A DNA stretch of 55,921 nt from an uncultured Bacteroidota bacterium (GTDB lineage: Bacteria > Bacteroidota > Bacteroidia > Flavobacteriales > Flavobacteriaceae), in the NCBI GenBank assembly GCA_902559035.1, contig CACEGG010000009.1:1-55921 (forward strand). The letters are read 5' to 3'. The translations under genes and the position numbers were made by a program. Positions 1-55,921 of this stretch are shown here, one piece after another (positions within the stretch are counted from its first letter, which is position 1; each line of letters begins with the position of its first letter). Under the pieces are notes generated by a model, which did no database searches, was not told the DNA's origin, and saw only the letters and a list, made by a program, of their open reading frames with translations.

Positions 1-27
1 AAGTCTTAAATTAAAAACAATTAAATC

Positions 28-780
28 ATGAAAAAAATAATATTAATACTCACAACTGTTTTGATTTTGTCGTGTAACAATACTACCCAAAATAAAGATA
101 AGGTTGACTCGATTCCTATGACTAAAATAAATGCTGCTTATGATAACGAGTGGGTCTCTTTGATTCAACCAAATTCTATGGATGGTTGGCATTACTATCA
201 AGACAATGGAAAAAAAACAGGTTGGGACATTAAAGACGGTGTTTTGACTTTTACATCTGCAAACGCATCAGGAGAAGGGGATAAAAGTTTGGTTAGTGAT
301 AAAGAGTACACAAATTTCAAAATTCATCTAGAATGGAAAGTTAGTCCAGGATCTAATAGTGGCTTTTTCTGGGGCGTAAAAGAAGATGAGAAGTATGAAT
401 TTCCATATGTAACAGGTCCTGAAATACAAATTTTAGATCCTGCAAATCCTGATCCTCCGTTAATCCAAGCTGGCGCATTATATGGCATGGTCGCACCATC
501 TGAATGGGTGACAAATCCTGCTGGAGAATGGAATTCATACGATATAACAATTAATCACAATGTAAACAAAGGAATAGTTGTTCATAATGGCACAAAAATT
601 GTTGAGTTCCCTTTAAGTGGTGATGAGTGGGATGCAATGGTTGAGCCAACTAAATTTAATAATTGTGATGAAAAACCTTGGCAAAACTGTGACTTCGGAA
701 AGTTCAAAACAGGAAAAATTAGTATTCAAGATCACCCTGGTGTGATTTCTTTTAGAAACATAAAAATATTAGAACTATAA
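28..780 (+). CDS. DUF1080 (3-keto-disaccharide hydrolase-type) lipoprotein
   Basis: 250 residues. The N-terminus is a lipoprotein signal peptide with lipobox LILSC (Cys16), so the protein should be membrane-anchored and face the periplasm or outside. The rest matches the DUF1080 concanavalin-like jelly roll: an early GWHYYQDNGKKTGWDIKDGVL stretch, then SNSGFFWGVKED, GPEIQILD, a GEWNSYDITI strand and the terminal GKISIQDHPGVISFRNIKI motif. Family members are linked to hydrolysis or lyase cleavage of 3-keto-glycosides. It lies 28 bases before a GMC dehydrogenase and its subunit, which fits oxidation at C3 followed by cleavage. The family call is secure; substrate and exact chemistry are inferred. 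Only 27 bases precede the start, so the operon may begin upstream of the window. Confidence 0.85.
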   Translation: MKKIILILTTVLILSCNNTTQNKDKVDSIPMTKINAAYDNEWVSLIQPNSMDGWHYYQDNGKKTGWDIKDGVLTFTSANASGEGDKSLVSDKEYTNFKIHLEWKVSPGSNSGFFWGVKEDEKYEFPYVTGPEIQILDPANPDPPLIQAGALYGMVAPSEWVTNPAGEWNSYDITINHNVNKGIVVHNGTKIVEFPLSGDEWDAMVEPTKFNNCDEKPWQNCDFGKFKTGKISIQDHPGVISFRNIKILEL

Positions 781-808
781 ATTAAGTAATCAAAACAAAG
801 CTCAAATA

Positions 809-2530
809 ATGCAAATAAAACAAAGCTCAAAAGAATATGATGTAATAATAGTTGGTTCGGGTGCTGGAGGTGGAATGGCTACAAAAGTACTTTCTGAAGC
901 AGGACTTTCTGTTGCTGTAGTTGAAGCAGGTCCTTACTACGACCCAGCAAACCCAGAGCAAATGACGCAATTAAAACCCGCTTATCATTCTCCTAGAAGA
1001 GGTGCGGGAACTACACGTTTTTTTGGTGATTATGACCAAGCCTATGGTGGATGGGATATTGATGGAGAACCGTACAGTCAAAATGACGACACTGATTTTA
1101 GATGGTTTAGATCCAGAATGCTTGGTGGAAGAACAAATCATTGGGGAAGGATTTCTTTAAGATTTGGACCTAATGATTTTAAAAAGAAATCCATTGATGG
1201 TTTAGGTGAGGATTGGCCTATTGGATATGATGATATCAAACCTTACTATGATAAAGTTGACAAATTGATTGGTGTTTTTGGAACCAAAGAAAATATTTAC
1301 AATGAGCCTGATGGGTTTTTCTTACCACCACCAAAACCAAGACTTCATGAACTATTTTATGTAAATGCAGCTAGAAAAAGTAACGTGAAAGTAATGCCAT
1401 CAAGATTATCTGTACTTACTAAAAGATTGAATAATGATAGAGGAGTTTGTTTTTATTGTAATGGTTGCGCAAGAAGCTGTAATGTTTACGCAGATTTTTC
1501 ATCAGGATCATGTCTGATTTTTCCAGCCCAAAAATCTGGTGGACAAATTGATTTATTTGTCAATTCAATGGTTCGAACTGTTACTACTAACAATGAAGGA
1601 AAAGCAACAGGTGTTTCCTTTATTGACAAAGAAGATAATACTGAATATAAACTTAAGGGTAAAGTGGTTGTTCTTGCTGCTTCTGCATGTAGCTCTGCTA
1701 GGATTCTACTCAATTCAAAATCAAAACAACATCCAAATGGTTTAGGAAACAGTTCTGATTTAGTTGGTCGTTATTTACACGATTCAACTGGTGGAGACAT
1801 GATGGCGTTTATTCCTCAATTAATCAATAGAAAAACATATAATGAAGACGGAGTTGGTGGTATGCATGTGTATTCTCCTTGGTGGCTTGACAATAAAAAT
1901 CTAGATTTTGCTCGTGGATATCACATAGAAGTTTGGGGTGGATTGGGTGCTCCATCTTATGGAACAGGATTTAATGTAAACAGTTTTAATAAATTTTTTG
2001 GAATAAACAAGGCTGGTGGGTATGGTAATAGTTTAAGAGATGACATGAAAAAATATTATGGGTCTACTATTGGCCTTTCAGGAAGAGGAGAGTCTATCGC
2101 TCAAAAAACAAATTATTGTGAGATTGATCCCAATAAGGTTGATAAATATGGCGTACCTGTACTTAGATTTAACTATAAGTGGACAGACAACGAAATTAAA
2201 CAAGCAAAGCATATGCAGGACACTTTTGAGGAAATTATTCATAACATGGGAGCTATACCGTTGTGGGGGAAACCTGGAAAAGAAGCCAATTATGGCTTAA
2301 CAAAGCCAGGGCAAATCATTCATGAAGTTGGTACTACAAGAATGGGTTCAAACCCTAAAGACTCAGTTGTAAACGAATTTGAACAGTTACATGATGTATC
2401 AAATGTATTTGTAGTTGATGCTGGGCCTTTTGTTTCACAGGCAGATAAAAATCCAACTTGGACTATTCTTGCTTTAGCTATGAGATCATCTGAAAAAATT
2501 ATAGAAGAATTTAAAAAACAAAATTTTTAA
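809..2530 (+). CDS. GMC-family FAD-dependent sugar dehydrogenase, large subunit
   Basis: 573 residues. The FAD-binding Rossmann motif VGSGAGGG lies at residues 15-22, followed by an acidic VVEAG strand end. The substrate half ends with the GMC signature HEVGTTRMG, which carries the likely catalytic His, and with DAGPF and NPTWTILALAMR, which supplies the Asn partner. Cys214, Cys217, Cys220 and Cys224 form a CFYCNGCARSC cluster with another Cys at 235. This is typical of the gluconate 2-dehydrogenase/FAD-glucose dehydrogenase branch and could hold an iron-sulfur cluster. No export signal is visible; co-export with the Tat-type small subunit encoded 1 base downstream is the usual arrangement. 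With the upstream DUF1080 protein it probably oxidises a sugar or glycoside, perhaps at C3. Substrate unknown. Confidence 0.88.
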   Translation: MQIKQSSKEYDVIIVGSGAGGGMATKVLSEAGLSVAVVEAGPYYDPANPEQMTQLKPAYHSPRRGAGTTRFFGDYDQAYGGWDIDGEPYSQNDDTDFRWFRSRMLGGRTNHWGRISLRFGPNDFKKKSIDGLGEDWPIGYDDIKPYYDKVDKLIGVFGTKENIYNEPDGFFLPPPKPRLHELFYVNAARKSNVKVMPSRLSVLTKRLNNDRGVCFYCNGCARSCNVYADFSSGSCLIFPAQKSGGQIDLFVNSMVRTVTTNNEGKATGVSFIDKEDNTEYKLKGKVVVLAASACSSARILLNSKSKQHPNGLGNSSDLVGRYLHDSTGGDMMAFIPQLINRKTYNEDGVGGMHVYSPWWLDNKNLDFARGYHIEVWGGLGAPSYGTGFNVNSFNKFFGINKAGGYGNSLRDDMKKYYGSTIGLSGRGESIAQKTNYCEIDPNKVDKYGVPVLRFNYKWTDNEIKQAKHMQDTFEEIIHNMGAIPLWGKPGKEANYGLTKPGQIIHEVGTTRMGSNPKDSVVNEFEQLHDVSNVFVVDAGPFVSQADKNPTWTILALAMRSSEKIIEEFKKQNF

Positions 2531-2531
2531 T

Positions 2532-3236
2532 ATGAACAGAAGAGATTCAATTAAAACTATAACCTTTGCATCTATAGGTGCTGGTCTTTTACTGGAAGGA
2601 TGCTATGGTATTTCTAGAGAAAAAATAAAGAGATCATTAACAAGATATGAATACGGAAGGACCCCTGAGGAAAAACTTTATGACGATAAACTATTTGCTG
2701 AAAAATATTTTACAAATTATGAATTATTCACTTTTGATAAACTATGTAACCTTATTCTTCCTCCAAATGAATTTGGAAATATTAGAGATGCTGAAGTAGT
2801 ACAGTTAATCGAATTTATGGCAAAAGATATCCCCTCATATAAAGAACCTTTGAGGCAAGGACTAATATGGATTGATTCGGAGTCTAAAAAAAGATTTAAT
2901 AACGTATTTGTTGATTGTGAAATGTCTCAGCAAAAAGAAATTTTGGATGAAATAGCATATTATGATCCAAATAAAAGTATTGATGATTATCCTCAACCTG
3001 TTCAATGGTTTAATTTAGTAAGAAATTTGACCATGACAGGATATTTTACTTCAGAAGTAGGGATAAAAGAATTAGGATATAAGGGTAACTCCCCTAATAT
3101 TTGGGATGGTGTTCCACAGGATGTTCTTGATCAATATAACCTTGAGTATGACAAGAATTGGCTCGATAAGTTTATAGATCAATCAAAAAGAAACGACATT
3201 GCTCAGTGGGATGAAAAAGGAAATCTTATAACTTAA
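2532..3236 (+). CDS. Gluconate 2-dehydrogenase subunit 3-like protein with Tat signal
   Basis: 234 residues, starting one base after the GMC gene stop, so translationally linked. The N-terminus has the twin arginine R3-R4 in MNRRDSIKTITF, a hydrophobic stretch and Cys24 in LLEGC, which reads as a Tat lipoprotein signal. The body resembles the gluconate 2-dehydrogenase subunit 3 family: FTNYELFTFDKLCNLILPP, then a helical domain and a C-terminal NP..WDGVP segment. Such subunits pair with GMC flavoproteins and are thought to carry the folded complex through Tat and help electron transfer to the respiratory chain. It is the last gene before an 11-bp-stem terminator and the boundary of the integrative element. 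Confidence 0.82.
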   Translation: MNRRDSIKTITFASIGAGLLLEGCYGISREKIKRSLTRYEYGRTPEEKLYDDKLFAEKYFTNYELFTFDKLCNLILPPNEFGNIRDAEVVQLIEFMAKDIPSYKEPLRQGLIWIDSESKKRFNNVFVDCEMSQQKEILDEIAYYDPNKSIDDYPQPVQWFNLVRNLTMTGYFTSEVGIKELGYKGNSPNIWDGVPQDVLDQYNLEYDKNWLDKFIDQSKRNDIAQWDEKGNLIT

Positions 3237-3249
3237 CTGTAAAAAAGCA

Positions 3250-3276
3250 AAAAGTCTCTATTAAATAGAGACTTTT
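3250..3276. terminator. Bidirectional rho-independent terminator, original tRNA-Phe terminator
   Basis: A perfect 11-bp stem, AAAAGTCTCTA (3250-3260) against TAGAGACTTTT (3266-3276), closes on a 5-base loop. Read on the plus strand it ends the sugar-dehydrogenase operon. Read on the minus strand it is followed by TTTTTGCTTTTTT and lies one base from the displaced tRNA-Phe 3' end (from 3277). Before the element integrated, this was probably the terminator of tRNA-Phe. Confidence 0.75.
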
Positions 3277-3300
3277 GTGGTACCTCCAGGAATCGAACCA
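3277..3300. repeat. Distal attachment-site repeat (att, displaced tRNA-Phe 3' end)
   Basis: These 24 bases (starting gtggtacctcc, ending tcgaacca) are identical to 9441-9464. They correspond to the tRNA-Phe acceptor 3' strand, the T-arm 3' strand and most of the T-loop on the minus strand, and form the original 3' end of the gene pushed away by the insertion. The original terminator still abuts it at 3250-3276. Confidence 0.92.
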
Positions 3301-3342
3301 ATACATTAAAATATTGATTATCAAGTAATTATATATTTTTTG

Positions 3343-3420
3343 TGTTCATTTTTAGAACAAAATAGTCCCATTTGAGAACACCAAGTGTTCACTTTTAAGA
3401 ACATGTTTTTATGGAGAACA
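3343..3420. promoter_or_regulatory. Left-end cluster of AGAACA motifs, putative integrase arm sites
   Basis: AGAACA occurs at 3354-3359, 3375-3380, 3398-3403 and 3415-3420, and its reverse-type TGTTCA at 3343-3348 and 3386-3391. The spacings between direct copies are 21, 23 and 17 bases. The cluster lies 43-120 bases inside the left att repeat and is mirrored at the right end by TGTTCT copies. Short repeated motifs flanking the core site are how arm-type sites of tyrosine integrases look. The role is inferred; the motifs are visible. Confidence 0.5.
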
Positions 3421-3472
3421 TTTAGAATATTTTCACCTTGCAATTTTATAATATTTTAAATAGATTGTTCAA

Positions 3473-4843
3473 GTGAAACTCTCCATTGACAAAATAACCC
3501 CCCACCCAAAGAATAGAGAAATCTACTCACTCTCTGATTTGGATGATTTGAAGAGTTCACTTCAAACAGTTGGTTTACTTCAACCCCTAATCCTTAATCA
3601 GTTAAATCAGATTCTTTCAGGTCACCGAAGATTTGAGTGTATCAAAGAGTTAGGTTGGGAAGAGGTTGAGGTGGATATTAAGGAGGTTGATGATGAAGAA
3701 ACCGAACTATACCTCGTTCACTTCAACAAACAACGAATCAAGACCACTCAAGAAGTTCTGAGAGAGTATGATGTGATTGAGAGGTTTTACGAAAACAAAA
3801 GAGGAAAGTTTAAGAATGTTCGGACGAACAATCTTGAAAAAGGGTATAATCGAAGAGATAAGATTGCAGAAGAGTTAGGTGTAAAGTCTTCTCAACTCGG
3901 TAAACTTCTATTCATTAGAAAGCACAACGAAGACCATATTGAACTCATTGATAAAGGAATCCTAACCATCAATCAATCGTATCTTCAGATTCAAAGGGAA
4001 ACCAAAGAGAAAGAGAGTAGAGAAGGATTAGATAGGAACGATTCCACCTCATCGGTTACCAAATCTAAATGGAGGTTTTATCAGAAATCATCCCATGATA
4101 TGTCTGAACTCAAAGATGGAGAAGTTCAAACCATCTTCACTTCACCTCCCTATTGGAATAAAAGAACCTATTTAGAGGGAGGTGGGTTAGGAAATGAACC
4201 CAATCCTCATGAGTTTGTAGAAAACCTCTCAAATCACCTTAAAGAGTGTTACAGGGTGTTGAATGAAAGAGGTTCATTCTTTCTAAACATTGGAGATACC
4301 TTTTTAAACGGATGTCTTCAAAACATTCCATTCAAAGTTTCAGAAAGTTTGAAAGAACAAGGTTGGATACTCCGAAATACCATCATTTGGTCAAAGACCA
4401 ATCCTAAACCTTCTTCTTCCAAATCCAACCTAACCCCATCTTACGAATACATCTTCCATTTTGTGAAGACAATGGAGTATGATTACTATCCAACCCTTGC
4501 ACCACTCTCTGATAAAACCAAACCATCTCTTCCACCAAGACATCGAAGTGTAAATGGTGAATACTCAGATTCAGTATCTCCGTATATTCCCAATACGAAA
4601 GGGAAGAACATGGGAGATTATTGGAATGAGGATATTGTGAGAAGTGCGGTTGCAAATCAAAAACTTAATTTAGAAGGAGAACACCCTGCTCCTTTCCCTC
4701 AACAGATTGTTTTACTTCCTATTCTTCAAACTTCCAAAGAGTTTGATTTAGTATTAGACCCTTTTATGGGTAGTGGAACCGTTGGGAGGGTTTGTGATGA
4801 GGTGAATAGGAGATTTGTGGGGTATGATTTGAAGAGGTATTAG
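3473..4843 (+). CDS. ParB N-domain / DNA methyltransferase fusion (orphan, beta-class)
   Basis: 456 residues from a GTG start. Residues 1 to about 90 are a ParB/Srx-like domain: ITPHPKNREIY, the helix SLSDLDDLKSSLQTVGLLQP and the nucleotide-binding-type motif SGHRRFE (50-55), followed by a helical HTH-like stretch to about 185. The C-terminal half is a DNA methylase of the N4/N6 type. Catalytic motif IV is TSPPYW (223-228) and the SAM motif DPFMGSGT (429-436) comes after it, giving the beta-class permuted order. TSPPY more often marks N4-cytosine enzymes, but adenine specificity is possible. No restriction endonuclease gene lies nearby, so it is a solitary methylase. It may protect the element from host restriction or mark its DNA. 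It is the first gene inside the left end of the element. Confidence 0.85.
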   Translation: MKLSIDKITPHPKNREIYSLSDLDDLKSSLQTVGLLQPLILNQLNQILSGHRRFECIKELGWEEVEVDIKEVDDEETELYLVHFNKQRIKTTQEVLREYDVIERFYENKRGKFKNVRTNNLEKGYNRRDKIAEELGVKSSQLGKLLFIRKHNEDHIELIDKGILTINQSYLQIQRETKEKESREGLDRNDSTSSVTKSKWRFYQKSSHDMSELKDGEVQTIFTSPPYWNKRTYLEGGGLGNEPNPHEFVENLSNHLKECYRVLNERGSFFLNIGDTFLNGCLQNIPFKVSESLKEQGWILRNTIIWSKTNPKPSSSKSNLTPSYEYIFHFVKTMEYDYYPTLAPLSDKTKPSLPPRHRSVNGEYSDSVSPYIPNTKGKNMGDYWNEDIVRSAVANQKLNLEGEHPAPFPQQIVLLPILQTSKEFDLVLDPFMGSGTVGRVCDEVNRRFVGYDLKRY

Positions 4844-4904
4844 TAGATTGTTTCCTCTCCCCCTATTATTCAAAGTTGCAGCGCGACTTAGTCTATTTGT
4901 GACT

Positions 4905-5705
4905 TTATTTTTTACTCAGGCTAAGAATTCTAAAAGCTCCTTTTGAGACAATAATGAATACGATTGTACCGATAATCAGGTCAGGCATGTTCGAGTTTAG
5001 CCAATATACCAATATTCCCGCTAAAATCACCCCTAAATTAATTACGACATCATTTGAGGTGAAAATGAGACTTGCTTTCATATGTGCTTCTTCCTTGTCT
5101 CTTGACTTTTGGAGGAGATATAGGCAAATTCCATTTCCGATTAATGCGAAAATTGAGATTATGATCATTATTAGATAATTTGGAAACTCTACGGGATAAA
5201 TAATTCTTCTAATTACCTCGCCAAGCCCAATTAAAGCTAGAACGATTTGAAAATAACCAGCAATTTTGGATATTGCTTTTTTATAAAACAATGATTTTCC
5301 AACGGCGATTAAGCTGATTGCGTAAACAAAACTATCCGCGAGCATGTCTAAGCTATCGGCTACTAATCCCATCGACTTCGAAAAAAGCCCATAACTCATC
5401 TCGAGAATGAAAAAAACAAGATTAATTATAAGTACTGACCATAGTACCCTTCTCTGATTATTGTCGTTTTGATCAAAGGATATTCGGTCAGTTTTTTTGG
5501 TGTAAAGTTTCTTATGACCGAGATTTAGATGTTTGAGACTTTCCTCAATCTCATTTATATTGTTTTCATGAAAAATCGTTAGTTCTCTTCGGTTTAAATC
5601 AAACTTCAAGTGTTTTATTTGAGATAATCCTTCAAACTTCATACGGATGAGATTCTCCTCTGAAGGACAATCCATTTTGTCAATTTTGAAGAGCGTTTGA
5701 TTCAA
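4905..5705 (-). CDS. CDF-family cation efflux protein with HMA-like N-terminal domain
   Basis: 266 residues, TTG start. Residues 1 to about 65 resemble a ferredoxin-fold heavy-metal-associated domain (FKIDKMDCPSEENLIR), but with a single Cys13 rather than CxxC. From about residue 88 there are five to six membrane segments of the cation diffusion facilitator type. TM2 has ADSLDMLADS with D120 and D124 in the metal-site positions. In TM5, D219 is kept, but the usual His four residues before it is Phe215, so metal choice may differ from Zn transporters such as YiiP. The long cytoplasmic C-terminal domain of many CDF proteins is missing. It lies alone, convergent with the methylase gene, as element cargo. 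Exported metal unknown. Confidence 0.78.
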   Translation of the reverse strand: MNQTLFKIDKMDCPSEENLIRMKFEGLSQIKHLKFDLNRRELTIFHENNINEIEESLKHLNLGHKKLYTKKTDRISFDQNDNNQRRVLWSVLIINLVFFILEMSYGLFSKSMGLVADSLDMLADSFVYAISLIAVGKSLFYKKAISKIAGYFQIVLALIGLGEVIRRIIYPVEFPNYLIMIIISIFALIGNGICLYLLQKSRDKEEAHMKASLIFTSNDVVINLGVILAGILVYWLNSNMPDLIIGTIVFIIVSKGAFRILSLSKK

Positions 5706-5730
5706 ACTTTTAGAGAAATTGAGATTTTTT

Positions 5731-5738
5731 CAAAAATA
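5731..5738 (-). promoter_or_regulatory. Putative -7 box of the CDF gene promoter
   Basis: TATTTTTG on the minus strand fits the Bacteroidota -7 consensus TANNTTTG and lies 26-33 bases before the TTG start of the CDF gene. It overlaps the U-tract of the upstream terminator. I see no clear TTTG about 19 bases further upstream. Confidence 0.35.
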
Positions 5739-5775
5739 AAAAAAAACCGATACACTATAACAGTATAACGGTTTT
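5736..5775 (-). terminator. Rho-independent terminator following the tRNA-like tail
   Basis: On the minus strand, AAAACCG (complement of 5769-5775) pairs with CGGTTTT (complement of 5743-5749). An inner ATAC/GTAT pairing continues across a 2-base bulge, and a run of T follows. It lies about 12 bases after the tRNA-like 3' end on the same strand and immediately before the CDF gene. Confidence 0.6.
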
Positions 5776-5786
5776 ATCATTTTACT

Positions 5787-5813
5787 TGCTCCCCTTATTG
5801 GGTTTGAACCAAT
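5787..5813 (-). other. tRNA 3'-end-like remnant (T-arm plus acceptor strand)
   Basis: On the minus strand a perfect 5-bp T-stem ATTGG/CCAAT encloses the 7-base loop TTCAAAC, which fits the T-loop rule TTCRANY. The 7-base AAGGGGA follows, as an acceptor 3' strand would, then GCA and a terminator. The upstream sequence has no recognisable D-arm, no sound anticodon loop and no TCCCCTT 5' acceptor strand, so this is not a complete tRNA. It looks like the displaced 3' end of a tRNA left at the edge of an older insertion. Chance resemblance cannot be excluded. Confidence 0.4.
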
Positions 5814-5945
5814 TAATTTTCCATATGGAGAAAAAATTGACCTCGATATAAAAACCACCCCGATAGGGGTTTAGGGAAAGATAGTTTTCTCACTTACAAG
5901 AAACCTCCTTCCCAATTTTAGGTTATACTTGATTTTACGATGGTG

Positions 5946-5973
5946 AAACCCCTGTATTTACGGGGTTTTTCTT
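5946..5973 (+). terminator. Plus-strand rho-independent terminator without an upstream gene
   Basis: AAACCCC (5946-5952) pairs with GGGGTTT (5962-5968) around a 9-base loop, and TTCTTTG follows. No open reading frame on this strand ends before it within the local stretch. It may end a short untranslated RNA or insulate the recombinase. Confidence 0.5.
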
Positions 5974-5990
5974 TGTTATATTGTAATTTA

Positions 5991-6034
5991 TTCGTAATTT
6001 AAGGGTGTTGAAATATTAACCCTAATATTACGAA
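5991..6034. promoter_or_regulatory. 44-bp dyad adjoining the serine recombinase start
   Basis: Left arm TTCGTAATTTAAGGGT (5991-6006) and right arm ACCCTAATATTACGAA (6019-6034) are inverted repeats matching at 14 of 16 positions around a 12-base spacer. A related TTGTAATTTA at 5981-5990 makes a third, directly repeated half-site. The right arm ends one base before the ATG at 6036. Either it is the recombinase's own binding or resolution site, or an operator or mRNA hairpin that controls its expression. Confidence 0.6.
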
Positions 6035-6035
6035 A

Positions 6036-6650
6036 ATGAAAGTATTCATCTCTCGTGTTTCTACTGAAGACCAATCTGAATTAAGACAGATTCAAAACAT
6101 TGAACACTTTGATAAAGTTATCATTGATAAGTGTGATGGGGATATTCCTCTGTGGGAAAGACCACAAGCATCTAAACTCCGAAAGTTGGTAGATAATGGA
6201 ACGATTACTCACATTGAGTTCCATCAGGTGGATAGAATGGGTAGGAATCTGAAAAACATTTTGGAAGAGTATGAAGAACTTACCAAAATGGGTGTTAGGG
6301 TAGTGTGTAGAGAACCTTACTTTCAGAACTTCAATGATAAGGGTGAAGAAGACCTATTCTCTAAACTACTTCTCTCTATTTTAGGAAGTGTTGGACAGTA
6401 TGAAAAGTCTTTGATTAAGAAAAGACAAATACAAGGGATTGAACTCACCAAGAAACTTTATCCTCACAAATATTCAGGTAGAAAACAGAATACTAAAGAA
6501 GACCGTTTGAAGTTCCTATCCAAACCAAAGAGTAGGATGGCAATTCAATATCTGAATAAAGGGATGAGTGGAGTAGAGGTGTCTAAACTTGTTGGGTTAT
6601 CTCTTAATACCATTACGAAGATTAGGAAGAACATGTCTGTAGAGGTATGA
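6036..6650 (+). CDS. Small serine recombinase (resolvase/invertase family)
   Basis: 204 residues, a normal length for small serine recombinases. The N-terminal catalytic motif ISRVSTEDQ places the nucleophile at Ser9. The conserved arginines lie in VDRMGRNL (Arg67, Arg70). The long helix around EKSLIKKRQIQG (123-134) matches the dimer/E-helix region, and the C-terminal 40 residues contain an HTH (MSGVEVSKLVGLSLNTITKIRK). Relatives catalyse resolution or inversion at short dyad sites. The dyad directly upstream is a natural candidate target or operator. Its stop overlaps the start of a 44-aa ORF (ATGA). It is probably part of the element's DNA-processing functions; whether it acts as a resolvase or an invertase cannot be told. 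Confidence 0.9.
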   Translation: MKVFISRVSTEDQSELRQIQNIEHFDKVIIDKCDGDIPLWERPQASKLRKLVDNGTITHIEFHQVDRMGRNLKNILEEYEELTKMGVRVVCREPYFQNFNDKGEEDLFSKLLLSILGSVGQYEKSLIKKRQIQGIELTKKLYPHKYSGRKQNTKEDRLKFLSKPKSRMAIQYLNKGMSGVEVSKLVGLSLNTITKIRKNMSVEV

Positions 6651-6781
6651 CTAAAGAAAAAAGAAAGAGGTTCAGAGAGGAGTTTGAACGAATCAAAGGT
6701 GAAGAGTATGTGAAGTGGATAGAGAGTCAGGAAACCTATACACCAATGGAATGGTTAGATTACTTATCCAAGAGTGAATAG
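6647..6781 (+). CDS. Small hypothetical protein, translationally coupled to the recombinase
   Basis: 44 residues, starting inside the recombinase stop codon (ATGA overlap at 6647-6650), which suggests coupled translation. The protein is highly charged: a basic N-terminus TKEKRKRFREEFERIK, then an acidic and aromatic part ending EWLDYLSKSE. No known motif is recognised. The C-rich codon style matches the rest of the element. It could be an accessory DNA-binding or regulatory peptide, but function is unknown. Confidence 0.5.
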   Translation: MTKEKRKRFREEFERIKGEEYVKWIESQETYTPMEWLDYLSKSE

Positions 6782-6891
6782 TCTTTTACCATTCAAACAA
6801 AGAACACTTTTTGAATCAGTGATAGACAGATAGGGTTCAATTGCACACAGTTAGTCCATCAAAACTTGAACTCAATTCAATTTGATATACT

Positions 6892-7089
6892 CTACAGTTC
6901 TGAATCAACTTTACAACTACTCCCTATCAAACTGTTCTCCCATTCAATCAAATCCCCTTTTCTGATATACTTTGAATGAGAGGATATTCTGATTAGTGGT
7001 AATCCTAAGTTCTTTCTCCACTCTTCGATAGTTACTCTATCTACTCCGTAGAGTTTCATTAGTTCTTGTTTAGTGATTCGTTCTTCCAT
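6892..7089 (-). CDS. Excisionase-like MerR/HTH_17 DNA-binding protein
   Basis: 65 residues. The N-terminal winged-helix fold is readable: ITKQELMKLYGVDRVTIEEWRKNLGLP is the helix-turn-helix, and the following SHSKYIRKGDLIEWE matches the wing and the 'R..D...W' end seen in excisionases and HTH_17 proteins. On the same strand as the integrase and about 620 bases downstream of it, it is the best candidate for the directionality factor of the element. Its start lies inside the end of the gene upstream (20-base overlap), so the two are co-transcribed. Confidence 0.7.
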   Translation of the reverse strand: MEERITKQELMKLYGVDRVTIEEWRKNLGLPLIRISSHSKYIRKGDLIEWENSLIGSSCKVDSEL

Positions 7090-7285
7090 GTTTTTCTCTT
7101 TCTTTTTTTAGTAGTTCTTTAAATCGTTTCTTGTATTCTTTTCTCTGTCCATTTACTCGATAGGGTTCAAGTAAGTGAGAGAAGTTCTTGACGAGTTCTG
7201 AAGTCTTTATGAGTTCTTGTGCAAACTCTTTAGGGTTGTCTTTAATCCATTGTAAATCTTCAGGATTCAGTTTTGATTGTTTCAT
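7070..7285 (-). CDS. Small hypothetical protein, co-transcribed with the excisionase
   Basis: 71 residues, rich in Lys and Glu and probably all-helical: LNPEDLQWIKDNPKEFAQELIKTSELVKNF and a strongly basic C-terminal half (KEYKKRFKELLKKEREKHGR). No family is recognised. The end overlaps the excisionase start by 20 bases, so both are probably read from one message starting in the gene-free stretch to the right. A DNA-binding or regulatory role would fit but is only a guess. Confidence 0.5.
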   Translation of the reverse strand: MKQSKLNPEDLQWIKDNPKEFAQELIKTSELVKNFSHLLEPYRVNGQRKEYKKRFKELLKKEREKHGRTNH

Positions 7286-7709
7286 CTTCTTTCAGTTTTT
7301 AATAAATAGTATCAACCTCGAACTTTAAGTGAAGGGTTAAAAATCTTTTATTCAAACTTTTTCAGTTGTTTGAACTTTTGAACTACTTCACAACAGGATA
7401 TAAAGAGTCCATTAAGGAGAAACTCCTTTTTTGAAACTTTTTCCATTTTTCAGATGAATCTAACAAGCACTCCAACAACGATTCCTCCTATCTGTATATT
7501 AACGAGTTCAGACCTTTTTTCCTTTTGAACACTAATGGTTGGTTTTACCTATCGGTGAGTGTTGACCATTATCGGGAACTTCCCCCTGTGTCAGGTGTAG
7601 TATCTCGGTAGATTAAGTATGTCTTAGAGTAACCTACAACTCAGTAGAACGAGGTGTTCTGAGTATAAGTATTACGGAGTTGGAGAAAACGATAGAAAAG
7701 AGAAGGATA
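7286..7709. other. Gene-free 424-bp stretch between integrase and excisionase genes
   Basis: No credible ORF. I see a short hairpin with T-run, AAGGAG-AAA-CTCCTTTTTT (around 7415-7433, plus-strand polarity), and an inverted repeat around 7640-7663 (CTCA and GAAC against GTTC and TGAG). The latter is nested in a wider CAACTC/GAGTTG pairing reaching 7682. The stretch should contain the promoter of the 71-aa and excisionase genes and the 3' end of the integrase message. It could also hold an origin of transfer or a small RNA, but nothing identifies one. Confidence 0.4.
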
Positions 7710-9305
7710 TTATTTGTTCAGAAGCTGTCCTAACTGTTCCCAAGAAAGGTGACCCTCTTTGTAAAGTTGGAAGAGTTTGTCCTTCTCATCTAACTCAGGT
7801 TCTTCAGATTTTTTCTGAACAAGATTAGTGTGAAGGAGGTTGTTAAACTTGAATCTGTCTTGTTCGGTTGATTCATAGTAAACATCAAGAGTTTTGTAGT
7901 TTTTATGGCCTGTAATACTCATAAGCGTTCTTCTATCATACCCAACATCAATATAGGTTCTAATCATCGTTCTTCGGCCAATATGCGATGTTACCACTTC
8001 CCACAGTTGGTAGGTTCTATCTGTCCCATCAACTACCTTATTATTCCAATCGTATACAGGTTTTTGAATGGGTCTATTTAACCCGACTATTCTACAGATT
8101 TCTTTGATGTGTTTGTTGAACTTTTGATTGGGAACAATATTCCCAAACTTAGTCTTTGGGAACAGTTTCATACCTACAGCTCGTCCACTTGAATATTTCT
8201 TGTAAATCTCCCAAGTTAAAGGTGTGTTCGGTATCCGAACGGTTCTCCCTGTTTTTTGAGGAACTAATACAAACTCTCCTTTGATAAACTCTCCCTTCTT
8301 TTTTGATTTATCCCTTTTCTCGAGTTCTCTAAAGTTCTCAATGTTAAGATTAACCATATCGATATACCTTAATCCTGTTCCACACAAGAAAAGTATCATA
8401 TCCTTATATACCTCGTAGGTAGTAAACTTAATCTCTTTTTGTTCGTTTGTATTTGGGTTGGGTTTGCCTTTTGAGTATAAGTATTCAATAGGCTTATCGT
8501 TTTTCAAAAAATTTAGTTCGTGGTCAGGATTTGAAATATCAAAATCCTTGAACTCCCAAAGTTTAATGATTTCATCATTAGTGAACCAAACTATCTCTTT
8601 ATCTCTTTCTTGTGTTCTTTTTGGTTTAGGAACTACCAAACGAATACTATGATTTTCTTCTAACCATTTAGTAAAACTGACAAGAGTTTTTAACCTCTTC
8701 TGAATAGTCGATGGTTGAAGTCCTCTTCCATCACAGTATTTTACTAAACCGTTGGTAAAGTCTTTATCAATATCAGGTGGTAAAAGTTTATACCCTACTT
8801 TAACCTGATGTTCTTTGGTATACCGTTGGATGTCTTTTATAGAACCAATAAGACTTCTTACATAGGAGACCGAGTTTCTTGTTTCGATGAAGTAGTCAGA
8901 AGAACCTACCCACTTAGCATATTTATCAAAGAGTATCTCAAAGAGTATTTCTTTTGAAGAAACTGTCTTTCGGATGACTACTTTGTTTCTGTGGTGAGAT
9001 TTAACGAGTTCAGCAGAAGGTATCTTGTCTGATTTTCGGAGTTCATAAATAATGTCTTTTAGTCCTTTCCACTCTTGAAGGAGAAGAGTATTTTTTACTT
9101 TGAAATCCTTATCTGAAGGGAGAATAGGTTCATTTGTTCTTTTCTTTCTCCAATCCTCGTCCCAATCTTTGATTTTAACACGAACCCCCGTAGTAAATGA
9201 GAATCGTTTTCCTTTAAACACATAGACTATCATTACGGGTAGTTCCTCCGTATCGATATATAAATCACTCCTTTTTTTTCGTCCAAGTTTATAGAAAATA
9301 CTCAT
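7710..9305 (-). CDS. Tyrosine recombinase / site-specific integrase of the element
   Basis: 531 residues, longer than the usual 400 or so because of a long N-terminal arm region, insertions near 255-300 and a C-terminal tail. The first 60 residues resemble an arm-binding domain (VYVFKGKRFSFTTGVRVKIKDWD). Residues of about 115-220 form the SAM-like core-binding domain. The catalytic set is complete: Arg313 in CGTGLRYID, Lys351 in QKTGRTV, His441 and Arg444 in SHIGRRT, His467 in TGHKNY and the nucleophile Tyr476 (DVYYEST). It reads away from the adjacent tRNA-Phe, whose 3' end is the attachment core. It should integrate and, with the excisionase, excise the element. TGTTCT motifs lie just upstream of its start. 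Confidence 0.93.
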   Translation of the reverse strand: MSIFYKLGRKKRSDLYIDTEELPVMIVYVFKGKRFSFTTGVRVKIKDWDEDWRKKRTNEPILPSDKDFKVKNTLLLQEWKGLKDIIYELRKSDKIPSAELVKSHHRNKVVIRKTVSSKEILFEILFDKYAKWVGSSDYFIETRNSVSYVRSLIGSIKDIQRYTKEHQVKVGYKLLPPDIDKDFTNGLVKYCDGRGLQPSTIQKRLKTLVSFTKWLEENHSIRLVVPKPKRTQERDKEIVWFTNDEIIKLWEFKDFDISNPDHELNFLKNDKPIEYLYSKGKPNPNTNEQKEIKFTTYEVYKDMILFLCGTGLRYIDMVNLNIENFRELEKRDKSKKKGEFIKGEFVLVPQKTGRTVRIPNTPLTWEIYKKYSSGRAVGMKLFPKTKFGNIVPNQKFNKHIKEICRIVGLNRPIQKPVYDWNNKVVDGTDRTYQLWEVVTSHIGRRTMIRTYIDVGYDRRTLMSITGHKNYKTLDVYYESTEQDRFKFNNLLHTNLVQKKSEEPELDEKDKLFQLYKEGHLSWEQLGQLLNK

Positions 9306-9311
9306 TTTTTG

Positions 9312-9373
9312 TGTTCTCTATGAGATACCCAATATACAAAAATGAACCAATATATTGTTCTCTATTGTGTTCT
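9312..9373. promoter_or_regulatory. Right-end TGTTCT cluster, putative integrase arm sites
   Basis: TGTTCT occurs at 9312-9317, 9356-9361 and 9368-9373, between the integrase start and the att core. These are the reverse complement of the AGAACA copies at the left end, so the two clusters face each other as arm sites on both sides of an excised attachment site would. They may also act in autoregulation of the integrase gene. Confidence 0.45.
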
Positions 9374-9390
9374 CCTTTTCAGTTTAGGAC

Positions 9391-9434
9391 AAAAAATAAT
9401 CCCTAACTTATTGATTTTCAACGAGTTAGGGATT
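9391..9434 (-). terminator. Element-supplied terminator of tRNA-Phe
   Basis: AATCCCTAACT (9398-9408) and AGTTAGGGATT (9424-9434) form an 11-bp stem. On the minus strand the hairpin is followed by ATTTTTT. It starts a few bases after the tRNA 3' end and lies inside the element. It therefore replaces the chromosomal terminator now stranded at 3250-3276. Confidence 0.75.
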
Positions 9435-9440
9435 TTACAA

Positions 9441-9464
9441 GTGGTACCTCCAGGAATCGAACCA
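9441..9464. repeat. Proximal attachment-site repeat within tRNA-Phe
   Basis: 24 bases identical to 3277-3300. All but the first base lie within the intact tRNA-Phe gene, covering its 3' end. Integration therefore reconstituted a functional tRNA, the standard outcome for tRNA-targeting tyrosine integrases. Confidence 0.92.
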
Positions 9465-9514
9465 GGGACACAAGGATTTTCAGTCCTTTGCTCTACCAAC
9501 TGAGCTAAGGTACC
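9442..9514 (-). tRNA. tRNA-Phe(GAA)
   Basis: 73 bases that fold as a cloverleaf. The acceptor stem is GGTACCT/AGGTACC, the D-arm GCTC-AGTTGGTA-GAGC, and the anticodon stem AAGGA/TCCTT with loop CTGAAAA (anticodon GAA). The T-arm is CCTGG-TTCGATT-CCTGG, whose middle position is a T-T mismatch. The discriminator is A and CCA is not encoded. The 3' end is the attachment site of the integrative element. Promoter and terminator are both visible. Confidence 0.95.
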
Positions 9515-9533
9515 AGTGCTTTTTTTGCAAGAG

Positions 9534-9564
9534 CAAATATATATTCTTTTATTAGAGAACCAAA
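9534..9564 (-). promoter_or_regulatory. Bacteroidota-type promoter of tRNA-Phe
   Basis: On the minus strand TTTG (complement of 9561-9564) and TATATTTG (complement of 9534-9541) are separated by exactly 19 bases, matching the consensus TTTG-N19-TANNTTTG of the Bacteroidota primary sigma factor. Transcription should start about 7 bases on, shortly before the mature tRNA at 9514. Confidence 0.75.
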
Positions 9565-9612
9565 AAATCATTTAAAAAATCTTCTTTATTTTTGATATTA
9601 AATTAATTTATA

Positions 9613-10332
9613 GTGAATCTTGTTCTAGATGTTGGAAATTCTTTATTAAAAATTGCTCTTTTTGAGAAAAGTGAGTTAATTCAAAAATTTAAGTTTTCAG
9701 AAAATTATAAAAGAAATATAGAAGATATAATCTCGAAGTATAAAGTTACACATTCAATAATTTCAAATGTTGGCAGAATAGATGACACAATAATTAATAT
9801 TTTAAAAGAGTCGACCAACCTTTTGCTTGTTTCTAATCAACTCAAAATTCCATTTAAAAACTTATACAAGTCCAAAAATACGCTGGGTCAGGATAGGTTA
9901 GCTTTAGTTTCTGCAGCAGCTTTTAACTTTCCAAAGGAAAATGTATTAATAGTTGATGTAGGGTCTTGTATTACTTATGATTTTAAAAATAATAATAATG
10001 AATATTTAGGCGGGGGGATTTCACCTGGAATTTCAATGAGATTTAAATCGTTAAACACTTTTACCTCAAATCTACCATTAATCGATTTTGATAGTATTTA
10101 TCAATTAATTGGAAATAACACTAAGAATTCAATCACTTCAGGAGTGGTCAATGGAACAATTTCAGAGATAAATGGCATTATACAGCAGTATAGAGAGGAG
10201 TTTAAAAATATTAGGATAATTTTAACAGGTGGAGATAGTAATTTTTTGCTCAAGAGAATAAAAAATACCATCTTTGCTGATCGAAATTTCCTTCTTATTG
10301 GTTTAAATAAATTATTGGAGGATAATAGCTAA
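9613..10332 (+). CDS. coaX: Type III pantothenate kinase
   Basis: 239 residues, GTG start giving MNLVLDVGNSLLKIALFEK. It phosphorylates pantothenate, the first step of coenzyme A synthesis. The ASKHA-fold phosphate motif LDVGNS is at the N-terminus. The family motif TLGQDRLALVSAAAF lies near residue 95, the second Asp motif LIVDVGSCITYDF near 115, then GGGISPGISMRFKSL and the adenosine-type motif ILTGGDS. Length is close to the typical 240-260. It starts the plus-strand group coaX-OMP-TPR-lptC, with only 2 bases to the next gene. The divergent tRNA-Phe promoter lies within the 98-base upstream gap. Confidence 0.93.
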   Translation: MNLVLDVGNSLLKIALFEKSELIQKFKFSENYKRNIEDIISKYKVTHSIISNVGRIDDTIINILKESTNLLLVSNQLKIPFKNLYKSKNTLGQDRLALVSAAAFNFPKENVLIVDVGSCITYDFKNNNNEYLGGGISPGISMRFKSLNTFTSNLPLIDFDSIYQLIGNNTKNSITSGVVNGTISEINGIIQQYREEFKNIRIILTGGDSNFLLKRIKNTIFADRNFLLIGLNKLLEDNS

Positions 10333-10334
10333 AA

Positions 10335-11591
10335 ATGAAAAAAACTTTTCTAAATCTATTTTTTCTTACTTTTTGTTTAATATGTTTTTCTCAATCAGGA
10401 ACCTCCTCACCCTATTCTTTTTATGGTGTAGGAACTAACACTTTTAAGGGATCCATTGATAATAGATCAATGGGAGGATTGAGTGTTTATTCAGATAGTA
10501 TTCATCTTAATTTAACAAACCCGGCATCTTTTTCTGAATTAAAAAGAGTAAATTATTCTTTGGGAATAACTTATGATGATTTGACATTTAAGTCTGAGAA
10601 TGCTAACGAAAATTCTAATAGTTCTAACGTAAATTATTTAGCCGTTGGTATCCCAACTAAATATTTCACTTTTGGATTTGGAGTAATTCCACAGACCTCT
10701 GTTGGTTACATGTTAGAAAACACTAATGAAAGCGTTGTTCCTTCAATTGTTGACAGATACAGAGGAGATGGGGGAGTAAACACAGCTTTTTTGACTTTTG
10801 GTTTTAAAGTTTTTAAAAAAATAGGTATTGGTATTACCACCAATTATGAGTTTGGTAATTTGAATCATATTACTACAAGATTTTTAGAAGATGTAGAATT
10901 GGCTACCAGAATTGAGAGTAATTCTTCACTCAGTGGTATAAATAACGTATACTCACTACTTTTCAGAGAAAAAATATCTAAAAAACTAACTTTTCATGCA
11001 ACTTACATACTTAGTCAAGAATTCAATTTAGGATCTACCAATTCTCAAACATTATCAACGTATTCTGTTACAAATCAATACGGCGGAGATGTAGAAGAAA
11101 TTGATTTGGCATCCATGAATCTTGAAAAGACAGAAATAACTGTTCCTAAATCTCAAACAATCGGTTTAGGTTTAGGAGTTGAGACTAAATGGTTTGTCGG
11201 AGCAGAATTCCAACAAAAAGACGGGGGGGGATTGGATAATAAATTATTCAGTTTAGATAATGTAGATTTTCAAAAAGGTTCAAGATTTTCCTTGGGTGGA
11301 TTTTACATTCCAAAATATGATTCTTTCACAAGTTATTTCAGCACTGTAGTCTACAGAGCCGGATTAAGAATTGAGGATACAGGGCTAAACATACAAGGAC
11401 AAGCAATTAAGGAAGTAGGTGTTAATTTTGGACTAGGAATCCCTTTTCAAGGATTTTCAAATTTAAATCTTGGATTTGAAATAGGAAAAAGAGGAACTAC
11501 CAACTCAGGTTTAATTGAAGAAAACTTTTTTAGTGTTAGACTTGGAATGTCTTTGAGTGACTTGTGGTTTGTTAAAAACAAGTATAATTAA
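10335..11591 (+). CDS. Outer-membrane beta-barrel protein, function unknown
   Basis: 418 residues with an N-terminal signal peptide (MKKTFLNLFFLTFCLICFSQS, cleavage near FSQ-SG). The mature part begins GTSSPYSFYGVGTNTFKG and an NPASFSELKRVNYSLG stretch, a pattern shared by Bacteroidota barrel proteins of the OmpP1/FadL-like or PorV-like style. Alternating polar and hydrophobic strands run to the end, which closes with FFSVRLGMSLSDLWFVKNKYN. It lies between coaX and the TPR gene in a neighbourhood common in Flavobacteriia. A transport or envelope assembly role is possible, but I do not recognise a specific function. Confidence 0.75.
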   Translation: MKKTFLNLFFLTFCLICFSQSGTSSPYSFYGVGTNTFKGSIDNRSMGGLSVYSDSIHLNLTNPASFSELKRVNYSLGITYDDLTFKSENANENSNSSNVNYLAVGIPTKYFTFGFGVIPQTSVGYMLENTNESVVPSIVDRYRGDGGVNTAFLTFGFKVFKKIGIGITTNYEFGNLNHITTRFLEDVELATRIESNSSLSGINNVYSLLFREKISKKLTFHATYILSQEFNLGSTNSQTLSTYSVTNQYGGDVEEIDLASMNLEKTEITVPKSQTIGLGLGVETKWFVGAEFQQKDGGGLDNKLFSLDNVDFQKGSRFSLGGFYIPKYDSFTSYFSTVVYRAGLRIEDTGLNIQGQAIKEVGVNFGLGIPFQGFSNLNLGFEIGKRGTTNSGLIEENFFSVRLGMSLSDLWFVKNKYN

Positions 11592-11638
11592 TAAATTGGG
11601 CACCGTTTTTGCCTAATCTTAAACAATATAATGTTGTT

Positions 11639-13027
11639 ATGAAAAATATTATCATATGTGTTATTGCAATTTTGTTTTCAATAACTCAATATTCTCAATC
11701 AAAAGAAGAATGTTTTGCAAATCTTTCAATTTTTGCAGAATATGCTAAAGTAAAGAATTATAAAGCAGCCTATCAACCATGGGTTGATCTTAAAAATCAA
11801 TGTCCAGATTTAAATTCTGCAATATATGTTCTTGGAGAAAGAATGTTAAAGTCCTTTATCAAAACCTCCGATGATTCTTTAAAAGCTCAATATCAAAAAG
11901 ATCTGGTTGTTTTGTATGATGAATGGTTACAGTATTTCCCTAAAACTAAAAGAGGTGTAAGTGAAGTAGGTAAAATTTTAGCCATTAAAGCACAGGCACT
12001 TTCAGACTATAAATTAGCTGATGATACCGAAATACTAAAAATATATGATGAGGCTTTTTCAAGGGATCATAAAAGTTTTAAATCTCCAAAGGGTCTATAC
12101 AATTATTTTAAACTGTATTTTAAATTGTATAAAGCTGGTGATCCAAGTGTAACTCTAGAAAAAGTTTTTGATAAATATGAAGAACTTACTGAAAAGTTTG
12201 AATATGAAATGGGTGTTTACACTTCAAAATTAGATGTGCTGTTAAAAAAAGAAGAAAATAGTGATCCATTAACTTCTAGAGAAATAAGGAACAAAAAGGT
12301 TTATGGCGTTAATATGGTTGCTTGTAATACATACCTAAATAATTTAAATGCTATTATAGCTAAGGAATCTACGTGTGAAAATTTAATTCCACTTTACAGA
12401 AAGAATTTTGACAACTTTAAGTCAGACGCTGTTTGGCTCAATAGAGCAGCTAGTAGAATGGATAGCAAAGATTGCTCTGATGACCCCTTGTTTGTTGAAT
12501 TAGTTGAAGCACTTCATGCTTTGAACCCCTCTGCTAATTCTGCTTACTATTTAGGTTTATTGAATGATAAAAGCGGTGACACTAAGCTTGCTATTGAATA
12601 TTATAATGAATCTATAGAACTTGAAACTGATAATTTAAAAAAGGCTAAAACCCTTTATAAAATTGCATTAAAGTTCAAAAAATCTAGACAGTTTTCAAAA
12701 TCTAGAACTTATGCAAATAGAGCATTAAAATATCAACCCTCAATGGGCAGAGCATATTTGTTAATTGCCAACTTATATGCTAACAGTGCAAATAATTGTG
12801 GAAAATCTCAATTTGAAAAAAGATCAATTTATTGGTTAGCACTTAAACAAGCTAAAAAAGCTGCCTCCGTAGACGCATCTGTTAGAAAATTAGCTAATAA
12901 AACTGCAGCTAGTTATGAAGGTAGAGCACCTTCCAAAACAGATATTTTTAGTGAAGCTATGGGTGGTAAAACAATTTCATTTAGTTGCTGGATTGGAAAA
13001 TCAGTAACTGTACCGTCTCTCAACTAA
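11639..13027 (+). CDS. Secreted TPR-repeat protein
   Basis: 462 residues from the ATG at 11639. A TTG start 30 bases upstream is possible, but only the ATG gives a clean signal peptide, MKNIIICVIAILFSITQYSQ. The mature protein is helical, with tetratricopeptide-like repeats clearest near residues 300-400 (NSAYYLGLLNDKSGDTKLAIEYYNESIELE and SRTYANRALKYQPSMGRAYL). Such proteins serve as periplasmic scaffolds. It overlaps lptC by one base (TAATG), implying coupled translation, so a link to envelope or LPS assembly is plausible but unproven. Confidence 0.8.
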   Translation: MKNIIICVIAILFSITQYSQSKEECFANLSIFAEYAKVKNYKAAYQPWVDLKNQCPDLNSAIYVLGERMLKSFIKTSDDSLKAQYQKDLVVLYDEWLQYFPKTKRGVSEVGKILAIKAQALSDYKLADDTEILKIYDEAFSRDHKSFKSPKGLYNYFKLYFKLYKAGDPSVTLEKVFDKYEELTEKFEYEMGVYTSKLDVLLKKEENSDPLTSREIRNKKVYGVNMVACNTYLNNLNAIIAKESTCENLIPLYRKNFDNFKSDAVWLNRAASRMDSKDCSDDPLFVELVEALHALNPSANSAYYLGLLNDKSGDTKLAIEYYNESIELETDNLKKAKTLYKIALKFKKSRQFSKSRTYANRALKYQPSMGRAYLLIANLYANSANNCGKSQFEKRSIYWLALKQAKKAASVDASVRKLANKTAASYEGRAPSKTDIFSEAMGGKTISFSCWIGKSVTVPSLN

Positions 13028-13557
13028 TGCATTTTTTAAGAATTTTTATTTTTATTTTCTTGTTAAGTTGTGAAGATAATTTCCAAGAAATTCAAAATAT
13101 TAATTCAAAAAATATTTTACCCATTGGTATTACTGAGAATCTAAAATTAATTTATACTGATTCAGCAAAAGTAAAAGCTATTCTTTACTCTGATTTAAAC
13201 AAAGATTTTACTAATCAAAGTTTTCCTTATTCCGAATTTCCAGAGGGTGTAAAAATTACTTTTTATGACAATGATTTGAACGAAACTATAGTCACTTCTG
13301 ATTATGCAATTACATATAATAAAACGAATATTGTAAATTTAATTGGTAATGTAGTTATAAATAATTTTGATGGTTCTGAATTAAAAACAAAGCAGCTTTA
13401 TTGGGATCCAGAACAAGAATGGCTTTTTACAGAAGAAAAGTTTAGTTTTAAAAATATAGATTATGATATTATAGCTAGTAGATTAGATGCTAATAGATCA
13501 TTTACTATATTTAATACCGGAAAACTTGACGGAAAAGTTTTAGTTGAGGATAATTAA
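13027..13557 (+). CDS. lptC: LPS export ABC transporter periplasmic protein LptC
   Basis: 176 residues from the ATG that overlaps the previous stop. A lipoprotein-type signal ends in FLLSC, then comes one beta-jellyroll OstA/LptC domain: ILPIGITENLKLIYTDSAKVKAIL, the FPEGVKITFYD strand, SDYAITYNKTNIVNLIGNV and ELKTKQLYWDPEQEWLFTEE. LptC links the LptBFG pump in the inner membrane to LptA in the LPS bridge. Length and gene order, with a PPIase gene shortly downstream, match Flavobacteriia. The lipobox-like Cys suggests a lipid anchor instead of the transmembrane helix of the enterobacterial protein. Confidence 0.87.
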   Translation: MHFLRIFIFIFLLSCEDNFQEIQNINSKNILPIGITENLKLIYTDSAKVKAILYSDLNKDFTNQSFPYSEFPEGVKITFYDNDLNETIVTSDYAITYNKTNIVNLIGNVVINNFDGSELKTKQLYWDPEQEWLFTEEKFSFKNIDYDIIASRLDANRSFTIFNTGKLDGKVLVEDN

Positions 13558-13564
13558 TTTGATC

Positions 13565-13753
13565 ATGAACAACTATAGAAAAATTTCTGAATACATCTAT
13601 TTGATTCTTTCTTTTATATCGATTTATGAATACTTTTTTGGAAATAATACTGTTCAAAAAAGTAATATTTTTTTGATCTTTTTTGTGTTTTCGTTTGGAA
13701 TGTTTTTGTTTAGAAGGCATTATAGAATAAAATTTAAAAATAGAAGGAAGTAG
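13565..13753 (+). CDS. Small membrane protein of unknown function
   Basis: 62 residues, 7 bases after lptC. Two hydrophobic segments are visible, IYLILSFISIYEYFF and NIFLIFFVFSFGMFLF, separated by a short polar loop, with a strongly basic tail RRHYRIKFKNRRK. The positive-inside rule puts both ends in the cytoplasm. Small proteins of this kind follow lptC in related genomes, so it is probably real, but function is unknown. Confidence 0.65.
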   Translation: MNNYRKISEYIYLILSFISIYEYFFGNNTVQKSNIFLIFFVFSFGMFLFRRHYRIKFKNRRK

Positions 13754-13901
13754 ATCATAAAAAACTTAGTCTTTAAAATAAATGAGGCTAGTAAAAAAAT
13801 AGAGCTAATTGAACTTATTATATTAGATTAATATTTAGAAGGTTAACTTTTTTTTATTCCCGTAGGATATTGTATTTTCGTTTGCTACAAAAAAAATATT
13901 T

Positions 13902-16028
13902 ATGGCAATTTTAGGACAAATCCGATCAAGATCTATTTTTTTAATTATAGTTATAGGTTTAGCACTTTTTGCATTTGTGATTTCAGGTGTTTTTGATGGA
14001 AAAGGCTATCAGGCACAGGAACCTGTAGGTGTAATTAATGGTGAAGACATTTTAATTGAAGACTTTAGAGCTCAAGTTGATTTTTTAGAAAGAAACTATA
14101 ATCAAGAAGGAATGACTGCAGTTAATAATGTTTGGAATCAGTCTTTAAGATCTGAAATTCTTAAGCAGCAGTTCGAGATAAGTGGAATAAAGTCTGGAAA
14201 GGACCATATCCAAAATATTTTAAAAATTAATCCTAGCTTTAATACTGACCAGAGATTTCTCAATGATGCAGGCATGTTTGATATTGATAAGTTTAAAGAT
14301 TTAATTGTTGAATTAAAAACAACTAATCCTCAAGCATATGAACAATGGAAAAGTCAAGAATCAATATTTGAGTTACAATCAAATGAGAAAATTTATTTTG
14401 ATTTGATAAAATCTGGAATAAATTATACTCAGGTTGATGGTAAAAATGAATATTCTTTAAGAAACAATAAAGTAGACATTGAATACGTTTACATTCCATT
14501 TGAATCTGTCGAGGATTCTTTAATAATTTACTCTAAATCAGATTTAAAAAAATATATTAATCAAAATGAAAATGAGTTTGAAGTCGAGGCTTCTAGAGAT
14601 ATTCAGTACGTACTTTTTGAAGAAAAACCATCATTGGAAGATGAAAATTCTATAAAAGAGCGTTTGTCAAAACTTTTAGTTGAAACTAAAGAGTACAATG
14701 AAGTTTCTAAGCTAGAGGAGACTTTACCAAGCTTAACAAGTACTAATAATGTGAGAGAGTTTGTAAATGAATTTTCTGAAATTAGTTTTGATTCCATTTA
14801 TTTACCCAAAGGTTCTCTTCCTGTTGATCACGCTAACATTTTATTTAATTTAGATGACAATCAAACCTATGGCCCATATCTTGATGGTGATTATTACAAA
14901 ATTTCTAGGATGCTTGATAAAAAAATAGGTGGTTCTGTTAGGGCTAGTCACATTCTGCTTTCTTATGAAGGTGCACAAAATGCAAACCCTAATGTCTCAA
15001 GATCAAAATCTGAAGCAAAGAAAGAGGCAAATAATGTACTAAGAAAAATTAGAAAATCTCCTGAAACATTTACTGAGCTGGCTTTTGAACTTTCTGATGG
15101 TCCTTCAAAATCCAGAGGTGGTGATCTAGGTTTTGTTCAAGAAGGAACTATGCTCAAACCTTTTAATGATTTTATCTTTTCAAGGCGAATTGGATCAACA
15201 GGTATAGTTGAAACTGATTATGGATTTCATGTCGTTAAGGTTGTTGCAAAAGATGATTTAGTTCTGCTAGCTTCAATTGCGGAAAAAAACCTCCCCTCTG
15301 ATGAAACTAGTGACAAGGTATTTAATTTAGCTACAAAATTAGAAATGAATCTTTCTAAAAATAGTGATCTTAATACTATTGCTGATGAATTAAACTATGA
15401 AATTAAAAACGTTAACAATATTCAAATTCTAGATAACGATTTTCCTGGCTTAAAAAATCAAAGAAGAGTTGTTCAATGGTTATTCTCAGAAGAAACTAGT
15501 ATTTCAGACTTTAAAAGATTTGATGTTGCAAATGGAGGTTATTTAATAGCTCAAGTTAGTGGTATTACTGAAAAAGGATTGTCATCCGTTGAAAATTCAT
15601 CTTTCAAAATTCTACCTGAAGTTATAAAATCTAAAAAAGCTGATTATATAATTTCTCAAAATGATAATTCACTATCAATTTCTGAAATTGCAAAAATTAA
15701 CAATACTGAAGTAAAAAAGGCATTAGCTCTAAATCAAAAAAATGCCACAATCTCTGGAGCTGGATTTGAACCTTTAGTTGTTGGATATTCTTTTGGATTG
15801 GATTTGAATAATATTTCTGATTTCATAGTTGGTGAAAATGGTGTTTATAAATTAAAAGTCATAAAAAAAGATGATATCAGTAATGATGAACAGTCTATTA
15901 ACTCAAATTTTATTAATTCATTTAGAAACCAGTTAATAAATTCTAACAGAACAACAGTTTCAGGGAATGTTTATCAATCGTTGAAAGATGGAGCAGAAAT
16001 AACAGATAATAGATCGGCTTACTATTAA
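13902..16028 (+). CDS. SurA/PpiD-like periplasmic peptidyl-prolyl isomerase
   Basis: 708 residues. An uncleaved N-terminal anchor (IRSRSIFLIIVIGLALFAFVISGVF) is followed by a SurA-N-type chaperone domain (PVGVINGEDILIEDFRAQVD). A parvulin PPIase domain lies near residues 345-455: VRASHILLSYEG, then FTELAFELSDGPSKSRGGDLGF and TDYGFHVVKV. A weaker second parvulin-like domain and a long helical C-terminus follow. This PpiD-like layout suggests an inner-membrane-bound foldase for outer-membrane proteins. The gene stands apart with a 148-base upstream gap. Its end overlaps the convergent DUF456 gene by 4 bases. Confidence 0.88.
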   Translation: MAILGQIRSRSIFLIIVIGLALFAFVISGVFDGKGYQAQEPVGVINGEDILIEDFRAQVDFLERNYNQEGMTAVNNVWNQSLRSEILKQQFEISGIKSGKDHIQNILKINPSFNTDQRFLNDAGMFDIDKFKDLIVELKTTNPQAYEQWKSQESIFELQSNEKIYFDLIKSGINYTQVDGKNEYSLRNNKVDIEYVYIPFESVEDSLIIYSKSDLKKYINQNENEFEVEASRDIQYVLFEEKPSLEDENSIKERLSKLLVETKEYNEVSKLEETLPSLTSTNNVREFVNEFSEISFDSIYLPKGSLPVDHANILFNLDDNQTYGPYLDGDYYKISRMLDKKIGGSVRASHILLSYEGAQNANPNVSRSKSEAKKEANNVLRKIRKSPETFTELAFELSDGPSKSRGGDLGFVQEGTMLKPFNDFIFSRRIGSTGIVETDYGFHVVKVVAKDDLVLLASIAEKNLPSDETSDKVFNLATKLEMNLSKNSDLNTIADELNYEIKNVNNIQILDNDFPGLKNQRRVVQWLFSEETSISDFKRFDVANGGYLIAQVSGITEKGLSSVENSSFKILPEVIKSKKADYIISQNDNSLSISEIAKINNTEVKKALALNQKNATISGAGFEPLVVGYSFGLDLNNISDFIVGENGVYKLKVIKKDDISNDEQSINSNFINSFRNQLINSNRTTVSGNVYQSLKDGAEITDNRSAYY

Positions 16029-16516
16029 TTTATAAAGTTAGAGTAAACAATATAAAAGTAAAGTCCTAAAAAAATAGTAGAGGTTAAAAACTTTATTGTA
16101 GTTCCTACTGCCATACCAATAAAAGTTCCCAACGCAGGTCTAAAAGATTTTTTTAAACTATTGTTATTTACATACTCTCCTGAAATTGCTCCAAAAAATG
16201 AGCCAATTAGTAATCCAAGAGGTCCAGCAAGGAATAAACCTAGCAAAAGTCCTATTGTAGACCCAATTAAACCCTTTTTTGACCCCCCTAATTTTTTGAG
16301 ACCTAATATTGGAATTATCAAATCTAAACCAAATATTAAAGCAGCAATTAAAAAAGTTATAAATAGAAATTGATTATCAAATGGTATTAATTTAGAAAAA
16401 TGAATAACTAATAATCCAAACCAACTCGTGATAGGTCCAGGAATTATAGGGCTGAAACTTCCAACAATACCTAATAAGCATAATATTAAACCAAGAATTA
16501 GTAAAAATATATCCAC
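16025..16516 (-). CDS. DUF456 membrane protein
   Basis: 163 residues, GTG start. It is almost wholly hydrophobic, with the glycine-rich repeats typical of DUF456: IVGSFSPIIPGPITSWFGLL, GLDLIIPILGLKKLGGSKKG, then LLLGLFLAGPLGLLIGSFFGAISGEY. Four to five membrane segments are likely. The biological role of the family is not established. It is convergent with the isomerase gene and has no operon partners. Confidence 0.85.
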   Translation of the reverse strand: MDIFLLILGLILCLLGIVGSFSPIIPGPITSWFGLLVIHFSKLIPFDNQFLFITFLIAALIFGLDLIIPILGLKKLGGSKKGLIGSTIGLLLGLFLAGPLGLLIGSFFGAISGEYVNNNSLKKSFRPALGTFIGMAVGTTIKFLTSTIFLGLYFYIVYSNFIN

Positions 16517-16564
16517 AAAAATTTTTTATTTAAAATTATACTTAATTTTAGAATAAATTAATGG

Positions 16565-17029
16565 TTGGTGAAATTAATTCAATTTTTATTATTAGTGTTT
16601 TTAATGCTAGGGTGTAATTATAATCCGGATAAATCCAATTATTCACCTCCCAGCGTTATTTGGTCAAAAAGTGATGAAATGCCCTCCTTCAAGGAGTGTG
16701 ATCAGTTTAATACTGATTCAGAGAGAAAAGCTTGTTTTGAATCAAAAATTTTGAATATGATATATTCCAATTTAGATTTAAAGGAAATTGTGGTTTCACA
16801 AAAAATTAACGATACTATATATCTATCATTATTAATTGATAATAAAGGAAATATTTCTTTAGCTGATGTTGAAAACCTAGATAAAATAACAAATTATATT
16901 CCGAATTTTAAATCTATATTAAATCAATCGATTGAAAAAACACCCGTGTTATTTCCTGCAACCAAAACTAATATTGGAGTTCCAGTGAGCACAAAATTTA
17001 AACTACCTTTAATAATAAAATCAAATTAG
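16565..17029 (+). CDS. Lipoprotein with TonB-C-like domain
   Basis: 154 residues. The start is TTG (16565) or GTG one codon later; both give a lipoprotein signal ending in FLMLGC. The C-terminal part (IVVSQKINDTIYLSLLIDNKGNISLADVEN, then PVLFPATKTNIGVPVSTKFKLPL) resembles the TonB C-terminal fold found in many Bacteroidota lipoproteins, where a strand 'v.f.ID..G.i' is typical. It lies 8 bases before ruvC. The TonB resemblance is moderate; precise function unknown. Confidence 0.6.
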   Translation: MVKLIQFLLLVFLMLGCNYNPDKSNYSPPSVIWSKSDEMPSFKECDQFNTDSERKACFESKILNMIYSNLDLKEIVVSQKINDTIYLSLLIDNKGNISLADVENLDKITNYIPNFKSILNQSIEKTPVLFPATKTNIGVPVSTKFKLPLIIKSN

Positions 17030-17037
17030 TTTTAATA

Positions 17038-17601
17038 TTGAATAACTTTAAAGAGAAAATAATATTAGGTATTGATCCAGGAACTACTATAATGGGTTTC
17101 GGTTTAATAAAGGTAACAGGGAATAAAATGGAGTTTATTCAGATGAATGAACTGGTTTTGAATAAACTAGATGATCATTATCTAAGACTAAAACATATTT
17201 TTGAAAGAACAATTGATTTAATTGAACAACATAAACCTGATGAAATTTCAATTGAAGCTCCATTTTTTGGAAAAAATGTCCAATCAATGTTAAAGCTTGG
17301 TCGAGCTCAGGGTGTTGCTATGGCAGCAGGATTATCCAAAGAAATTCCGATTACTGAGTACTCTCCAAAAAAAATTAAAATGGCCATAACTGGAAATGGT
17401 AATGCATCCAAAGAACAGGTAGCTAAAATGTTACAGAGTACATTAAAAATTAAAGAATTACCAAAAAATTTAGATTCAACAGATGGGTTGGCTGCAGCGG
17501 TTTGCCACTTTTATAATGGAGGTAAGTCAAGCATAAAATCTAAAAGTTACTCTGGTTGGAGTGCATTTGTAAAACAAAATCAAAGTAGACTTAATAAGTA
17601 A
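17038..17601 (+). CDS. ruvC: Holliday junction resolvase RuvC
   Basis: 187 residues, TTG start. RuvC cuts Holliday junctions during recombinational repair together with RuvAB. The RNase H-like fold shows the catalytic Asp13 in ILGIDPGTTIMGFGLI, the Glu in ISIEAPFFGKN (about residue 78), the helix KLGRAQGVAMAAGL and the final acidic pair in DSTDGLAAAVCHFY. Length is typical with a short C-terminal extension. It lies between the lipoprotein gene and hemW, in a compact plus-strand group. Confidence 0.95.
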   Translation: MNNFKEKIILGIDPGTTIMGFGLIKVTGNKMEFIQMNELVLNKLDDHYLRLKHIFERTIDLIEQHKPDEISIEAPFFGKNVQSMLKLGRAQGVAMAAGLSKEIPITEYSPKKIKMAITGNGNASKEQVAKMLQSTLKIKELPKNLDSTDGLAAAVCHFYNGGKSSIKSKSYSGWSAFVKQNQSRLNK

Positions 17602-17622
17602 AAAAGTTTTTAAAATTAATTT

Positions 17623-18750
17623 GTGGCTGGCTTATATATTCATATTCCATTTTGTAAAAAGGCATGTCACTATTGTAACTTTCATTTTTCAACTTCTTTA
17701 AAAAATAGAAAAAAAATAATTTCATCAATGATTAAAGAAATTGAAATTAAATCTATCGGATATGAGGATTTAATCGAGACAATTTATTTTGGAGGTGGTA
17801 CTCCATCATTATTAAGCATTATAGAAATAGATAGTTTAATAAAAGCAGTAATTGATAATTTTAAAATTTCAAAAAAACCTGAGATTACTTTAGAGGCAAA
17901 TCCAGACGACCTAAATACCTCAAAATTAAAAGAGCTTTCAAATAGTTTAATTAATAGGCTAAGTATCGGAATTCAATCATTTAATGATCAAGATTTAAAA
18001 TTAATGAATAGATCTCATAATTCATTTGATTCTATCAATTGTATTGACAATTCTTTAAAATATTTTGATAATATTTCAATTGATTTAATTTATGGAATGC
18101 CTAATAGTAATTTAATTTCTTGGGAAAAAAATTTAAATTTAGCATTGAACTGGGACTTAAATCACATTTCAGCATATGCCCTAACTGTTGAACCTAAAAC
18201 AGCTTTGGAAAAATATATTAAAAAGGAAATTATTCTTCCGCTCGATGAAGAATTTGTTTATGATCAATTTAATTTAATGTACGATAAATTATTAGACTTA
18301 AATTATATCAATTATGAATTATCCAGTTTTGCTAAAAAGGGATATTTCTCAAAAAATAATTCTGGATATTGGTTAGGAAAAAAATATGTAGGAATTGGAC
18401 CATCTTCACATAGTTTTGATGGTTTTTCGAGATCTTGGAATGTTTCAAATAATAAGTTATATGTAAGTGACATACAAAATAATAAAATGTACCATCAAAA
18501 AGAAAAGCTCACACATGTAGATCAGTATAATGAATATATAATGACTGGTTTGAGAACTATGTGGGGAATTTCTTTAAGTAATTTGCAGGAGAAATTTGGG
18601 AAAAAAATTGAGAATCATTTTGTTAAAAAATCTAAAAAATTTATTGAATCAAAATTATTGATAATCGAAAATGATTTAATTAAAACATCTAAGAAAGGAA
18701 AATTTCTCTCAGACGGTATTGCCTCGGAATTATTCTTAATTAATCGTTAA
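17623..18750 (+). CDS. hemW: Radical SAM heme chaperone HemW
   Basis: 375 residues, GTG start. The radical SAM cluster ligands are Cys11, Cys15 and Cys18 in HIPFCKKACHYCNFHF, with the extra nearby pattern diagnostic of the HemN/HemW group. The motifs TIYFGGGTPSLL, EANPDD, RLSIGIQSF and DLIYGMPN follow, and the HemW C-terminal domain includes YEYIMTGLRTMWGI-like residues (NEYIMTGLRT). Without the long N-terminal extension of true HemN, it is more likely the heme-trafficking protein than coproporphyrinogen dehydrogenase. Its 3' end overlaps the convergent peptidase gene by 11 bases. Confidence 0.92.
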   Translation: MAGLYIHIPFCKKACHYCNFHFSTSLKNRKKIISSMIKEIEIKSIGYEDLIETIYFGGGTPSLLSIIEIDSLIKAVIDNFKISKKPEITLEANPDDLNTSKLKELSNSLINRLSIGIQSFNDQDLKLMNRSHNSFDSINCIDNSLKYFDNISIDLIYGMPNSNLISWEKNLNLALNWDLNHISAYALTVEPKTALEKYIKKEIILPLDEEFVYDQFNLMYDKLLDLNYINYELSSFAKKGYFSKNNSGYWLGKKYVGIGPSSHSFDGFSRSWNVSNNKLYVSDIQNNKMYHQKEKLTHVDQYNEYIMTGLRTMWGISLSNLQEKFGKKIENHFVKKSKKFIESKLLIIENDLIKTSKKGKFLSDGIASELFLINR

Positions 18751-20131
18751 ATAACTTTTCAAAGTGAAAATAAAACTTTGTTATAGTTTCTATTCCATTA
18801 AAGAAATTAGAAACTCCAAAATGTTCGTTTGGTGAATGAATTGCATCAGTGTCCAATCCAAAACCCATCAAAATTGTTTTGCTATCTAGTTCTTGTTCAA
18901 ATAGGGCTATTATTGGAATACTTCCGCCGTCTCTAGTTGGAATTGGATTGAGATTAAAAACATCTTTATAAGCCATACTAGCTGCTTTAAATCCAATTGT
19001 ATTTGTAGGTGCTACATAAGGTTGACCACCATGATGTTCAGTAACTTTAACACTAACGGTTTCTGGTGCTATGTTTAATATATGTTCTGTAAATAACTTA
19101 TTTATTCTTTTCCAGTTTTGACCAGGAACTAATCTCATGGATATTTTTGCACTAGCTTTACTTGGTAAAACTGTCTTTGCACCTTCTTCAGTATAACCTC
19201 CCCAAATACCATTAACATCTAAAGCTGGTCTTATTGATTGTCTTTCGCTAGTTGTATAGCCTAACTCTCCATCTTCAAGTTTTAAACCAATTGATTCTTT
19301 AAACTCATTTATGTTAAAAGGAGCTTTATTTAATTCCTTTCTTTCATCACTTGACATTTCAATTACATTATCGTAAAACCCAGGAATTGTTATTTTATTA
19401 TTGGAGTCATGTAATGAATTAATCATTTTAGATAAAACATTGATAGGATTAGCTACCGTTCCGCCATAATGCCCAGAATGAAGATCTCTGTTTGGACCAG
19501 TTAGTTCAACCTCCATATAAGAAAGACCTCTAAGTCCTGTTGTGATTGAAGGTATGGTTTTACTTATCATTCCCGTATCTGAAACTAAAATAATATCATT
19601 AGCAAGCTTTTCTTTGTTATTCTTCACAAATAACTCCAAATTATCACTACCCACTTCCTCTTCACCTTCAATCATAAACTTCACATTGCATGGTAAGTTA
19701 TTTTGGTGCATCATTATTTCAAGTGCTTTGATGTGCATGAACATTTGCCCTTTATCATCACATGCTCCTCTACCAAATATTGCTCCTTCAGGATGTATTT
19801 TAGTATTTTTGATGTAAGGTTTGAAAGGATCTTGATCCCAAAGTTCAATTGGATCTACAGGTTGAACATCATAGTGACCATATACAAGGATAGTTGGTAA
19901 ATTTTTATCTATAATTTTTTCTCCGTAAACAATTGGATGTCCTTGTGTTTCACAAATCTCACAATTATCAAGATTGAGTTTTAAAAGATGATTTTTAATA
20001 AGCTCAGCGGCTTTTCTAACATCTGAATCGTGTTCTTTTTGAGCACTTACAGAGGGAATTTTTATTAATTCAAATAATTCATCTAAGAAACGATCTTTGT
20101 TAGTGTCTATGTAATTTTTAATTTTATCCAA
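18740..20131 (-). CDS. M20-family dipeptidase
   Basis: 463 residues, TTG start. The zinc-peptidase signatures are all present: LVYGHYDVQP with the first His ligand, GRGACDDKGQ with the bridging Asp, EGEEEVGS with the general base Glu pair, and later SGHYGG in the lid domain and IHSPNEHFG near the C-terminus. This matches the M20A/CNDP-like dipeptidases, which act in the cytoplasm on di- or tripeptides. It stands alone on the minus strand, convergent with hemW and divergent from tRNA-Leu. Confidence 0.9.
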   Translation of the reverse strand: MDKIKNYIDTNKDRFLDELFELIKIPSVSAQKEHDSDVRKAAELIKNHLLKLNLDNCEICETQGHPIVYGEKIIDKNLPTILVYGHYDVQPVDPIELWDQDPFKPYIKNTKIHPEGAIFGRGACDDKGQMFMHIKALEIMMHQNNLPCNVKFMIEGEEEVGSDNLELFVKNNKEKLANDIILVSDTGMISKTIPSITTGLRGLSYMEVELTGPNRDLHSGHYGGTVANPINVLSKMINSLHDSNNKITIPGFYDNVIEMSSDERKELNKAPFNINEFKESIGLKLEDGELGYTTSERQSIRPALDVNGIWGGYTEEGAKTVLPSKASAKISMRLVPGQNWKRINKLFTEHILNIAPETVSVKVTEHHGGQPYVAPTNTIGFKAASMAYKDVFNLNPIPTRDGGSIPIIALFEQELDSKTILMGFGLDTDAIHSPNEHFGVSNFFNGIETITKFYFHFEKLFND

Positions 20132-20212
20132 TGGTAATGTTTTTATGTAAATGTAATTAAATCTACATTTTTAACATAGAAAATTTATAGTGATATTTTA
20201 TACAATCTTGCT

Positions 20213-20220
20213 TATATTTG
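20213..20220 (+). promoter_or_regulatory. -7 box of the tRNA-Leu promoter
   Basis: TATATTTG fits TANNTTTG and ends 8 bases before the mature tRNA start. It is identical to the -7 box of tRNA-Phe. No clear TTTG is seen 19 bases upstream. Confidence 0.6.
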
Positions 20221-20228
20221 CCACCCTT

Positions 20229-20310
20229 GCGGGTGTGGTGAAATTGGTAGACACGCTAGACTTAGGATCTAGTGCTTCACGGCATGGGGGTTCGAGTCCC
20301 TTCACCCGCA
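20229..20310 (+). tRNA. tRNA-Leu(UAG)
   Basis: 82 bases with the long variable arm of a class II tRNA. The acceptor stem is GCGGGTG/CACCCGC with discriminator A. The anticodon loop is CTTAGGA (anticodon TAG), followed by the variable arm TGCTTCACGGCA and the T-arm with loop TTCGAGT. CCA is not encoded. A terminator follows 3 bases later. Confidence 0.95.
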
Positions 20311-20313
20311 CTA

Positions 20314-20343
20314 AAAACCTCAATTTAAATTGGGGTTTTTTTT
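20314..20343 (+). terminator. tRNA-Leu terminator
   Basis: AACCTCAATTT pairs with AAATTGGGGTT (one T-G pair), and a run of T follows. It lies directly after the tRNA. Confidence 0.7.
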
Positions 20344-20438
20344 ATTTATTTTACTGTCACTCATATTTATGTATTATATTTAATAGATAAGACTCGGTTT
20401 GCATGATTTTTGAATATTTCAAGACAAACAAAAAATTT

Positions 20439-22565
20439 ATGAAAAAAATACTTATCACATTTTTCATTACAATTTCATTAATTCTAGTAAGCTGGAAATA
20501 TAATGAGGTCAAGTTTGATGATCCAAATAAAGACAAACTTCTTATTGAACTACTAAAGTATGTGCTTGAAAAAGGTCACTATCAATCTAAAGAAATTAAT
20601 GATGAATTGTCCGAAAAAGTATTTGACTCATATCTAGAAATATTAGATCCGCAAAAAAAATATTTTTTAGTCTCTGATTTTAAAGAATTTAAGAAATATA
20701 GGAATTCATTGGATGATCAATGGCTTCAATATGATATAAGTTTTTTCAATTTAACTTATGATAGAATAGTACAACGGATTAGTGAAGTTGAAAAAATGAT
20801 TCCTTCAATATTTGAGGAATCATTTGAATTCGAGACTCAAGATAATATTAACGTCGATTTTGACAATATTGATTATTCAAAAAATAATAAAGAAAGATTA
20901 AGAAGATGGAGAAAGCAACTCAAATATTCAGCTTTAGATTTTTATGATATAAAAGCAAGAGATCAAAAAAGACTTTTAGAAAATAAAGATTATAAGGAAA
21001 AATCCCAAGATGAATTACTTCAAGAAGCTACCAAATTAGTAAACGATAATATCAATGATATTTTTGATTTGATGAATGACCTACAGAAAAAGGATTGGTT
21101 TTCAAATTATGTAAATTCTTTTGTGTCTCAATATGATCCTCATACTGTTTATTTTAAGCCCGAAGATAAAGATCGTTTTGATGTTAATATATCTGGAAGA
21201 TTTGATGGTATAGGTGCCAGATTACAAAAAAGAGATGGTGGTATTGAAATTGTTGAAATTATTCTTGGAGGGCCTTTGTGGAAGGACAAAAGGATTGAAT
21301 CAGGTGATGAAATTATTAAAGTTGGAGAACCTAATAAAGAGGCTATTGATGTAATAGGTATGCGTATTGATGATGCTATAAAATTAATTAAAGGTCCAAA
21401 AGGTACCATCGTAGAATTAACAGTCAGAAAAAAAATTGATAACGAAATAAAAACATATCCAATAATGAGGGATGAGGTCGTTTTGGAAGAAAGTTATGCC
21501 AAATCAACCATAATCAAAAAAGATAACAGAAATTTTGGGTTAATTACACTGCCAAAATTTTATGTTGATTTTAATGATTACAAAGAAATTAATTGTGCTA
21601 AAGATGTTAAAAATGAGATTATAAAACTGAAAGAACAAAATATTGAAGGGTTAGTTTTAGATCTCAGAAATAACGGTGGAGGTGCGTTGCAAACCGTTGT
21701 TGAAATGACAGGTCTTTTTATAGAAACTGGTCCTGTTGTTCAGGTCAAATCCATAGGGAATAGAAAAAAAGTACTTTATGATAAAGATCCCTCAGTTACT
21801 TGGGATGGTCCTCTTGTAATTCTAGTTAATCAAATGTCTGCTTCCGCATCAGAAATTTTAGCTGCTGCATTGCAAGATTATGAGAGAGCTGTAGTTATTG
21901 GAAGTGATAATACTTTTGGAAAAGGAACTGTACAAAATGTATTGGACTTAAATAGATTTGTTTCAAACAGTGACTTTGACATAGGTGCTCTCAAAATAAC
22001 TACTGAAAAATTTTATAGAATTAGTGGTGGATCAGTTCAATTAAAAGGTGTCGAGAGTGACATAGTAACCCCAAATAGATTTTCACACATTAAAATTGGT
22101 GAGTCTGATGAAGACAATCCTTTGGGTTGGGATCAAATTGATAAGGCCAATTATAAAAAATGGAATGGTTACTTTAATCTTAAAGATGTAATAGACGATT
22201 CTAAATTAAGAATATCAAATAATAAAGTATTCAACTTAATCAATACTAATGCTAAGTGGTTAGCTGAAAAAAGAGAGAAAAAGATTTTCCCCTTAGATTA
22301 TAAGAGCTATAAATCTGACCAAGTTGAAAATAAAAAAGAATTGGAAAAATTTAGTCAAATTTTAGATTACAAAAACAATTTGAATTTTCAGCTTTTATCA
22401 AATAAATCAAAAAAAATAATTGATTCAAAAGAGTATGAAGAGAAGACCAATCGATGGGAAAATATGTTAAAATCTGATATATATATTAATGAAAGTGTAA
22501 ATGTATTGTCAAATTTAAAAACAAAAAAAATTCAACAAAATAATATTTTGGCTAAAGCTGGTTAA
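20439..22565 (+). CDS. prc: Tail-specific (Prc-type) S41 protease
   Basis: 708 residues from the ATG at 20439, which gives a good signal peptide (MKKILITFFITISLILVSW). An ATG 36 bases upstream is possible but adds a polar tail. Order: Prc N-terminal helical domain (to about 225), PDZ domain (DGIGARLQKRDGGIEIVEIILGGPL through VELTVRK), then the S41 core with DLRNNGGGALQ and SASASEILAAALQDYE. The catalytic dyad is Ser469 and Lys495 (TFGKGTVQ), counted from 20439. A C-terminal DUF3340-like helical region closes it. Such periplasmic enzymes degrade misfolded proteins and process lipoprotein or cell-wall partners. The stop overlaps the start of the ABC permease gene (TAATG). Confidence 0.9.
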   Translation: MKKILITFFITISLILVSWKYNEVKFDDPNKDKLLIELLKYVLEKGHYQSKEINDELSEKVFDSYLEILDPQKKYFLVSDFKEFKKYRNSLDDQWLQYDISFFNLTYDRIVQRISEVEKMIPSIFEESFEFETQDNINVDFDNIDYSKNNKERLRRWRKQLKYSALDFYDIKARDQKRLLENKDYKEKSQDELLQEATKLVNDNINDIFDLMNDLQKKDWFSNYVNSFVSQYDPHTVYFKPEDKDRFDVNISGRFDGIGARLQKRDGGIEIVEIILGGPLWKDKRIESGDEIIKVGEPNKEAIDVIGMRIDDAIKLIKGPKGTIVELTVRKKIDNEIKTYPIMRDEVVLEESYAKSTIIKKDNRNFGLITLPKFYVDFNDYKEINCAKDVKNEIIKLKEQNIEGLVLDLRNNGGGALQTVVEMTGLFIETGPVVQVKSIGNRKKVLYDKDPSVTWDGPLVILVNQMSASASEILAAALQDYERAVVIGSDNTFGKGTVQNVLDLNRFVSNSDFDIGALKITTEKFYRISGGSVQLKGVESDIVTPNRFSHIKIGESDEDNPLGWDQIDKANYKKWNGYFNLKDVIDDSKLRISNNKVFNLINTNAKWLAEKREKKIFPLDYKSYKSDQVENKKELEKFSQILDYKNNLNFQLLSNKSKKIIDSKEYEEKTNRWENMLKSDIYINESVNVLSNLKTKKIQQNNILAKAG

Positions 22566-23635
22566 TGAAACTTAATTTAAAAAGTAAATCGTTAAATAAT
22601 CTTGGTATTATTTTAAGTTTAGGATTTATCTTTTTCTGTTTTTTAATCTCAATTTTCTCGTATTTAATCATTCCTGATAAATCGAAGTTCTCAAATCAAA
22701 TGCACCTTCCTATTCATTCAAAAGAACCTGGATTCAAAGCTGATTTTATTTTAGTGCCAAATGAAAATAGTGACAAACAATCCTCTATTGATAAATTTTT
22801 TAATGGAGAAAATTATCCAAATAATGAAATATTGATATCCGATTTTAATCAAGTTCCAAATGGTATTGAATATTCTGATTATAATTCTGAAAAGAAATTT
22901 ATTTCCTATGATCAATTTCCTTCAAATTTAGAATATGATCAAATAATTAATAAATATATTAAAACCAGATCGTATATTTTTGGTACTGATAATTATGGAA
23001 GAGATGTCTTTGGTAGAGTAATTCTTGGAACTAGAGTTTCTATTTCTATAGGAATTATTTCGGTTTTAATTTCACTTTTAATTGGAATGTTTATAGGACT
23101 TATAAGTGGTTTTTATGGGGGCTATATTGATAAAATATCAATGATGATTATTAATATTTTTTGGTCCATCCCCACTTTATTACTTGTCATAGCCTTTTCC
23201 CTCGCACTTGGAAAAGGATTTTGGCAGGTTTATGTTGCTGTTGGCCTTACAATGTGGGTTGAAGTTGCTAGAGTCGTCAGAGGACAAGTCATTTCTGAAA
23301 AAAATAAAGATTATATCACCGCAACAAAAGTTTTAGGTTTTTCAGATTTTAGAGTTTTTTATTACCACTTAATTCCAAACATTATTGGTCCAATACTAAT
23401 CATCTCAGCAGCAAATTTTGCATCTGCTATATTAATTGAAAGTGGTCTTAGCTTCTTGGGAATAGGTACCCAACCTCCAATGCCTAGTTGGGGTTCTATG
23501 ATTAAAGATAATTATCAATATATAATACTAGGAAAAGAATACTTAGCTATAATCCCAGGCTTAGCAATAATGCTATTAGTTACTAGTTTTATGTTTTTAG
23601 GAAATAATTTAGAAGAGTATTATAAAGCTAGATAG
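22565..23635 (+). CDS. Peptide/nickel-type ABC transporter permease (DppC/OppC-like)
   Basis: 356 residues. An N-terminal membrane segment (LGIILSLGFIFFCFLISIFSYLII) is followed by an unusually long extracytoplasmic insertion of about 110 residues, then FGTDNYGRDVFGRVILGTRVS. The permease core follows, with the EAA loop (YITATKVLGFSDFRVFYYHLIPNI) that docks the ATPase. The closing signature LSFLGIGTQPPMPSWG marks the DppC/OppC subfamily. No permease partner, ATPase or binding protein lies alongside, so the rest of the transporter must be elsewhere. It overlaps prc by one base and abuts the convergent rodA with no gap. Confidence 0.87.
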   Translation: MKLNLKSKSLNNLGIILSLGFIFFCFLISIFSYLIIPDKSKFSNQMHLPIHSKEPGFKADFILVPNENSDKQSSIDKFFNGENYPNNEILISDFNQVPNGIEYSDYNSEKKFISYDQFPSNLEYDQIINKYIKTRSYIFGTDNYGRDVFGRVILGTRVSISIGIISVLISLLIGMFIGLISGFYGGYIDKISMMIINIFWSIPTLLLVIAFSLALGKGFWQVYVAVGLTMWVEVARVVRGQVISEKNKDYITATKVLGFSDFRVFYYHLIPNIIGPILIISAANFASAILIESGLSFLGIGTQPPMPSWGSMIKDNYQYIILGKEYLAIIPGLAIMLLVTSFMFLGNNLEEYYKAR

Positions 23636-24889
23636 CTACCACTTACTGGTTCTTTGGGAATCTAGTTTTATATATATTGAGAAAAGTAAAATAAATGCCA
23701 TCAGACTAGAACCCCCATAACTTAGAAATGGTAAAGGAATTCCAATTGTTGGAACAAGTCCAATAACCATTCCAATGTTTATGAAGAAATGAGCAAAAAT
23801 TATAGTAACTGCAGAGTAAGAATATATTTTACTAAATACATTTCTTTGTAATTCAGCTCTTTTGGAAATCCGAAGCATTAAGGTAGTAAACAATATTATT
23901 ATAAAAGATGCACCTACAAATCCCCATTCCTCTCCTACAGTTGAAAAAATATAATCTGTATGTTGTTCTGGAACAAACTTTCCACGAGTTTGAGAACCTT
24001 TTAAAAATCCCTCACCAAACATTCCGCCTGATGCAAATGCAATCCTAGATTGGTTTGTATTGTATCCAGAACCTCTAAAATCTTGTTCAATTCCCATAAC
24101 AATGTTAAATCGATCTCTGTGACGCTGTTCAAACACGTTGTTAAAAATAAAATCAACTGAAAAAATAAATACTGAGAATACAGCTACATATAAGAATATT
24201 TTTCTTAATAAATTTTTATTTCTTCTAAGAAAATATGAAAGAATTAGGCCTAGAGTTAGTAAAAACAATACAACATACTTGGGGGTTAAAAGTATTGTAG
24301 AAAAAAAAATAATTATAAACCCTATGAAAAAATTCATATAAATTGATGGCAGACCTACTTTATAAAAAACAAAGAAAAAACTTAAAAAAACAAGTATAGT
24401 TCCTGGGTCAGGTTGAAGTATAATTAGAGCAATAGGAATAAAAATAATAAGAAATGAATAAAACTGAGTTTTGATAGTTTTAAGATTAGAATTAATATCA
24501 CTTAAATATTTTGCTAAAGCCAAAGCAGTAATTGGTTTTGCAAATTCACTAGGCTGTATACTAAATCCGTTAAATTGATACCAGGCTAATGCTCCGTTTA
24601 TTTCATTTCCAAAAAGGAATAGTCCAATTAATGATAGAATAGAAATCACGTATAAAATACTGGAGTACTTGATAAAAAAATTAAAAGGTAAGATTTGAAT
24701 AAATAAAAAAATAAATATTGAAATAATCACAAATAATAATTGTTTTGTAAAAGGGTTCATACTGAATATTGATTCAAGTAAGTATGCTTGAGATGAAGAG
24801 TATATATTGCCAAGGCCCAATAAAACAAGTAAGCTTAATATAGCTACACTAATCCAATCAATTCTTTTTATGTTTACTTCACTATTCAT
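23636..24889 (-). CDS. rodA: Rod-shape SEDS glycosyltransferase RodA
   Basis: 417 residues with about ten membrane segments. SEDS-family signatures are visible: ALAWYQFNGFSIQPSEFAKP, LILQPDPGTILVFL, SGYNTNQSRIAFASGGMFGEGFLKGSQT and VPEQHTDYIFSTVGEEWGF, ending PLPFLSYGGSSL. RodA polymerises glycan strands with PBP2 during lateral wall growth. It is the last gene of mreB-mreC-mreD-mrdA-rodA and overlaps mrdA by 8 bases. Confidence 0.95.
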   Translation of the reverse strand: MNSEVNIKRIDWISVAILSLLVLLGLGNIYSSSQAYLLESIFSMNPFTKQLLFVIISIFIFLFIQILPFNFFIKYSSILYVISILSLIGLFLFGNEINGALAWYQFNGFSIQPSEFAKPITALALAKYLSDINSNLKTIKTQFYSFLIIFIPIALIILQPDPGTILVFLSFFFVFYKVGLPSIYMNFFIGFIIIFFSTILLTPKYVVLFLLTLGLILSYFLRRNKNLLRKIFLYVAVFSVFIFSVDFIFNNVFEQRHRDRFNIVMGIEQDFRGSGYNTNQSRIAFASGGMFGEGFLKGSQTRGKFVPEQHTDYIFSTVGEEWGFVGASFIIILFTTLMLRISKRAELQRNVFSKIYSYSAVTIIFAHFFINIGMVIGLVPTIGIPLPFLSYGGSSLMAFILLFSIYIKLDSQRTSKW

Positions 24890-26744
24890 TTATTGTAAAG
24901 TTTCCATTTCCATATGGTTTTAAATATTCTTTTGAAAGATCACCACTGAGGATATAGTTCTCAAGATACTTTCTTTCAATATTTTTCTTCAAATATTTTT
25001 CCATCATTAAACTTGCTATAGGAGCAGCCCATCTAGTTCCCCAGTATCCATTTTCAATAAAGACAGCAATTGCAATTTTAGGGTTATCTTTTGGAGCAAA
25101 TCCAATAAAAATGGAATGATCAGTAAGCTGTCTTCTAATCCCATTAATTTTTGTAAAATTCTCAGCTGTACCTGTCTTTCCTACAATTTCTATATCTCTG
25201 ATTTTAGAATTTTGGGCAGTTCCTTTTTCAATTACATCAAACATTCCACCTATAATTTTTTCGTAATGTTTTGAATTAATAGTTGAATACTTTTTTTCTC
25301 TAAATTTTATTTGAATTGAATCATCTGAAATTTTTTTAACAAAATGAGGAGTTATATACCACCCTCTATTTGCAATAGTTGCAGCAATATTTCCAAGTTG
25401 TATAGGAGTAGTTAAAATTTCACCTTGACCAATTCCATTTGAAATAGTAGTTGCTGCTCTCCACCTATTATTGGGATACCATCTGTCATAGTATTTAGAA
25501 TCAGGTATTAATCCAGGCCTTCCTAGTGGATGATCATAGCCTAAATAATCACCTAATCCAAAGCTAGTTACATGTCTTTTCCAATTATCAATACCTTCTT
25601 TAGAATTTGAAAATTTATCTAAGGTATTTTTATAAATTGTTGCAAAGTAAGTATTACAAGAATTATAAATCGCAGTGTTTAGATCATTTTTTGTTCCCGG
25701 TTTACAATGACATCTCATGAACCTGTTTTTCGAATAGAAATGCCCTTCATTGCAGGAGATTTTAGTTTTTTCAGTGATAATATTTTCTTCGAGCGCAATT
25801 AATCCATTAATTAATTTGAAAGTTGACCCAGGAGGATACATTCCTTGCAATCCTCTATCAAACAAAGGTTTGCCTATTGTATCGTTTTTTAAATTTATAT
25901 AATTTTTAGATCTATTTCGACCAATCAGTAAATTAGGATCGAAATTAGGAGCATTAATTAAAGACAAAATCTCTCCACTTTCTGGTTCTATAGCTATGAT
26001 ACTACCAAATTTATTTATCATTAGAGAATCTCCATAAACTTGAAGTTCTGAATCAATTGTTAAGTCTATGTTTTTTGAAGGCTTAAACAGTGTATCGTAA
26101 ACTCCTTCTTTATACCTACCAGTAATTCTGTTAAAGTTATCTTTTTGAAAATAACTTACTCCTTTTACTCCTCTAAGTTGTTTTTCGTATGATTTTTCTA
26201 TCCCTTGTCTTCCAATTAATTCACCAGATTCGTAATAGCTATTATCATTAATTTCATAATCATTTACTTCGCTTATGTAACCTAAAATGTTTGAGGCTGA
26301 ATTTAAAAGATAATTTCTATTGGATTTTTTTCTAACAGAAAATCCATCGTATTTCCACAATTTTTCTTGAATTACAGCATAGTCGTTTTTTGAAATTTGA
26401 GCTAAAAAAACTGAAGGTTTTATTCTAGAGTAATTTTTAGCTTTTTTAATTTTATCTAATAATGTTTGCTTGTCAATTTTTAATATTTCACAAAATTCAA
26501 TAGTATCTACTAGCTTTAACTTTGAGGGCACTATCATTAAATCATAAAAAGGCTCATTTCCAACAATCAATTTTTTATTTCTATCATAGATGTAACCTCT
26601 CTCAGGGTAATTGTAAACTTTCTCAACTGAATTTTTATTTGAAAGTTTTACATCATCAACATTGATAAGTTGAACCCAAAATAGACGAAAAACAAAAATT
26701 ATCGAAGAACTAATAATTAAAAATGGCAAAAGTCTATTTTTCAT
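24882..26744 (-). CDS. mrdA: Penicillin-binding protein 2 (class B transpeptidase)
   Basis: 620 residues. One N-terminal membrane helix is followed by a dimerisation/pedestal region (YPERGYIYDRNKKLIVGNEPFYDLMIVP). The transpeptidase domain carries PPGSTFK with catalytic Ser307 and Lys310, SNGIGQGEI (the SxN-type motif) and VGKTGTAEN (KTG). It crosslinks peptidoglycan with RodA in the elongation machinery. It overlaps rodA by 8 bases and mreD by 11, so the operon is tightly coupled. Confidence 0.94.
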   Translation of the reverse strand: MKNRLLPFLIISSSIIFVFRLFWVQLINVDDVKLSNKNSVEKVYNYPERGYIYDRNKKLIVGNEPFYDLMIVPSKLKLVDTIEFCEILKIDKQTLLDKIKKAKNYSRIKPSVFLAQISKNDYAVIQEKLWKYDGFSVRKKSNRNYLLNSASNILGYISEVNDYEINDNSYYESGELIGRQGIEKSYEKQLRGVKGVSYFQKDNFNRITGRYKEGVYDTLFKPSKNIDLTIDSELQVYGDSLMINKFGSIIAIEPESGEILSLINAPNFDPNLLIGRNRSKNYINLKNDTIGKPLFDRGLQGMYPPGSTFKLINGLIALEENIITEKTKISCNEGHFYSKNRFMRCHCKPGTKNDLNTAIYNSCNTYFATIYKNTLDKFSNSKEGIDNWKRHVTSFGLGDYLGYDHPLGRPGLIPDSKYYDRWYPNNRWRAATTISNGIGQGEILTTPIQLGNIAATIANRGWYITPHFVKKISDDSIQIKFREKKYSTINSKHYEKIIGGMFDVIEKGTAQNSKIRDIEIVGKTGTAENFTKINGIRRQLTDHSIFIGFAPKDNPKIAIAVFIENGYWGTRWAAPIASLMMEKYLKKNIERKYLENYILSGDLSKEYLKPYGNGNFTINE

Positions 26745-27255
26745 TTTTAATCATTATATATATTGTGGTTGTACAAAATGTTAATGTAAGTAGAGAGGTT
26801 AAGAATGTTTTATAAATAATTAATGAAAAAAACTCAAAACTAAATGCCTCAAGAGAAAATAAAACAAAATGATGTATTAAAATTATAGACACTAGATATA
26901 AAAATTTTTGTGAAAATGAGGAATCAGAAATATAGTTTTTGATTAATTTAAGTCCAAGTGGGTCGAAAAATGATCCAAATACAAAACTTAAAATATATGA
27001 TCTTGAAAATGCAGCTGTTAAGCATGCAGCAGTGTTGAGGCCTAATGAGTTTGAAAATAAATCTAGACAAATTCCAAAACAAAAACTTGCAATTAGAAAA
27101 GTTATTTTATTAATTTTTATTGGGAAAGTTAAAATAAAAACCAAAGCTATGTACGGATCAAATGATCCAAAAAAATCAAAATTATTAAAGATTAATCCCT
27201 GGAGAAGAATAAAAATTATAAACCTTTTAAGTACTAGAAAATATACACTTGCCAT
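26734..27255 (-). CDS. mreD: Rod shape-determining protein MreD
   Basis: 173 residues with about five membrane helices (LIFNNFDFFGSFDPYIALVFILTFPIKIN, then FCFGICLDLFSNSLGLNTAACLTAAF). Sequence alone is weakly conserved in this family; the position between mreC and mrdA, with overlaps on both sides, makes the call firm. It acts as an inner-membrane part of the Rod complex. Confidence 0.88.
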   Translation of the reverse strand: MASVYFLVLKRFIIFILLQGLIFNNFDFFGSFDPYIALVFILTFPIKINKITFLIASFCFGICLDLFSNSLGLNTAACLTAAFSRSYILSFVFGSFFDPLGLKLIKNYISDSSFSQKFLYLVSIILIHHFVLFSLEAFSFEFFSLIIYKTFLTSLLTLTFCTTTIYIMIKNEK

Positions 27256-28115
27256 TATTTGCTAATATTTTTAAATTCTTCTCTGTTTAAACTTTCAATT
27301 ACATAAACATTATTTAAATTATTCATGTTGGTATGTAGCTTTACTTCAATATTTAAATAATTTTCTCTAAACTCTGTGTCTAAATATTTACTATTATTAG
27401 TATTAAGTCTTGATAAAGAGTCATTATGCTTCTTTTTATTAATTACTTCAGACACAACCCCAACATTAATCCCCTCTGGAAAAATTAATGACATACCTCC
27501 AGTTATTATAGAATCTCCAACCTTAATATCGGCAGTTTCTGGAATATCATTTAATAATAAATAACTATTACTTAATCCATCCCATTCTAATGTGCCAAAA
27601 TGAGATGTTCGTTTGACTTTGGCATTAATTTTTGTTTCAATATTCAAAATAGACATTACAGATGAATAGTTTTTTGAAGTTCTATTTATAATTCCAACAA
27701 TACCTGTTGAATTAATTATTCCCATTTCATTTTTTAAACCATCATCAGCCCCTTTATTAATAATCAAATGATTTTTAAACGAGGATAAGTTATTTGATAT
27801 AACTTTTGCGTTTTTATATTTAAATATGACATTCTTTAGTGAATCAATATTGTTATTATTAGACACTTTTTCTAGTCTAGATTTTAAAAATAAATTTTCA
27901 TCAATAAGAGAGGAGTTTATTTTTTTTAATTCAAAATATTCATTAAAAAAAGAAAACTTGTCAAATGTGTAATTTGTTATACTATTCGAAAAAAGTAAAA
28001 TTTTTGATTTATGAAAATAATTCGAGTTAATTATTAATAAGAGAGAAAATAATAATAAAATTAAATAAACTACAACATCTTTTTTTCTAATGATGAAATC
28101 AATGATCTGTTGCAT
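27255..28115 (-). CDS. mreC: Rod shape-determining protein MreC
   Basis: 286 residues. A short cytoplasmic tail and one membrane helix (VVVYLILLLFSLLLIINSN) precede a coiled-coil (FFNEYFELKKINSSLIDENLFLKSRLEKV) and the two beta-barrel domains with NKGADDGLKNEMGIINSTGIVGII and GDSIITGGMSLIFPEGINVGVV, both family signatures. It links MreB filaments to PBP2. The start overlaps mreD by one base and the gene lies 7 bases after mreB. Confidence 0.92.
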   Translation of the reverse strand: MQQIIDFIIRKKDVVVYLILLLFSLLLIINSNYFHKSKILLFSNSITNYTFDKFSFFNEYFELKKINSSLIDENLFLKSRLEKVSNNNNIDSLKNVIFKYKNAKVISNNLSSFKNHLIINKGADDGLKNEMGIINSTGIVGIINRTSKNYSSVMSILNIETKINAKVKRTSHFGTLEWDGLSNSYLLLNDIPETADIKVGDSIITGGMSLIFPEGINVGVVSEVINKKKHNDSLSRLNTNNSKYLDTEFRENYLNIEVKLHTNMNNLNNVYVIESLNREEFKNISK

Positions 28116-28122
28116 AATTCAG

Positions 28123-29151
28123 CTATTTCACAAGAACACTTTTATATCTTTCAATGTTTTTAAGTGTAATTCCAGTTCCTCTAACTACTGCTCTGAGTGG
28201 ATCTTCAGCTATAAACACAGGTAGATCTGTTTTTTTTGATAATCTTTTATCTAATCCTCTAAGCATTGAACCACCGCCAGCTAAGTAAATTCCAGTATTA
28301 TAAATGTCCGCAGCTAGTTCAGGTGGAGTTTGAGATAAAGTTTCCATAACCGAATCTTCAATCCTAATAATAGATTTATCTAACGCTTTTGCAATTTCTC
28401 TGTATGAAATTAGAGCTTCTTTTGGTTTACCAGTAAGTAAGTCTCTTCCTTGAACAGAAATATCATCAGGTGGGCTTTCTAATTCTTCTGAAGCGGAACC
28501 TATTGTAATTTTTATTTTCTCAGCAGTTCTTTCTCCAATAAATAAATTATGTTGTGTACGCATGTAGTATATAATATCACCTGTAAACACGTCTCCGGCA
28601 ACTTTAACCGATTTATCACAAACTATTCCAGACAGTGCTATAACTGCAATTTCTGTTGTTCCTCCTCCAATATCAACAATCATATTTCCTTTAGGCTGCA
28701 TTATATCTACACCAATTCCAATAGCTGCAGCCATAGGTTCGTGTATTAAGTAAACCTCTTTTCCGTTAACTCTTTCGGCAGATTCTCTAACAGCTCGCAT
28801 TTCAACCTCAGTTATTCCAGATGGAATACAAATTACCATTTTTAATGCTGGAGTAAAAAATCTTTTTTTGAGTGAGGGAATACTGCTTATCAATAGACTA
28901 ATCATTTGTTCAGAGGCATTGAAATCTGCAATAACTCCATCTTTTAATGGTCTAACCGTTTTAATATTTTCATGGGTTTTACCTTGCATTAAACTCGCTT
29001 CTGTCCCAACAGCAATAATCTTCTCAGTTTTTTTGTCAATGGCAACAATTGAAGGACTGTCAACTACTACTTTGTCATTGTGAATGATAAGTGTGTTAGC
29101 AGTTCCTAGGTCAATTGCTATAGATTCAGTCCAAAAATCAAAAAAAGCCAT
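28123..29151 (-). CDS. mreB: Actin-like cell-shape protein MreB
   Basis: 342 residues. The actin-fold ATP motifs are clear: IAIDLGTANTLI (phosphate 1), VDIGGGTTEIAVIALSG (phosphate 2), GIYLAGGGSMLRGLDK (adenosine), plus the VIADFNASEQMI and HEPMAAAIGIG segments. MreB filaments steer wall synthesis, and a rod shape is inferred for the organism. It heads the five-gene operon; a -7 box lies just upstream. Confidence 0.96.
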   Translation of the reverse strand: MAFFDFWTESIAIDLGTANTLIIHNDKVVVDSPSIVAIDKKTEKIIAVGTEASLMQGKTHENIKTVRPLKDGVIADFNASEQMISLLISSIPSLKKRFFTPALKMVICIPSGITEVEMRAVRESAERVNGKEVYLIHEPMAAAIGIGVDIMQPKGNMIVDIGGGTTEIAVIALSGIVCDKSVKVAGDVFTGDIIYYMRTQHNLFIGERTAEKIKITIGSASEELESPPDDISVQGRDLLTGKPKEALISYREIAKALDKSIIRIEDSVMETLSQTPPELAADIYNTGIYLAGGGSMLRGLDKRLSKKTDLPVFIAEDPLRAVVRGTGITLKNIERYKSVLVK

Positions 29152-29156
29152 AGTTA

Positions 29157-29164
29157 CAAAGTTA
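29157..29164 (-). promoter_or_regulatory. Putative -7 box of the mreB operon
   Basis: TAACTTTG on the minus strand fits TANNTTTG and lies 6 bases before the mreB ATG, inside the 31-base gap to purH. The resulting leader would be extremely short or absent. No clear -33 TTTG is seen. Confidence 0.35.
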
Positions 29165-29182
29165 TATACAAGTTAATAAAAA

Positions 29183-30700
29183 TTAATGTTTAAAATGACG
29201 AATCCCTGTTAAAACCATAGAAATATTATTTTCATTACAATAATCAATCGATAGGTTATCTTTTATTGATCCTCCAGGTTGGATAACAGAACTTACTCCA
29301 CTTTTATGAGCAATTTCTACACAATCAGGAAAAGGGAAAAAAGCATCACTTGCCATTACTGAACCATTTAAGTCAAATTTAAAGTTTTTGGATTTTTCAA
29401 TTGCCTGTTTTAAAGCATCTACCCTAGAGGTTTGTCCAGTACCAGAACTGATTAATTGGAGGTTCTTTGCTAGTACAATAGTATTTGATTTAGTATGCTT
29501 ACAAATTTTAGAAGCAAAAATTAAGTCATTAAGCTCAGATTCACTTGGGGATTTAACTGTACAGTTTGTAAGGTTAGACTTGGTATCTGTAATATTATCT
29601 TTGTCTTGCTTTAAAACTCCATTTAAACAGGTTCTTAATTGATGATTACTTAAAGAGGAATCTTTTAATAAAAGGATTATTCTGTTCTTTTTTGATTTTA
29701 ATATTTCAAGTGAAGATTCTTCATAGCTTGGAGCAATTACCACTTCACAAAAAAGCTTATTTATTTCTTCTGCAGTTTGTACATCAATTTTTTTATTCGA
29801 AATTAAAACCCCACCAAATGCAGAAACAGGATCTCCGGATAAAGCATCTTTGTATGCTTGAAATAATGAATTTCTTGATGCTAAACCACAAGCATTGTTG
29901 TGTTTTAAAATTGCAAATGTTGGAATTTCATTATTAAACTCTAAAATAAGATTTACAGCCGCATCAACATCAAGTAAATTATTATATGAAAGTTCCTTTC
30001 CATTTAATTGATTAAACATTTTGTTAAAGTCACCATAAAAAATTCCGTTCTGGTGTGGATTTTCTCCATATCTCAATTCTTTACCTTTTTTGAGGCTTAG
30101 CTTAAGGGGTGTGTTATCATTGTTAAAATAATTAAATATTGCAGTGTCATAGTGTGATGAGATATTGAAAGCTTTACTTGCAAAATTTCTTCTTGTAATT
30201 AACTCGGTTTTACCATTATGATCATTCAATATGTTTAAAAATTCAGTATAATCGTCTTTTGAAGATATGCATAAAACATCTTTAAAGTTTTTTGCTGCTG
30301 CTCTAATTAATGATATACCACCAATATCTATTTTTTCAATAATATTTTCTTCACTATCTCCTGATAATACAGTTTTTTCAAATGGATAAAGATCTACAAT
30401 GACTAAATCTATGTTTGGAATATCAAAATTCTCAATGTCTTTAATATCACTGTTGTTCTCATTTCTATTCAAAATTCCACCAAAAACTTTGGGATGAAGT
30501 GTTTTAACTCTTCCACCTAAAATTGAGGGATATCCAGTTATATCTTCCACTTTTATTACTGGAATACCAATTTTTTTTAGAAAATCTTCAGTTCCACCAG
30601 TTGAGTAAATTTCAACCCCAAGTTCATGAAGCTTCTTAGCGATTGGTTCTAACCCGTTTTTATCAAAAACAGATATTAAGGCAGACTTTATTTTTAGCAT
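29183..30700 (-). CDS. purH: Bifunctional IMP cyclohydrolase / AICAR transformylase
   Basis: 505 residues. The N-terminal MGS-like domain (ALISVFDKNGLEPIAKKLHELGVEIYSTGGT, with VKTLHPKVFGGIL) is the IMP cyclohydrolase. The C-terminal AICARFT domain shows LRYGENPHQNGIFYG, LKHNNACGLA, GDPVSAFGG and DAFFPFPD, and ends VLTGIRHFKH. It catalyses the last two steps of purine synthesis. It lies in tandem between the GAF gene and mreB on the minus strand, with a 72-base upstream gap. Confidence 0.96.
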   Translation of the reverse strand: MLKIKSALISVFDKNGLEPIAKKLHELGVEIYSTGGTEDFLKKIGIPVIKVEDITGYPSILGGRVKTLHPKVFGGILNRNENNSDIKDIENFDIPNIDLVIVDLYPFEKTVLSGDSEENIIEKIDIGGISLIRAAAKNFKDVLCISSKDDYTEFLNILNDHNGKTELITRRNFASKAFNISSHYDTAIFNYFNNDNTPLKLSLKKGKELRYGENPHQNGIFYGDFNKMFNQLNGKELSYNNLLDVDAAVNLILEFNNEIPTFAILKHNNACGLASRNSLFQAYKDALSGDPVSAFGGVLISNKKIDVQTAEEINKLFCEVVIAPSYEESSLEILKSKKNRIILLLKDSSLSNHQLRTCLNGVLKQDKDNITDTKSNLTNCTVKSPSESELNDLIFASKICKHTKSNTIVLAKNLQLISSGTGQTSRVDALKQAIEKSKNFKFDLNGSVMASDAFFPFPDCVEIAHKSGVSSVIQPGGSIKDNLSIDYCNENNISMVLTGIRHFKH

Positions 30701-30772
30701 ATTTTTTGGAAAAAAAGTAAGTGTTAAATTTAGTTTTTTTTAAAAAAATAAACTGAAAATTTAAAAGAAATT

Positions 30773-31213
30773 TTAGATTTTTTTTGAAACTAATTTATTT
30801 ATTTCCAATAAAAAATCTAAGTCTAGAGTATTAAACCTGTTTAACGTATTGGAATCAATATCTATTTGCCCTATATTTTTATTATTATTAAATAAAGGAA
30901 CTACTATTTCAGATTTAACATTAATGTTGCAGGAAATATAATTTTCTTCTTTATTAACATCACCAACAATCATCGGGTTATTTGATTCTGCGGTTTGCCC
31001 ACATATTCCTTTACCAAATGGAATTTGAGTGTGCTCAGTTTTTAATCCACAATAAGATTTAAGAATCAAATTTTTATCTTGATGAAAATAAAAGCCTACC
31101 CAGTCATATCCAATAATATTATTTTGAAGAAAATCACATATAAATTGAAGCGATTCATCTAAGGTTAGGTTTTCTAAAGATTTCTTAATAATATTTAATT
31201 CTTTACTATACAT
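30773..31213 (-). CDS. GAF-domain free methionine-(R)-sulfoxide reductase-like protein
   Basis: 146 residues forming a single GAF domain of the fRMsr type: YDWVGFYF, IPFGKGICGQTAESNNPMIVGDVN, ISCNINVKSEIVVPL and IGQIDIDS. As I recall the E. coli enzyme, Cys94 and Cys118 are 24 residues apart; Cys71 and Cys95 here keep that spacing, so the catalytic Cys is present. The position matching E. coli Cys84 is not Cys (near His61); Cys55 may substitute. The start codon directly follows the groEL terminator's T-run, so expression could depend on read-through or a leaderless start. Confidence 0.78.
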   Translation of the reverse strand: MYSKELNIIKKSLENLTLDESLQFICDFLQNNIIGYDWVGFYFHQDKNLILKSYCGLKTEHTQIPFGKGICGQTAESNNPMIVGDVNKEENYISCNINVKSEIVVPLFNNNKNIGQIDIDSNTLNRFNTLDLDFLLEINKLVSKKI

Positions 31214-31240
31214 AAAAAAAAACTGCCCCTAAGGGCAGTT
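31214..31240 (-). terminator. groEL terminator abutting the GAF gene
   Basis: On the minus strand AACTGCCC and GGGCAGTT form a stem with a short TTAG loop and run straight into seven T (31214-31220). The next three bases are the ATG of the GAF-domain gene. It lies 11 bases after the groEL stop. Confidence 0.85.
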
Positions 31241-31251
31241 TATATTAAACT

Positions 31252-32895
<1,644 letters not shown>

Positions 32896-32907
32896 TTAAT
32901 TTAAATA

Positions 32908-33186
32908 TTAAACAATTGCAAGAATATCTGATTCTCGCATTATAAGGTAGTCTTTACCTTCAAGCTTTAGTTCTGTTCCACTATATTTTCCATAAAGAAC
33001 AGAGTCCCCAACTTTTACAGTTACAGGATTTTCCTTAGTACCAGGTCCAACTGCAACAATGCTTCCTTTTTGGGGTTTTTCTTTTGCGGTATCTGGAATT
33101 ATAATTCCAGAGGCAGTTTTTGTTTCAGCTTCTAGTGGTTCAACTAGAACTCTATCAGCTAAAGGTTTAATGTTTAATTTACTCAT
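32908..33186 (-). CDS. groS: Co-chaperonin GroES
   Basis: 92 residues with the family motifs [50 protein letters not shown] and the end ESDILAIV. It caps GroEL. It heads the groES-groEL operon. Inverted repeats upstream (33219-33258) may govern the heat-shock response. Confidence 0.97.
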
Positions 33187-33218
33187 AGTTATAATTTTAA
33201 ATATTATTTACAGTTTTC

Positions 33219-33258
33219 ATGCCAAACGAATATTTATGGCATAATTGTCACTAAGTGA
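33219..33258. promoter_or_regulatory. Inverted repeats upstream of groES, candidate operator
   Basis: Two dyads lie before groES: ATGCCA (33219-33224) and TGGCAT (33237-33242) around a 12-base spacer, and TCACT-A-AGTGA at 33248-33258. They do not match the CIRCE element. The minus-strand TTGGCATG has a partial likeness to a sigma-54 -24 box, but the -12 box is poor. Role in chaperonin control is inferred. Confidence 0.35.
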
Positions 33259-33274
33259 AAAACCTGGTGACAGG
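33258..33274 (-). terminator. Weak terminator after secG
   Basis: On the minus strand CCTG-TCAC-CAGG (33263-33274) is followed by TTTTT. The stem is only 4 bp, so efficiency is doubtful. It would end the miaB-to-secG message 17 bases after the secG stop, before groES. Confidence 0.35.
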
Positions 33275-33290
33275 CTGACATTAAAATAAT

Positions 33291-33629
33291 TTATTCTTGT
33301 ACTGGAATTTCGAGTGGAATATCATCCGGAATTGTTTCTGGAATACTCGCATCAATGGTTTGCGAATCTAAAAGTTTAGATTCGGTGTTCACATCTCCAT
33401 TATTAAGTGTGATATTAGAAAGTAAAATTAATATCAATAACAAAGAAGCTAAAACCCATGTACTTTTATCTAAAAAATCAGTAGTTTTTTTTACTCCACC
33501 AATCTGTTGAGAATCTCCTCCAAATGATGAAGATAATCCACCACCCTTAGGGTTTTGTACCATTATTACTAAAACTAGCAAGAAACAAACTGCAAGAATA
33601 AGTATAAGAAAAATAGAAAAGCTACTCAT
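33291..33629 (-). CDS. secG: Preprotein translocase subunit SecG
   Basis: 112 residues. Two membrane segments (IFLILILAVCFLLVLVIMVQNPKGGGLSSSFGG and WVLASLLLILILLSNITL) contain the SecG signature QNPKGGGLSSSF between them, followed by an acidic Bacteroidota-type tail ending PLEIPVQE. It supports the SecYEG channel. It is the last gene of the operon, 2 bases after the TPR-like gene. Confidence 0.93.
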   Translation of the reverse strand: MSSFSIFLILILAVCFLLVLVIMVQNPKGGGLSSSFGGDSQQIGGVKKTTDFLDKSTWVLASLLLILILLSNITLNNGDVNTESKLLDSQTIDASIPETIPDDIPLEIPVQE

Positions 33630-33631
33630 AA

Positions 33632-34240
33632 TTATATATTTTTTAAATTATTTTTTATGGTCTTAATTTGGTCTGCAAATAAACTGATTTTTTCTGGATA
33701 TTTCAAGCCAAGTATTTCGTAAGCTCTAATTGCCTCCTTAAATTTTTTTTGTTCAAAATAAATTTTAGCTAATGTTTCAGTCATATATTCACTTTTACTG
33801 GGTTGAAAATCAGATGAAAAATCTTTTAAATCAAATTCTTTTTTTGATATTATTTTATGATCTGAATTTAAAAAATTATCAATCAATGAATTTTGATTAT
33901 TTCCTAATTCACTGATGGGTTTAGAAGCTTTTAACCACTTTATAAATGAATTCTTAGTTAATTCTGAGGACAGAATTTGAGTATTAGTAGATTTTATTTT
34001 TTCTTCCTCCATAATCTCAAATAAATTAACTCTACTTGTTGAATAAATAGAAGTCTTTTTAAGAGCATTTTTATAACGAATATTATTAAATTTTTTTAAT
34101 CCAATTAATTCAATAACTCTGGCAACTTGAAAAAAAGGATATTTTTTGACTATGTTTTTTAATGCAATGCTCTGGTCAAGAGTAATTTTATTTGGATTTT
34201 GAACCAGTTCGTTAAATGTTTCTTTACTAATTTCTACCAT
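33632..34240 (-). CDS. Hypothetical protein with C-terminal TPR-like motif
   Basis: 202 residues, no signal peptide. The N-terminal part is charged and helical (FNELVQNPNKITLDQSIALKNIVKKYPFFQVARVIEL). The C-terminal 50 residues (TETLAKIYFEQKKFKEAIRAYEILGLKYPEK) form one convincing TPR-type hairpin. Proteins like this sit between lptE and secG in Flavobacteriia. It overlaps lptE by 7 bases and is 2 bases from secG. A role in envelope biogenesis is suggested by context only. Confidence 0.68.
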   Translation of the reverse strand: MVEISKETFNELVQNPNKITLDQSIALKNIVKKYPFFQVARVIELIGLKKFNNIRYKNALKKTSIYSTSRVNLFEIMEEEKIKSTNTQILSSELTKNSFIKWLKASKPISELGNNQNSLIDNFLNSDHKIISKKEFDLKDFSSDFQPSKSEYMTETLAKIYFEQKKFKEAIRAYEILGLKYPEKISLFADQIKTIKNNLKNI

Positions 34241-34755
34241 TTTGCTAGTGATGCATTAAAAATATCTTGTGTTATTCTTTCAAAAATTATATCGTGAGCT
34301 TCTGATTTTACATTTAACAGTTGTACTTCAGCAGGATAGTCGTAATAAAATGTAAACCTTCTTTCAAAATTGTCATCTTCCTTTTTTAAATTAGTAAACC
34401 TCACGTTAATTCCAACAGTTAATCTGTTTTGTGAAGCTTGTAAATTTGATGTTGCTGTCATGGGACTAACTCTGTATTCTGTGATTTCACCCTCATATAT
34501 CAAATCACCGTCGGAACCAACCAGTTGTAAATTTGTTTGATTTTGTAAAATATCTTGTAAAGCTATAGTAAAATCACGATCAAGACCTGGCTCAAAAATT
34601 GATCCCATAGAATTTCCAGCTTCATTTTCAAAAAAATTGACTTGAAAGCTTTCAGTTCCTTCAGCGATGGAGGCACCAGTAAACGAATAGTTTCCACAAC
34701 TTTTTATTATAAAAACAAAAAGCAATAAATAAATAAATTTATAGTTCAATGTCAT
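34234..34755 (-). CDS. lptE: LptE-family LPS assembly lipoprotein
   Basis: 173 residues. The signal peptide FIYLLLFVFIIKSC gives a lipidated Cys. The Bacteroidota LptE start YSFTGASIAEGTESFQVNFFENEA is readable, followed by DFTIALQDILQNQTNLQLVGSDGDLIYEGEITEYRV and a RLTVGINVRFTNL strand. LptE plugs the LptD barrel in the outer membrane for LPS insertion. It lies between a sigma-54-type regulator gene (17-base overlap) and the TPR-like gene. Confidence 0.85.
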   Translation of the reverse strand: MTLNYKFIYLLLFVFIIKSCGNYSFTGASIAEGTESFQVNFFENEAGNSMGSIFEPGLDRDFTIALQDILQNQTNLQLVGSDGDLIYEGEITEYRVSPMTATSNLQASQNRLTVGINVRFTNLKKEDDNFERRFTFYYDYPAEVQLLNVKSEAHDIIFERITQDIFNASLAKW

Positions 34756-35983
34756 GTTGTTTTATTTTTCTATATAAAGTCCTTTCAGAAATTCCTAATT
34801 CAATTGCTGCAGCTTTACGTTTGCCATTATTTCTTTCTAATGCTTTTTTGATTAATTCCAATTCTTTGTCATGTATTGAAAGTGTTTCTTCTTCCTTTAT
34901 TTCTTCAGCAAAGTGATATTTATCAATATTTGAATTAAATGTAGGATCTTTTTCATTGAAATCTATTATTTCTGCTGATTTTTGGCTGTCAATGGATGAT
35001 TGTAAATTCTCGAAGGTATTAATTTCGTTTTCTTTAAAATTAGATTTATGATCTTCAGATTTTAAATGATCCGTAATTTTTTTTAAATCATTTAAATCTT
35101 TTTTCATATCAAATAAGATTTTATAAAGTATTTCTCTTTCATTAGAAAAATCATTTGAAGAATTTGATTTATTAATCAATGCTGGTAAACTTGAATTAAA
35201 ATCAGGTAAATAGTATTTTAAAAGCTGACTAGAAACTTCTCTTTTTTCTTCTAAAACAGAAAGTTGTTCAGCAACATTTCTAAGTTGACGAATATTACCA
35301 TTCCAACGATATGCGTTTAATAAGTTTTGAGCATTTTCATCTAATCTTATTGTTGGCATATTATATTTTTTTGCAAAATCACTGGCAAATTTTCTGAATA
35401 ATAAATGAATATCCTCTTTTCTGTTTCTTAAAGGTGGAATTTTTATTTCAACAGTACTTAATCTGTAAAATAAATCTTCTCTAAATTTTCCTTTTTGAAT
35501 TGCTTTTTCCATATCCAAATTAGTGGCAGCTACAATCCTAACATTTGTTTTTTGAACTTCAGAGGCACCAACTTTGATAAATTCTCCATTTTCCAAAACT
35601 CTCAATAACCTGACCTGAGTTGTTAGTGGGAGTTCCCCAACTTCGTCAAGGAAAATTGTTCCACCATCTGCCACTTCAAAATATCCTTTTCTTGCACTAT
35701 TAGCACCAGTAAAGGCTCCTTTTTCGTGACCAAAAAGTTCAGAATCAATAGTACCCTCAGGAATAGCACCACAGTTGACAGCAATATATTTATTGTGTTT
35801 TCTGTGAGATAATTGATGAATAATTTTCGGAAAACTTTCTTTTCCAACTCCACTTTCACCAGTTACTAAAACGGAAATATCCGTTGGAGATACTCTCATT
35901 GCTTTTTCAATAGATCTGTTTAAAACTGGATCGTTTCCAATTATTCCAAATCTTTGCTTAATATTTTGAGTAGATGCATCCAT
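34739..35983 (-). CDS. Sigma-54-dependent transcriptional activator (AAA+)
   Basis: 414 residues from the ATG at 35983; an upstream start would run into miaB. There is almost no N-terminal domain: the AAA+ module begins within about 15 residues. It carries Walker A GESGVGKE, the sigma-54 contact loop GAFTGA, Walker B GGTIFLDEVGELP and the sensor motifs up to RNRKEDIHLL. A long linker rich in Asn, Ser and Lys follows, then a Fis-type HTH, RKAAAIELGISERTLYRKIK. Lacking a receiver domain, it may be constitutive or controlled by partners. It is conserved beside lptE in Flavobacteriia; targets are unknown. Confidence 0.9.
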   Translation of the reverse strand: MDASTQNIKQRFGIIGNDPVLNRSIEKAMRVSPTDISVLVTGESGVGKESFPKIIHQLSHRKHNKYIAVNCGAIPEGTIDSELFGHEKGAFTGANSARKGYFEVADGGTIFLDEVGELPLTTQVRLLRVLENGEFIKVGASEVQKTNVRIVAATNLDMEKAIQKGKFREDLFYRLSTVEIKIPPLRNRKEDIHLLFRKFASDFAKKYNMPTIRLDENAQNLLNAYRWNGNIRQLRNVAEQLSVLEEKREVSSQLLKYYLPDFNSSLPALINKSNSSNDFSNEREILYKILFDMKKDLNDLKKITDHLKSEDHKSNFKENEINTFENLQSSIDSQKSAEIIDFNEKDPTFNSNIDKYHFAEEIKEEETLSIHDKELELIKKALERNNGKRKAAAIELGISERTLYRKIKQHDIEL

Positions 35984-35994
35984 AATTTTAAACT

Positions 35995-37416
35995 TTAATC
36001 TATACTTTCTCCAATTAATGTAGCAGAAGTGCAATCATTAATTTTAACATTTACAAAATCTCCAATTTTATGAGATTTTTTTGGAAAAACAACAACAGTA
36101 TTTTGTTCGTTTCTTCCAGCCCAATGTGAGTTCGATTTTTTAGACTCTTTTTCAATTAACACTTCAACCGTCTTGCCAATATATTGTTTGGTTCTGAATT
36201 TACTGTGTGATTGTTGAAGATCAATAATTTCTTGTAATCTTACTTTTTTAACCTCCTCATCCACATTATCTTCAAATTTTTTGGCAGCAAAAGTTCCAGG
36301 TCTTTCAGAATATTTAAACATATATCCAAAATCATATTTCACCTCTTTCATTAAACTTAACGTTTGATTATGATCCTCATCTGTTTCATTTGGAAAGCCT
36401 GTAATCATATCGTGTGAAATTCCGCAATTAGGAATTAAATTTTTTATTTGTTTGATCAACTCAAGATATTCTTTTCTTGTATGCTGTCTATTCATTTCTT
36501 TCAATACAGAATTGCTCCCAGACTGAACAGGTAAGTGAATGTAATTACAGATGTTTGCATAAGATGCCATTGTTTTAATCACATCAAGGTTCATGTCCTG
36601 TGGGTTTGAAGTTGAAAATCTTATTCTAATTTCAGGAAATGCTTCCCCAACTAACTTTAGAAGTTTTGCAAAATCAATTGATGTTTTTTTCTGAAGAGAA
36701 CTAGCTTTTTTAAAATCTTTTTTTAATCCTCCACCGTACCATAAATAACTGTCAACATTTTGACCTAAAAGGGTGATTTCTTTATAATTAGAATCCTTGA
36801 GATTTTGAATTTCTTCAAGGATACTTTTAGGATCTCTACTTCTTTCTCTTCCTCTAGTAAAGGGAACCACGCAAAAAGTACACATATTGTCGCACCCTCT
36901 GGTTATTGAAACAAATGCAGTAACACCATTTGAAGAAAGTCTTACAGGATTAATATCTCCATAAGTTTCTTCTTTTGAAAGAATAACATTGACGGCATTT
37001 CTTCCTTCATTTATTTCTTCAAGAAGATTTGGAATATCTTTGTAAGCGTCTGGACCCACAACTAAATCAACTATTTTTTCCTCTTCTAAAAATTTACTTT
37101 TTAATCTTTCGGCCATACATCCTAAAACTCCAACCTTTAAATGTTTATTGCTTCTTTTGAGTTTATTAAAGCTTTCTAGCCTTTTTCTAACAGTTGTTTC
37201 AGCTTTTTCTCTAATAGAACATGTGTTAAGTAAAATTAAATCTGCATCATTTAAATTTCTAGTTGAATCATAACCCTCCTTGGAAATAATTGAAGCAACA
37301 ACTTCACTGTCTGCAAAGTTCATTTGACAACCATAACTTTCAATATAAAATTTTTTTGAAGATGTTTTCAAATCCTTTTTAGCTTTAATTCTTTTAGTTT
37401 GCAGCTTTACGCTCAT
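35995..37416 (-). CDS. miaB: tRNA methylthiotransferase MiaB
   Basis: 473 residues from the ATG at 37416 (a TTG lies two codons upstream). The MTTase N-terminal domain has SYGCQMNFADSE, NTCSIREKAE and GVLGCMAERL. The radical SAM domain has RGCDNMCTFCVVPFTRGRE, LLGQNVDSY, HLPVQSGSNSVLKEM and DMITGFPNETDEDH. A TRAM domain closes the protein. It adds the 2-methylthio group to i6A37 of tRNAs, including those reading UNN codons. It starts the operon ending in secG. Confidence 0.95.
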   Translation of the reverse strand: MSVKLQTKRIKAKKDLKTSSKKFYIESYGCQMNFADSEVVASIISKEGYDSTRNLNDADLILLNTCSIREKAETTVRKRLESFNKLKRSNKHLKVGVLGCMAERLKSKFLEEEKIVDLVVGPDAYKDIPNLLEEINEGRNAVNVILSKEETYGDINPVRLSSNGVTAFVSITRGCDNMCTFCVVPFTRGRERSRDPKSILEEIQNLKDSNYKEITLLGQNVDSYLWYGGGLKKDFKKASSLQKKTSIDFAKLLKLVGEAFPEIRIRFSTSNPQDMNLDVIKTMASYANICNYIHLPVQSGSNSVLKEMNRQHTRKEYLELIKQIKNLIPNCGISHDMITGFPNETDEDHNQTLSLMKEVKYDFGYMFKYSERPGTFAAKKFEDNVDEEVKKVRLQEIIDLQQSHSKFRTKQYIGKTVEVLIEKESKKSNSHWAGRNEQNTVVVFPKKSHKIGDFVNVKINDCTSATLIGESID

Positions 37417-37506
37417 AATCAATAAATATCTGCAAATATAACAATATATGACAATATGGCAGTAATAATATTGTTTATAAATTGAAGTTATTTGTGATTA
37501 AAAAAA

Positions 37507-37534
37507 TTGATAATAAAAAAAAAATATACTTTTG
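37507..37534 (+). promoter_or_regulatory. Putative topA promoter
   Basis: TACTTTTG (37527-37534) fits TANNTTTG. ATTG ends at 37509, 17 bases upstream, an approximate -33 box. The -7 box lies 22 bases before the topA start, in the divergent gap to miaB. Confidence 0.5.
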
Positions 37535-37555
37535 TGATCTTTAAAATCCACTTTA

Positions 37556-40021
37556 ATGTCAAAAAACTTAGTTATTGTTGAATCTCCAGCCAAGGCTAAA
37601 ACTATTGAAAAATATTTAGGTTCTGAGTTCAAAGTGTCGTCTAGTTATGGACATATTTCTGATCTCCCTAAAAAAGAAATAGGTATTGATTTTGACAATA
37701 ATTTTAAGCCAAAATATATAATATCCTCTGATAAAAAAGATATAGTCAAGCAATTAAAAAAACAAGCATTATCTGCTGAAACAGTTTGGTTAGCTAGTGA
37801 TGAGGATAGAGAAGGAGAGGCTATTGCATGGCATTTATTTGAGTCTTTAAAACTAGATAAATCAAAAACTAAGAGAATTGTATTTCGAGAAATTACTAAA
37901 AAAGCAATTCTCAATGCAATTGAAAATCCAAGAGAAATTAATTATAATTTAGTAAATGCTCAGCAGGCCAGAAGAATAATAGACCGACTTGTTGGCTTTG
38001 AGATTTCACCAATTTTGTGGAGAAAAGTTAAAGGAGGTTTGTCTGCTGGAAGGGTACAATCTGTAGCAGTTCGTTTATTGGTTGATAAAGAAAATGAGAT
38101 TAATAATTTTACTCCTAAATCTTCTTTTAAAATATCTGCTAAATTTTCTGATTCTGATAATAATAACTTGAGCGCTCAATTAAGTGGAGTTTTTGAAAGT
38201 GAGAATAAAGCAAAAGAAATTTTAGAAAAAAGTTTGACTTCAAAATTTTCTATTAGCTCTGTAGAAAAAAAACCATTCAAAAAAACATCATCTGCTCCAT
38301 TCACTACTTCAACATTGCAACAAGAGGCATCTAGAAAATTAGGCTTTTCGGTTAGTCGAACTATGTCTGCTGCTCAGCGTCTTTATGAATCTGGACATAT
38401 TACTTACATGAGAACAGATAGCGTTAATCTTTCACAAGACGCATTAAACGCTGCTGGAAAAGTTATTTCAAAAATGTATGGTAACAATTATCATAAAACA
38501 AAAAGATTTTCTAATAAAAATAAAGGAGCTCAAGAAGCTCACGAAGCTATAAGACCAACAAATTTTGAAAACAAGTCTGTTAATATGGAATCTGATCAAA
38601 TTAAACTATATAATTTAATTTGGCTCAGGACTATTTCTTCTCAGATGAGTGATGCTCTGCTTGAGAGAACTATTTTAAAAATTTCCTCTGATCAATTCGA
38701 TAATCAATTTACATGTAAAGGAGAAGTTATAAAATTTGATGGTTTTTTAAAGGTTTATATTGAAGGAATAGATGATAATGAAAATGAAGACTCTGAAGGC
38801 TTATTACCTAATCTTTCAAAGGGTGATAAGGTTAACAATATTAACATGATAGCTACTGAGAAATTTAGTCGCCCTCCGTACAGATATTCAGAAGCAACTC
38901 TTGTAAAAAAAATGGAAGAACTTGGAATTGGAAGACCATCAACATATGCTCCTACAATAACAACAATACAAAACAGAAAATATGTTGCAAGAGGAACTTA
39001 TGAAGGATTTGAAAGAAACTATCGCCAAATAATCTTAGATAGTGATGAAATAAAAACAAATTTATTAAAAGAGAACACAGGTTCGGACAAAGGAAAATTA
39101 GTACCTACTGAAGTAGGCATTATTGTAACAGAATTTCTTGTAAATAATTTTAAAAACATATTGAATTACAACTTTACAGCCAGCGTAGAACAGGATTTTG
39201 ATAAGATTGCTAGTGGTGATATTGAATGGACAAATATTTTAAAAGATTTTTACAAACCATTTCATAACACTGTTGTGGATGTCAAAGAAAACGCAACAAG
39301 AGAAACTGGTGAGAGAGTTTTGGGAGTTGATCCAAAAAGCGGAAGAAAAGTTAGTGTTAGGTTAGGAAAATTTGGTCCAATGGCTCAAATTGGAACTGTA
39401 GATGAAGAAGAAAAACCAATTTTTGCTGGTTTACTTCCCGATCAAAAAATAAACCAAATTACTTTAGAGCAAACTTTAGAGTTATTTAAATTACCATGCT
39501 ATTTGGGTGATTATGAGAACTCTAGAGTTGAATCTAATGCTGGAAGATTTGGTCCTTACATTAAACATGATAATAAGTTTGTTTCACTTCCTAAAGGTAT
39601 TAGTCCATTAGAAGTTTCTTTAGAACAAGCAATTGAACTTATTGAGGAGAAAAGAAAAATTGATGCTCCGATTGCAAAATATGAAGGTCAAGATGTTAGT
39701 AAGGGTAAAGGAAGATTTGGTCCTTTTATAAAATGGAATGGATTGTTTATTAATGTAAATAAATCTTATGATTTTGATAATTTGACTCAAAAAGATTGTG
39801 AAGAGTTAATTGAATTTAAAAAGAAAAAGGAAGCTGAAAAGTTAATTAAATCTTGGGATGAAGAGGGAATAAGGTTAGAAAAAGCAAGATGGGGTCGATT
39901 TAATTTGATTAAGGGCAAAGTTAAAGTTGAATTACCTAAAGAAACTAAGACAGATAAATTGACTTTAGAAAACGTCAAATCGTATTTTTCAAAAAAAGGG
40001 AAAAAAAGTACTAAAAAATAG
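37556..40021 (+). CDS. topA: DNA topoisomerase I
   Basis: 821 residues. The Toprim domain (NLVIVESPAKAKTIEKYLG, DEDREGEAIAWHL) comes first, then the type IA core with catalytic Tyr284 in ITYMRTDSVNLS and the signature EAHEAIRPT. The C-terminus has basic repeats of the GRFGPFIKW type instead of cysteine zinc ribbons, usual in Bacteroidota. It relaxes negative supercoils. It is a single gene, divergent from miaB. Confidence 0.96.
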   Translation: MSKNLVIVESPAKAKTIEKYLGSEFKVSSSYGHISDLPKKEIGIDFDNNFKPKYIISSDKKDIVKQLKKQALSAETVWLASDEDREGEAIAWHLFESLKLDKSKTKRIVFREITKKAILNAIENPREINYNLVNAQQARRIIDRLVGFEISPILWRKVKGGLSAGRVQSVAVRLLVDKENEINNFTPKSSFKISAKFSDSDNNNLSAQLSGVFESENKAKEILEKSLTSKFSISSVEKKPFKKTSSAPFTTSTLQQEASRKLGFSVSRTMSAAQRLYESGHITYMRTDSVNLSQDALNAAGKVISKMYGNNYHKTKRFSNKNKGAQEAHEAIRPTNFENKSVNMESDQIKLYNLIWLRTISSQMSDALLERTILKISSDQFDNQFTCKGEVIKFDGFLKVYIEGIDDNENEDSEGLLPNLSKGDKVNNINMIATEKFSRPPYRYSEATLVKKMEELGIGRPSTYAPTITTIQNRKYVARGTYEGFERNYRQIILDSDEIKTNLLKENTGSDKGKLVPTEVGIIVTEFLVNNFKNILNYNFTASVEQDFDKIASGDIEWTNILKDFYKPFHNTVVDVKENATRETGERVLGVDPKSGRKVSVRLGKFGPMAQIGTVDEEEKPIFAGLLPDQKINQITLEQTLELFKLPCYLGDYENSRVESNAGRFGPYIKHDNKFVSLPKGISPLEVSLEQAIELIEEKRKIDAPIAKYEGQDVSKGKGRFGPFIKWNGLFINVNKSYDFDNLTQKDCEELIEFKKKKEAEKLIKSWDEEGIRLEKARWGRFNLIKGKVKVELPKETKTDKLTLENVKSYFSKKGKKSTKK

Positions 40022-40174
40022 TTAATATTAGTAAGGATCTACAACCACGATTAAGAGCTTTATTGATTTTAATAATAATTTTCTTGAATAAGAGATTTTA
40101 TATAAAATGGTATGAAATTTGAAGATCGTTTAAATAATATTGTTAAATTTATGACCTTAAATATTAATCTAACC

Positions 40175-41608
40175 GTGAAAAAAGTTCTTTATTTTCTAAT
40201 AATACTCTTCATATTTTCAAGTTGTTCAAAATCAGATAGAGGTGAATTAGTTGGTATTCAAGGTAAGAAGTTCTTCCCTGATAAACCCTCTGGAATGGTA
40301 CTTGTTCCAAGCGGTTCTTTTTTAATGGGAATGTCAGATGAAGATATTGTTGGTCTTCAAAATGCGCCAATAAGTACAGTATCTGTCAAGGCTTTTTATA
40401 TGGACGAAACTGAAATCACCAATGGAGAGTACAGACAATTTGTAAATTGGGTTAAGGATTCAATAGTCAGACAGGCTTTAGCTGTAAGAGCAATGGAGGA
40501 AATTGGTGAATCACCAACTCAAGAAGAATTAGATAAGGACAATAGTATAAATTCTTTTTTTCCAATATATCAACCAATAAGTGAGGTAAGCGATGAAGAA
40601 AAAACGGGATATGAGCTTTACCGAGAACAAAATTCATTTGGAATTAATCCTTATGACAAGAAAACATTTAATCTGAACTTTGATATTGATATTATTTGGG
40701 AAAGAGAAGAGTACCCTGATTTGGCATATGCTGAAGTAATGGAAGGGGTTATTGAAGGAACTGGATTTTATTTACCCAAAGAAGAGTCTTTTAACTCAGA
40801 AAGAATATTTGATACTAAACAAATTATTTACAGTTACACCACTTTTGATGCTGAGGCTGCAATTAAGTCTAATAGTGAATCGCGAAAAGATTTTTTTAAA
40901 GAAAAATCAATAGAAATATATCCCGATACAACTGCATGGATTAAAGATTTTTCATATAGTTACAATGAACCCATGCACAACGATTATTTTTGGCATGATG
41001 CATATTCAGACTATCCAGTTGTTGGTGTTTCATGGGAGCAAGCAAAAGCTTTTGCTCATTGGAGAACAATGTATAAAAATAGATATCAGAAATTAAAATC
41101 TAAAAACGGTCAACGTGTAGCTTCTTTTAGGCTACCAAGTGAGGCAGAGTGGGAGTACGCTGCAAGAGGAGGAATTGAGTCAGGAACTTACCCATGGGGA
41201 GGTCCATATACAACAGACTCTGAAGGTTGTTTTTTGGCAAACTTTAAGCCAAATAGAGGGGACTATGCTGCTGATAATGCTCTATATACTGTTGAAGCTA
41301 AATCATACTGGCCGAACGATTATGGACTATACAACATGGCTGGTAATGTAGCTGAGTGGACAGAATCTTCTTATGATAAAGGATCATATAATTTTGATTC
41401 TGGTTTAAATCCCAATATTTCAGATTCAACTAATTTAAGAAAAGTAACCAGAGGAGGTTCTTGGAAAGATGTAGCTTATTTTTTAAGAGTTAGTACTAGA
41501 GACTATGAATACAAAGATGAAAAACGATCATATATTGGTTTTAGAACAGTTCAGGATTATCTTGGAGAAGATATAGGAATCAATGAAAATCAAAATAAAA
41601 TATTTTAA
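40175..41608 (+). CDS. gldK: Gliding/type IX secretion lipoprotein GldK
   Basis: 477 residues from the GTG at 40175. This start gives an ideal lipoprotein signal (VKKVLYFLIILFIFSSC); in-frame ATGs at 40112 and 40151 would add a polar tail. The body is a formylglycine-generating-enzyme-like (SUMF1) fold: GMVLVPSGSFLMGMSDED, YMDETEITNGEYRQFVNW, YPVVGVSWEQAKAFAHWR, RLPSEAEWEYAARGG and GNVAEWTESS, ending RGGSWKDVAYFLRVSTR and IGFRTV. GldK forms the periplasmic ring with GldN beneath the outer membrane. It heads gldKLMN. Confidence 0.94.
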   Translation: MKKVLYFLIILFIFSSCSKSDRGELVGIQGKKFFPDKPSGMVLVPSGSFLMGMSDEDIVGLQNAPISTVSVKAFYMDETEITNGEYRQFVNWVKDSIVRQALAVRAMEEIGESPTQEELDKDNSINSFFPIYQPISEVSDEEKTGYELYREQNSFGINPYDKKTFNLNFDIDIIWEREEYPDLAYAEVMEGVIEGTGFYLPKEESFNSERIFDTKQIIYSYTTFDAEAAIKSNSESRKDFFKEKSIEIYPDTTAWIKDFSYSYNEPMHNDYFWHDAYSDYPVVGVSWEQAKAFAHWRTMYKNRYQKLKSKNGQRVASFRLPSEAEWEYAARGGIESGTYPWGGPYTTDSEGCFLANFKPNRGDYAADNALYTVEAKSYWPNDYGLYNMAGNVAEWTESSYDKGSYNFDSGLNPNISDSTNLRKVTRGGSWKDVAYFLRVSTRDYEYKDEKRSYIGFRTVQDYLGEDIGINENQNKIF

Positions 41609-41664
41609 ACCATTTATTTTTAAAAGGGTCTAAAATTTATGTTAACAAGATTATAATTAAAATT

Positions 41665-42264
41665 ATGGCAAATAAAAAAAAGAAATTTTTACCAGATAAT
41701 ATCATCGAATTAATGTTCGGATTGGGTGCTTCTATTGTTATTATAGGTGCGTTATTAAAAATTACTCACGCAGATTTAATACCTGGCTATGTTACTGGAA
41801 ATACAATGCTTACAATAGGTCTTATTGTTGAGGCTGTGATTTTTGCAATTTCTGGAATACAGGGCTATATGGTAGGTGATTCATCCATCGAAGACAAAGG
41901 CTTACAAACAATTGAAGCCGAAACACAATCTTTGCAACAAGCAGTAGATCAAACAGTTTCAGGGTTAAGTTCTTTAAATAAAAATCTTACTGCAGCTACT
42001 GCGGCAACGGAATCTTTCAATGTTCCAAAGGATATAAATGAAAATTTAAATAGTTATAATGATAATTTATCTTCTGCTGCAGCTAAGCTTACTAACATAA
42101 ACGAGTTGTATGATTCATTAAACAAAACATTAAGTGAAGTGAACTCATCTACATCTTCAATGAACATTCCAGAGGGCCTCGGTGAAGAACTAAATAAAAT
42201 GAAATCCACAATTAATGAATTGAACGCTAAGTATTCTTCAATGCTTGAAGGAATGAATAAATAG
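41665..42264 (+). CDS. gldL: Type IX secretion motor subunit GldL
   Basis: 199 residues. Two N-terminal membrane helices (ELMFGLGASIVIIGALLKI and MLTIGLIVEAVIFAISGI) contain Lys32 and the buried Glu56. These match the polar helix residues implicated in proton-driven rotation in the F. johnsoniae protein. The rest is a cytoplasmic coiled-coil region (LNKNLTAATAATESFNVPKDI and later). GldL and GldM form the inner-membrane motor that powers secretion and gliding. It lies 56 bases after gldK and 3 bases before gldM. Confidence 0.95.
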   Translation: MANKKKKFLPDNIIELMFGLGASIVIIGALLKITHADLIPGYVTGNTMLTIGLIVEAVIFAISGIQGYMVGDSSIEDKGLQTIEAETQSLQQAVDQTVSGLSSLNKNLTAATAATESFNVPKDINENLNSYNDNLSSAAAKLTNINELYDSLNKTLSEVNSSTSSMNIPEGLGEELNKMKSTINELNAKYSSMLEGMNK

Positions 42265-42267
42265 TTT

Positions 42268-43956
42268 ATGGCAGGAAAATCGGATACTAGACAGAAGATG
42301 ATAAACATGATGTACCTTGTGTTTATAGCAATGCTTGCATTGAATATAAGTAAAGAGGTATTAGCAACCTTAGGTATTTTAAATGATGATTTAGAATCTT
42401 CCATAGTTGAGTTAGAATCATCATCAAAAATCAATTACGATCAGATTAATTCAAATTCTGATAAGTTGGATTATAAAATTGCAGCTGAAATGGTTGGTGA
42501 CATGAGAACTGTTTCTGATGATTTTTACAATTTTATACAAGTTGTAAAAGACTCCTTGATCAACTCTGATGAAAACAAATATTTAAAAGAAGTTTCTGTT
42601 AAATCAAATAGGGATTCAATAATTACTATGACTGATTATCAGATTATGGATAAGTCACAAATTCTGGACGAGTATCTTTTCAATGGAGACTTATACACTG
42701 AAAATGGAGATTTATTTCTTGAAAAATTTATTAATTATCCATTGTCAATAAATAATATACTTGATCAAATTACTCAAAAAGAAAACTCCTCAGAAAAAGA
42801 AACTAAAATTAATTTTGATTTTAATTCAATTAAGGATGATCTTTCAAATAGATTTAAATACTCAGAAAAAATTGTAACAAGTGAAGGAACAGAATTATCT
42901 TTTTTGAATTATAACTTTGAAGGTTTCCCAATGATTGCCTCGATTTCAAAATTGACTAAAATTCAATCTGACATAAGGTACATTGAAAATAAAGTTTTGA
43001 CACAAATTCTAAATGCTGTTCAAAATAAAGGTTTAAATTTTAATACGTTTCAAACTCTTTTAGAAACTACAAAACCTGTTTACTACACAACTGACGTCAT
43101 TGATGCTGCGGTAGTGATGGGTAAAAAAGACGAAGGTTTTAGACCTGATAAGGTTGAGTTATTTTTTAATGGAAAACCGCTGAGATCATCTGAGTTTAAA
43201 ATTGAAAGTGGAAAGGTTGTTTTAAACAAAAAAATAACCTCGCCTGGAACATATGATTTAACAGGTACTATAACTAAAAGAAATGCTGATACTCAGGAGT
43301 TAGTTTCAATTCCTGTAAATCAAAGTATAGTTGTAATCAAAGAACCAAATTCTGCAGTAGTTTCTGCCGATAATATGAAAGTTTTTTACAGAGGACTTAG
43401 AAATCCTTCTTCAATTTCTATACCTGGAGTTGCTGAAAGTTCTATAAGACCTTCAAGCAATAATGGAGAATTTATAAAACTTAGTAACGGGGGATGGGGA
43501 GCAGTTCCAACAAGTGATTTTTCAAAAAAAACAATGAAGGTTAGCGTTTCGGGTGTTCTAAATGGAAAAAGAAAACAATTTGATGGAGGAGAGTTTAGAA
43601 TTCTTGAGCCACCACCTGGTCTTGGTTCAATTAAAGTAAATGATAATTACTACAAACCAACAGAGAATATCCCAAAAAGATATTTATCTAACGGAATGAT
43701 TACAGGTAATAAACCAAAAGACTTTTTATATGATTTTATAATTGAAGTAACTTCATTTGACATTAAAGTAGGTAACTCGCCTTCAAAAACTGTGAAAGGT
43801 AACTCAGCAAGGAATAATCCAAAAGCTGTAGCAGACATAAATAGTCAAGGAAGAGGAACTGTTGTTAGAATTTCTAACATCAAAGCCAGTGCAAAAGATG
43901 GAGATTTCGTAAATCCTAACTATATTGTTAATGATTTTATAGTAATACTTGAATGA
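42268..43956 (+). CDS. gldM: Type IX secretion motor stalk GldM
   Basis: 562 residues, somewhat longer than the usual 515 or so. One N-terminal membrane helix after MAGKSDTRQKMINMMYLVFIAMLAL is the GldM hallmark. The long periplasmic stalk follows, with domains including VMGKKDEGFRPDKVELFFNGK, VSADNMKVFYRGLRNPSSISIPG and the conserved end near GRGTVVRISNIKAS. GldM carries torque from GldL to the GldKN ring. Its stop overlaps gldN (ATGA). Confidence 0.95.
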   Translation: MAGKSDTRQKMINMMYLVFIAMLALNISKEVLATLGILNDDLESSIVELESSSKINYDQINSNSDKLDYKIAAEMVGDMRTVSDDFYNFIQVVKDSLINSDENKYLKEVSVKSNRDSIITMTDYQIMDKSQILDEYLFNGDLYTENGDLFLEKFINYPLSINNILDQITQKENSSEKETKINFDFNSIKDDLSNRFKYSEKIVTSEGTELSFLNYNFEGFPMIASISKLTKIQSDIRYIENKVLTQILNAVQNKGLNFNTFQTLLETTKPVYYTTDVIDAAVVMGKKDEGFRPDKVELFFNGKPLRSSEFKIESGKVVLNKKITSPGTYDLTGTITKRNADTQELVSIPVNQSIVVIKEPNSAVVSADNMKVFYRGLRNPSSISIPGVAESSIRPSSNNGEFIKLSNGGWGAVPTSDFSKKTMKVSVSGVLNGKRKQFDGGEFRILEPPPGLGSIKVNDNYYKPTENIPKRYLSNGMITGNKPKDFLYDFIIEVTSFDIKVGNSPSKTVKGNSARNNPKAVADINSQGRGTVVRISNIKASAKDGDFVNPNYIVNDFIVILE

Positions 43957-44795
43957 AAAATAACGTAATATTAACTTTTTGTTTACTTTTTGCTTTGGGT
44001 TCATACTCACAGTCAAATATTTTGAATGCATCTAGTCCAGCAGAGATTGGTATTCAAAATTTTGATCAAAAACAAACTGACAATGATTCGTTTTTAGAAT
44101 TCGATTACATTGATGAAAGAGACATTCTTTGGTCTAAAATTGTTTATGAAAAAATTGATTTAAACGAAAAAATAAATTTCCCTTTACTTTTTCCTATCAA
44201 CGACGAAACTTACGAAAAAAACAGAAAATCACTCTGGCGAGTCTTAAAGGAAAATATTTTAAACAAAAATATCACTGAAATTTACTTTGATAGAAATGAT
44301 AATTTTAAAGATAAAATGAACTTTGAGGATGTTCTTGAGGTTGTCTCGTTTACAGAAATGATAAACGGAGTTCAAACTCCTGCCGAAGAATTAAAGTCAA
44401 TTGACATTTCTGCATACAGGATAAAGGGAATGTGGTACTTTGATAAAAGACAAGGTGAGATGAAGTACAGGCTTCTAGGTTTAATGCCAGTGGGTAAAAA
44501 TTTAAAGGATGATGATGGAAAAAATAATACGGATCTGTTCTGGATATGGTACCCAAGTGTTAGAAAAATCTTACATAAAGAACAAGTTTTCAATGACAAG
44601 AACAATGCTAATAGAATTTCATTTGACCAATTATTAGTTTCTAGAAGGTTTAGTTCATTTATTTACAAGGAAGATAATGTATATGGTGACAGAGCCATAA
44701 AAGATTATAAAAATCTTGGCCTTGAATCTATATTAGAGTCTGAAAGAATTAAAAAAGAAATTTTGGATTTTGAACAAGATATGTGGAATCGTTAA
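43953..44795 (+). CDS. gldN: Type IX secretion ring protein GldN
   Basis: 280 residues with a signal peptide (MKNNVILTFCLLFALGSYSQ). The mature part carries GldN/PorN features: FDYIDERDILWSKIVYEKIDL, NFPLLFP, RKSLWRVLKENIL, GMWYFDKRQGEMKYRLLGLMP and WIWYPSVRKIL. GldN and GldK build the periplasmic ring. It is the last gene of the operon; a terminator follows about 170 bases later. Confidence 0.94.
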   Translation: MKNNVILTFCLLFALGSYSQSNILNASSPAEIGIQNFDQKQTDNDSFLEFDYIDERDILWSKIVYEKIDLNEKINFPLLFPINDETYEKNRKSLWRVLKENILNKNITEIYFDRNDNFKDKMNFEDVLEVVSFTEMINGVQTPAEELKSIDISAYRIKGMWYFDKRQGEMKYRLLGLMPVGKNLKDDDGKNNTDLFWIWYPSVRKILHKEQVFNDKNNANRISFDQLLVSRRFSSFIYKEDNVYGDRAIKDYKNLGLESILESERIKKEILDFEQDMWNR

Positions 44796-44962
44796 TTTTT
44801 TTATTTTCTTATAATTTTACTATTTTTTAATCATATTCTCCGAACTATTTTTATTATTAATTAAGATACTTAACTGTATGTTATTGTGTTAAAATTCAAA
44901 AATTCTGCACTCTTTTTTTTTATTTATTTAAATATTTTTTTAAATTAATATTTGGATTGATA

Positions 44963-44985
44963 GGGTATTTTATACCCTTTTTCTA
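44963..44985 (+). terminator. Terminator between gldN and the giant surface protein gene
   Basis: GGGTAT-TTT-ATACCC (44963-44977) is a perfect 6-bp hairpin followed by a run of T. It lies about 170 bases after gldN, so the giant gene probably has its own promoter in the last 80 bases before its ATG. No clear TANNTTTG is seen there. The rest of the 271-base gap is AT-rich and has no other visible structure. Confidence 0.6.
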
Positions 44986-45066
44986 TCTGTAATAACCAAA
45001 AAACAATAAATATTTATGTCTATTCTAACTAGACTTATTTTACTTTTTATCGAAATAAATTTAACT

Positions 45067-48000
45067 ATGAAAAATTTAATCTCCCTTATTTTTTTAACTT
45101 TTACCATGTTCGTATTCGCTCAGGAAGCCCCTGTTGCTAACGACCAATCTATTACCATCAATGAAGGTGATTCTTCAACTGGTAACTTAACAGGCTCCGA
45201 TTCTGATGGGGACGCTTTATCTTTTGCTGTCGTCGGAACCCCAAATAGAGGAACAGTGACTATTAACTCGAATGGTTCTTTTACCTACGTCCATTCTGGT
45301 GGTGAAGGTGCTTCTGATTCATTTACTTTTCGTATTACTGATGATTCTTCATCACAACTAACTAGTAATATAGCCACAGTAACTATTACTATTAATCCAG
45401 TTAATGATGCACCCGTTATAGCTGACATTTCTAAGACATTGGATGAAGGCGCTTCTGCAGAAATAAGTGTTTCAGGAACAGATGCTGAAAGTGCAATTTT
45501 AGTTTACGAGATTGTATCAGCTCCATCAAATGGAACTTTTACTTTAGACTCATCAACAGGTCTAGGTTACTATACTCACAGCGGCTCCGAAACAACTTCA
45601 GATTCTTTTGTTGTTAGAGCAAAAGAATCCACTGCTAATGTTTACAGTGCCAATGCAACTGTAACAATTACTGTAAATGCAGTTAACGATACACCACTTA
45701 GCCCAGATGGAACAGTAACTTTAGATGAAGGAACATCCAGTCAATCTGTTTCTTTTGGTGCTTCTGATGCTGAAGGATCCTCATTAACTATTAATGTATC
45801 AAGTCAAGGGAGCTTTGGTACAGCTGTAGTTTCTGGTGGAGATTTTATTTATACTCATGATGGATCTGAAACAACCTCAGATACTTTTTCTTATAGTGTT
45901 AGTGATGGAACTTTAAGTAGTACAGGAATGATCACAGTTACAATAAATCCAACCAACGATGCACCAACTGGTGTTGCTGATACTTATTATATAACTAGAA
46001 ATTCAACAACTCAAATGGCTGCTGAAATTGGAGTTTTAAGAAATGATACAGATTCAGATTCTGCTTCCACGTTATTTTCTGTATCCCAAGGTAGTACACC
46101 CCCTCAATACGGTCAATTAACTTTAAATCAAGATGGTTCTTTCTCTTACATAACAGATGGAACTAATTCTACATTCAATTCAGATTCTTTTTCTTACACC
46201 GTTTCAGATGGCTCGGCTACTAGTTCTGAAGTTACAGTGACTTTAGAAGTCGCATCTATAATTCCGGTACCAAATTCATATACTAATGCAGAGGGGGCAA
46301 CATTAACAGTAGATGCAACCAATGGTGTTGTAACAAATGATGTAGATCCAAATGGATTAACTCTTTCTGCAACAGTTGTTGCAAATCCTACATATGGAAC
46401 TTTAACATTAAACGCAGATGGAAGTTTTACTTATGAGCATGATGGAACTGAAAACAGAAAAGATTCTTTTACATACAATTTAAAAAATGCCAATGACGAC
46501 GAAAGTAAATCTACTTTTGTTGTTATAAACAATACTAATGTAAATGATACCCCAACTTCAAGTGGAACAGCATTTACTTTAAATGAAGGTGCAAGTAATA
46601 TTTTTACACCAACTTATGCGGATACTGATACTCAATTAACTGGAATAACATTCGTAATAACAACTGATGTTACAAATGGAGTTTTATCTGATAACGGAGA
46701 TGGAACCTATACTTACATTCATAATGGTGGAGAAACTACATCAGACACTTTTACCTATAGCGTTTCAGATGGTGAGTTTACAGTAGAAAATTTAGCTGGA
46801 GCAATCACTGTTACTGCAGTCAACGATATTCCAGTTGCAACCAATTTAAGCTATACTTTAAATGAAGCTGGAAGTATTGTCATTGATTATGCTGGAACAG
46901 ATGCTGAAACAGCAGCTAATGATTTAGATTTTGTTAAACTTTCTGATCCAACAAATGGATCAATAACAGTTGCTAACGGAGTTACAACTTATACTCACAA
47001 TGGATCCGAAACAACTTCAGATTCTTTTACTTTTGCTGCTTATGATGGAACAGTACAAAGTGCCGCTGGTACAGTTTCGATTACTCTTAATCCAGTAAAT
47101 TCTGCTCCAATAGTTTCTGCAGTTGCATTTACTATTAATGAAGATGCTTCAACTACTTTTAATTTAGGAGCTAGCTCTACAGAACCTGAAGGACAAACAA
47201 TGACTTATGCGATCTCAACACCAACTAATGGTACTGCATCAGTCAACGCTGGAACAGGTGAAGTTTCATACAATCACGATGGTTCTGAAACAACTACAGA
47301 TACATTTACCTTTACAGCTACTGATAGCGAAGGATTGGCTAGTGCTGCAGGAACAATTACTGTGACATTGAACCCAGTTAACGATGCTCCTGTTATTGCT
47401 GATGCTACTTTAAATGTTGATCAATACGATGAGCTTACGTTCTCTGTTCCTGGTACAGATGCTGAGGGAAGTAGCTTAACGTATACTATTATTACAAATC
47501 CATCTCAAGGAACATTAGAAGATAATGGAAGTGGAAGTTATACTTATTACAATGACTCAACAGCTGATTTAACAGGGTCTTCCACAACTGATACATTTGT
47601 AGTTAAAGCTAATGATGGAACAGTCGATAGTGCAAACAAAACTTTAACTTTTACCATTGCAGGTATTGATGAATCCATACCTCAAATTATTCTTACATCA
47701 AACACTACCTCATTAACTGAAACAGATGCTGGAGGAGGGACTTTAACTGTTAATGCTATACTTGTAAGTAACTCTTTTTACTCAAATAGAAGAGATATGA
47801 ATGCTGATCCAGTTGCAGTAGGAGCAACAAATTCACTTGGTTATAAATACATTGGTGAATATGCTGGTCATAAATACTATTATAAAACTACTAGTAACGA
47901 TTGGAAAACTAATAGTGATGCAAAAACTATGGCAGCTGCTCAAGGTGGATACCTTTGGACTATTGAAAGTGAAGCTGAACAAACAGCTGTAAGAAATTTG

Positions 48001-51000
48001 TTAGATGCTCAAAGTATAAGTAAAAATGACATATGGCTTGGATTAAATCATGATTATACTGACAAAACTTGGAAGTGGATAAACGGACATTCTTTTTCTG
48101 GCGAATATGTAAATTGGAATTCATATGATGCCAGTGAAGACTCTTCAGGTTTTATAACTAAACCTGTTGTGAAACACAATTCTAATGGTTGGCAAAATCA
48201 TGATGTAAACCAAGGTGGAAGAATTTTAATTGAATTTGATAATAATGTTACAGCTTCAAGTGATATTACATTTGAAGTGGCTGCTGCTGGATCAAGTACA
48301 GCTACAGTAACAGACGATTATACCTTAAGTGCAAGTACAATTACAATTTCTAGTGGTGCATCCTCAGGAACTTTAACAGTTACTGAAGTTGCTGATACTG
48401 TTGATGAAGCTTCTGAATCTATTATTTTAGAGGCTGGAAATGTAACTGCTGGAAGTGCAAGAATAAAGAGAAGTCAAAATTCATTGACTGTAAATCTTGT
48501 AGATAATGAAAAAACATCTGTTGCTTTTTCAACGACTAAAACCACTTTTGCAGAAGCTGATGGTGATATAGTAATGACTGCAACATTAAATAATGTTAAG
48601 CCTTTTGATACTGCAATAACTTTAACTCTAGGAGGTACAGCAACAGTTGATGAAGATTATTCTACTGATGACGATGGTTATTTAGAGGGTATTGCCTCTG
48701 GATTTAATAGTCCAGAAGGTGTTGTACAAGCTACAAGTGGTGATTATTACGTTGCGGAAGAAAGAAGAGTTTATAAAGTTGCTGCAAATGGAACAAAAAC
48801 TTTAATAGCTGGTGATGGAAATTGGGGTAATCACTCCGGAGATGCTCAACCAATTTCTCAAGCCAAGTTTAGAAATATTGGTAAAATGGTTGTCCATAAA
48901 GCAAGTGCTAGATCGGCAAGTGGTTCGGCTGATGTTATTTATCTATATGACGAAAGAGTTATCAGAAAAATAGATTTAGGAAATAGTTTAATTTATTACA
49001 TAACTGGTAGTGGAGATTGGACTGAAAATTTTGTGAATGGAACTTTAGCAGAAGCTAAGTTTAGATCAATTCGAGATATTACACTTTCTAATGATGGTAA
49101 TACGCTGTATGTTATTGATGAAAATGCGATCAGAGCAATTGATATGGCTAATGATGCTGTCTCAACAATAGCTGGTAATAGAGATTGGGGTTATCAAGAT
49201 GGAAGTTTATCTTCTTCAAGATTTGAAGGCCCTCAAGGACTTGCAATGGACTCAAGTGGAGATTTAATTGTAAGACAATACGGAAAACTTAGAAAAATAG
49301 ATATTGATGGAAATTCAGTAACTACCTTACTCGAAAATGACTGGAGTTCAGGTGATCTTTTTATAGACTCTTCTGATAATGTTTATTTTGCTTCTGAGGA
49401 TAGACATTACATTTATAAGTATTCAAGTGAAGGGGAATTTACTAAAATTATTAGTAGCGAAAATGATTCTGGAACTGTAGATGGTGTTTTAAAAGATGCT
49501 AAAATTGAGCGTCCAATGGATATTATATTAAATTTAGCAGGAGATTTAGTCTTTGTTGAAAGAAATTCTACTGGTTCACTTAGAAAAATAGACTTTGTAA
49601 ATAAACTTAGAATTCCCGCAGGTCAACAAACAGGTACATTTACTTTATCAATTAATGATGACGGGTCGTTTGAAAATGATGAAACAATTAGTGTTGTTGT
49701 TGCTAGTGCAGAAAATATAAACTTTAATTCTGATCCTGTTCTAGCACTAACTATTGATGGCAGTGATAATACTTTGGCAGGATACGATTCTGCACCTGAG
49801 GTTACTTTAGTCTCTGCAACTTCAAATATTGCAGAGGAAGGAGGATCAACAATTTTAACTTTTCAGCTAGGCGATGCATCAGAATCTGGAGCTAGACAAG
49901 ATATGAGTGAGGGATCTAAAGGGGAATATGCCTATTTAGGAGCAATTGGAACTCATAAATACTATATGTCATACAATTATGAAACATGGACTGAAGCTAG
50001 AGATGTAGCTACTGGACTTGGAGGCTATCTTGTTGCAGTTAATGATCAAACAGAAAATGATTGGATTAGAGCTAGAATGAAAGATGCTGGTTACGAGTGG
50101 AATAGTGTATGGATTGGATATACTGATGAATCAAGTGAAGGAATTTTTGAATGGGCTAACGGAAGTGATTCAACTTATGAAAATTGGCAAAATGGTGAAC
50201 CTAACAATTCTGGAGGAGAGGATTATACGGAACTTATGAGTAATGGCAGATGGAATGATTTACCTAATAATAATACTCAACTTTATGTTATTGAATTTAG
50301 TGGGACAGTATCCTCATTACCAACTGTTATTACTTATACTGCAACCGAATCTGAAACAGGAGAATTCACACTTCCAACAGTAGCTCCAATTACTATTGCA
50401 GCTGGATCATCAAAAGCTACTCTAACTATTTCTGCAAAATCAGATACAGATCCCGAAGGTTCAGATAGTGTAACTTACGCAATTACTGATGTTACCAATG
50501 GAACAGCAGGATCAAAAAGTAGTACAACCGTAAAAATTGATGATAATGACCCTGAAACAGCAACTATAGCTGCAATTTCAGATCCAACATTTGCCGAAGA
50601 AGCAGGCGAATTAGTTATTACTGCAACAATTCCAAATGCAAAAACATTTGCTAGTTCATTAGGCGTCACTATAAATCAAGGAGGCTCTGATACAGCAACT
50701 TTTGGTACTGACTTTGAAATTACAGAACTAAATAATGTGTCAACATTGGCTGGTTCAGGTACTTCAAATTATTCTGATGGAACTGGAGACTCAGCTTCTT
50801 TCAGCGCACCAGGTTCAATTGTTTCCGACAGTAGTGGAAATTTATATGTTGCCGACGGTGATAATAATGTAATTAGAAAAGTAACAACAGCAGGTGTTGT
50901 TACAACATTTGCTGGAAACGGTAATTGGGCTCACGATAGAGAAGAAGGGTTTAGAACTGATGTAGGTTTTGCTAGACCTAGAACTCTTGTGTTCAATTCA

Positions 51001-54000
51001 GCTGGTGAATTATTCGTGTTTGAGGATGGAAGACATAGAATTTCTAAAATTAATACGTCTGGAAATGTAACTAGAGTGATAGGAGATTACAACGGATCTG
51101 GATGGGGTGATACTGATGGAGATAAAACACAGGCACAGTTCAGTAACATCTATGGAATGGCCTTTGATTCATCTGGAAACCTTTTTGTTACAGATAGTAG
51201 AGACGGTGGAAAAATTAAGAAAATTACTTTTGATCCAGGATCAGGTGATGCAAGAAGTACAACTTTTGCTGGAACTGGTAATTGGGGAGAAATTGATGGT
51301 CCAGGAAATGAGGCAGAATTTAGAAACCCAGGAGGTATTGTAATTGATGCAAATGACATTATATATGTAGCTGATAGACACAATCATAAAATTAGAAAAA
51401 TCACCGCTTCTGGTGTAGTAAGTACATTTGCTGGCGATGGATATGGTGATCAAGATGGATCTTTACTTAATGCAAGATTTCAGCAACCTTTTGGGATGTC
51501 TGCTGATGCAAGTGGAGATATTTATATCGCTGAATCTGATGGTAATAGAATTAGAAAAATTGATATAAGTGAAGGATCTGTTTCTACTGTTGCTGGGACT
51601 GGTACCTATGGTCATTTAGACAGTACCTTATTAAGTTCTCAATTTAAACGTCCTGAGGGAGTTTTAGCAACTACATCAACTATTTATATAGCTGATACTG
51701 ATAATCATAGAATAAGACAAATTGAATTACTACCCTCAATTAAAATACCTGCGGGAAGTACTTCAGGTACATTAACATTGAAAGGAATAGATGATTTCAA
51801 ATTTGAATCTGACGAAACGGCAACTGTTTCTATTTCTAGTTATACAAATCTTGTAAATTCAAGTATTGCAGATATAGCGACAACGGTTACCAGTCAAGAT
51901 GCTGCTCCAGTTGCAAGAATTTCAGTTGAAGATGATGTATTGGATGAGCAAGGCGCAGGAACAACAACTGTTAATGTCTCTTTATCTGATGCTTATTCAA
52001 GTTCTAAAGTAGATATGTCTCCATCTGATAAGGCAGATTACTATTATTTAGGAACACACAATGGTTCTAAATATTATGCTTCAAAAAATAATGAACATTT
52101 AAATTTTGAAGATGCTAATTCTCGTGCAACAGCACTTGGTGGTCAATTAGCTATTCTAACTTCCTCTGGAGAACAAGAAACTGTTGTAAACGGAATATAT
52201 GCTCAAGATCCTGAATTTTCTGCTGATAATAATATATGGCTAAATCACTGGATTGGGTATTATTTAGATGATAATGAAAATTGGGTATGGAACAATTCCG
52301 TAACATCTAATTATGAAAACTGGACTGATTCTTGGCAAAGAGACGAAAATTGGAACAGAGAAGCAGGATACTTGCATACTAACGGTCTATGGCACAGTAG
52401 TGAAAAAAGATCACATAGACGTTTTGTAGTTGAATTTTCATCTGCAATTTCTGATTCAGATACTGTGGTTGATCTTTCATTTGCTGATGCAAATTCTAGT
52501 GGAACTACTTTGGAGGGAGCAGATGGTGCTGACTTTTCTTCAAATCTAACTGACGGCAAACTAACTATTACTGCTGGTAATCCAAGCGGTTCATTAGTTT
52601 TAACTGCTGTTGATGATAATATTGATGAATCTATAGAACAATTTACTGTGAGTTTAGATGGTGCAACAGGAGCAACAGTTGATACAGATACTTCTAATAC
52701 TTCTGTTAATGTAACAATAAATGATAATGAATTAACTACTGTCACATTAGCTGTTAAAGACGGTGTTTCAACAATTTCAGAAGTTGACGGACAAGCAACC
52801 TTAGAAGCAACACTAACTAATGCAAAATTAAACCCAGTTGAAGTAAAACTCGCGTTTGCTGATTCAGGAAATTTAGTTGCAATATTTGGACAAGATTACG
52901 ATTCTTCTGATTTAAATGCAGTTTCTACTTTTGCTGGTAGTGGTAATACTGGTTATCTGGATGGTGATGCTGAGGATGCAGAATTTTCAAATCAGGTTAG
53001 AAATATTATTTCTGACTCATCTGGAAATATTTATGTTGCCGATACTGAGAACAGAAGAATTAGAAAAATAGACACACAAGGTAATGTTACCACCTACAAT
53101 AAAGGAGCTGATAATTATGACACTCAGTTAGATGGTCCAACTGGAATGGCATTCGATGGTGCCGGAAATATGTACGTTACTGAAGAATGGAACAATAGAG
53201 TCTCTAAAGTAGATCCGTCAGGAAATGTAACAAGGTTTGCCAATCCTAGTGGTCAAGGTGGAAGTGATAATGGTGATGTAAGTTCTGAAACAAGATTTCA
53301 AGGGACACAAGATGTTGCTTTTGATTCACAAGGAAATATGTTTGTTTTGGAGTGGCAAAGGATAAGAAAAATTGAATTTTCTGGATCTACTGCCGTTTCA
53401 AGCGATTTTGTTGGTAACGGAAGTTGGGGTAACCAAGACGGAACTGGTTCTGAGGCTAGGTTTGGTCAAGTACAAAATATAGTAATTGATTCGAACGACA
53501 ATATTTTCTTTGCTGATGAATCTCATCAAATAATCAAGAAAGTTACACCTGAGGGAGTTGTTACAACAATTGCTGGTAATGGTAACTGGGACTATGCCGA
53601 TGGATTTGGTACTAATGCCAAGTTTAGACAACCTTCTTATTTAGCAATAGATTCTGATGATAATTTATATGTTTCCGATAGAGAAAACAATAGAATTAGA
53701 AAAATTGAGCCGCAATCTGATGGTAAATATAAAGTTAGTACTATAGCTGGTAACGGAAATTATGGCTATGTCGATGGAACTGCTGATCAGGCCGAGTTTA
53801 AACAAGTTACATCACTTGTAGAATTTAGCGGAACTCTTTATGCTTTTGATAGGGACGAAAATAAATTAAGAAAGTTACTGTTAAGTCCAGTCATGAGTAT
53901 TCCTGCTGGAGCGAAAACGGCTTCTTTTAATATTTCTGGAATTGACGATACTTCTTTTGAATCTACTGAAGCAATCAAAGTTACACCAACTGCTAGTGGA

Positions 54001-55921
54001 GCGAATTTAGCTTCTTCTGATGCATTGGAACTAAGTATTACAAGTGATGAAAGAATGCCTAAAGTAGTAATTAAATCAAGTGATACAGTTCTTGATGAAA
54101 ATGCCGGAACTTTAAGTTTTGATGTTGTTTTAGTGGATGCTGCCGGTGCTGCTGCAAACTGGACAAATACTGAACTTCCAACAAATGCTGAATCAGACTT
54201 TGATTTTATGGGAGAATTTGATGGACATAAATACTATTTTTCAAGAAGTAGATATACTTGGGCTCAAGCAAAACAAAATGCCTTAGATCTTGGAGGACAA
54301 ATGCTTGTAATTGAAGACGCAGAGGAAAATGATTTTGTTGGTCAAATAATGATTTATGATGGAACTTGGATAGGACATAGTAGACCAACCGAAGCTGATG
54401 CTTGGTCAAATATTTATGGATCAGATACTTACACAAATTGGGCACATGTTAACAGTGGAGGAAATGCAAATGATTTAACTGGTTATGCTTTGACTTATGG
54501 GAATGAATGGTACAATCACAGTGAAAATGATCAAAGACATTTTATTTTAGAATATGGTCCTGTTGCATCTTCTGAACTTGAATCTTCAGTTCTTGTTGAA
54601 TATAATGGAGATGCTACAATTGGAAATGGAAACGATTATACTACATCCTCAACGATTGCTACAATTCCTGCTGGCTCACAGAAAACGACAATAACTTTAA
54701 CTGGACTTGATGATAGTATTGAAGAACCAATAGAGCAAATTAATATGAATTTGGCTTTAAGATTTTCCGAAATAGAAGTTGATGAGGATGGAAATCCAAA
54801 AAGTATCTCCAATGTAGAACTAGGTGAAACAACTTCTCTAAATGTTCAGGTAAGTGATGACGAAGTGCCTGTAGTGACATATACGACATCTGGTACAGAA
54901 ATTTCTGAAAATAATGGAAGTGTAACTATTACTGCTACACTTTCTAATGAAAAACTTGACCCAACAACGGTTACATTATCTCTTGATGGAACATCAACAG
55001 CTTTAGTTGATTATAGTGTTTCGTCAATTTATAATAAATCAACTATTGCAGGTGTTCAAGGTGAATATGGATCAAGAAATGGATCCGGAGATCAGGCAAG
55101 ATTTGGAAGAATTGAAGGAATGGTCAATTATTTAGACAATACCTTCTTAATAGCCGACAGAGATATGCATACTATTAAACGAGTTAGTTATGATGGTACT
55201 GTTTCAAGTTTTATAGGAAAAGATTACCAATGTATGGGTGGGACTGGAGATGCAAATGATGTTGGTATTTGTTCTCCTGATGCAATAGCAGCTGACCTTT
55301 CAAATGGTAATGTATTTTGGACTCAAGGAAGAGATATTTATGGTTATAATGCATCTGACAATCAAATTTCATTATTATATGATGGTGATTCTGATAATTT
55401 TGGATGGATGGGTGGAATTACTGTTTTAAATTCTGAAATTTATTTTTCAGATAGAGAAAGAGATGTTTTATATAAATTATCATGGAATGGATCAGATTTT
55501 GATAAATCTGTTGTTGCTGGAGTTGAGAACAATGGGAAAAATTGGGATATTTGGGATTCGAATGCACCGACAACTGTTTCCGCCAGTGAACCTTCACTTA
55601 GTGCCCCCTCATATTTAACAGCTGATCCTGTAAATAATAAAATTTACATAGGTAATGGTCACAGAGAATGGAATAACGATTGGTATAGAAGATCAATTGT
55701 TCAAGTCTTAGACTTGAATAATAATACAGTATCAATATTAAGAAATACTTCGATTTTCTATGCTGTATCAATGGGTTACATGCCTTTCGGACAAGTAGCT
55801 GTCGATTCATCAGGTACAGTTTATTTACCATCTGATTATGGATTAGTTGCAGTTGTTAAATTTACTGATACTGGAGAAGACTATGTCTCTAATACGATTG
55901 GGGAAGGAACTAATGAGGAAT
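45067..55921 (+). CDS. Giant multidomain surface protein (cadherin-like, Calx-beta, lectin, propeller), 3' partial
   Basis: 3,618 complete codons, frame open to the window edge. The signal peptide MKNLISLIFLTFTMFVFA ends before Gln19. Residues 19-871 hold nine cadherin-like repeats. From Pro872 a unit of about 705 residues repeats at 1577, 2281 and 2998. Each unit has a Calx-beta domain interrupted by a C-type-lectin-like domain (about 915-1059, 1614-1745, 2318-2460, 3040-3165). The next Calx-beta domain is interrupted by an NHL-type propeller (about 1200-1515, 1888-2221, 2617-2940, 3320 onward). Cysteine is almost absent; I see only 3389 and 3402. Placement behind gldKLMN suggests type IX export and an adhesive role, both inferred; the C-terminal sorting domain is not in the window. 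Confidence 0.92.
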   Translation, partial: MKNLISLIFLTFTMFVFAQEAPVANDQSITINEGDSSTGNLTGSDSDGDALSFAVVGTPNRGTVTINSNGSFTYVHSGGEGASDSFTFRITDDSSSQLTSNIATVTITINPVNDAPVIADISKTLDEGASAEISVSGTDAESAILVYEIVSAPSNGTFTLDSSTGLGYYTHSGSETTSDSFVVRAKESTANVYSANATVTITVNAVNDTPLSPDGTVTLDEGTSSQSVSFGASDAEGSSLTINVSSQGSFGTAVVSGGDFIYTHDGSETTSDTFSYSVSDGTLSSTGMITVTINPTNDAPTGVADTYYITRNSTTQMAAEIGVLRNDTDSDSASTLFSVSQGSTPPQYGQLTLNQDGSFSYITDGTNSTFNSDSFSYTVSDGSATSSEVTVTLEVASIIPVPNSYTNAEGATLTVDATNGVVTNDVDPNGLTLSATVVANPTYGTLTLNADGSFTYEHDGTENRKDSFTYNLKNANDDESKSTFVVINNTNVNDTPTSSGTAFTLNEGASNIFTPTYADTDTQLTGITFVITTDVTNGVLSDNGDGTYTYIHNGGETTSDTFTYSVSDGEFTVENLAGAITVTAVNDIPVATNLSYTLNEAGSIVIDYAGTDAETAANDLDFVKLSDPTNGSITVANGVTTYTHNGSETTSDSFTFAAYDGTVQSAAGTVSITLNPVNSAPIVSAVAFTINEDASTTFNLGASSTEPEGQTMTYAISTPTNGTASVNAGTGEVSYNHDGSETTTDTFTFTATDSEGLASAAGTITVTLNPVNDAPVIADATLNVDQYDELTFSVPGTDAEGSSLTYTIITNPSQGTLEDNGSGSYTYYNDSTADLTGSSTTDTFVVKANDGTVDSANKTLTFTIAGIDESIPQIILTSNTTSLTETDAGGGTLTVNAILVSNSFYSNRRDMNADPVAVGATNSLGYKYIGEYAGHKYYYKTTSNDWKTNSDAKTMAAAQGGYLWTIESEAEQTAVRNLLDAQSISKNDIWLGLNHDYTDKTWKWINGHSFSGEYVNWNSYDASEDSSGFITKPVVKHNSNGWQNHDVNQGGRILIEFDNNVTASSDITFEVAAAGSSTATVTDDYTLSASTITISSGASSGTLTVTEVADTVDEASESIILEAGNVTAGSARIKRSQNSLTVNLVDNEKTSVAFSTTKTTFAEADGDIVMTATLNNVKPFDTAITLTLGGTATVDEDYSTDDDGYLEGIASGFNSPEGVVQATSGDYYVAEERRVYKVAANGTKTLIAGDGNWGNHSGDAQPISQAKFRNIGKMVVHKASARSASGSADVIYLYDERVIRKIDLGNSLIYYITGSGDWTENFVNGTLAEAKFRSIRDITLSNDGNTLYVIDENAIRAIDMANDAVSTIAGNRDWGYQDGSLSSSRFEGPQGLAMDSSGDLIVRQYGKLRKIDIDGNSVTTLLENDWSSGDLFIDSSDNVYFASEDRHYIYKYSSEGEFTKIISSENDSGTVDGVLKDAKIERPMDIILNLAGDLVFVERNSTGSLRKIDFVNKLRIPAGQQTGTFTLSINDDGSFENDETISVVVASAENINFNSDPVLALTIDGSDNTLAGYDSAPEVTLVSATSNIAEEGGSTILTFQLGDASESGARQDMSEGSKGEYAYLGAIGTHKYYMSYNYETWTEARDVATGLGGYLVAVNDQTENDWIRARMKDAGYEWNSVWIGYTDESSEGIFEWANGSDSTYENWQNGEPNNSGGEDYTELMSNGRWNDLPNNNTQLYVIEFSGTVSSLPTVITYTATESETGEFTLPTVAPITIAAGSSKATLTISAKSDTDPEGSDSVTYAITDVTNGTAGSKSSTTVKIDDNDPETATIAAISDPTFAEEAGELVITATIPNAKTFASSLGVTINQGGSDTATFGTDFEITELNNVSTLAGSGTSNYSDGTGDSASFSAPGSIVSDSSGNLYVADGDNNVIRKVTTAGVVTTFAGNGNWAHDREEGFRTDVGFARPRTLVFNSAGELFVFEDGRHRISKINTSGNVTRVIGDYNGSGWGDTDGDKTQAQFSNIYGMAFDSSGNLFVTDSRDGGKIKKITFDPGSGDARSTTFAGTGNWGEIDGPGNEAEFRNPGGIVIDANDIIYVADRHNHKIRKITASGVVSTFAGDGYGDQDGSLLNARFQQPFGMSADASGDIYIAESDGNRIRKIDISEGSVSTVAGTGTYGHLDSTLLSSQFKRPEGVLATTSTIYIADTDNHRIRQIELLPSIKIPAGSTSGTLTLKGIDDFKFESDETATVSISSYTNLVNSSIADIATTVTSQDAAPVARISVEDDVLDEQGAGTTTVNVSLSDAYSSSKVDMSPSDKADYYYLGTHNGSKYYASKNNEHLNFEDANSRATALGGQLAILTSSGEQETVVNGIYAQDPEFSADNNIWLNHWIGYYLDDNENWVWNNSVTSNYENWTDSWQRDENWNREAGYLHTNGLWHSSEKRSHRRFVVEFSSAISDSDTVVDLSFADANSSGTTLEGADGADFSSNLTDGKLTITAGNPSGSLVLTAVDDNIDESIEQFTVSLDGATGATVDTDTSNTSVNVTINDNELTTVTLAVKDGVSTISEVDGQATLEATLTNAKLNPVEVKLAFADSGNLVAIFGQDYDSSDLNAVSTFAGSGNTGYLDGDAEDAEFSNQVRNIISDSSGNIYVADTENRRIRKIDTQGNVTTYNKGADNYDTQLDGPTGMAFDGAGNMYVTEEWNNRVSKVDPSGNVTRFANPSGQGGSDNGDVSSETRFQGTQDVAFDSQGNMFVLEWQRIRKIEFSGSTAVSSDFVGNGSWGNQDGTGSEARFGQVQNIVIDSNDNIFFADESHQIIKKVTPEGVVTTIAGNGNWDYADGFGTNAKFRQPSYLAIDSDDNLYVSDRENNRIRKIEPQSDGKYKVSTIAGNGNYGYVDGTADQAEFKQVTSLVEFSGTLYAFDRDENKLRKLLLSPVMSIPAGAKTASFNISGIDDTSFESTEAIKVTPTASGANLASSDALELSITSDERMPKVVIKSSDTVLDENAGTLSFDVVLVDAAGAAANWTNTELPTNAESDFDFMGEFDGHKYYFSRSRYTWAQAKQNALDLGGQMLVIEDAEENDFVGQIMIYDGTWIGHSRPTEADAWSNIYGSDTYTNWAHVNSGGNANDLTGYALTYGNEWYNHSENDQRHFILEYGPVASSELESSVLVEYNGDATIGNGNDYTTSSTIATIPAGSQKTTITLTGLDDSIEEPIEQINMNLALRFSEIEVDEDGNPKSISNVELGETTSLNVQVSDDEVPVVTYTTSGTEISENNGSVTITATLSNEKLDPTTVTLSLDGTSTALVDYSVSSIYNKSTIAGVQGEYGSRNGSGDQARFGRIEGMVNYLDNTFLIADRDMHTIKRVSYDGTVSSFIGKDYQCMGGTGDANDVGICSPDAIAADLSNGNVFWTQGRDIYGYNASDNQISLLYDGDSDNFGWMGGITVLNSEIYFSDRERDVLYKLSWNGSDFDKSVVAGVENNGKNWDIWDSNAPTTVSASEPSLSAPSYLTADPVNNKIYIGNGHREWNNDWYRRSIVQVLDLNNNTVSILRNTSIFYAVSMGYMPFGQVAVDSSGTVYLPSDYGLVAVVKFTDTGEDYVSNTIGEGTNEE
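45121..47679 (+). repeat. Nine tandem cadherin-like repeats in the giant protein
   Basis: Residues 19-871 comprise nine units of 90-100 residues. Most open with a TLNEGAS-type strand, carry D..G or DAEG acidic turns and NGTVT...GSFTYTHDG, then a GSETTSDTFTYSVSDG stretch, and close with VTITINPVNDAP. These are bacterial Ig/cadherin-like (VCBS/CHDL) domains that usually bind calcium at their junctions and build a rigid stalk. Recurrent PVNDAP-type linkers mark the borders. Confidence 0.88.
47680..49794 (+). repeat. Super-repeat unit 1: split Calx-beta with lectin, then with propeller
   Basis: Residues 872-1576. The lectin-like insert (about 915-1059; AGHKYYYKTTSNDW, AAAQGGYLWTIESEAEQ, NDIWLGLNHDYTDKTWKW) has WQN where WND is expected and no EPN. 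The second Calx-beta strand set begins SVAFSTTKTTFAEADGD, breaks after ATVDEDYS, contains a propeller to about 1515, and resumes LRIPAGQQTGTFTLSINDDG. Confidence 0.8.
49795..51906 (+). repeat. Super-repeat unit 2: split Calx-beta with lectin, then with propeller
   Basis: Residues 1577-2280. The lectin-like insert keeps EPN (1711-1713) and WND (1729-1731), the calcium and sugar signature. The propeller insert (about 1888-2221) shows regular NHL blades such as GNLYVADGDNNVIRKV and FAGTGNWGEIDGPGNEAEF. The host domain breaks after TATFGTDFEI and resumes IKIPAGSTSGTLTLKGIDD. Confidence 0.82.
51907..54057 (+). repeat. Super-repeat unit 3: split Calx-beta with lectin, then with propeller
   Basis: Residues 2281-2997. 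The lectin-like insert (about 2318-2460; NGSKYYASKNNEHLNFEDA, ALGGQLAILTSSGEQ, NIWLNHWIGYYLDD) lacks both EPN and WND. The host of the propeller breaks after AIFGQDYDSS and resumes MSIPAGAKTASFNISGIDD at about 2944. Confidence 0.8.
54058..55921 (+). repeat. Super-repeat unit 4, cut by the window end
   Basis: Residues 2998 onward. The lectin-like insert (about 3040-3165; FDGHKYYFSRSRYTWAQAKQ, LGGQMLVIEDAEEND) lacks EPN and WND. The next Calx-beta breaks after STALVDYSV and a propeller begins STIAGVQGEYGSRNGSGDQA. This propeller differs from the others: blades are longer and less regular, and it carries the only two cysteines I see (3389, 3402). Confidence 0.75.

Follow-up and report, generated by a model that had tools for sequence, protein, structure and literature searches.

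The Locus and Its Giant Open Reading Frame

The window (i.e., the whole stretch of DNA analyzed, 55,921 nucleotides from an uncultured bacterium of the Flavobacteriaceae) ends in a single open reading frame (ORF) of 3,635 residues (45016–55920), the 3′ part of which is cut off by the end of the contig at 55,921 bases. Its second Met, residue 18, resembles by eye the start of the orthologues. Upstream of this giant ORF lie gldK, gldL, gldM and gldN. Most of the ORF is made up of four units of ~700 residues each, in which a Calx-beta-type domain interrupted by a C-type lectin-like domain (CTLD) is followed by one interrupted by an NHL-type propeller. The interrupted domains are referred to below as hosts, and their parts before and after the insert as N-half and C-half. 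The features, all on the + strand, are as follows.

40112..41608, +, gldK-like gene of the T9SS operon upstream (FGE-sulfatase domain; presumably gldK, as named from context)
41665..42264, +, gldL-like gene, 199 aa (position and likeness to orthologous loci)
42268..43956, +, gldM (GldM domains)
43953..44795, +, gldN (GldN, 205.5 bits)
45016..47679, +, N-terminal part of the giant ORF, signal-peptide-like start and tandem cadherin/VCBS-type repeats (NF012211 tand_rpt_95, TIGR01965 VCBS; Cadherin_4/Big_9 on the orthologue L021)
47680..47787, +, unit 1 CTLD-host N-half, strands A–B (as part of the profile; not scored alone)
47788..48234, +, unit 1 CTLD, without EPN/WND (Lectin_C, 32.8 bits)
48235..48507, +, unit 1 CTLD-host C-half (profile 21–112, 53.8 bits; its start overlaps the final strand of the CTLD)
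48508..48663, +, unit 1 NHL-host N-half, strands A–C (profile 3–54, 16.1 bits)
48664..49596, +, unit 1 NHL-type propeller (NHL, 28.6 bits)
49597..49770, +, unit 1 NHL-host C-half, strands D–G (profile 58–109, 23.4 bits)
49789..49893, +, unit 2 CTLD-host N-half (profile; AlphaFold2 strands 4–9, 13–15, 20–27)
49894..50295, +, unit 2 CTLD with EPN and WND (Lectin_C, 56.8 bits)
50296..50547, +, unit 2 CTLD-host C-half (profile 36–113, 35.1 bits; AlphaFold2 strands 179–251)
50548..50718, +, unit 2 NHL-host N-half (profile 8–66, 15.5 bits; AlphaFold2 strands 267–296)
50719..51729, +, unit 2 NHL propeller (NHL, 93.5 bits; Foldseek)
51730..51900, +, unit 2 NHL-host C-half (profile 59–104, 23.8 bits; AlphaFold2 strands 650–701)
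51901..52005, +, unit 3 CTLD-host N-half (profile; boundary placed manually behind the C-half that ends unit 2)
52006..52434, +, unit 3 CTLD, divergent, without EPN/WND, not listed by Pfam (alignment to the other units)
52435..52728, +, unit 3 CTLD-host C-half (profile 20–112, 46.0 bits; the genome's one PF03160 match at E ≤ 0.001)
52729..52902, +, unit 3 NHL-host N-half (profile 8–60, 10.8 bits)
52903..53883, +, unit 3 NHL propeller (NHL, 59.3 bits)
53884..54054, +, unit 3 NHL-host C-half (profile 57–112, 19.7 bits)
54055..54165, +, unit 4 CTLD-host N-half (alignment; boundary placed manually behind the C-half that ends unit 3)
54166..54552, +, unit 4 CTLD, without EPN/WND (Lectin_C, 25.7 bits)
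54553..54861, +, unit 4 CTLD-host C-half (profile 37–92, 29.8 bits)
54862..55017, +, unit 4 NHL-host N-half (profile 4–57, 23.6 bits)
55018..55920, +, unit 4 propeller-like stretch, truncated where the contig ends (by alignment to orthologues; NHL not listed by Pfam at E ≤ 1)

The earlier note had stated that both kinds of insert recur in each unit, which holds for the four units except that the fourth propeller is incomplete; it had also placed the first host domain at residue 872, while this domain begins at residue 889. Matches over the Pfam cut-offs were found to Lectin_C in units 1, 2 and 4 and to NHL in units 1, 2 and 3. The CTLD of unit 3 and the propeller of unit 4 had no Pfam match at E ≤ 1, and both align with their counterparts in the other units.

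The host sequence matched the Pfam families Calx-beta and LapA below their cut-offs. The Calx-beta matches start inside the profile (48–117 in unit 1, 20–118 in unit 3 and 33–96 in unit 4, with none listed for unit 2), as expected for an interrupted domain. The curated cut-off of PF03160 (27 bits) was not reached anywhere in the genome, where the best match scored 23.3 bits, and the rejoined hosts reached 21.8 bits at most. Because Pfam ranked the three rejoined NHL hosts higher as LapA (PF20579; 29.0, 18.8 and 19.1 bits) than as Calx-beta (21.8 bits, none and none), "Calx-beta-type" appears to be a safer name for the hosts than the "Calx-beta" of the earlier note.

Complementary Halves of a Probable Single Domain

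An intact Calx-beta profile of 116 columns was built from 31 uninterrupted domains, 27 of them from other proteins and four from the paralogue L023, with none from the split family. Four half-profiles were cut from a 29-row alignment of the units (27, 28, 27 and 25 rows) and aligned to it profile against profile, each along with 40 column shuffles. The CTLD-host halves matched positions 3–38 before the lectin (score 26.9 vs. 12.4 for the best shuffle; hhalign probability 72.9%) and 38–115 after it (80.0 vs. 12.4; 98.4%). The NHL-host halves matched positions 5–56 before the propeller (47.1 vs. 16.6; 96.3%) and 62–116 after it (65.5 vs. 14.8; 98.0%). At these positions, and with scores above those of the shuffles, the halves add up to one domain, hardly any part of which is doubled or missing.

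Scans of single sequences placed the propeller at a nearly constant point. For the three complete propellers of the window, which leave gaps of 312, 326 and 320 residues, the N-part of the host ended at profile position 54, 66 and 60 and the C-part began at 58, 59 and 57, which bears out the earlier description of an insert of about 315–330 residues after which the host resumes. Across ten frames of the family, the window included, both halves scored at 22 of the 27 propeller gaps (N-half end at 54–73, C-half start at 52–59), and the N-half did not score at the other five. The CTLD host picks up again at profile positions 21, 36, 20 and 37 in units 1–4, respectively. C-halves were detected at all eight places in each of the orthologues L020 and L021, and N-halves scored above 3 bits at five of the eight places in L020 and four of the eight in L021, the others being placed by alignment. 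The CTLD-host N-half in single sequences scored only 3.2–4.0 bits, and in two orthologues only.

When the NHL-host halves were rejoined, one LapA match spanned the join in all three hosts, compared to none of the three in permuted order. The total Pfam bits were no better for the rejoined hosts (29.0, 18.8 and 19.1) than for the permuted ones (29.5, 17.6 and 18.5), because separate stretches add up. In the rejoined CTLD hosts, neither the Calx-beta nor the LapA match of Pfam reached into the N-half (4/4). At the level of sequence, the proposed split of the NHL hosts is thus very strongly supported, and that of the CTLD hosts, with its weak N-half, less strongly so.

A Natural Control in a Paralogue

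L023, another giant protein of the same genus with an open frame of 3,872 residues, contains five propeller-split domains that alternate with four uninterrupted ones. All five propeller splits fall at profile positions 49–55 before and 55–57 after the insert. The uninterrupted domains, which score 95.9–103.2 bits and are themselves members of the scoring profile, occupy the position of the CTLD host in the window protein. Tiling on these four domains alone gave 1–34 and 37–115 for the CTLD host and 2–54 and 57–115 for the NHL host, with hhalign probabilities of 22.8, 96.9, 93.8 and 95.9% for the CTLD-host N- and C-halves and the NHL-host N- and C-halves, respectively, each above its 40 shuffles. 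The CTLD-host N-half was again the weakest piece, with a score of 21.5 at this 22.8%.

Predicted Structures and Conserved Acidic Residues

AlphaFold2 modeled unit 2 (707 residues, 29 rows) with a mean pLDDT of 86.7 and a pTM of 0.64. Strands of the CTLD host were found at residues 4–9, 13–15 and 20–27 before the lectin and within 179–251 after it, and those of the NHL host within 267–296 before the propeller and 650–701 after it. The confidence of the hosts (blocks of ~56–88) was below that of the propeller and was lowest in the CTLD-host N-half (residues 30–34 below 50) and where the last C-half ends (blocks of 66 and 56). A second model, which joins a propeller host to the lectin host of the following unit (728 residues, 19 rows; mean pLDDT 83.5, pTM 0.75), likewise had host strands on both sides. 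The 50 best of 1,331 Foldseek rows for the unit 2 model were, by title, propeller proteins and teneurins, which is uninformative on the hosts.

Acidic residues of the type considered here bind Ca2+ in Calx-beta domains. Among the 15 acidic columns checked, nine were acidic in every row, and each half of each host contains some of them: 16 (27/27), 219, 223 and 252 (28/28 each), 270 (27/27), 308 (28/28), 669 and 673 (26/26 each) and 676 (27/27). Thus, the invariant Glu270 and Asp308 precede the propeller, and the equally invariant Glu673 and Glu676 follow it. The other six columns were not conserved, including the presumed C-D loop column of the CTLD host (0/28). Together, the models and these columns suggest that the two halves of each host pack as one domain. 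The structure prediction that the earlier note had set as a check thus gave host strands on either side of each insert, from which one shared sheet is inferred rather than seen directly.

These results bear on three other arrangements. Complete Calx-beta domains in tandem with the modules between them, the outcome by which the earlier note would have been refuted, do not fit the NHL-to-CTLD linkers, which measure 92–99 residues and hold a C-half first and an N-half second. The CTLD-to-NHL linkers measure 141–156 residues, so that both kinds would be long enough for a circularly permuted, unsplit domain, in which a C-half folds together with the N-half that follows it in the chain. We regard such permuted domains as highly improbable, since an unpaired half would be left at each end of the array, where the N-half of unit 1 follows a cadherin-type repeat and, in L021, the last C-half precedes FG-GAP repeats. 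Moreover, successive split domains of L023 are separated by a whole uninterrupted domain in all four cases, and the AlphaFold2 models, which contain only pairs of the split model, show host strands in both halves.

In the third arrangement only the propeller is nested, and the CTLD is followed by a shortened Calx-beta-type domain whose start is the final CTLD strand, so that the ~36 residues ahead of the lectin are a linker. The CTLD-host match does often start inside that strand (at 21 in unit 1, at 20 in unit 3 and at 13–24 in several relatives), and both the failure of Pfam to pick up the rejoined N-half and the low hhalign probability against the L023 domains agree with it. The N-half profile, however, scored above 40 of 40 shuffles twice, at the missing positions (26.9 at 3–38 and 21.5 at 1–34); it contains the invariant Glu16, whose equally invariant counterpart in the NHL host is Glu270, and three AlphaFold2 strands. 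In addition, the last strand belongs to the CTLD, given that matches of the unit 2 CTLD to mannose-binding proteins extend to residue 170–171. We therefore consider this arrangement very unlikely. The claim of the earlier note that Calx-beta-type domains are split by a lectin and a propeller at two fixed loops is supported by the complementary tiling, the L023 control, the constant propeller split point where both halves score, the invariant acidic columns and the AlphaFold2 strands.

Lectin Motifs, Conservation and Predicted Export

EPN and WND motifs characterize mannose-type C-type lectins. They were found in the unit 2 CTLDs in 7 of 7 rows and in none of the 20 rows of units 1, 3 and 4. 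The array is thus predicted to hold one Ca2+-dependent sugar binder, that of unit 2, which probably binds a mannose-type sugar, and three lectin-like domains of other specificity or with none assigned. The lack of these motifs in the 20 rows, together with a unit 4 propeller that Pfam does not recognize, would also suit an array that is largely decoration, spread by duplication and recombination of repeats and with most modules past binding. We think this very unlikely, as the four units keep an identical order in all four whole-array loci (L036, L037, L038 and L041), and the unit 2 rows keep EPN and WND (7/7) at 46–88% identity to unit 2 of the window.

The C-terminal region of L021 consists of FG-GAP repeats, a dockerin type I match and, last, a T9SS type A sorting domain (Por_Secre_tail, 41.4 bits against a cut-off of 27; TIGR04183, 33.6 against 23), and no RTX family matched its last 1,370 residues at E ≤ 0.01. 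The window protein, which is cut before its end, is by analogy with L021 predicted to be exported by T9SS. A GldN-type sequence lies directly upstream of the giant ORF in all seven loci with enough DNA (the window, L019, L020, L021, L022, L024 and L026). Only for the window does its identification come from a family search. It relies on similar ORFs in L021, L022, L024, L026 and L037, the last of which covers the contig stretch of L020, and on short motifs in L019 and L020.

Distribution of the Proposed Split Domains

The search for relatives gave 473 matching stretches, of which 79 loci were kept. Units were found in 9 of 22 genomes of the genus, its own included (E ≤ 1e-25); most of these genomes are incomplete, so that absence means little. 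The named relatives comprise the uncultured Bacteroidetes AG-447-O05, AG-313-I14, AG-319-A09 and AG-895-G08, the Flavobacteriaceae NAT161 and FRAM18_bin141, and FRAM18_bin219 of the Cryomorphaceae BACL29; judging from the genome names, they are probably marine.

Matches were found in 16 of 299 genomes in the family search (three of them within the genus), in 32 of 395 in the class search and in 6 of 395 in the phylum search, the last two counts including its own genome. Outside the genus, all matches listed by the family and phylum searches lacked a lectin part. Of the 79 kept loci, 72 lie outside the protein family (L042–L113), and in none of these did a single-sequence profile, which is likely to miss some, detect matching Calx-beta-type halves on the two sides of a gap; profile scans found no split halves among L143–L145, L159, L162–L168 and L171–L174 outside the genus. 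The 33 CTLDs in 29 outside loci of the class search had no convincing Calx-beta-type flanks, the two matches scoring 7.1 and 7.3 bits.

Among these 33 CTLDs, flanks of another kind were observed. Seven flanks were read at length, and in five of them (L178, L181, L189, L190 and L193) a Pfam HYR match from 44–46 to 81 follows the lectin over the cut-off; HYR 2–40 before the lectin was found in L178 only (1/5), below the cut-off. A crude pattern of the HYR C-half after the CTLD matched 3 of the 33 and missed two that Pfam confirmed. In L171, a propeller lies, by eye, between two parts that resemble one cadherin/He_PIG-type domain. With these HYR/CTLD and cadherin-type/NHL cases, nesting in Ig-like hosts may be wider in Bacteroidota.

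Proposed Architecture

It is highly probable, on the sequence and profile evidence, that the gene product is a giant adhesin exported by T9SS, the distal stalk of which would consist of Calx-beta-type Ig-like domains serving as split hosts. In each unit, a CTLD would be inserted in the presumed B-C loop of the first host and an NHL propeller in the presumed C-D loop of the second, and after each insert the chain would return to complete the host sandwich. The stalk would thus form a continuous rod, probably stiffened by the Ca2+ that the hosts are presumed to bind, from which the modules bud sideways. Because lectins, propellers, T9SS export and the gldKLMN neighborhood occur together, we read the protein as a giant surface adhesin that would attach cells to glycans or particles and is perhaps a gliding adhesin.

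The two loops of an Ig-type sandwich sit at opposite poles, B-C at the N-terminal one and C-D at the C-terminal one. A propeller and the lectin of the unit that follows would therefore flank the same domain junction. We tentatively suggest, as something that could well prove otherwise, that composite propeller–lectin heads sit at every second joint of the stalk, near the presumed Ca2+ sites, with the junction within each unit bare. This geometry would follow from topology rather than from data: the higher pTM of the model of a propeller host and the next lectin host (0.75 vs. 0.64 for unit 2) lends it weak and confounded support, as rows (19 vs. 29) and mean pLDDT (83.5 vs. 86.7) also differ.

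Relation to Known Surface Proteins

The earlier note held that nothing comparable had been described, which was too strong. In RTX adhesins, Ig-like split domains project binding modules (PMC12077191; PMC10865825). The likeness includes an Ig-like domain interrupted by a module, adjoining module ends, projection from a rod and modules of different kinds in one protein. The discontinuous Ig-like domain with a module that defines such adhesins was found here by sequence and profiles, more weakly for the CTLD host. The differences lie in the host, described as BIg-like in RTX adhesins and Calx-beta-type here; in the split, which in AhLap follows the first beta-strand and in FrhA leaves 12 host residues ahead of the insert and 106 behind it, compared to after strand B or strand C here; and in export, which is type I in RTX adhesins and, judging from L021, T9SS here. 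RTX repeats and a C-terminal type I secretion signal do not apply, as L021 ends in Por_Secre_tail. The window protein also differs in carrying two kinds of module at two loops, alternating four times.

LapA and BapP of Pseudoalteromonas tunicata are likewise large surface proteins with Calx-beta-type sandwiches in tandem (PMC12153261). BapP has a propeller as well, but as a separate N-terminal domain, and the accessible part of that paper does not mention interrupted Calx-beta repeats. By Foldseek, the propeller of unit 2 has the same fold as the NHL propellers of teneurins and NHLRC2. In the hybrid domain of integrin beta, an Ig-like host carries a ligand-binding I-like domain nested in a loop; this animal receptor has one module and is allosteric, in contrast to the two kinds of module in the window protein. 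In the literature covered, in which subscription papers are thinly represented and which leaves absence from print unproven, we found neither a CTLD or propeller nested in a Calx-beta-type domain nor a two-loop design like that of the window protein. Thus, the principle of the split host was already known, and what appears to be new is the host family, the two loops, their alternation and the link to T9SS.

Nested modules of this kind escape domain searches: a single sub-threshold PF03160 match was found genome-wide, compared to the eight interrupted hosts in this ORF, the last of them cut. If splitting of Ig-like hosts is common in the giant proteins of Bacteroidota, many of these would be parsed wrongly at present, and a systematic inventory of their binding heads could be drawn up. 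Engineered rods that bear two kinds of side module could also be designed on the two-loop rule. Its gldKLMN neighborhood marks the protein as a candidate for a surface adhesin linked to the gliding/T9SS machinery.

Gene neighborhood and orthologous loci

The genes directly upstream of the giant gene are of the gldKLMN type, i.e., the T9SS/gliding core:

Window 40112-44795: gldKLMN-type genes, directly upstream of the giant gene

A gldN-type sequence was found immediately upstream of the giant gene in all seven loci with upstream DNA, as identified by a family search in the window and by likeness of ORFs or motifs in the other six. Among the orthologous loci of the genus, the gene was split over two or more frames in L019, L024 and L026, and the frame of L020 stopped short of any sorting domain, which may reflect either assembly error or decay. 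All four were taken as assembled, without mending.

The C-type lectin domain (CTLD) of unit 1 varied among the orthologs. In L036 (6724-8955), one of its loops was longer by about 50 residues, which was found only in this locus among the aligned rows. In L038 (6724-8865), it contained GEPGN, a sequence close to EPN, without WND.

Other giant proteins of the genus

The genus also contains a second type of giant protein (L027, 891-7958), in which SprB repeats are accompanied by a T9SS signal of the CHU_C family. Similarity and inspection by eye revealed that two of its repeats flanked a CTLD-like stretch with EPN and WND, which was absent from the Pfam matches at E<=1e-5. The starts of, or matches in, L028, L029 and L034 were similar to this protein. 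The N-terminal start (residues 65-138) of L023, the paralog that contains uninterrupted domains, was plastocyanin-like, with a Copper-bind score of 18.2 bits, below the cut-off of 21.2.

Possible nested domains elsewhere in the family and class

In another genome of the same family (L171), what looks by eye like a single cadherin/He_PIG-type domain lies in two parts flanking NHL propellers:

L171, minus strand: ORFs of 1305 and 1241 aa; NHL propellers flanked by cadherin/He_PIG-type parts, by eye

Elsewhere in the class, HYR-type Ig-like domains of five loci (L178, L181, L189, L190 and L193) appear, from their sequences, to host nested CTLDs. HYR positions 2-40 were matched on the N-terminal side of the CTLD in one of the five, and positions 44-46 to 81 on its C-terminal side in all five.
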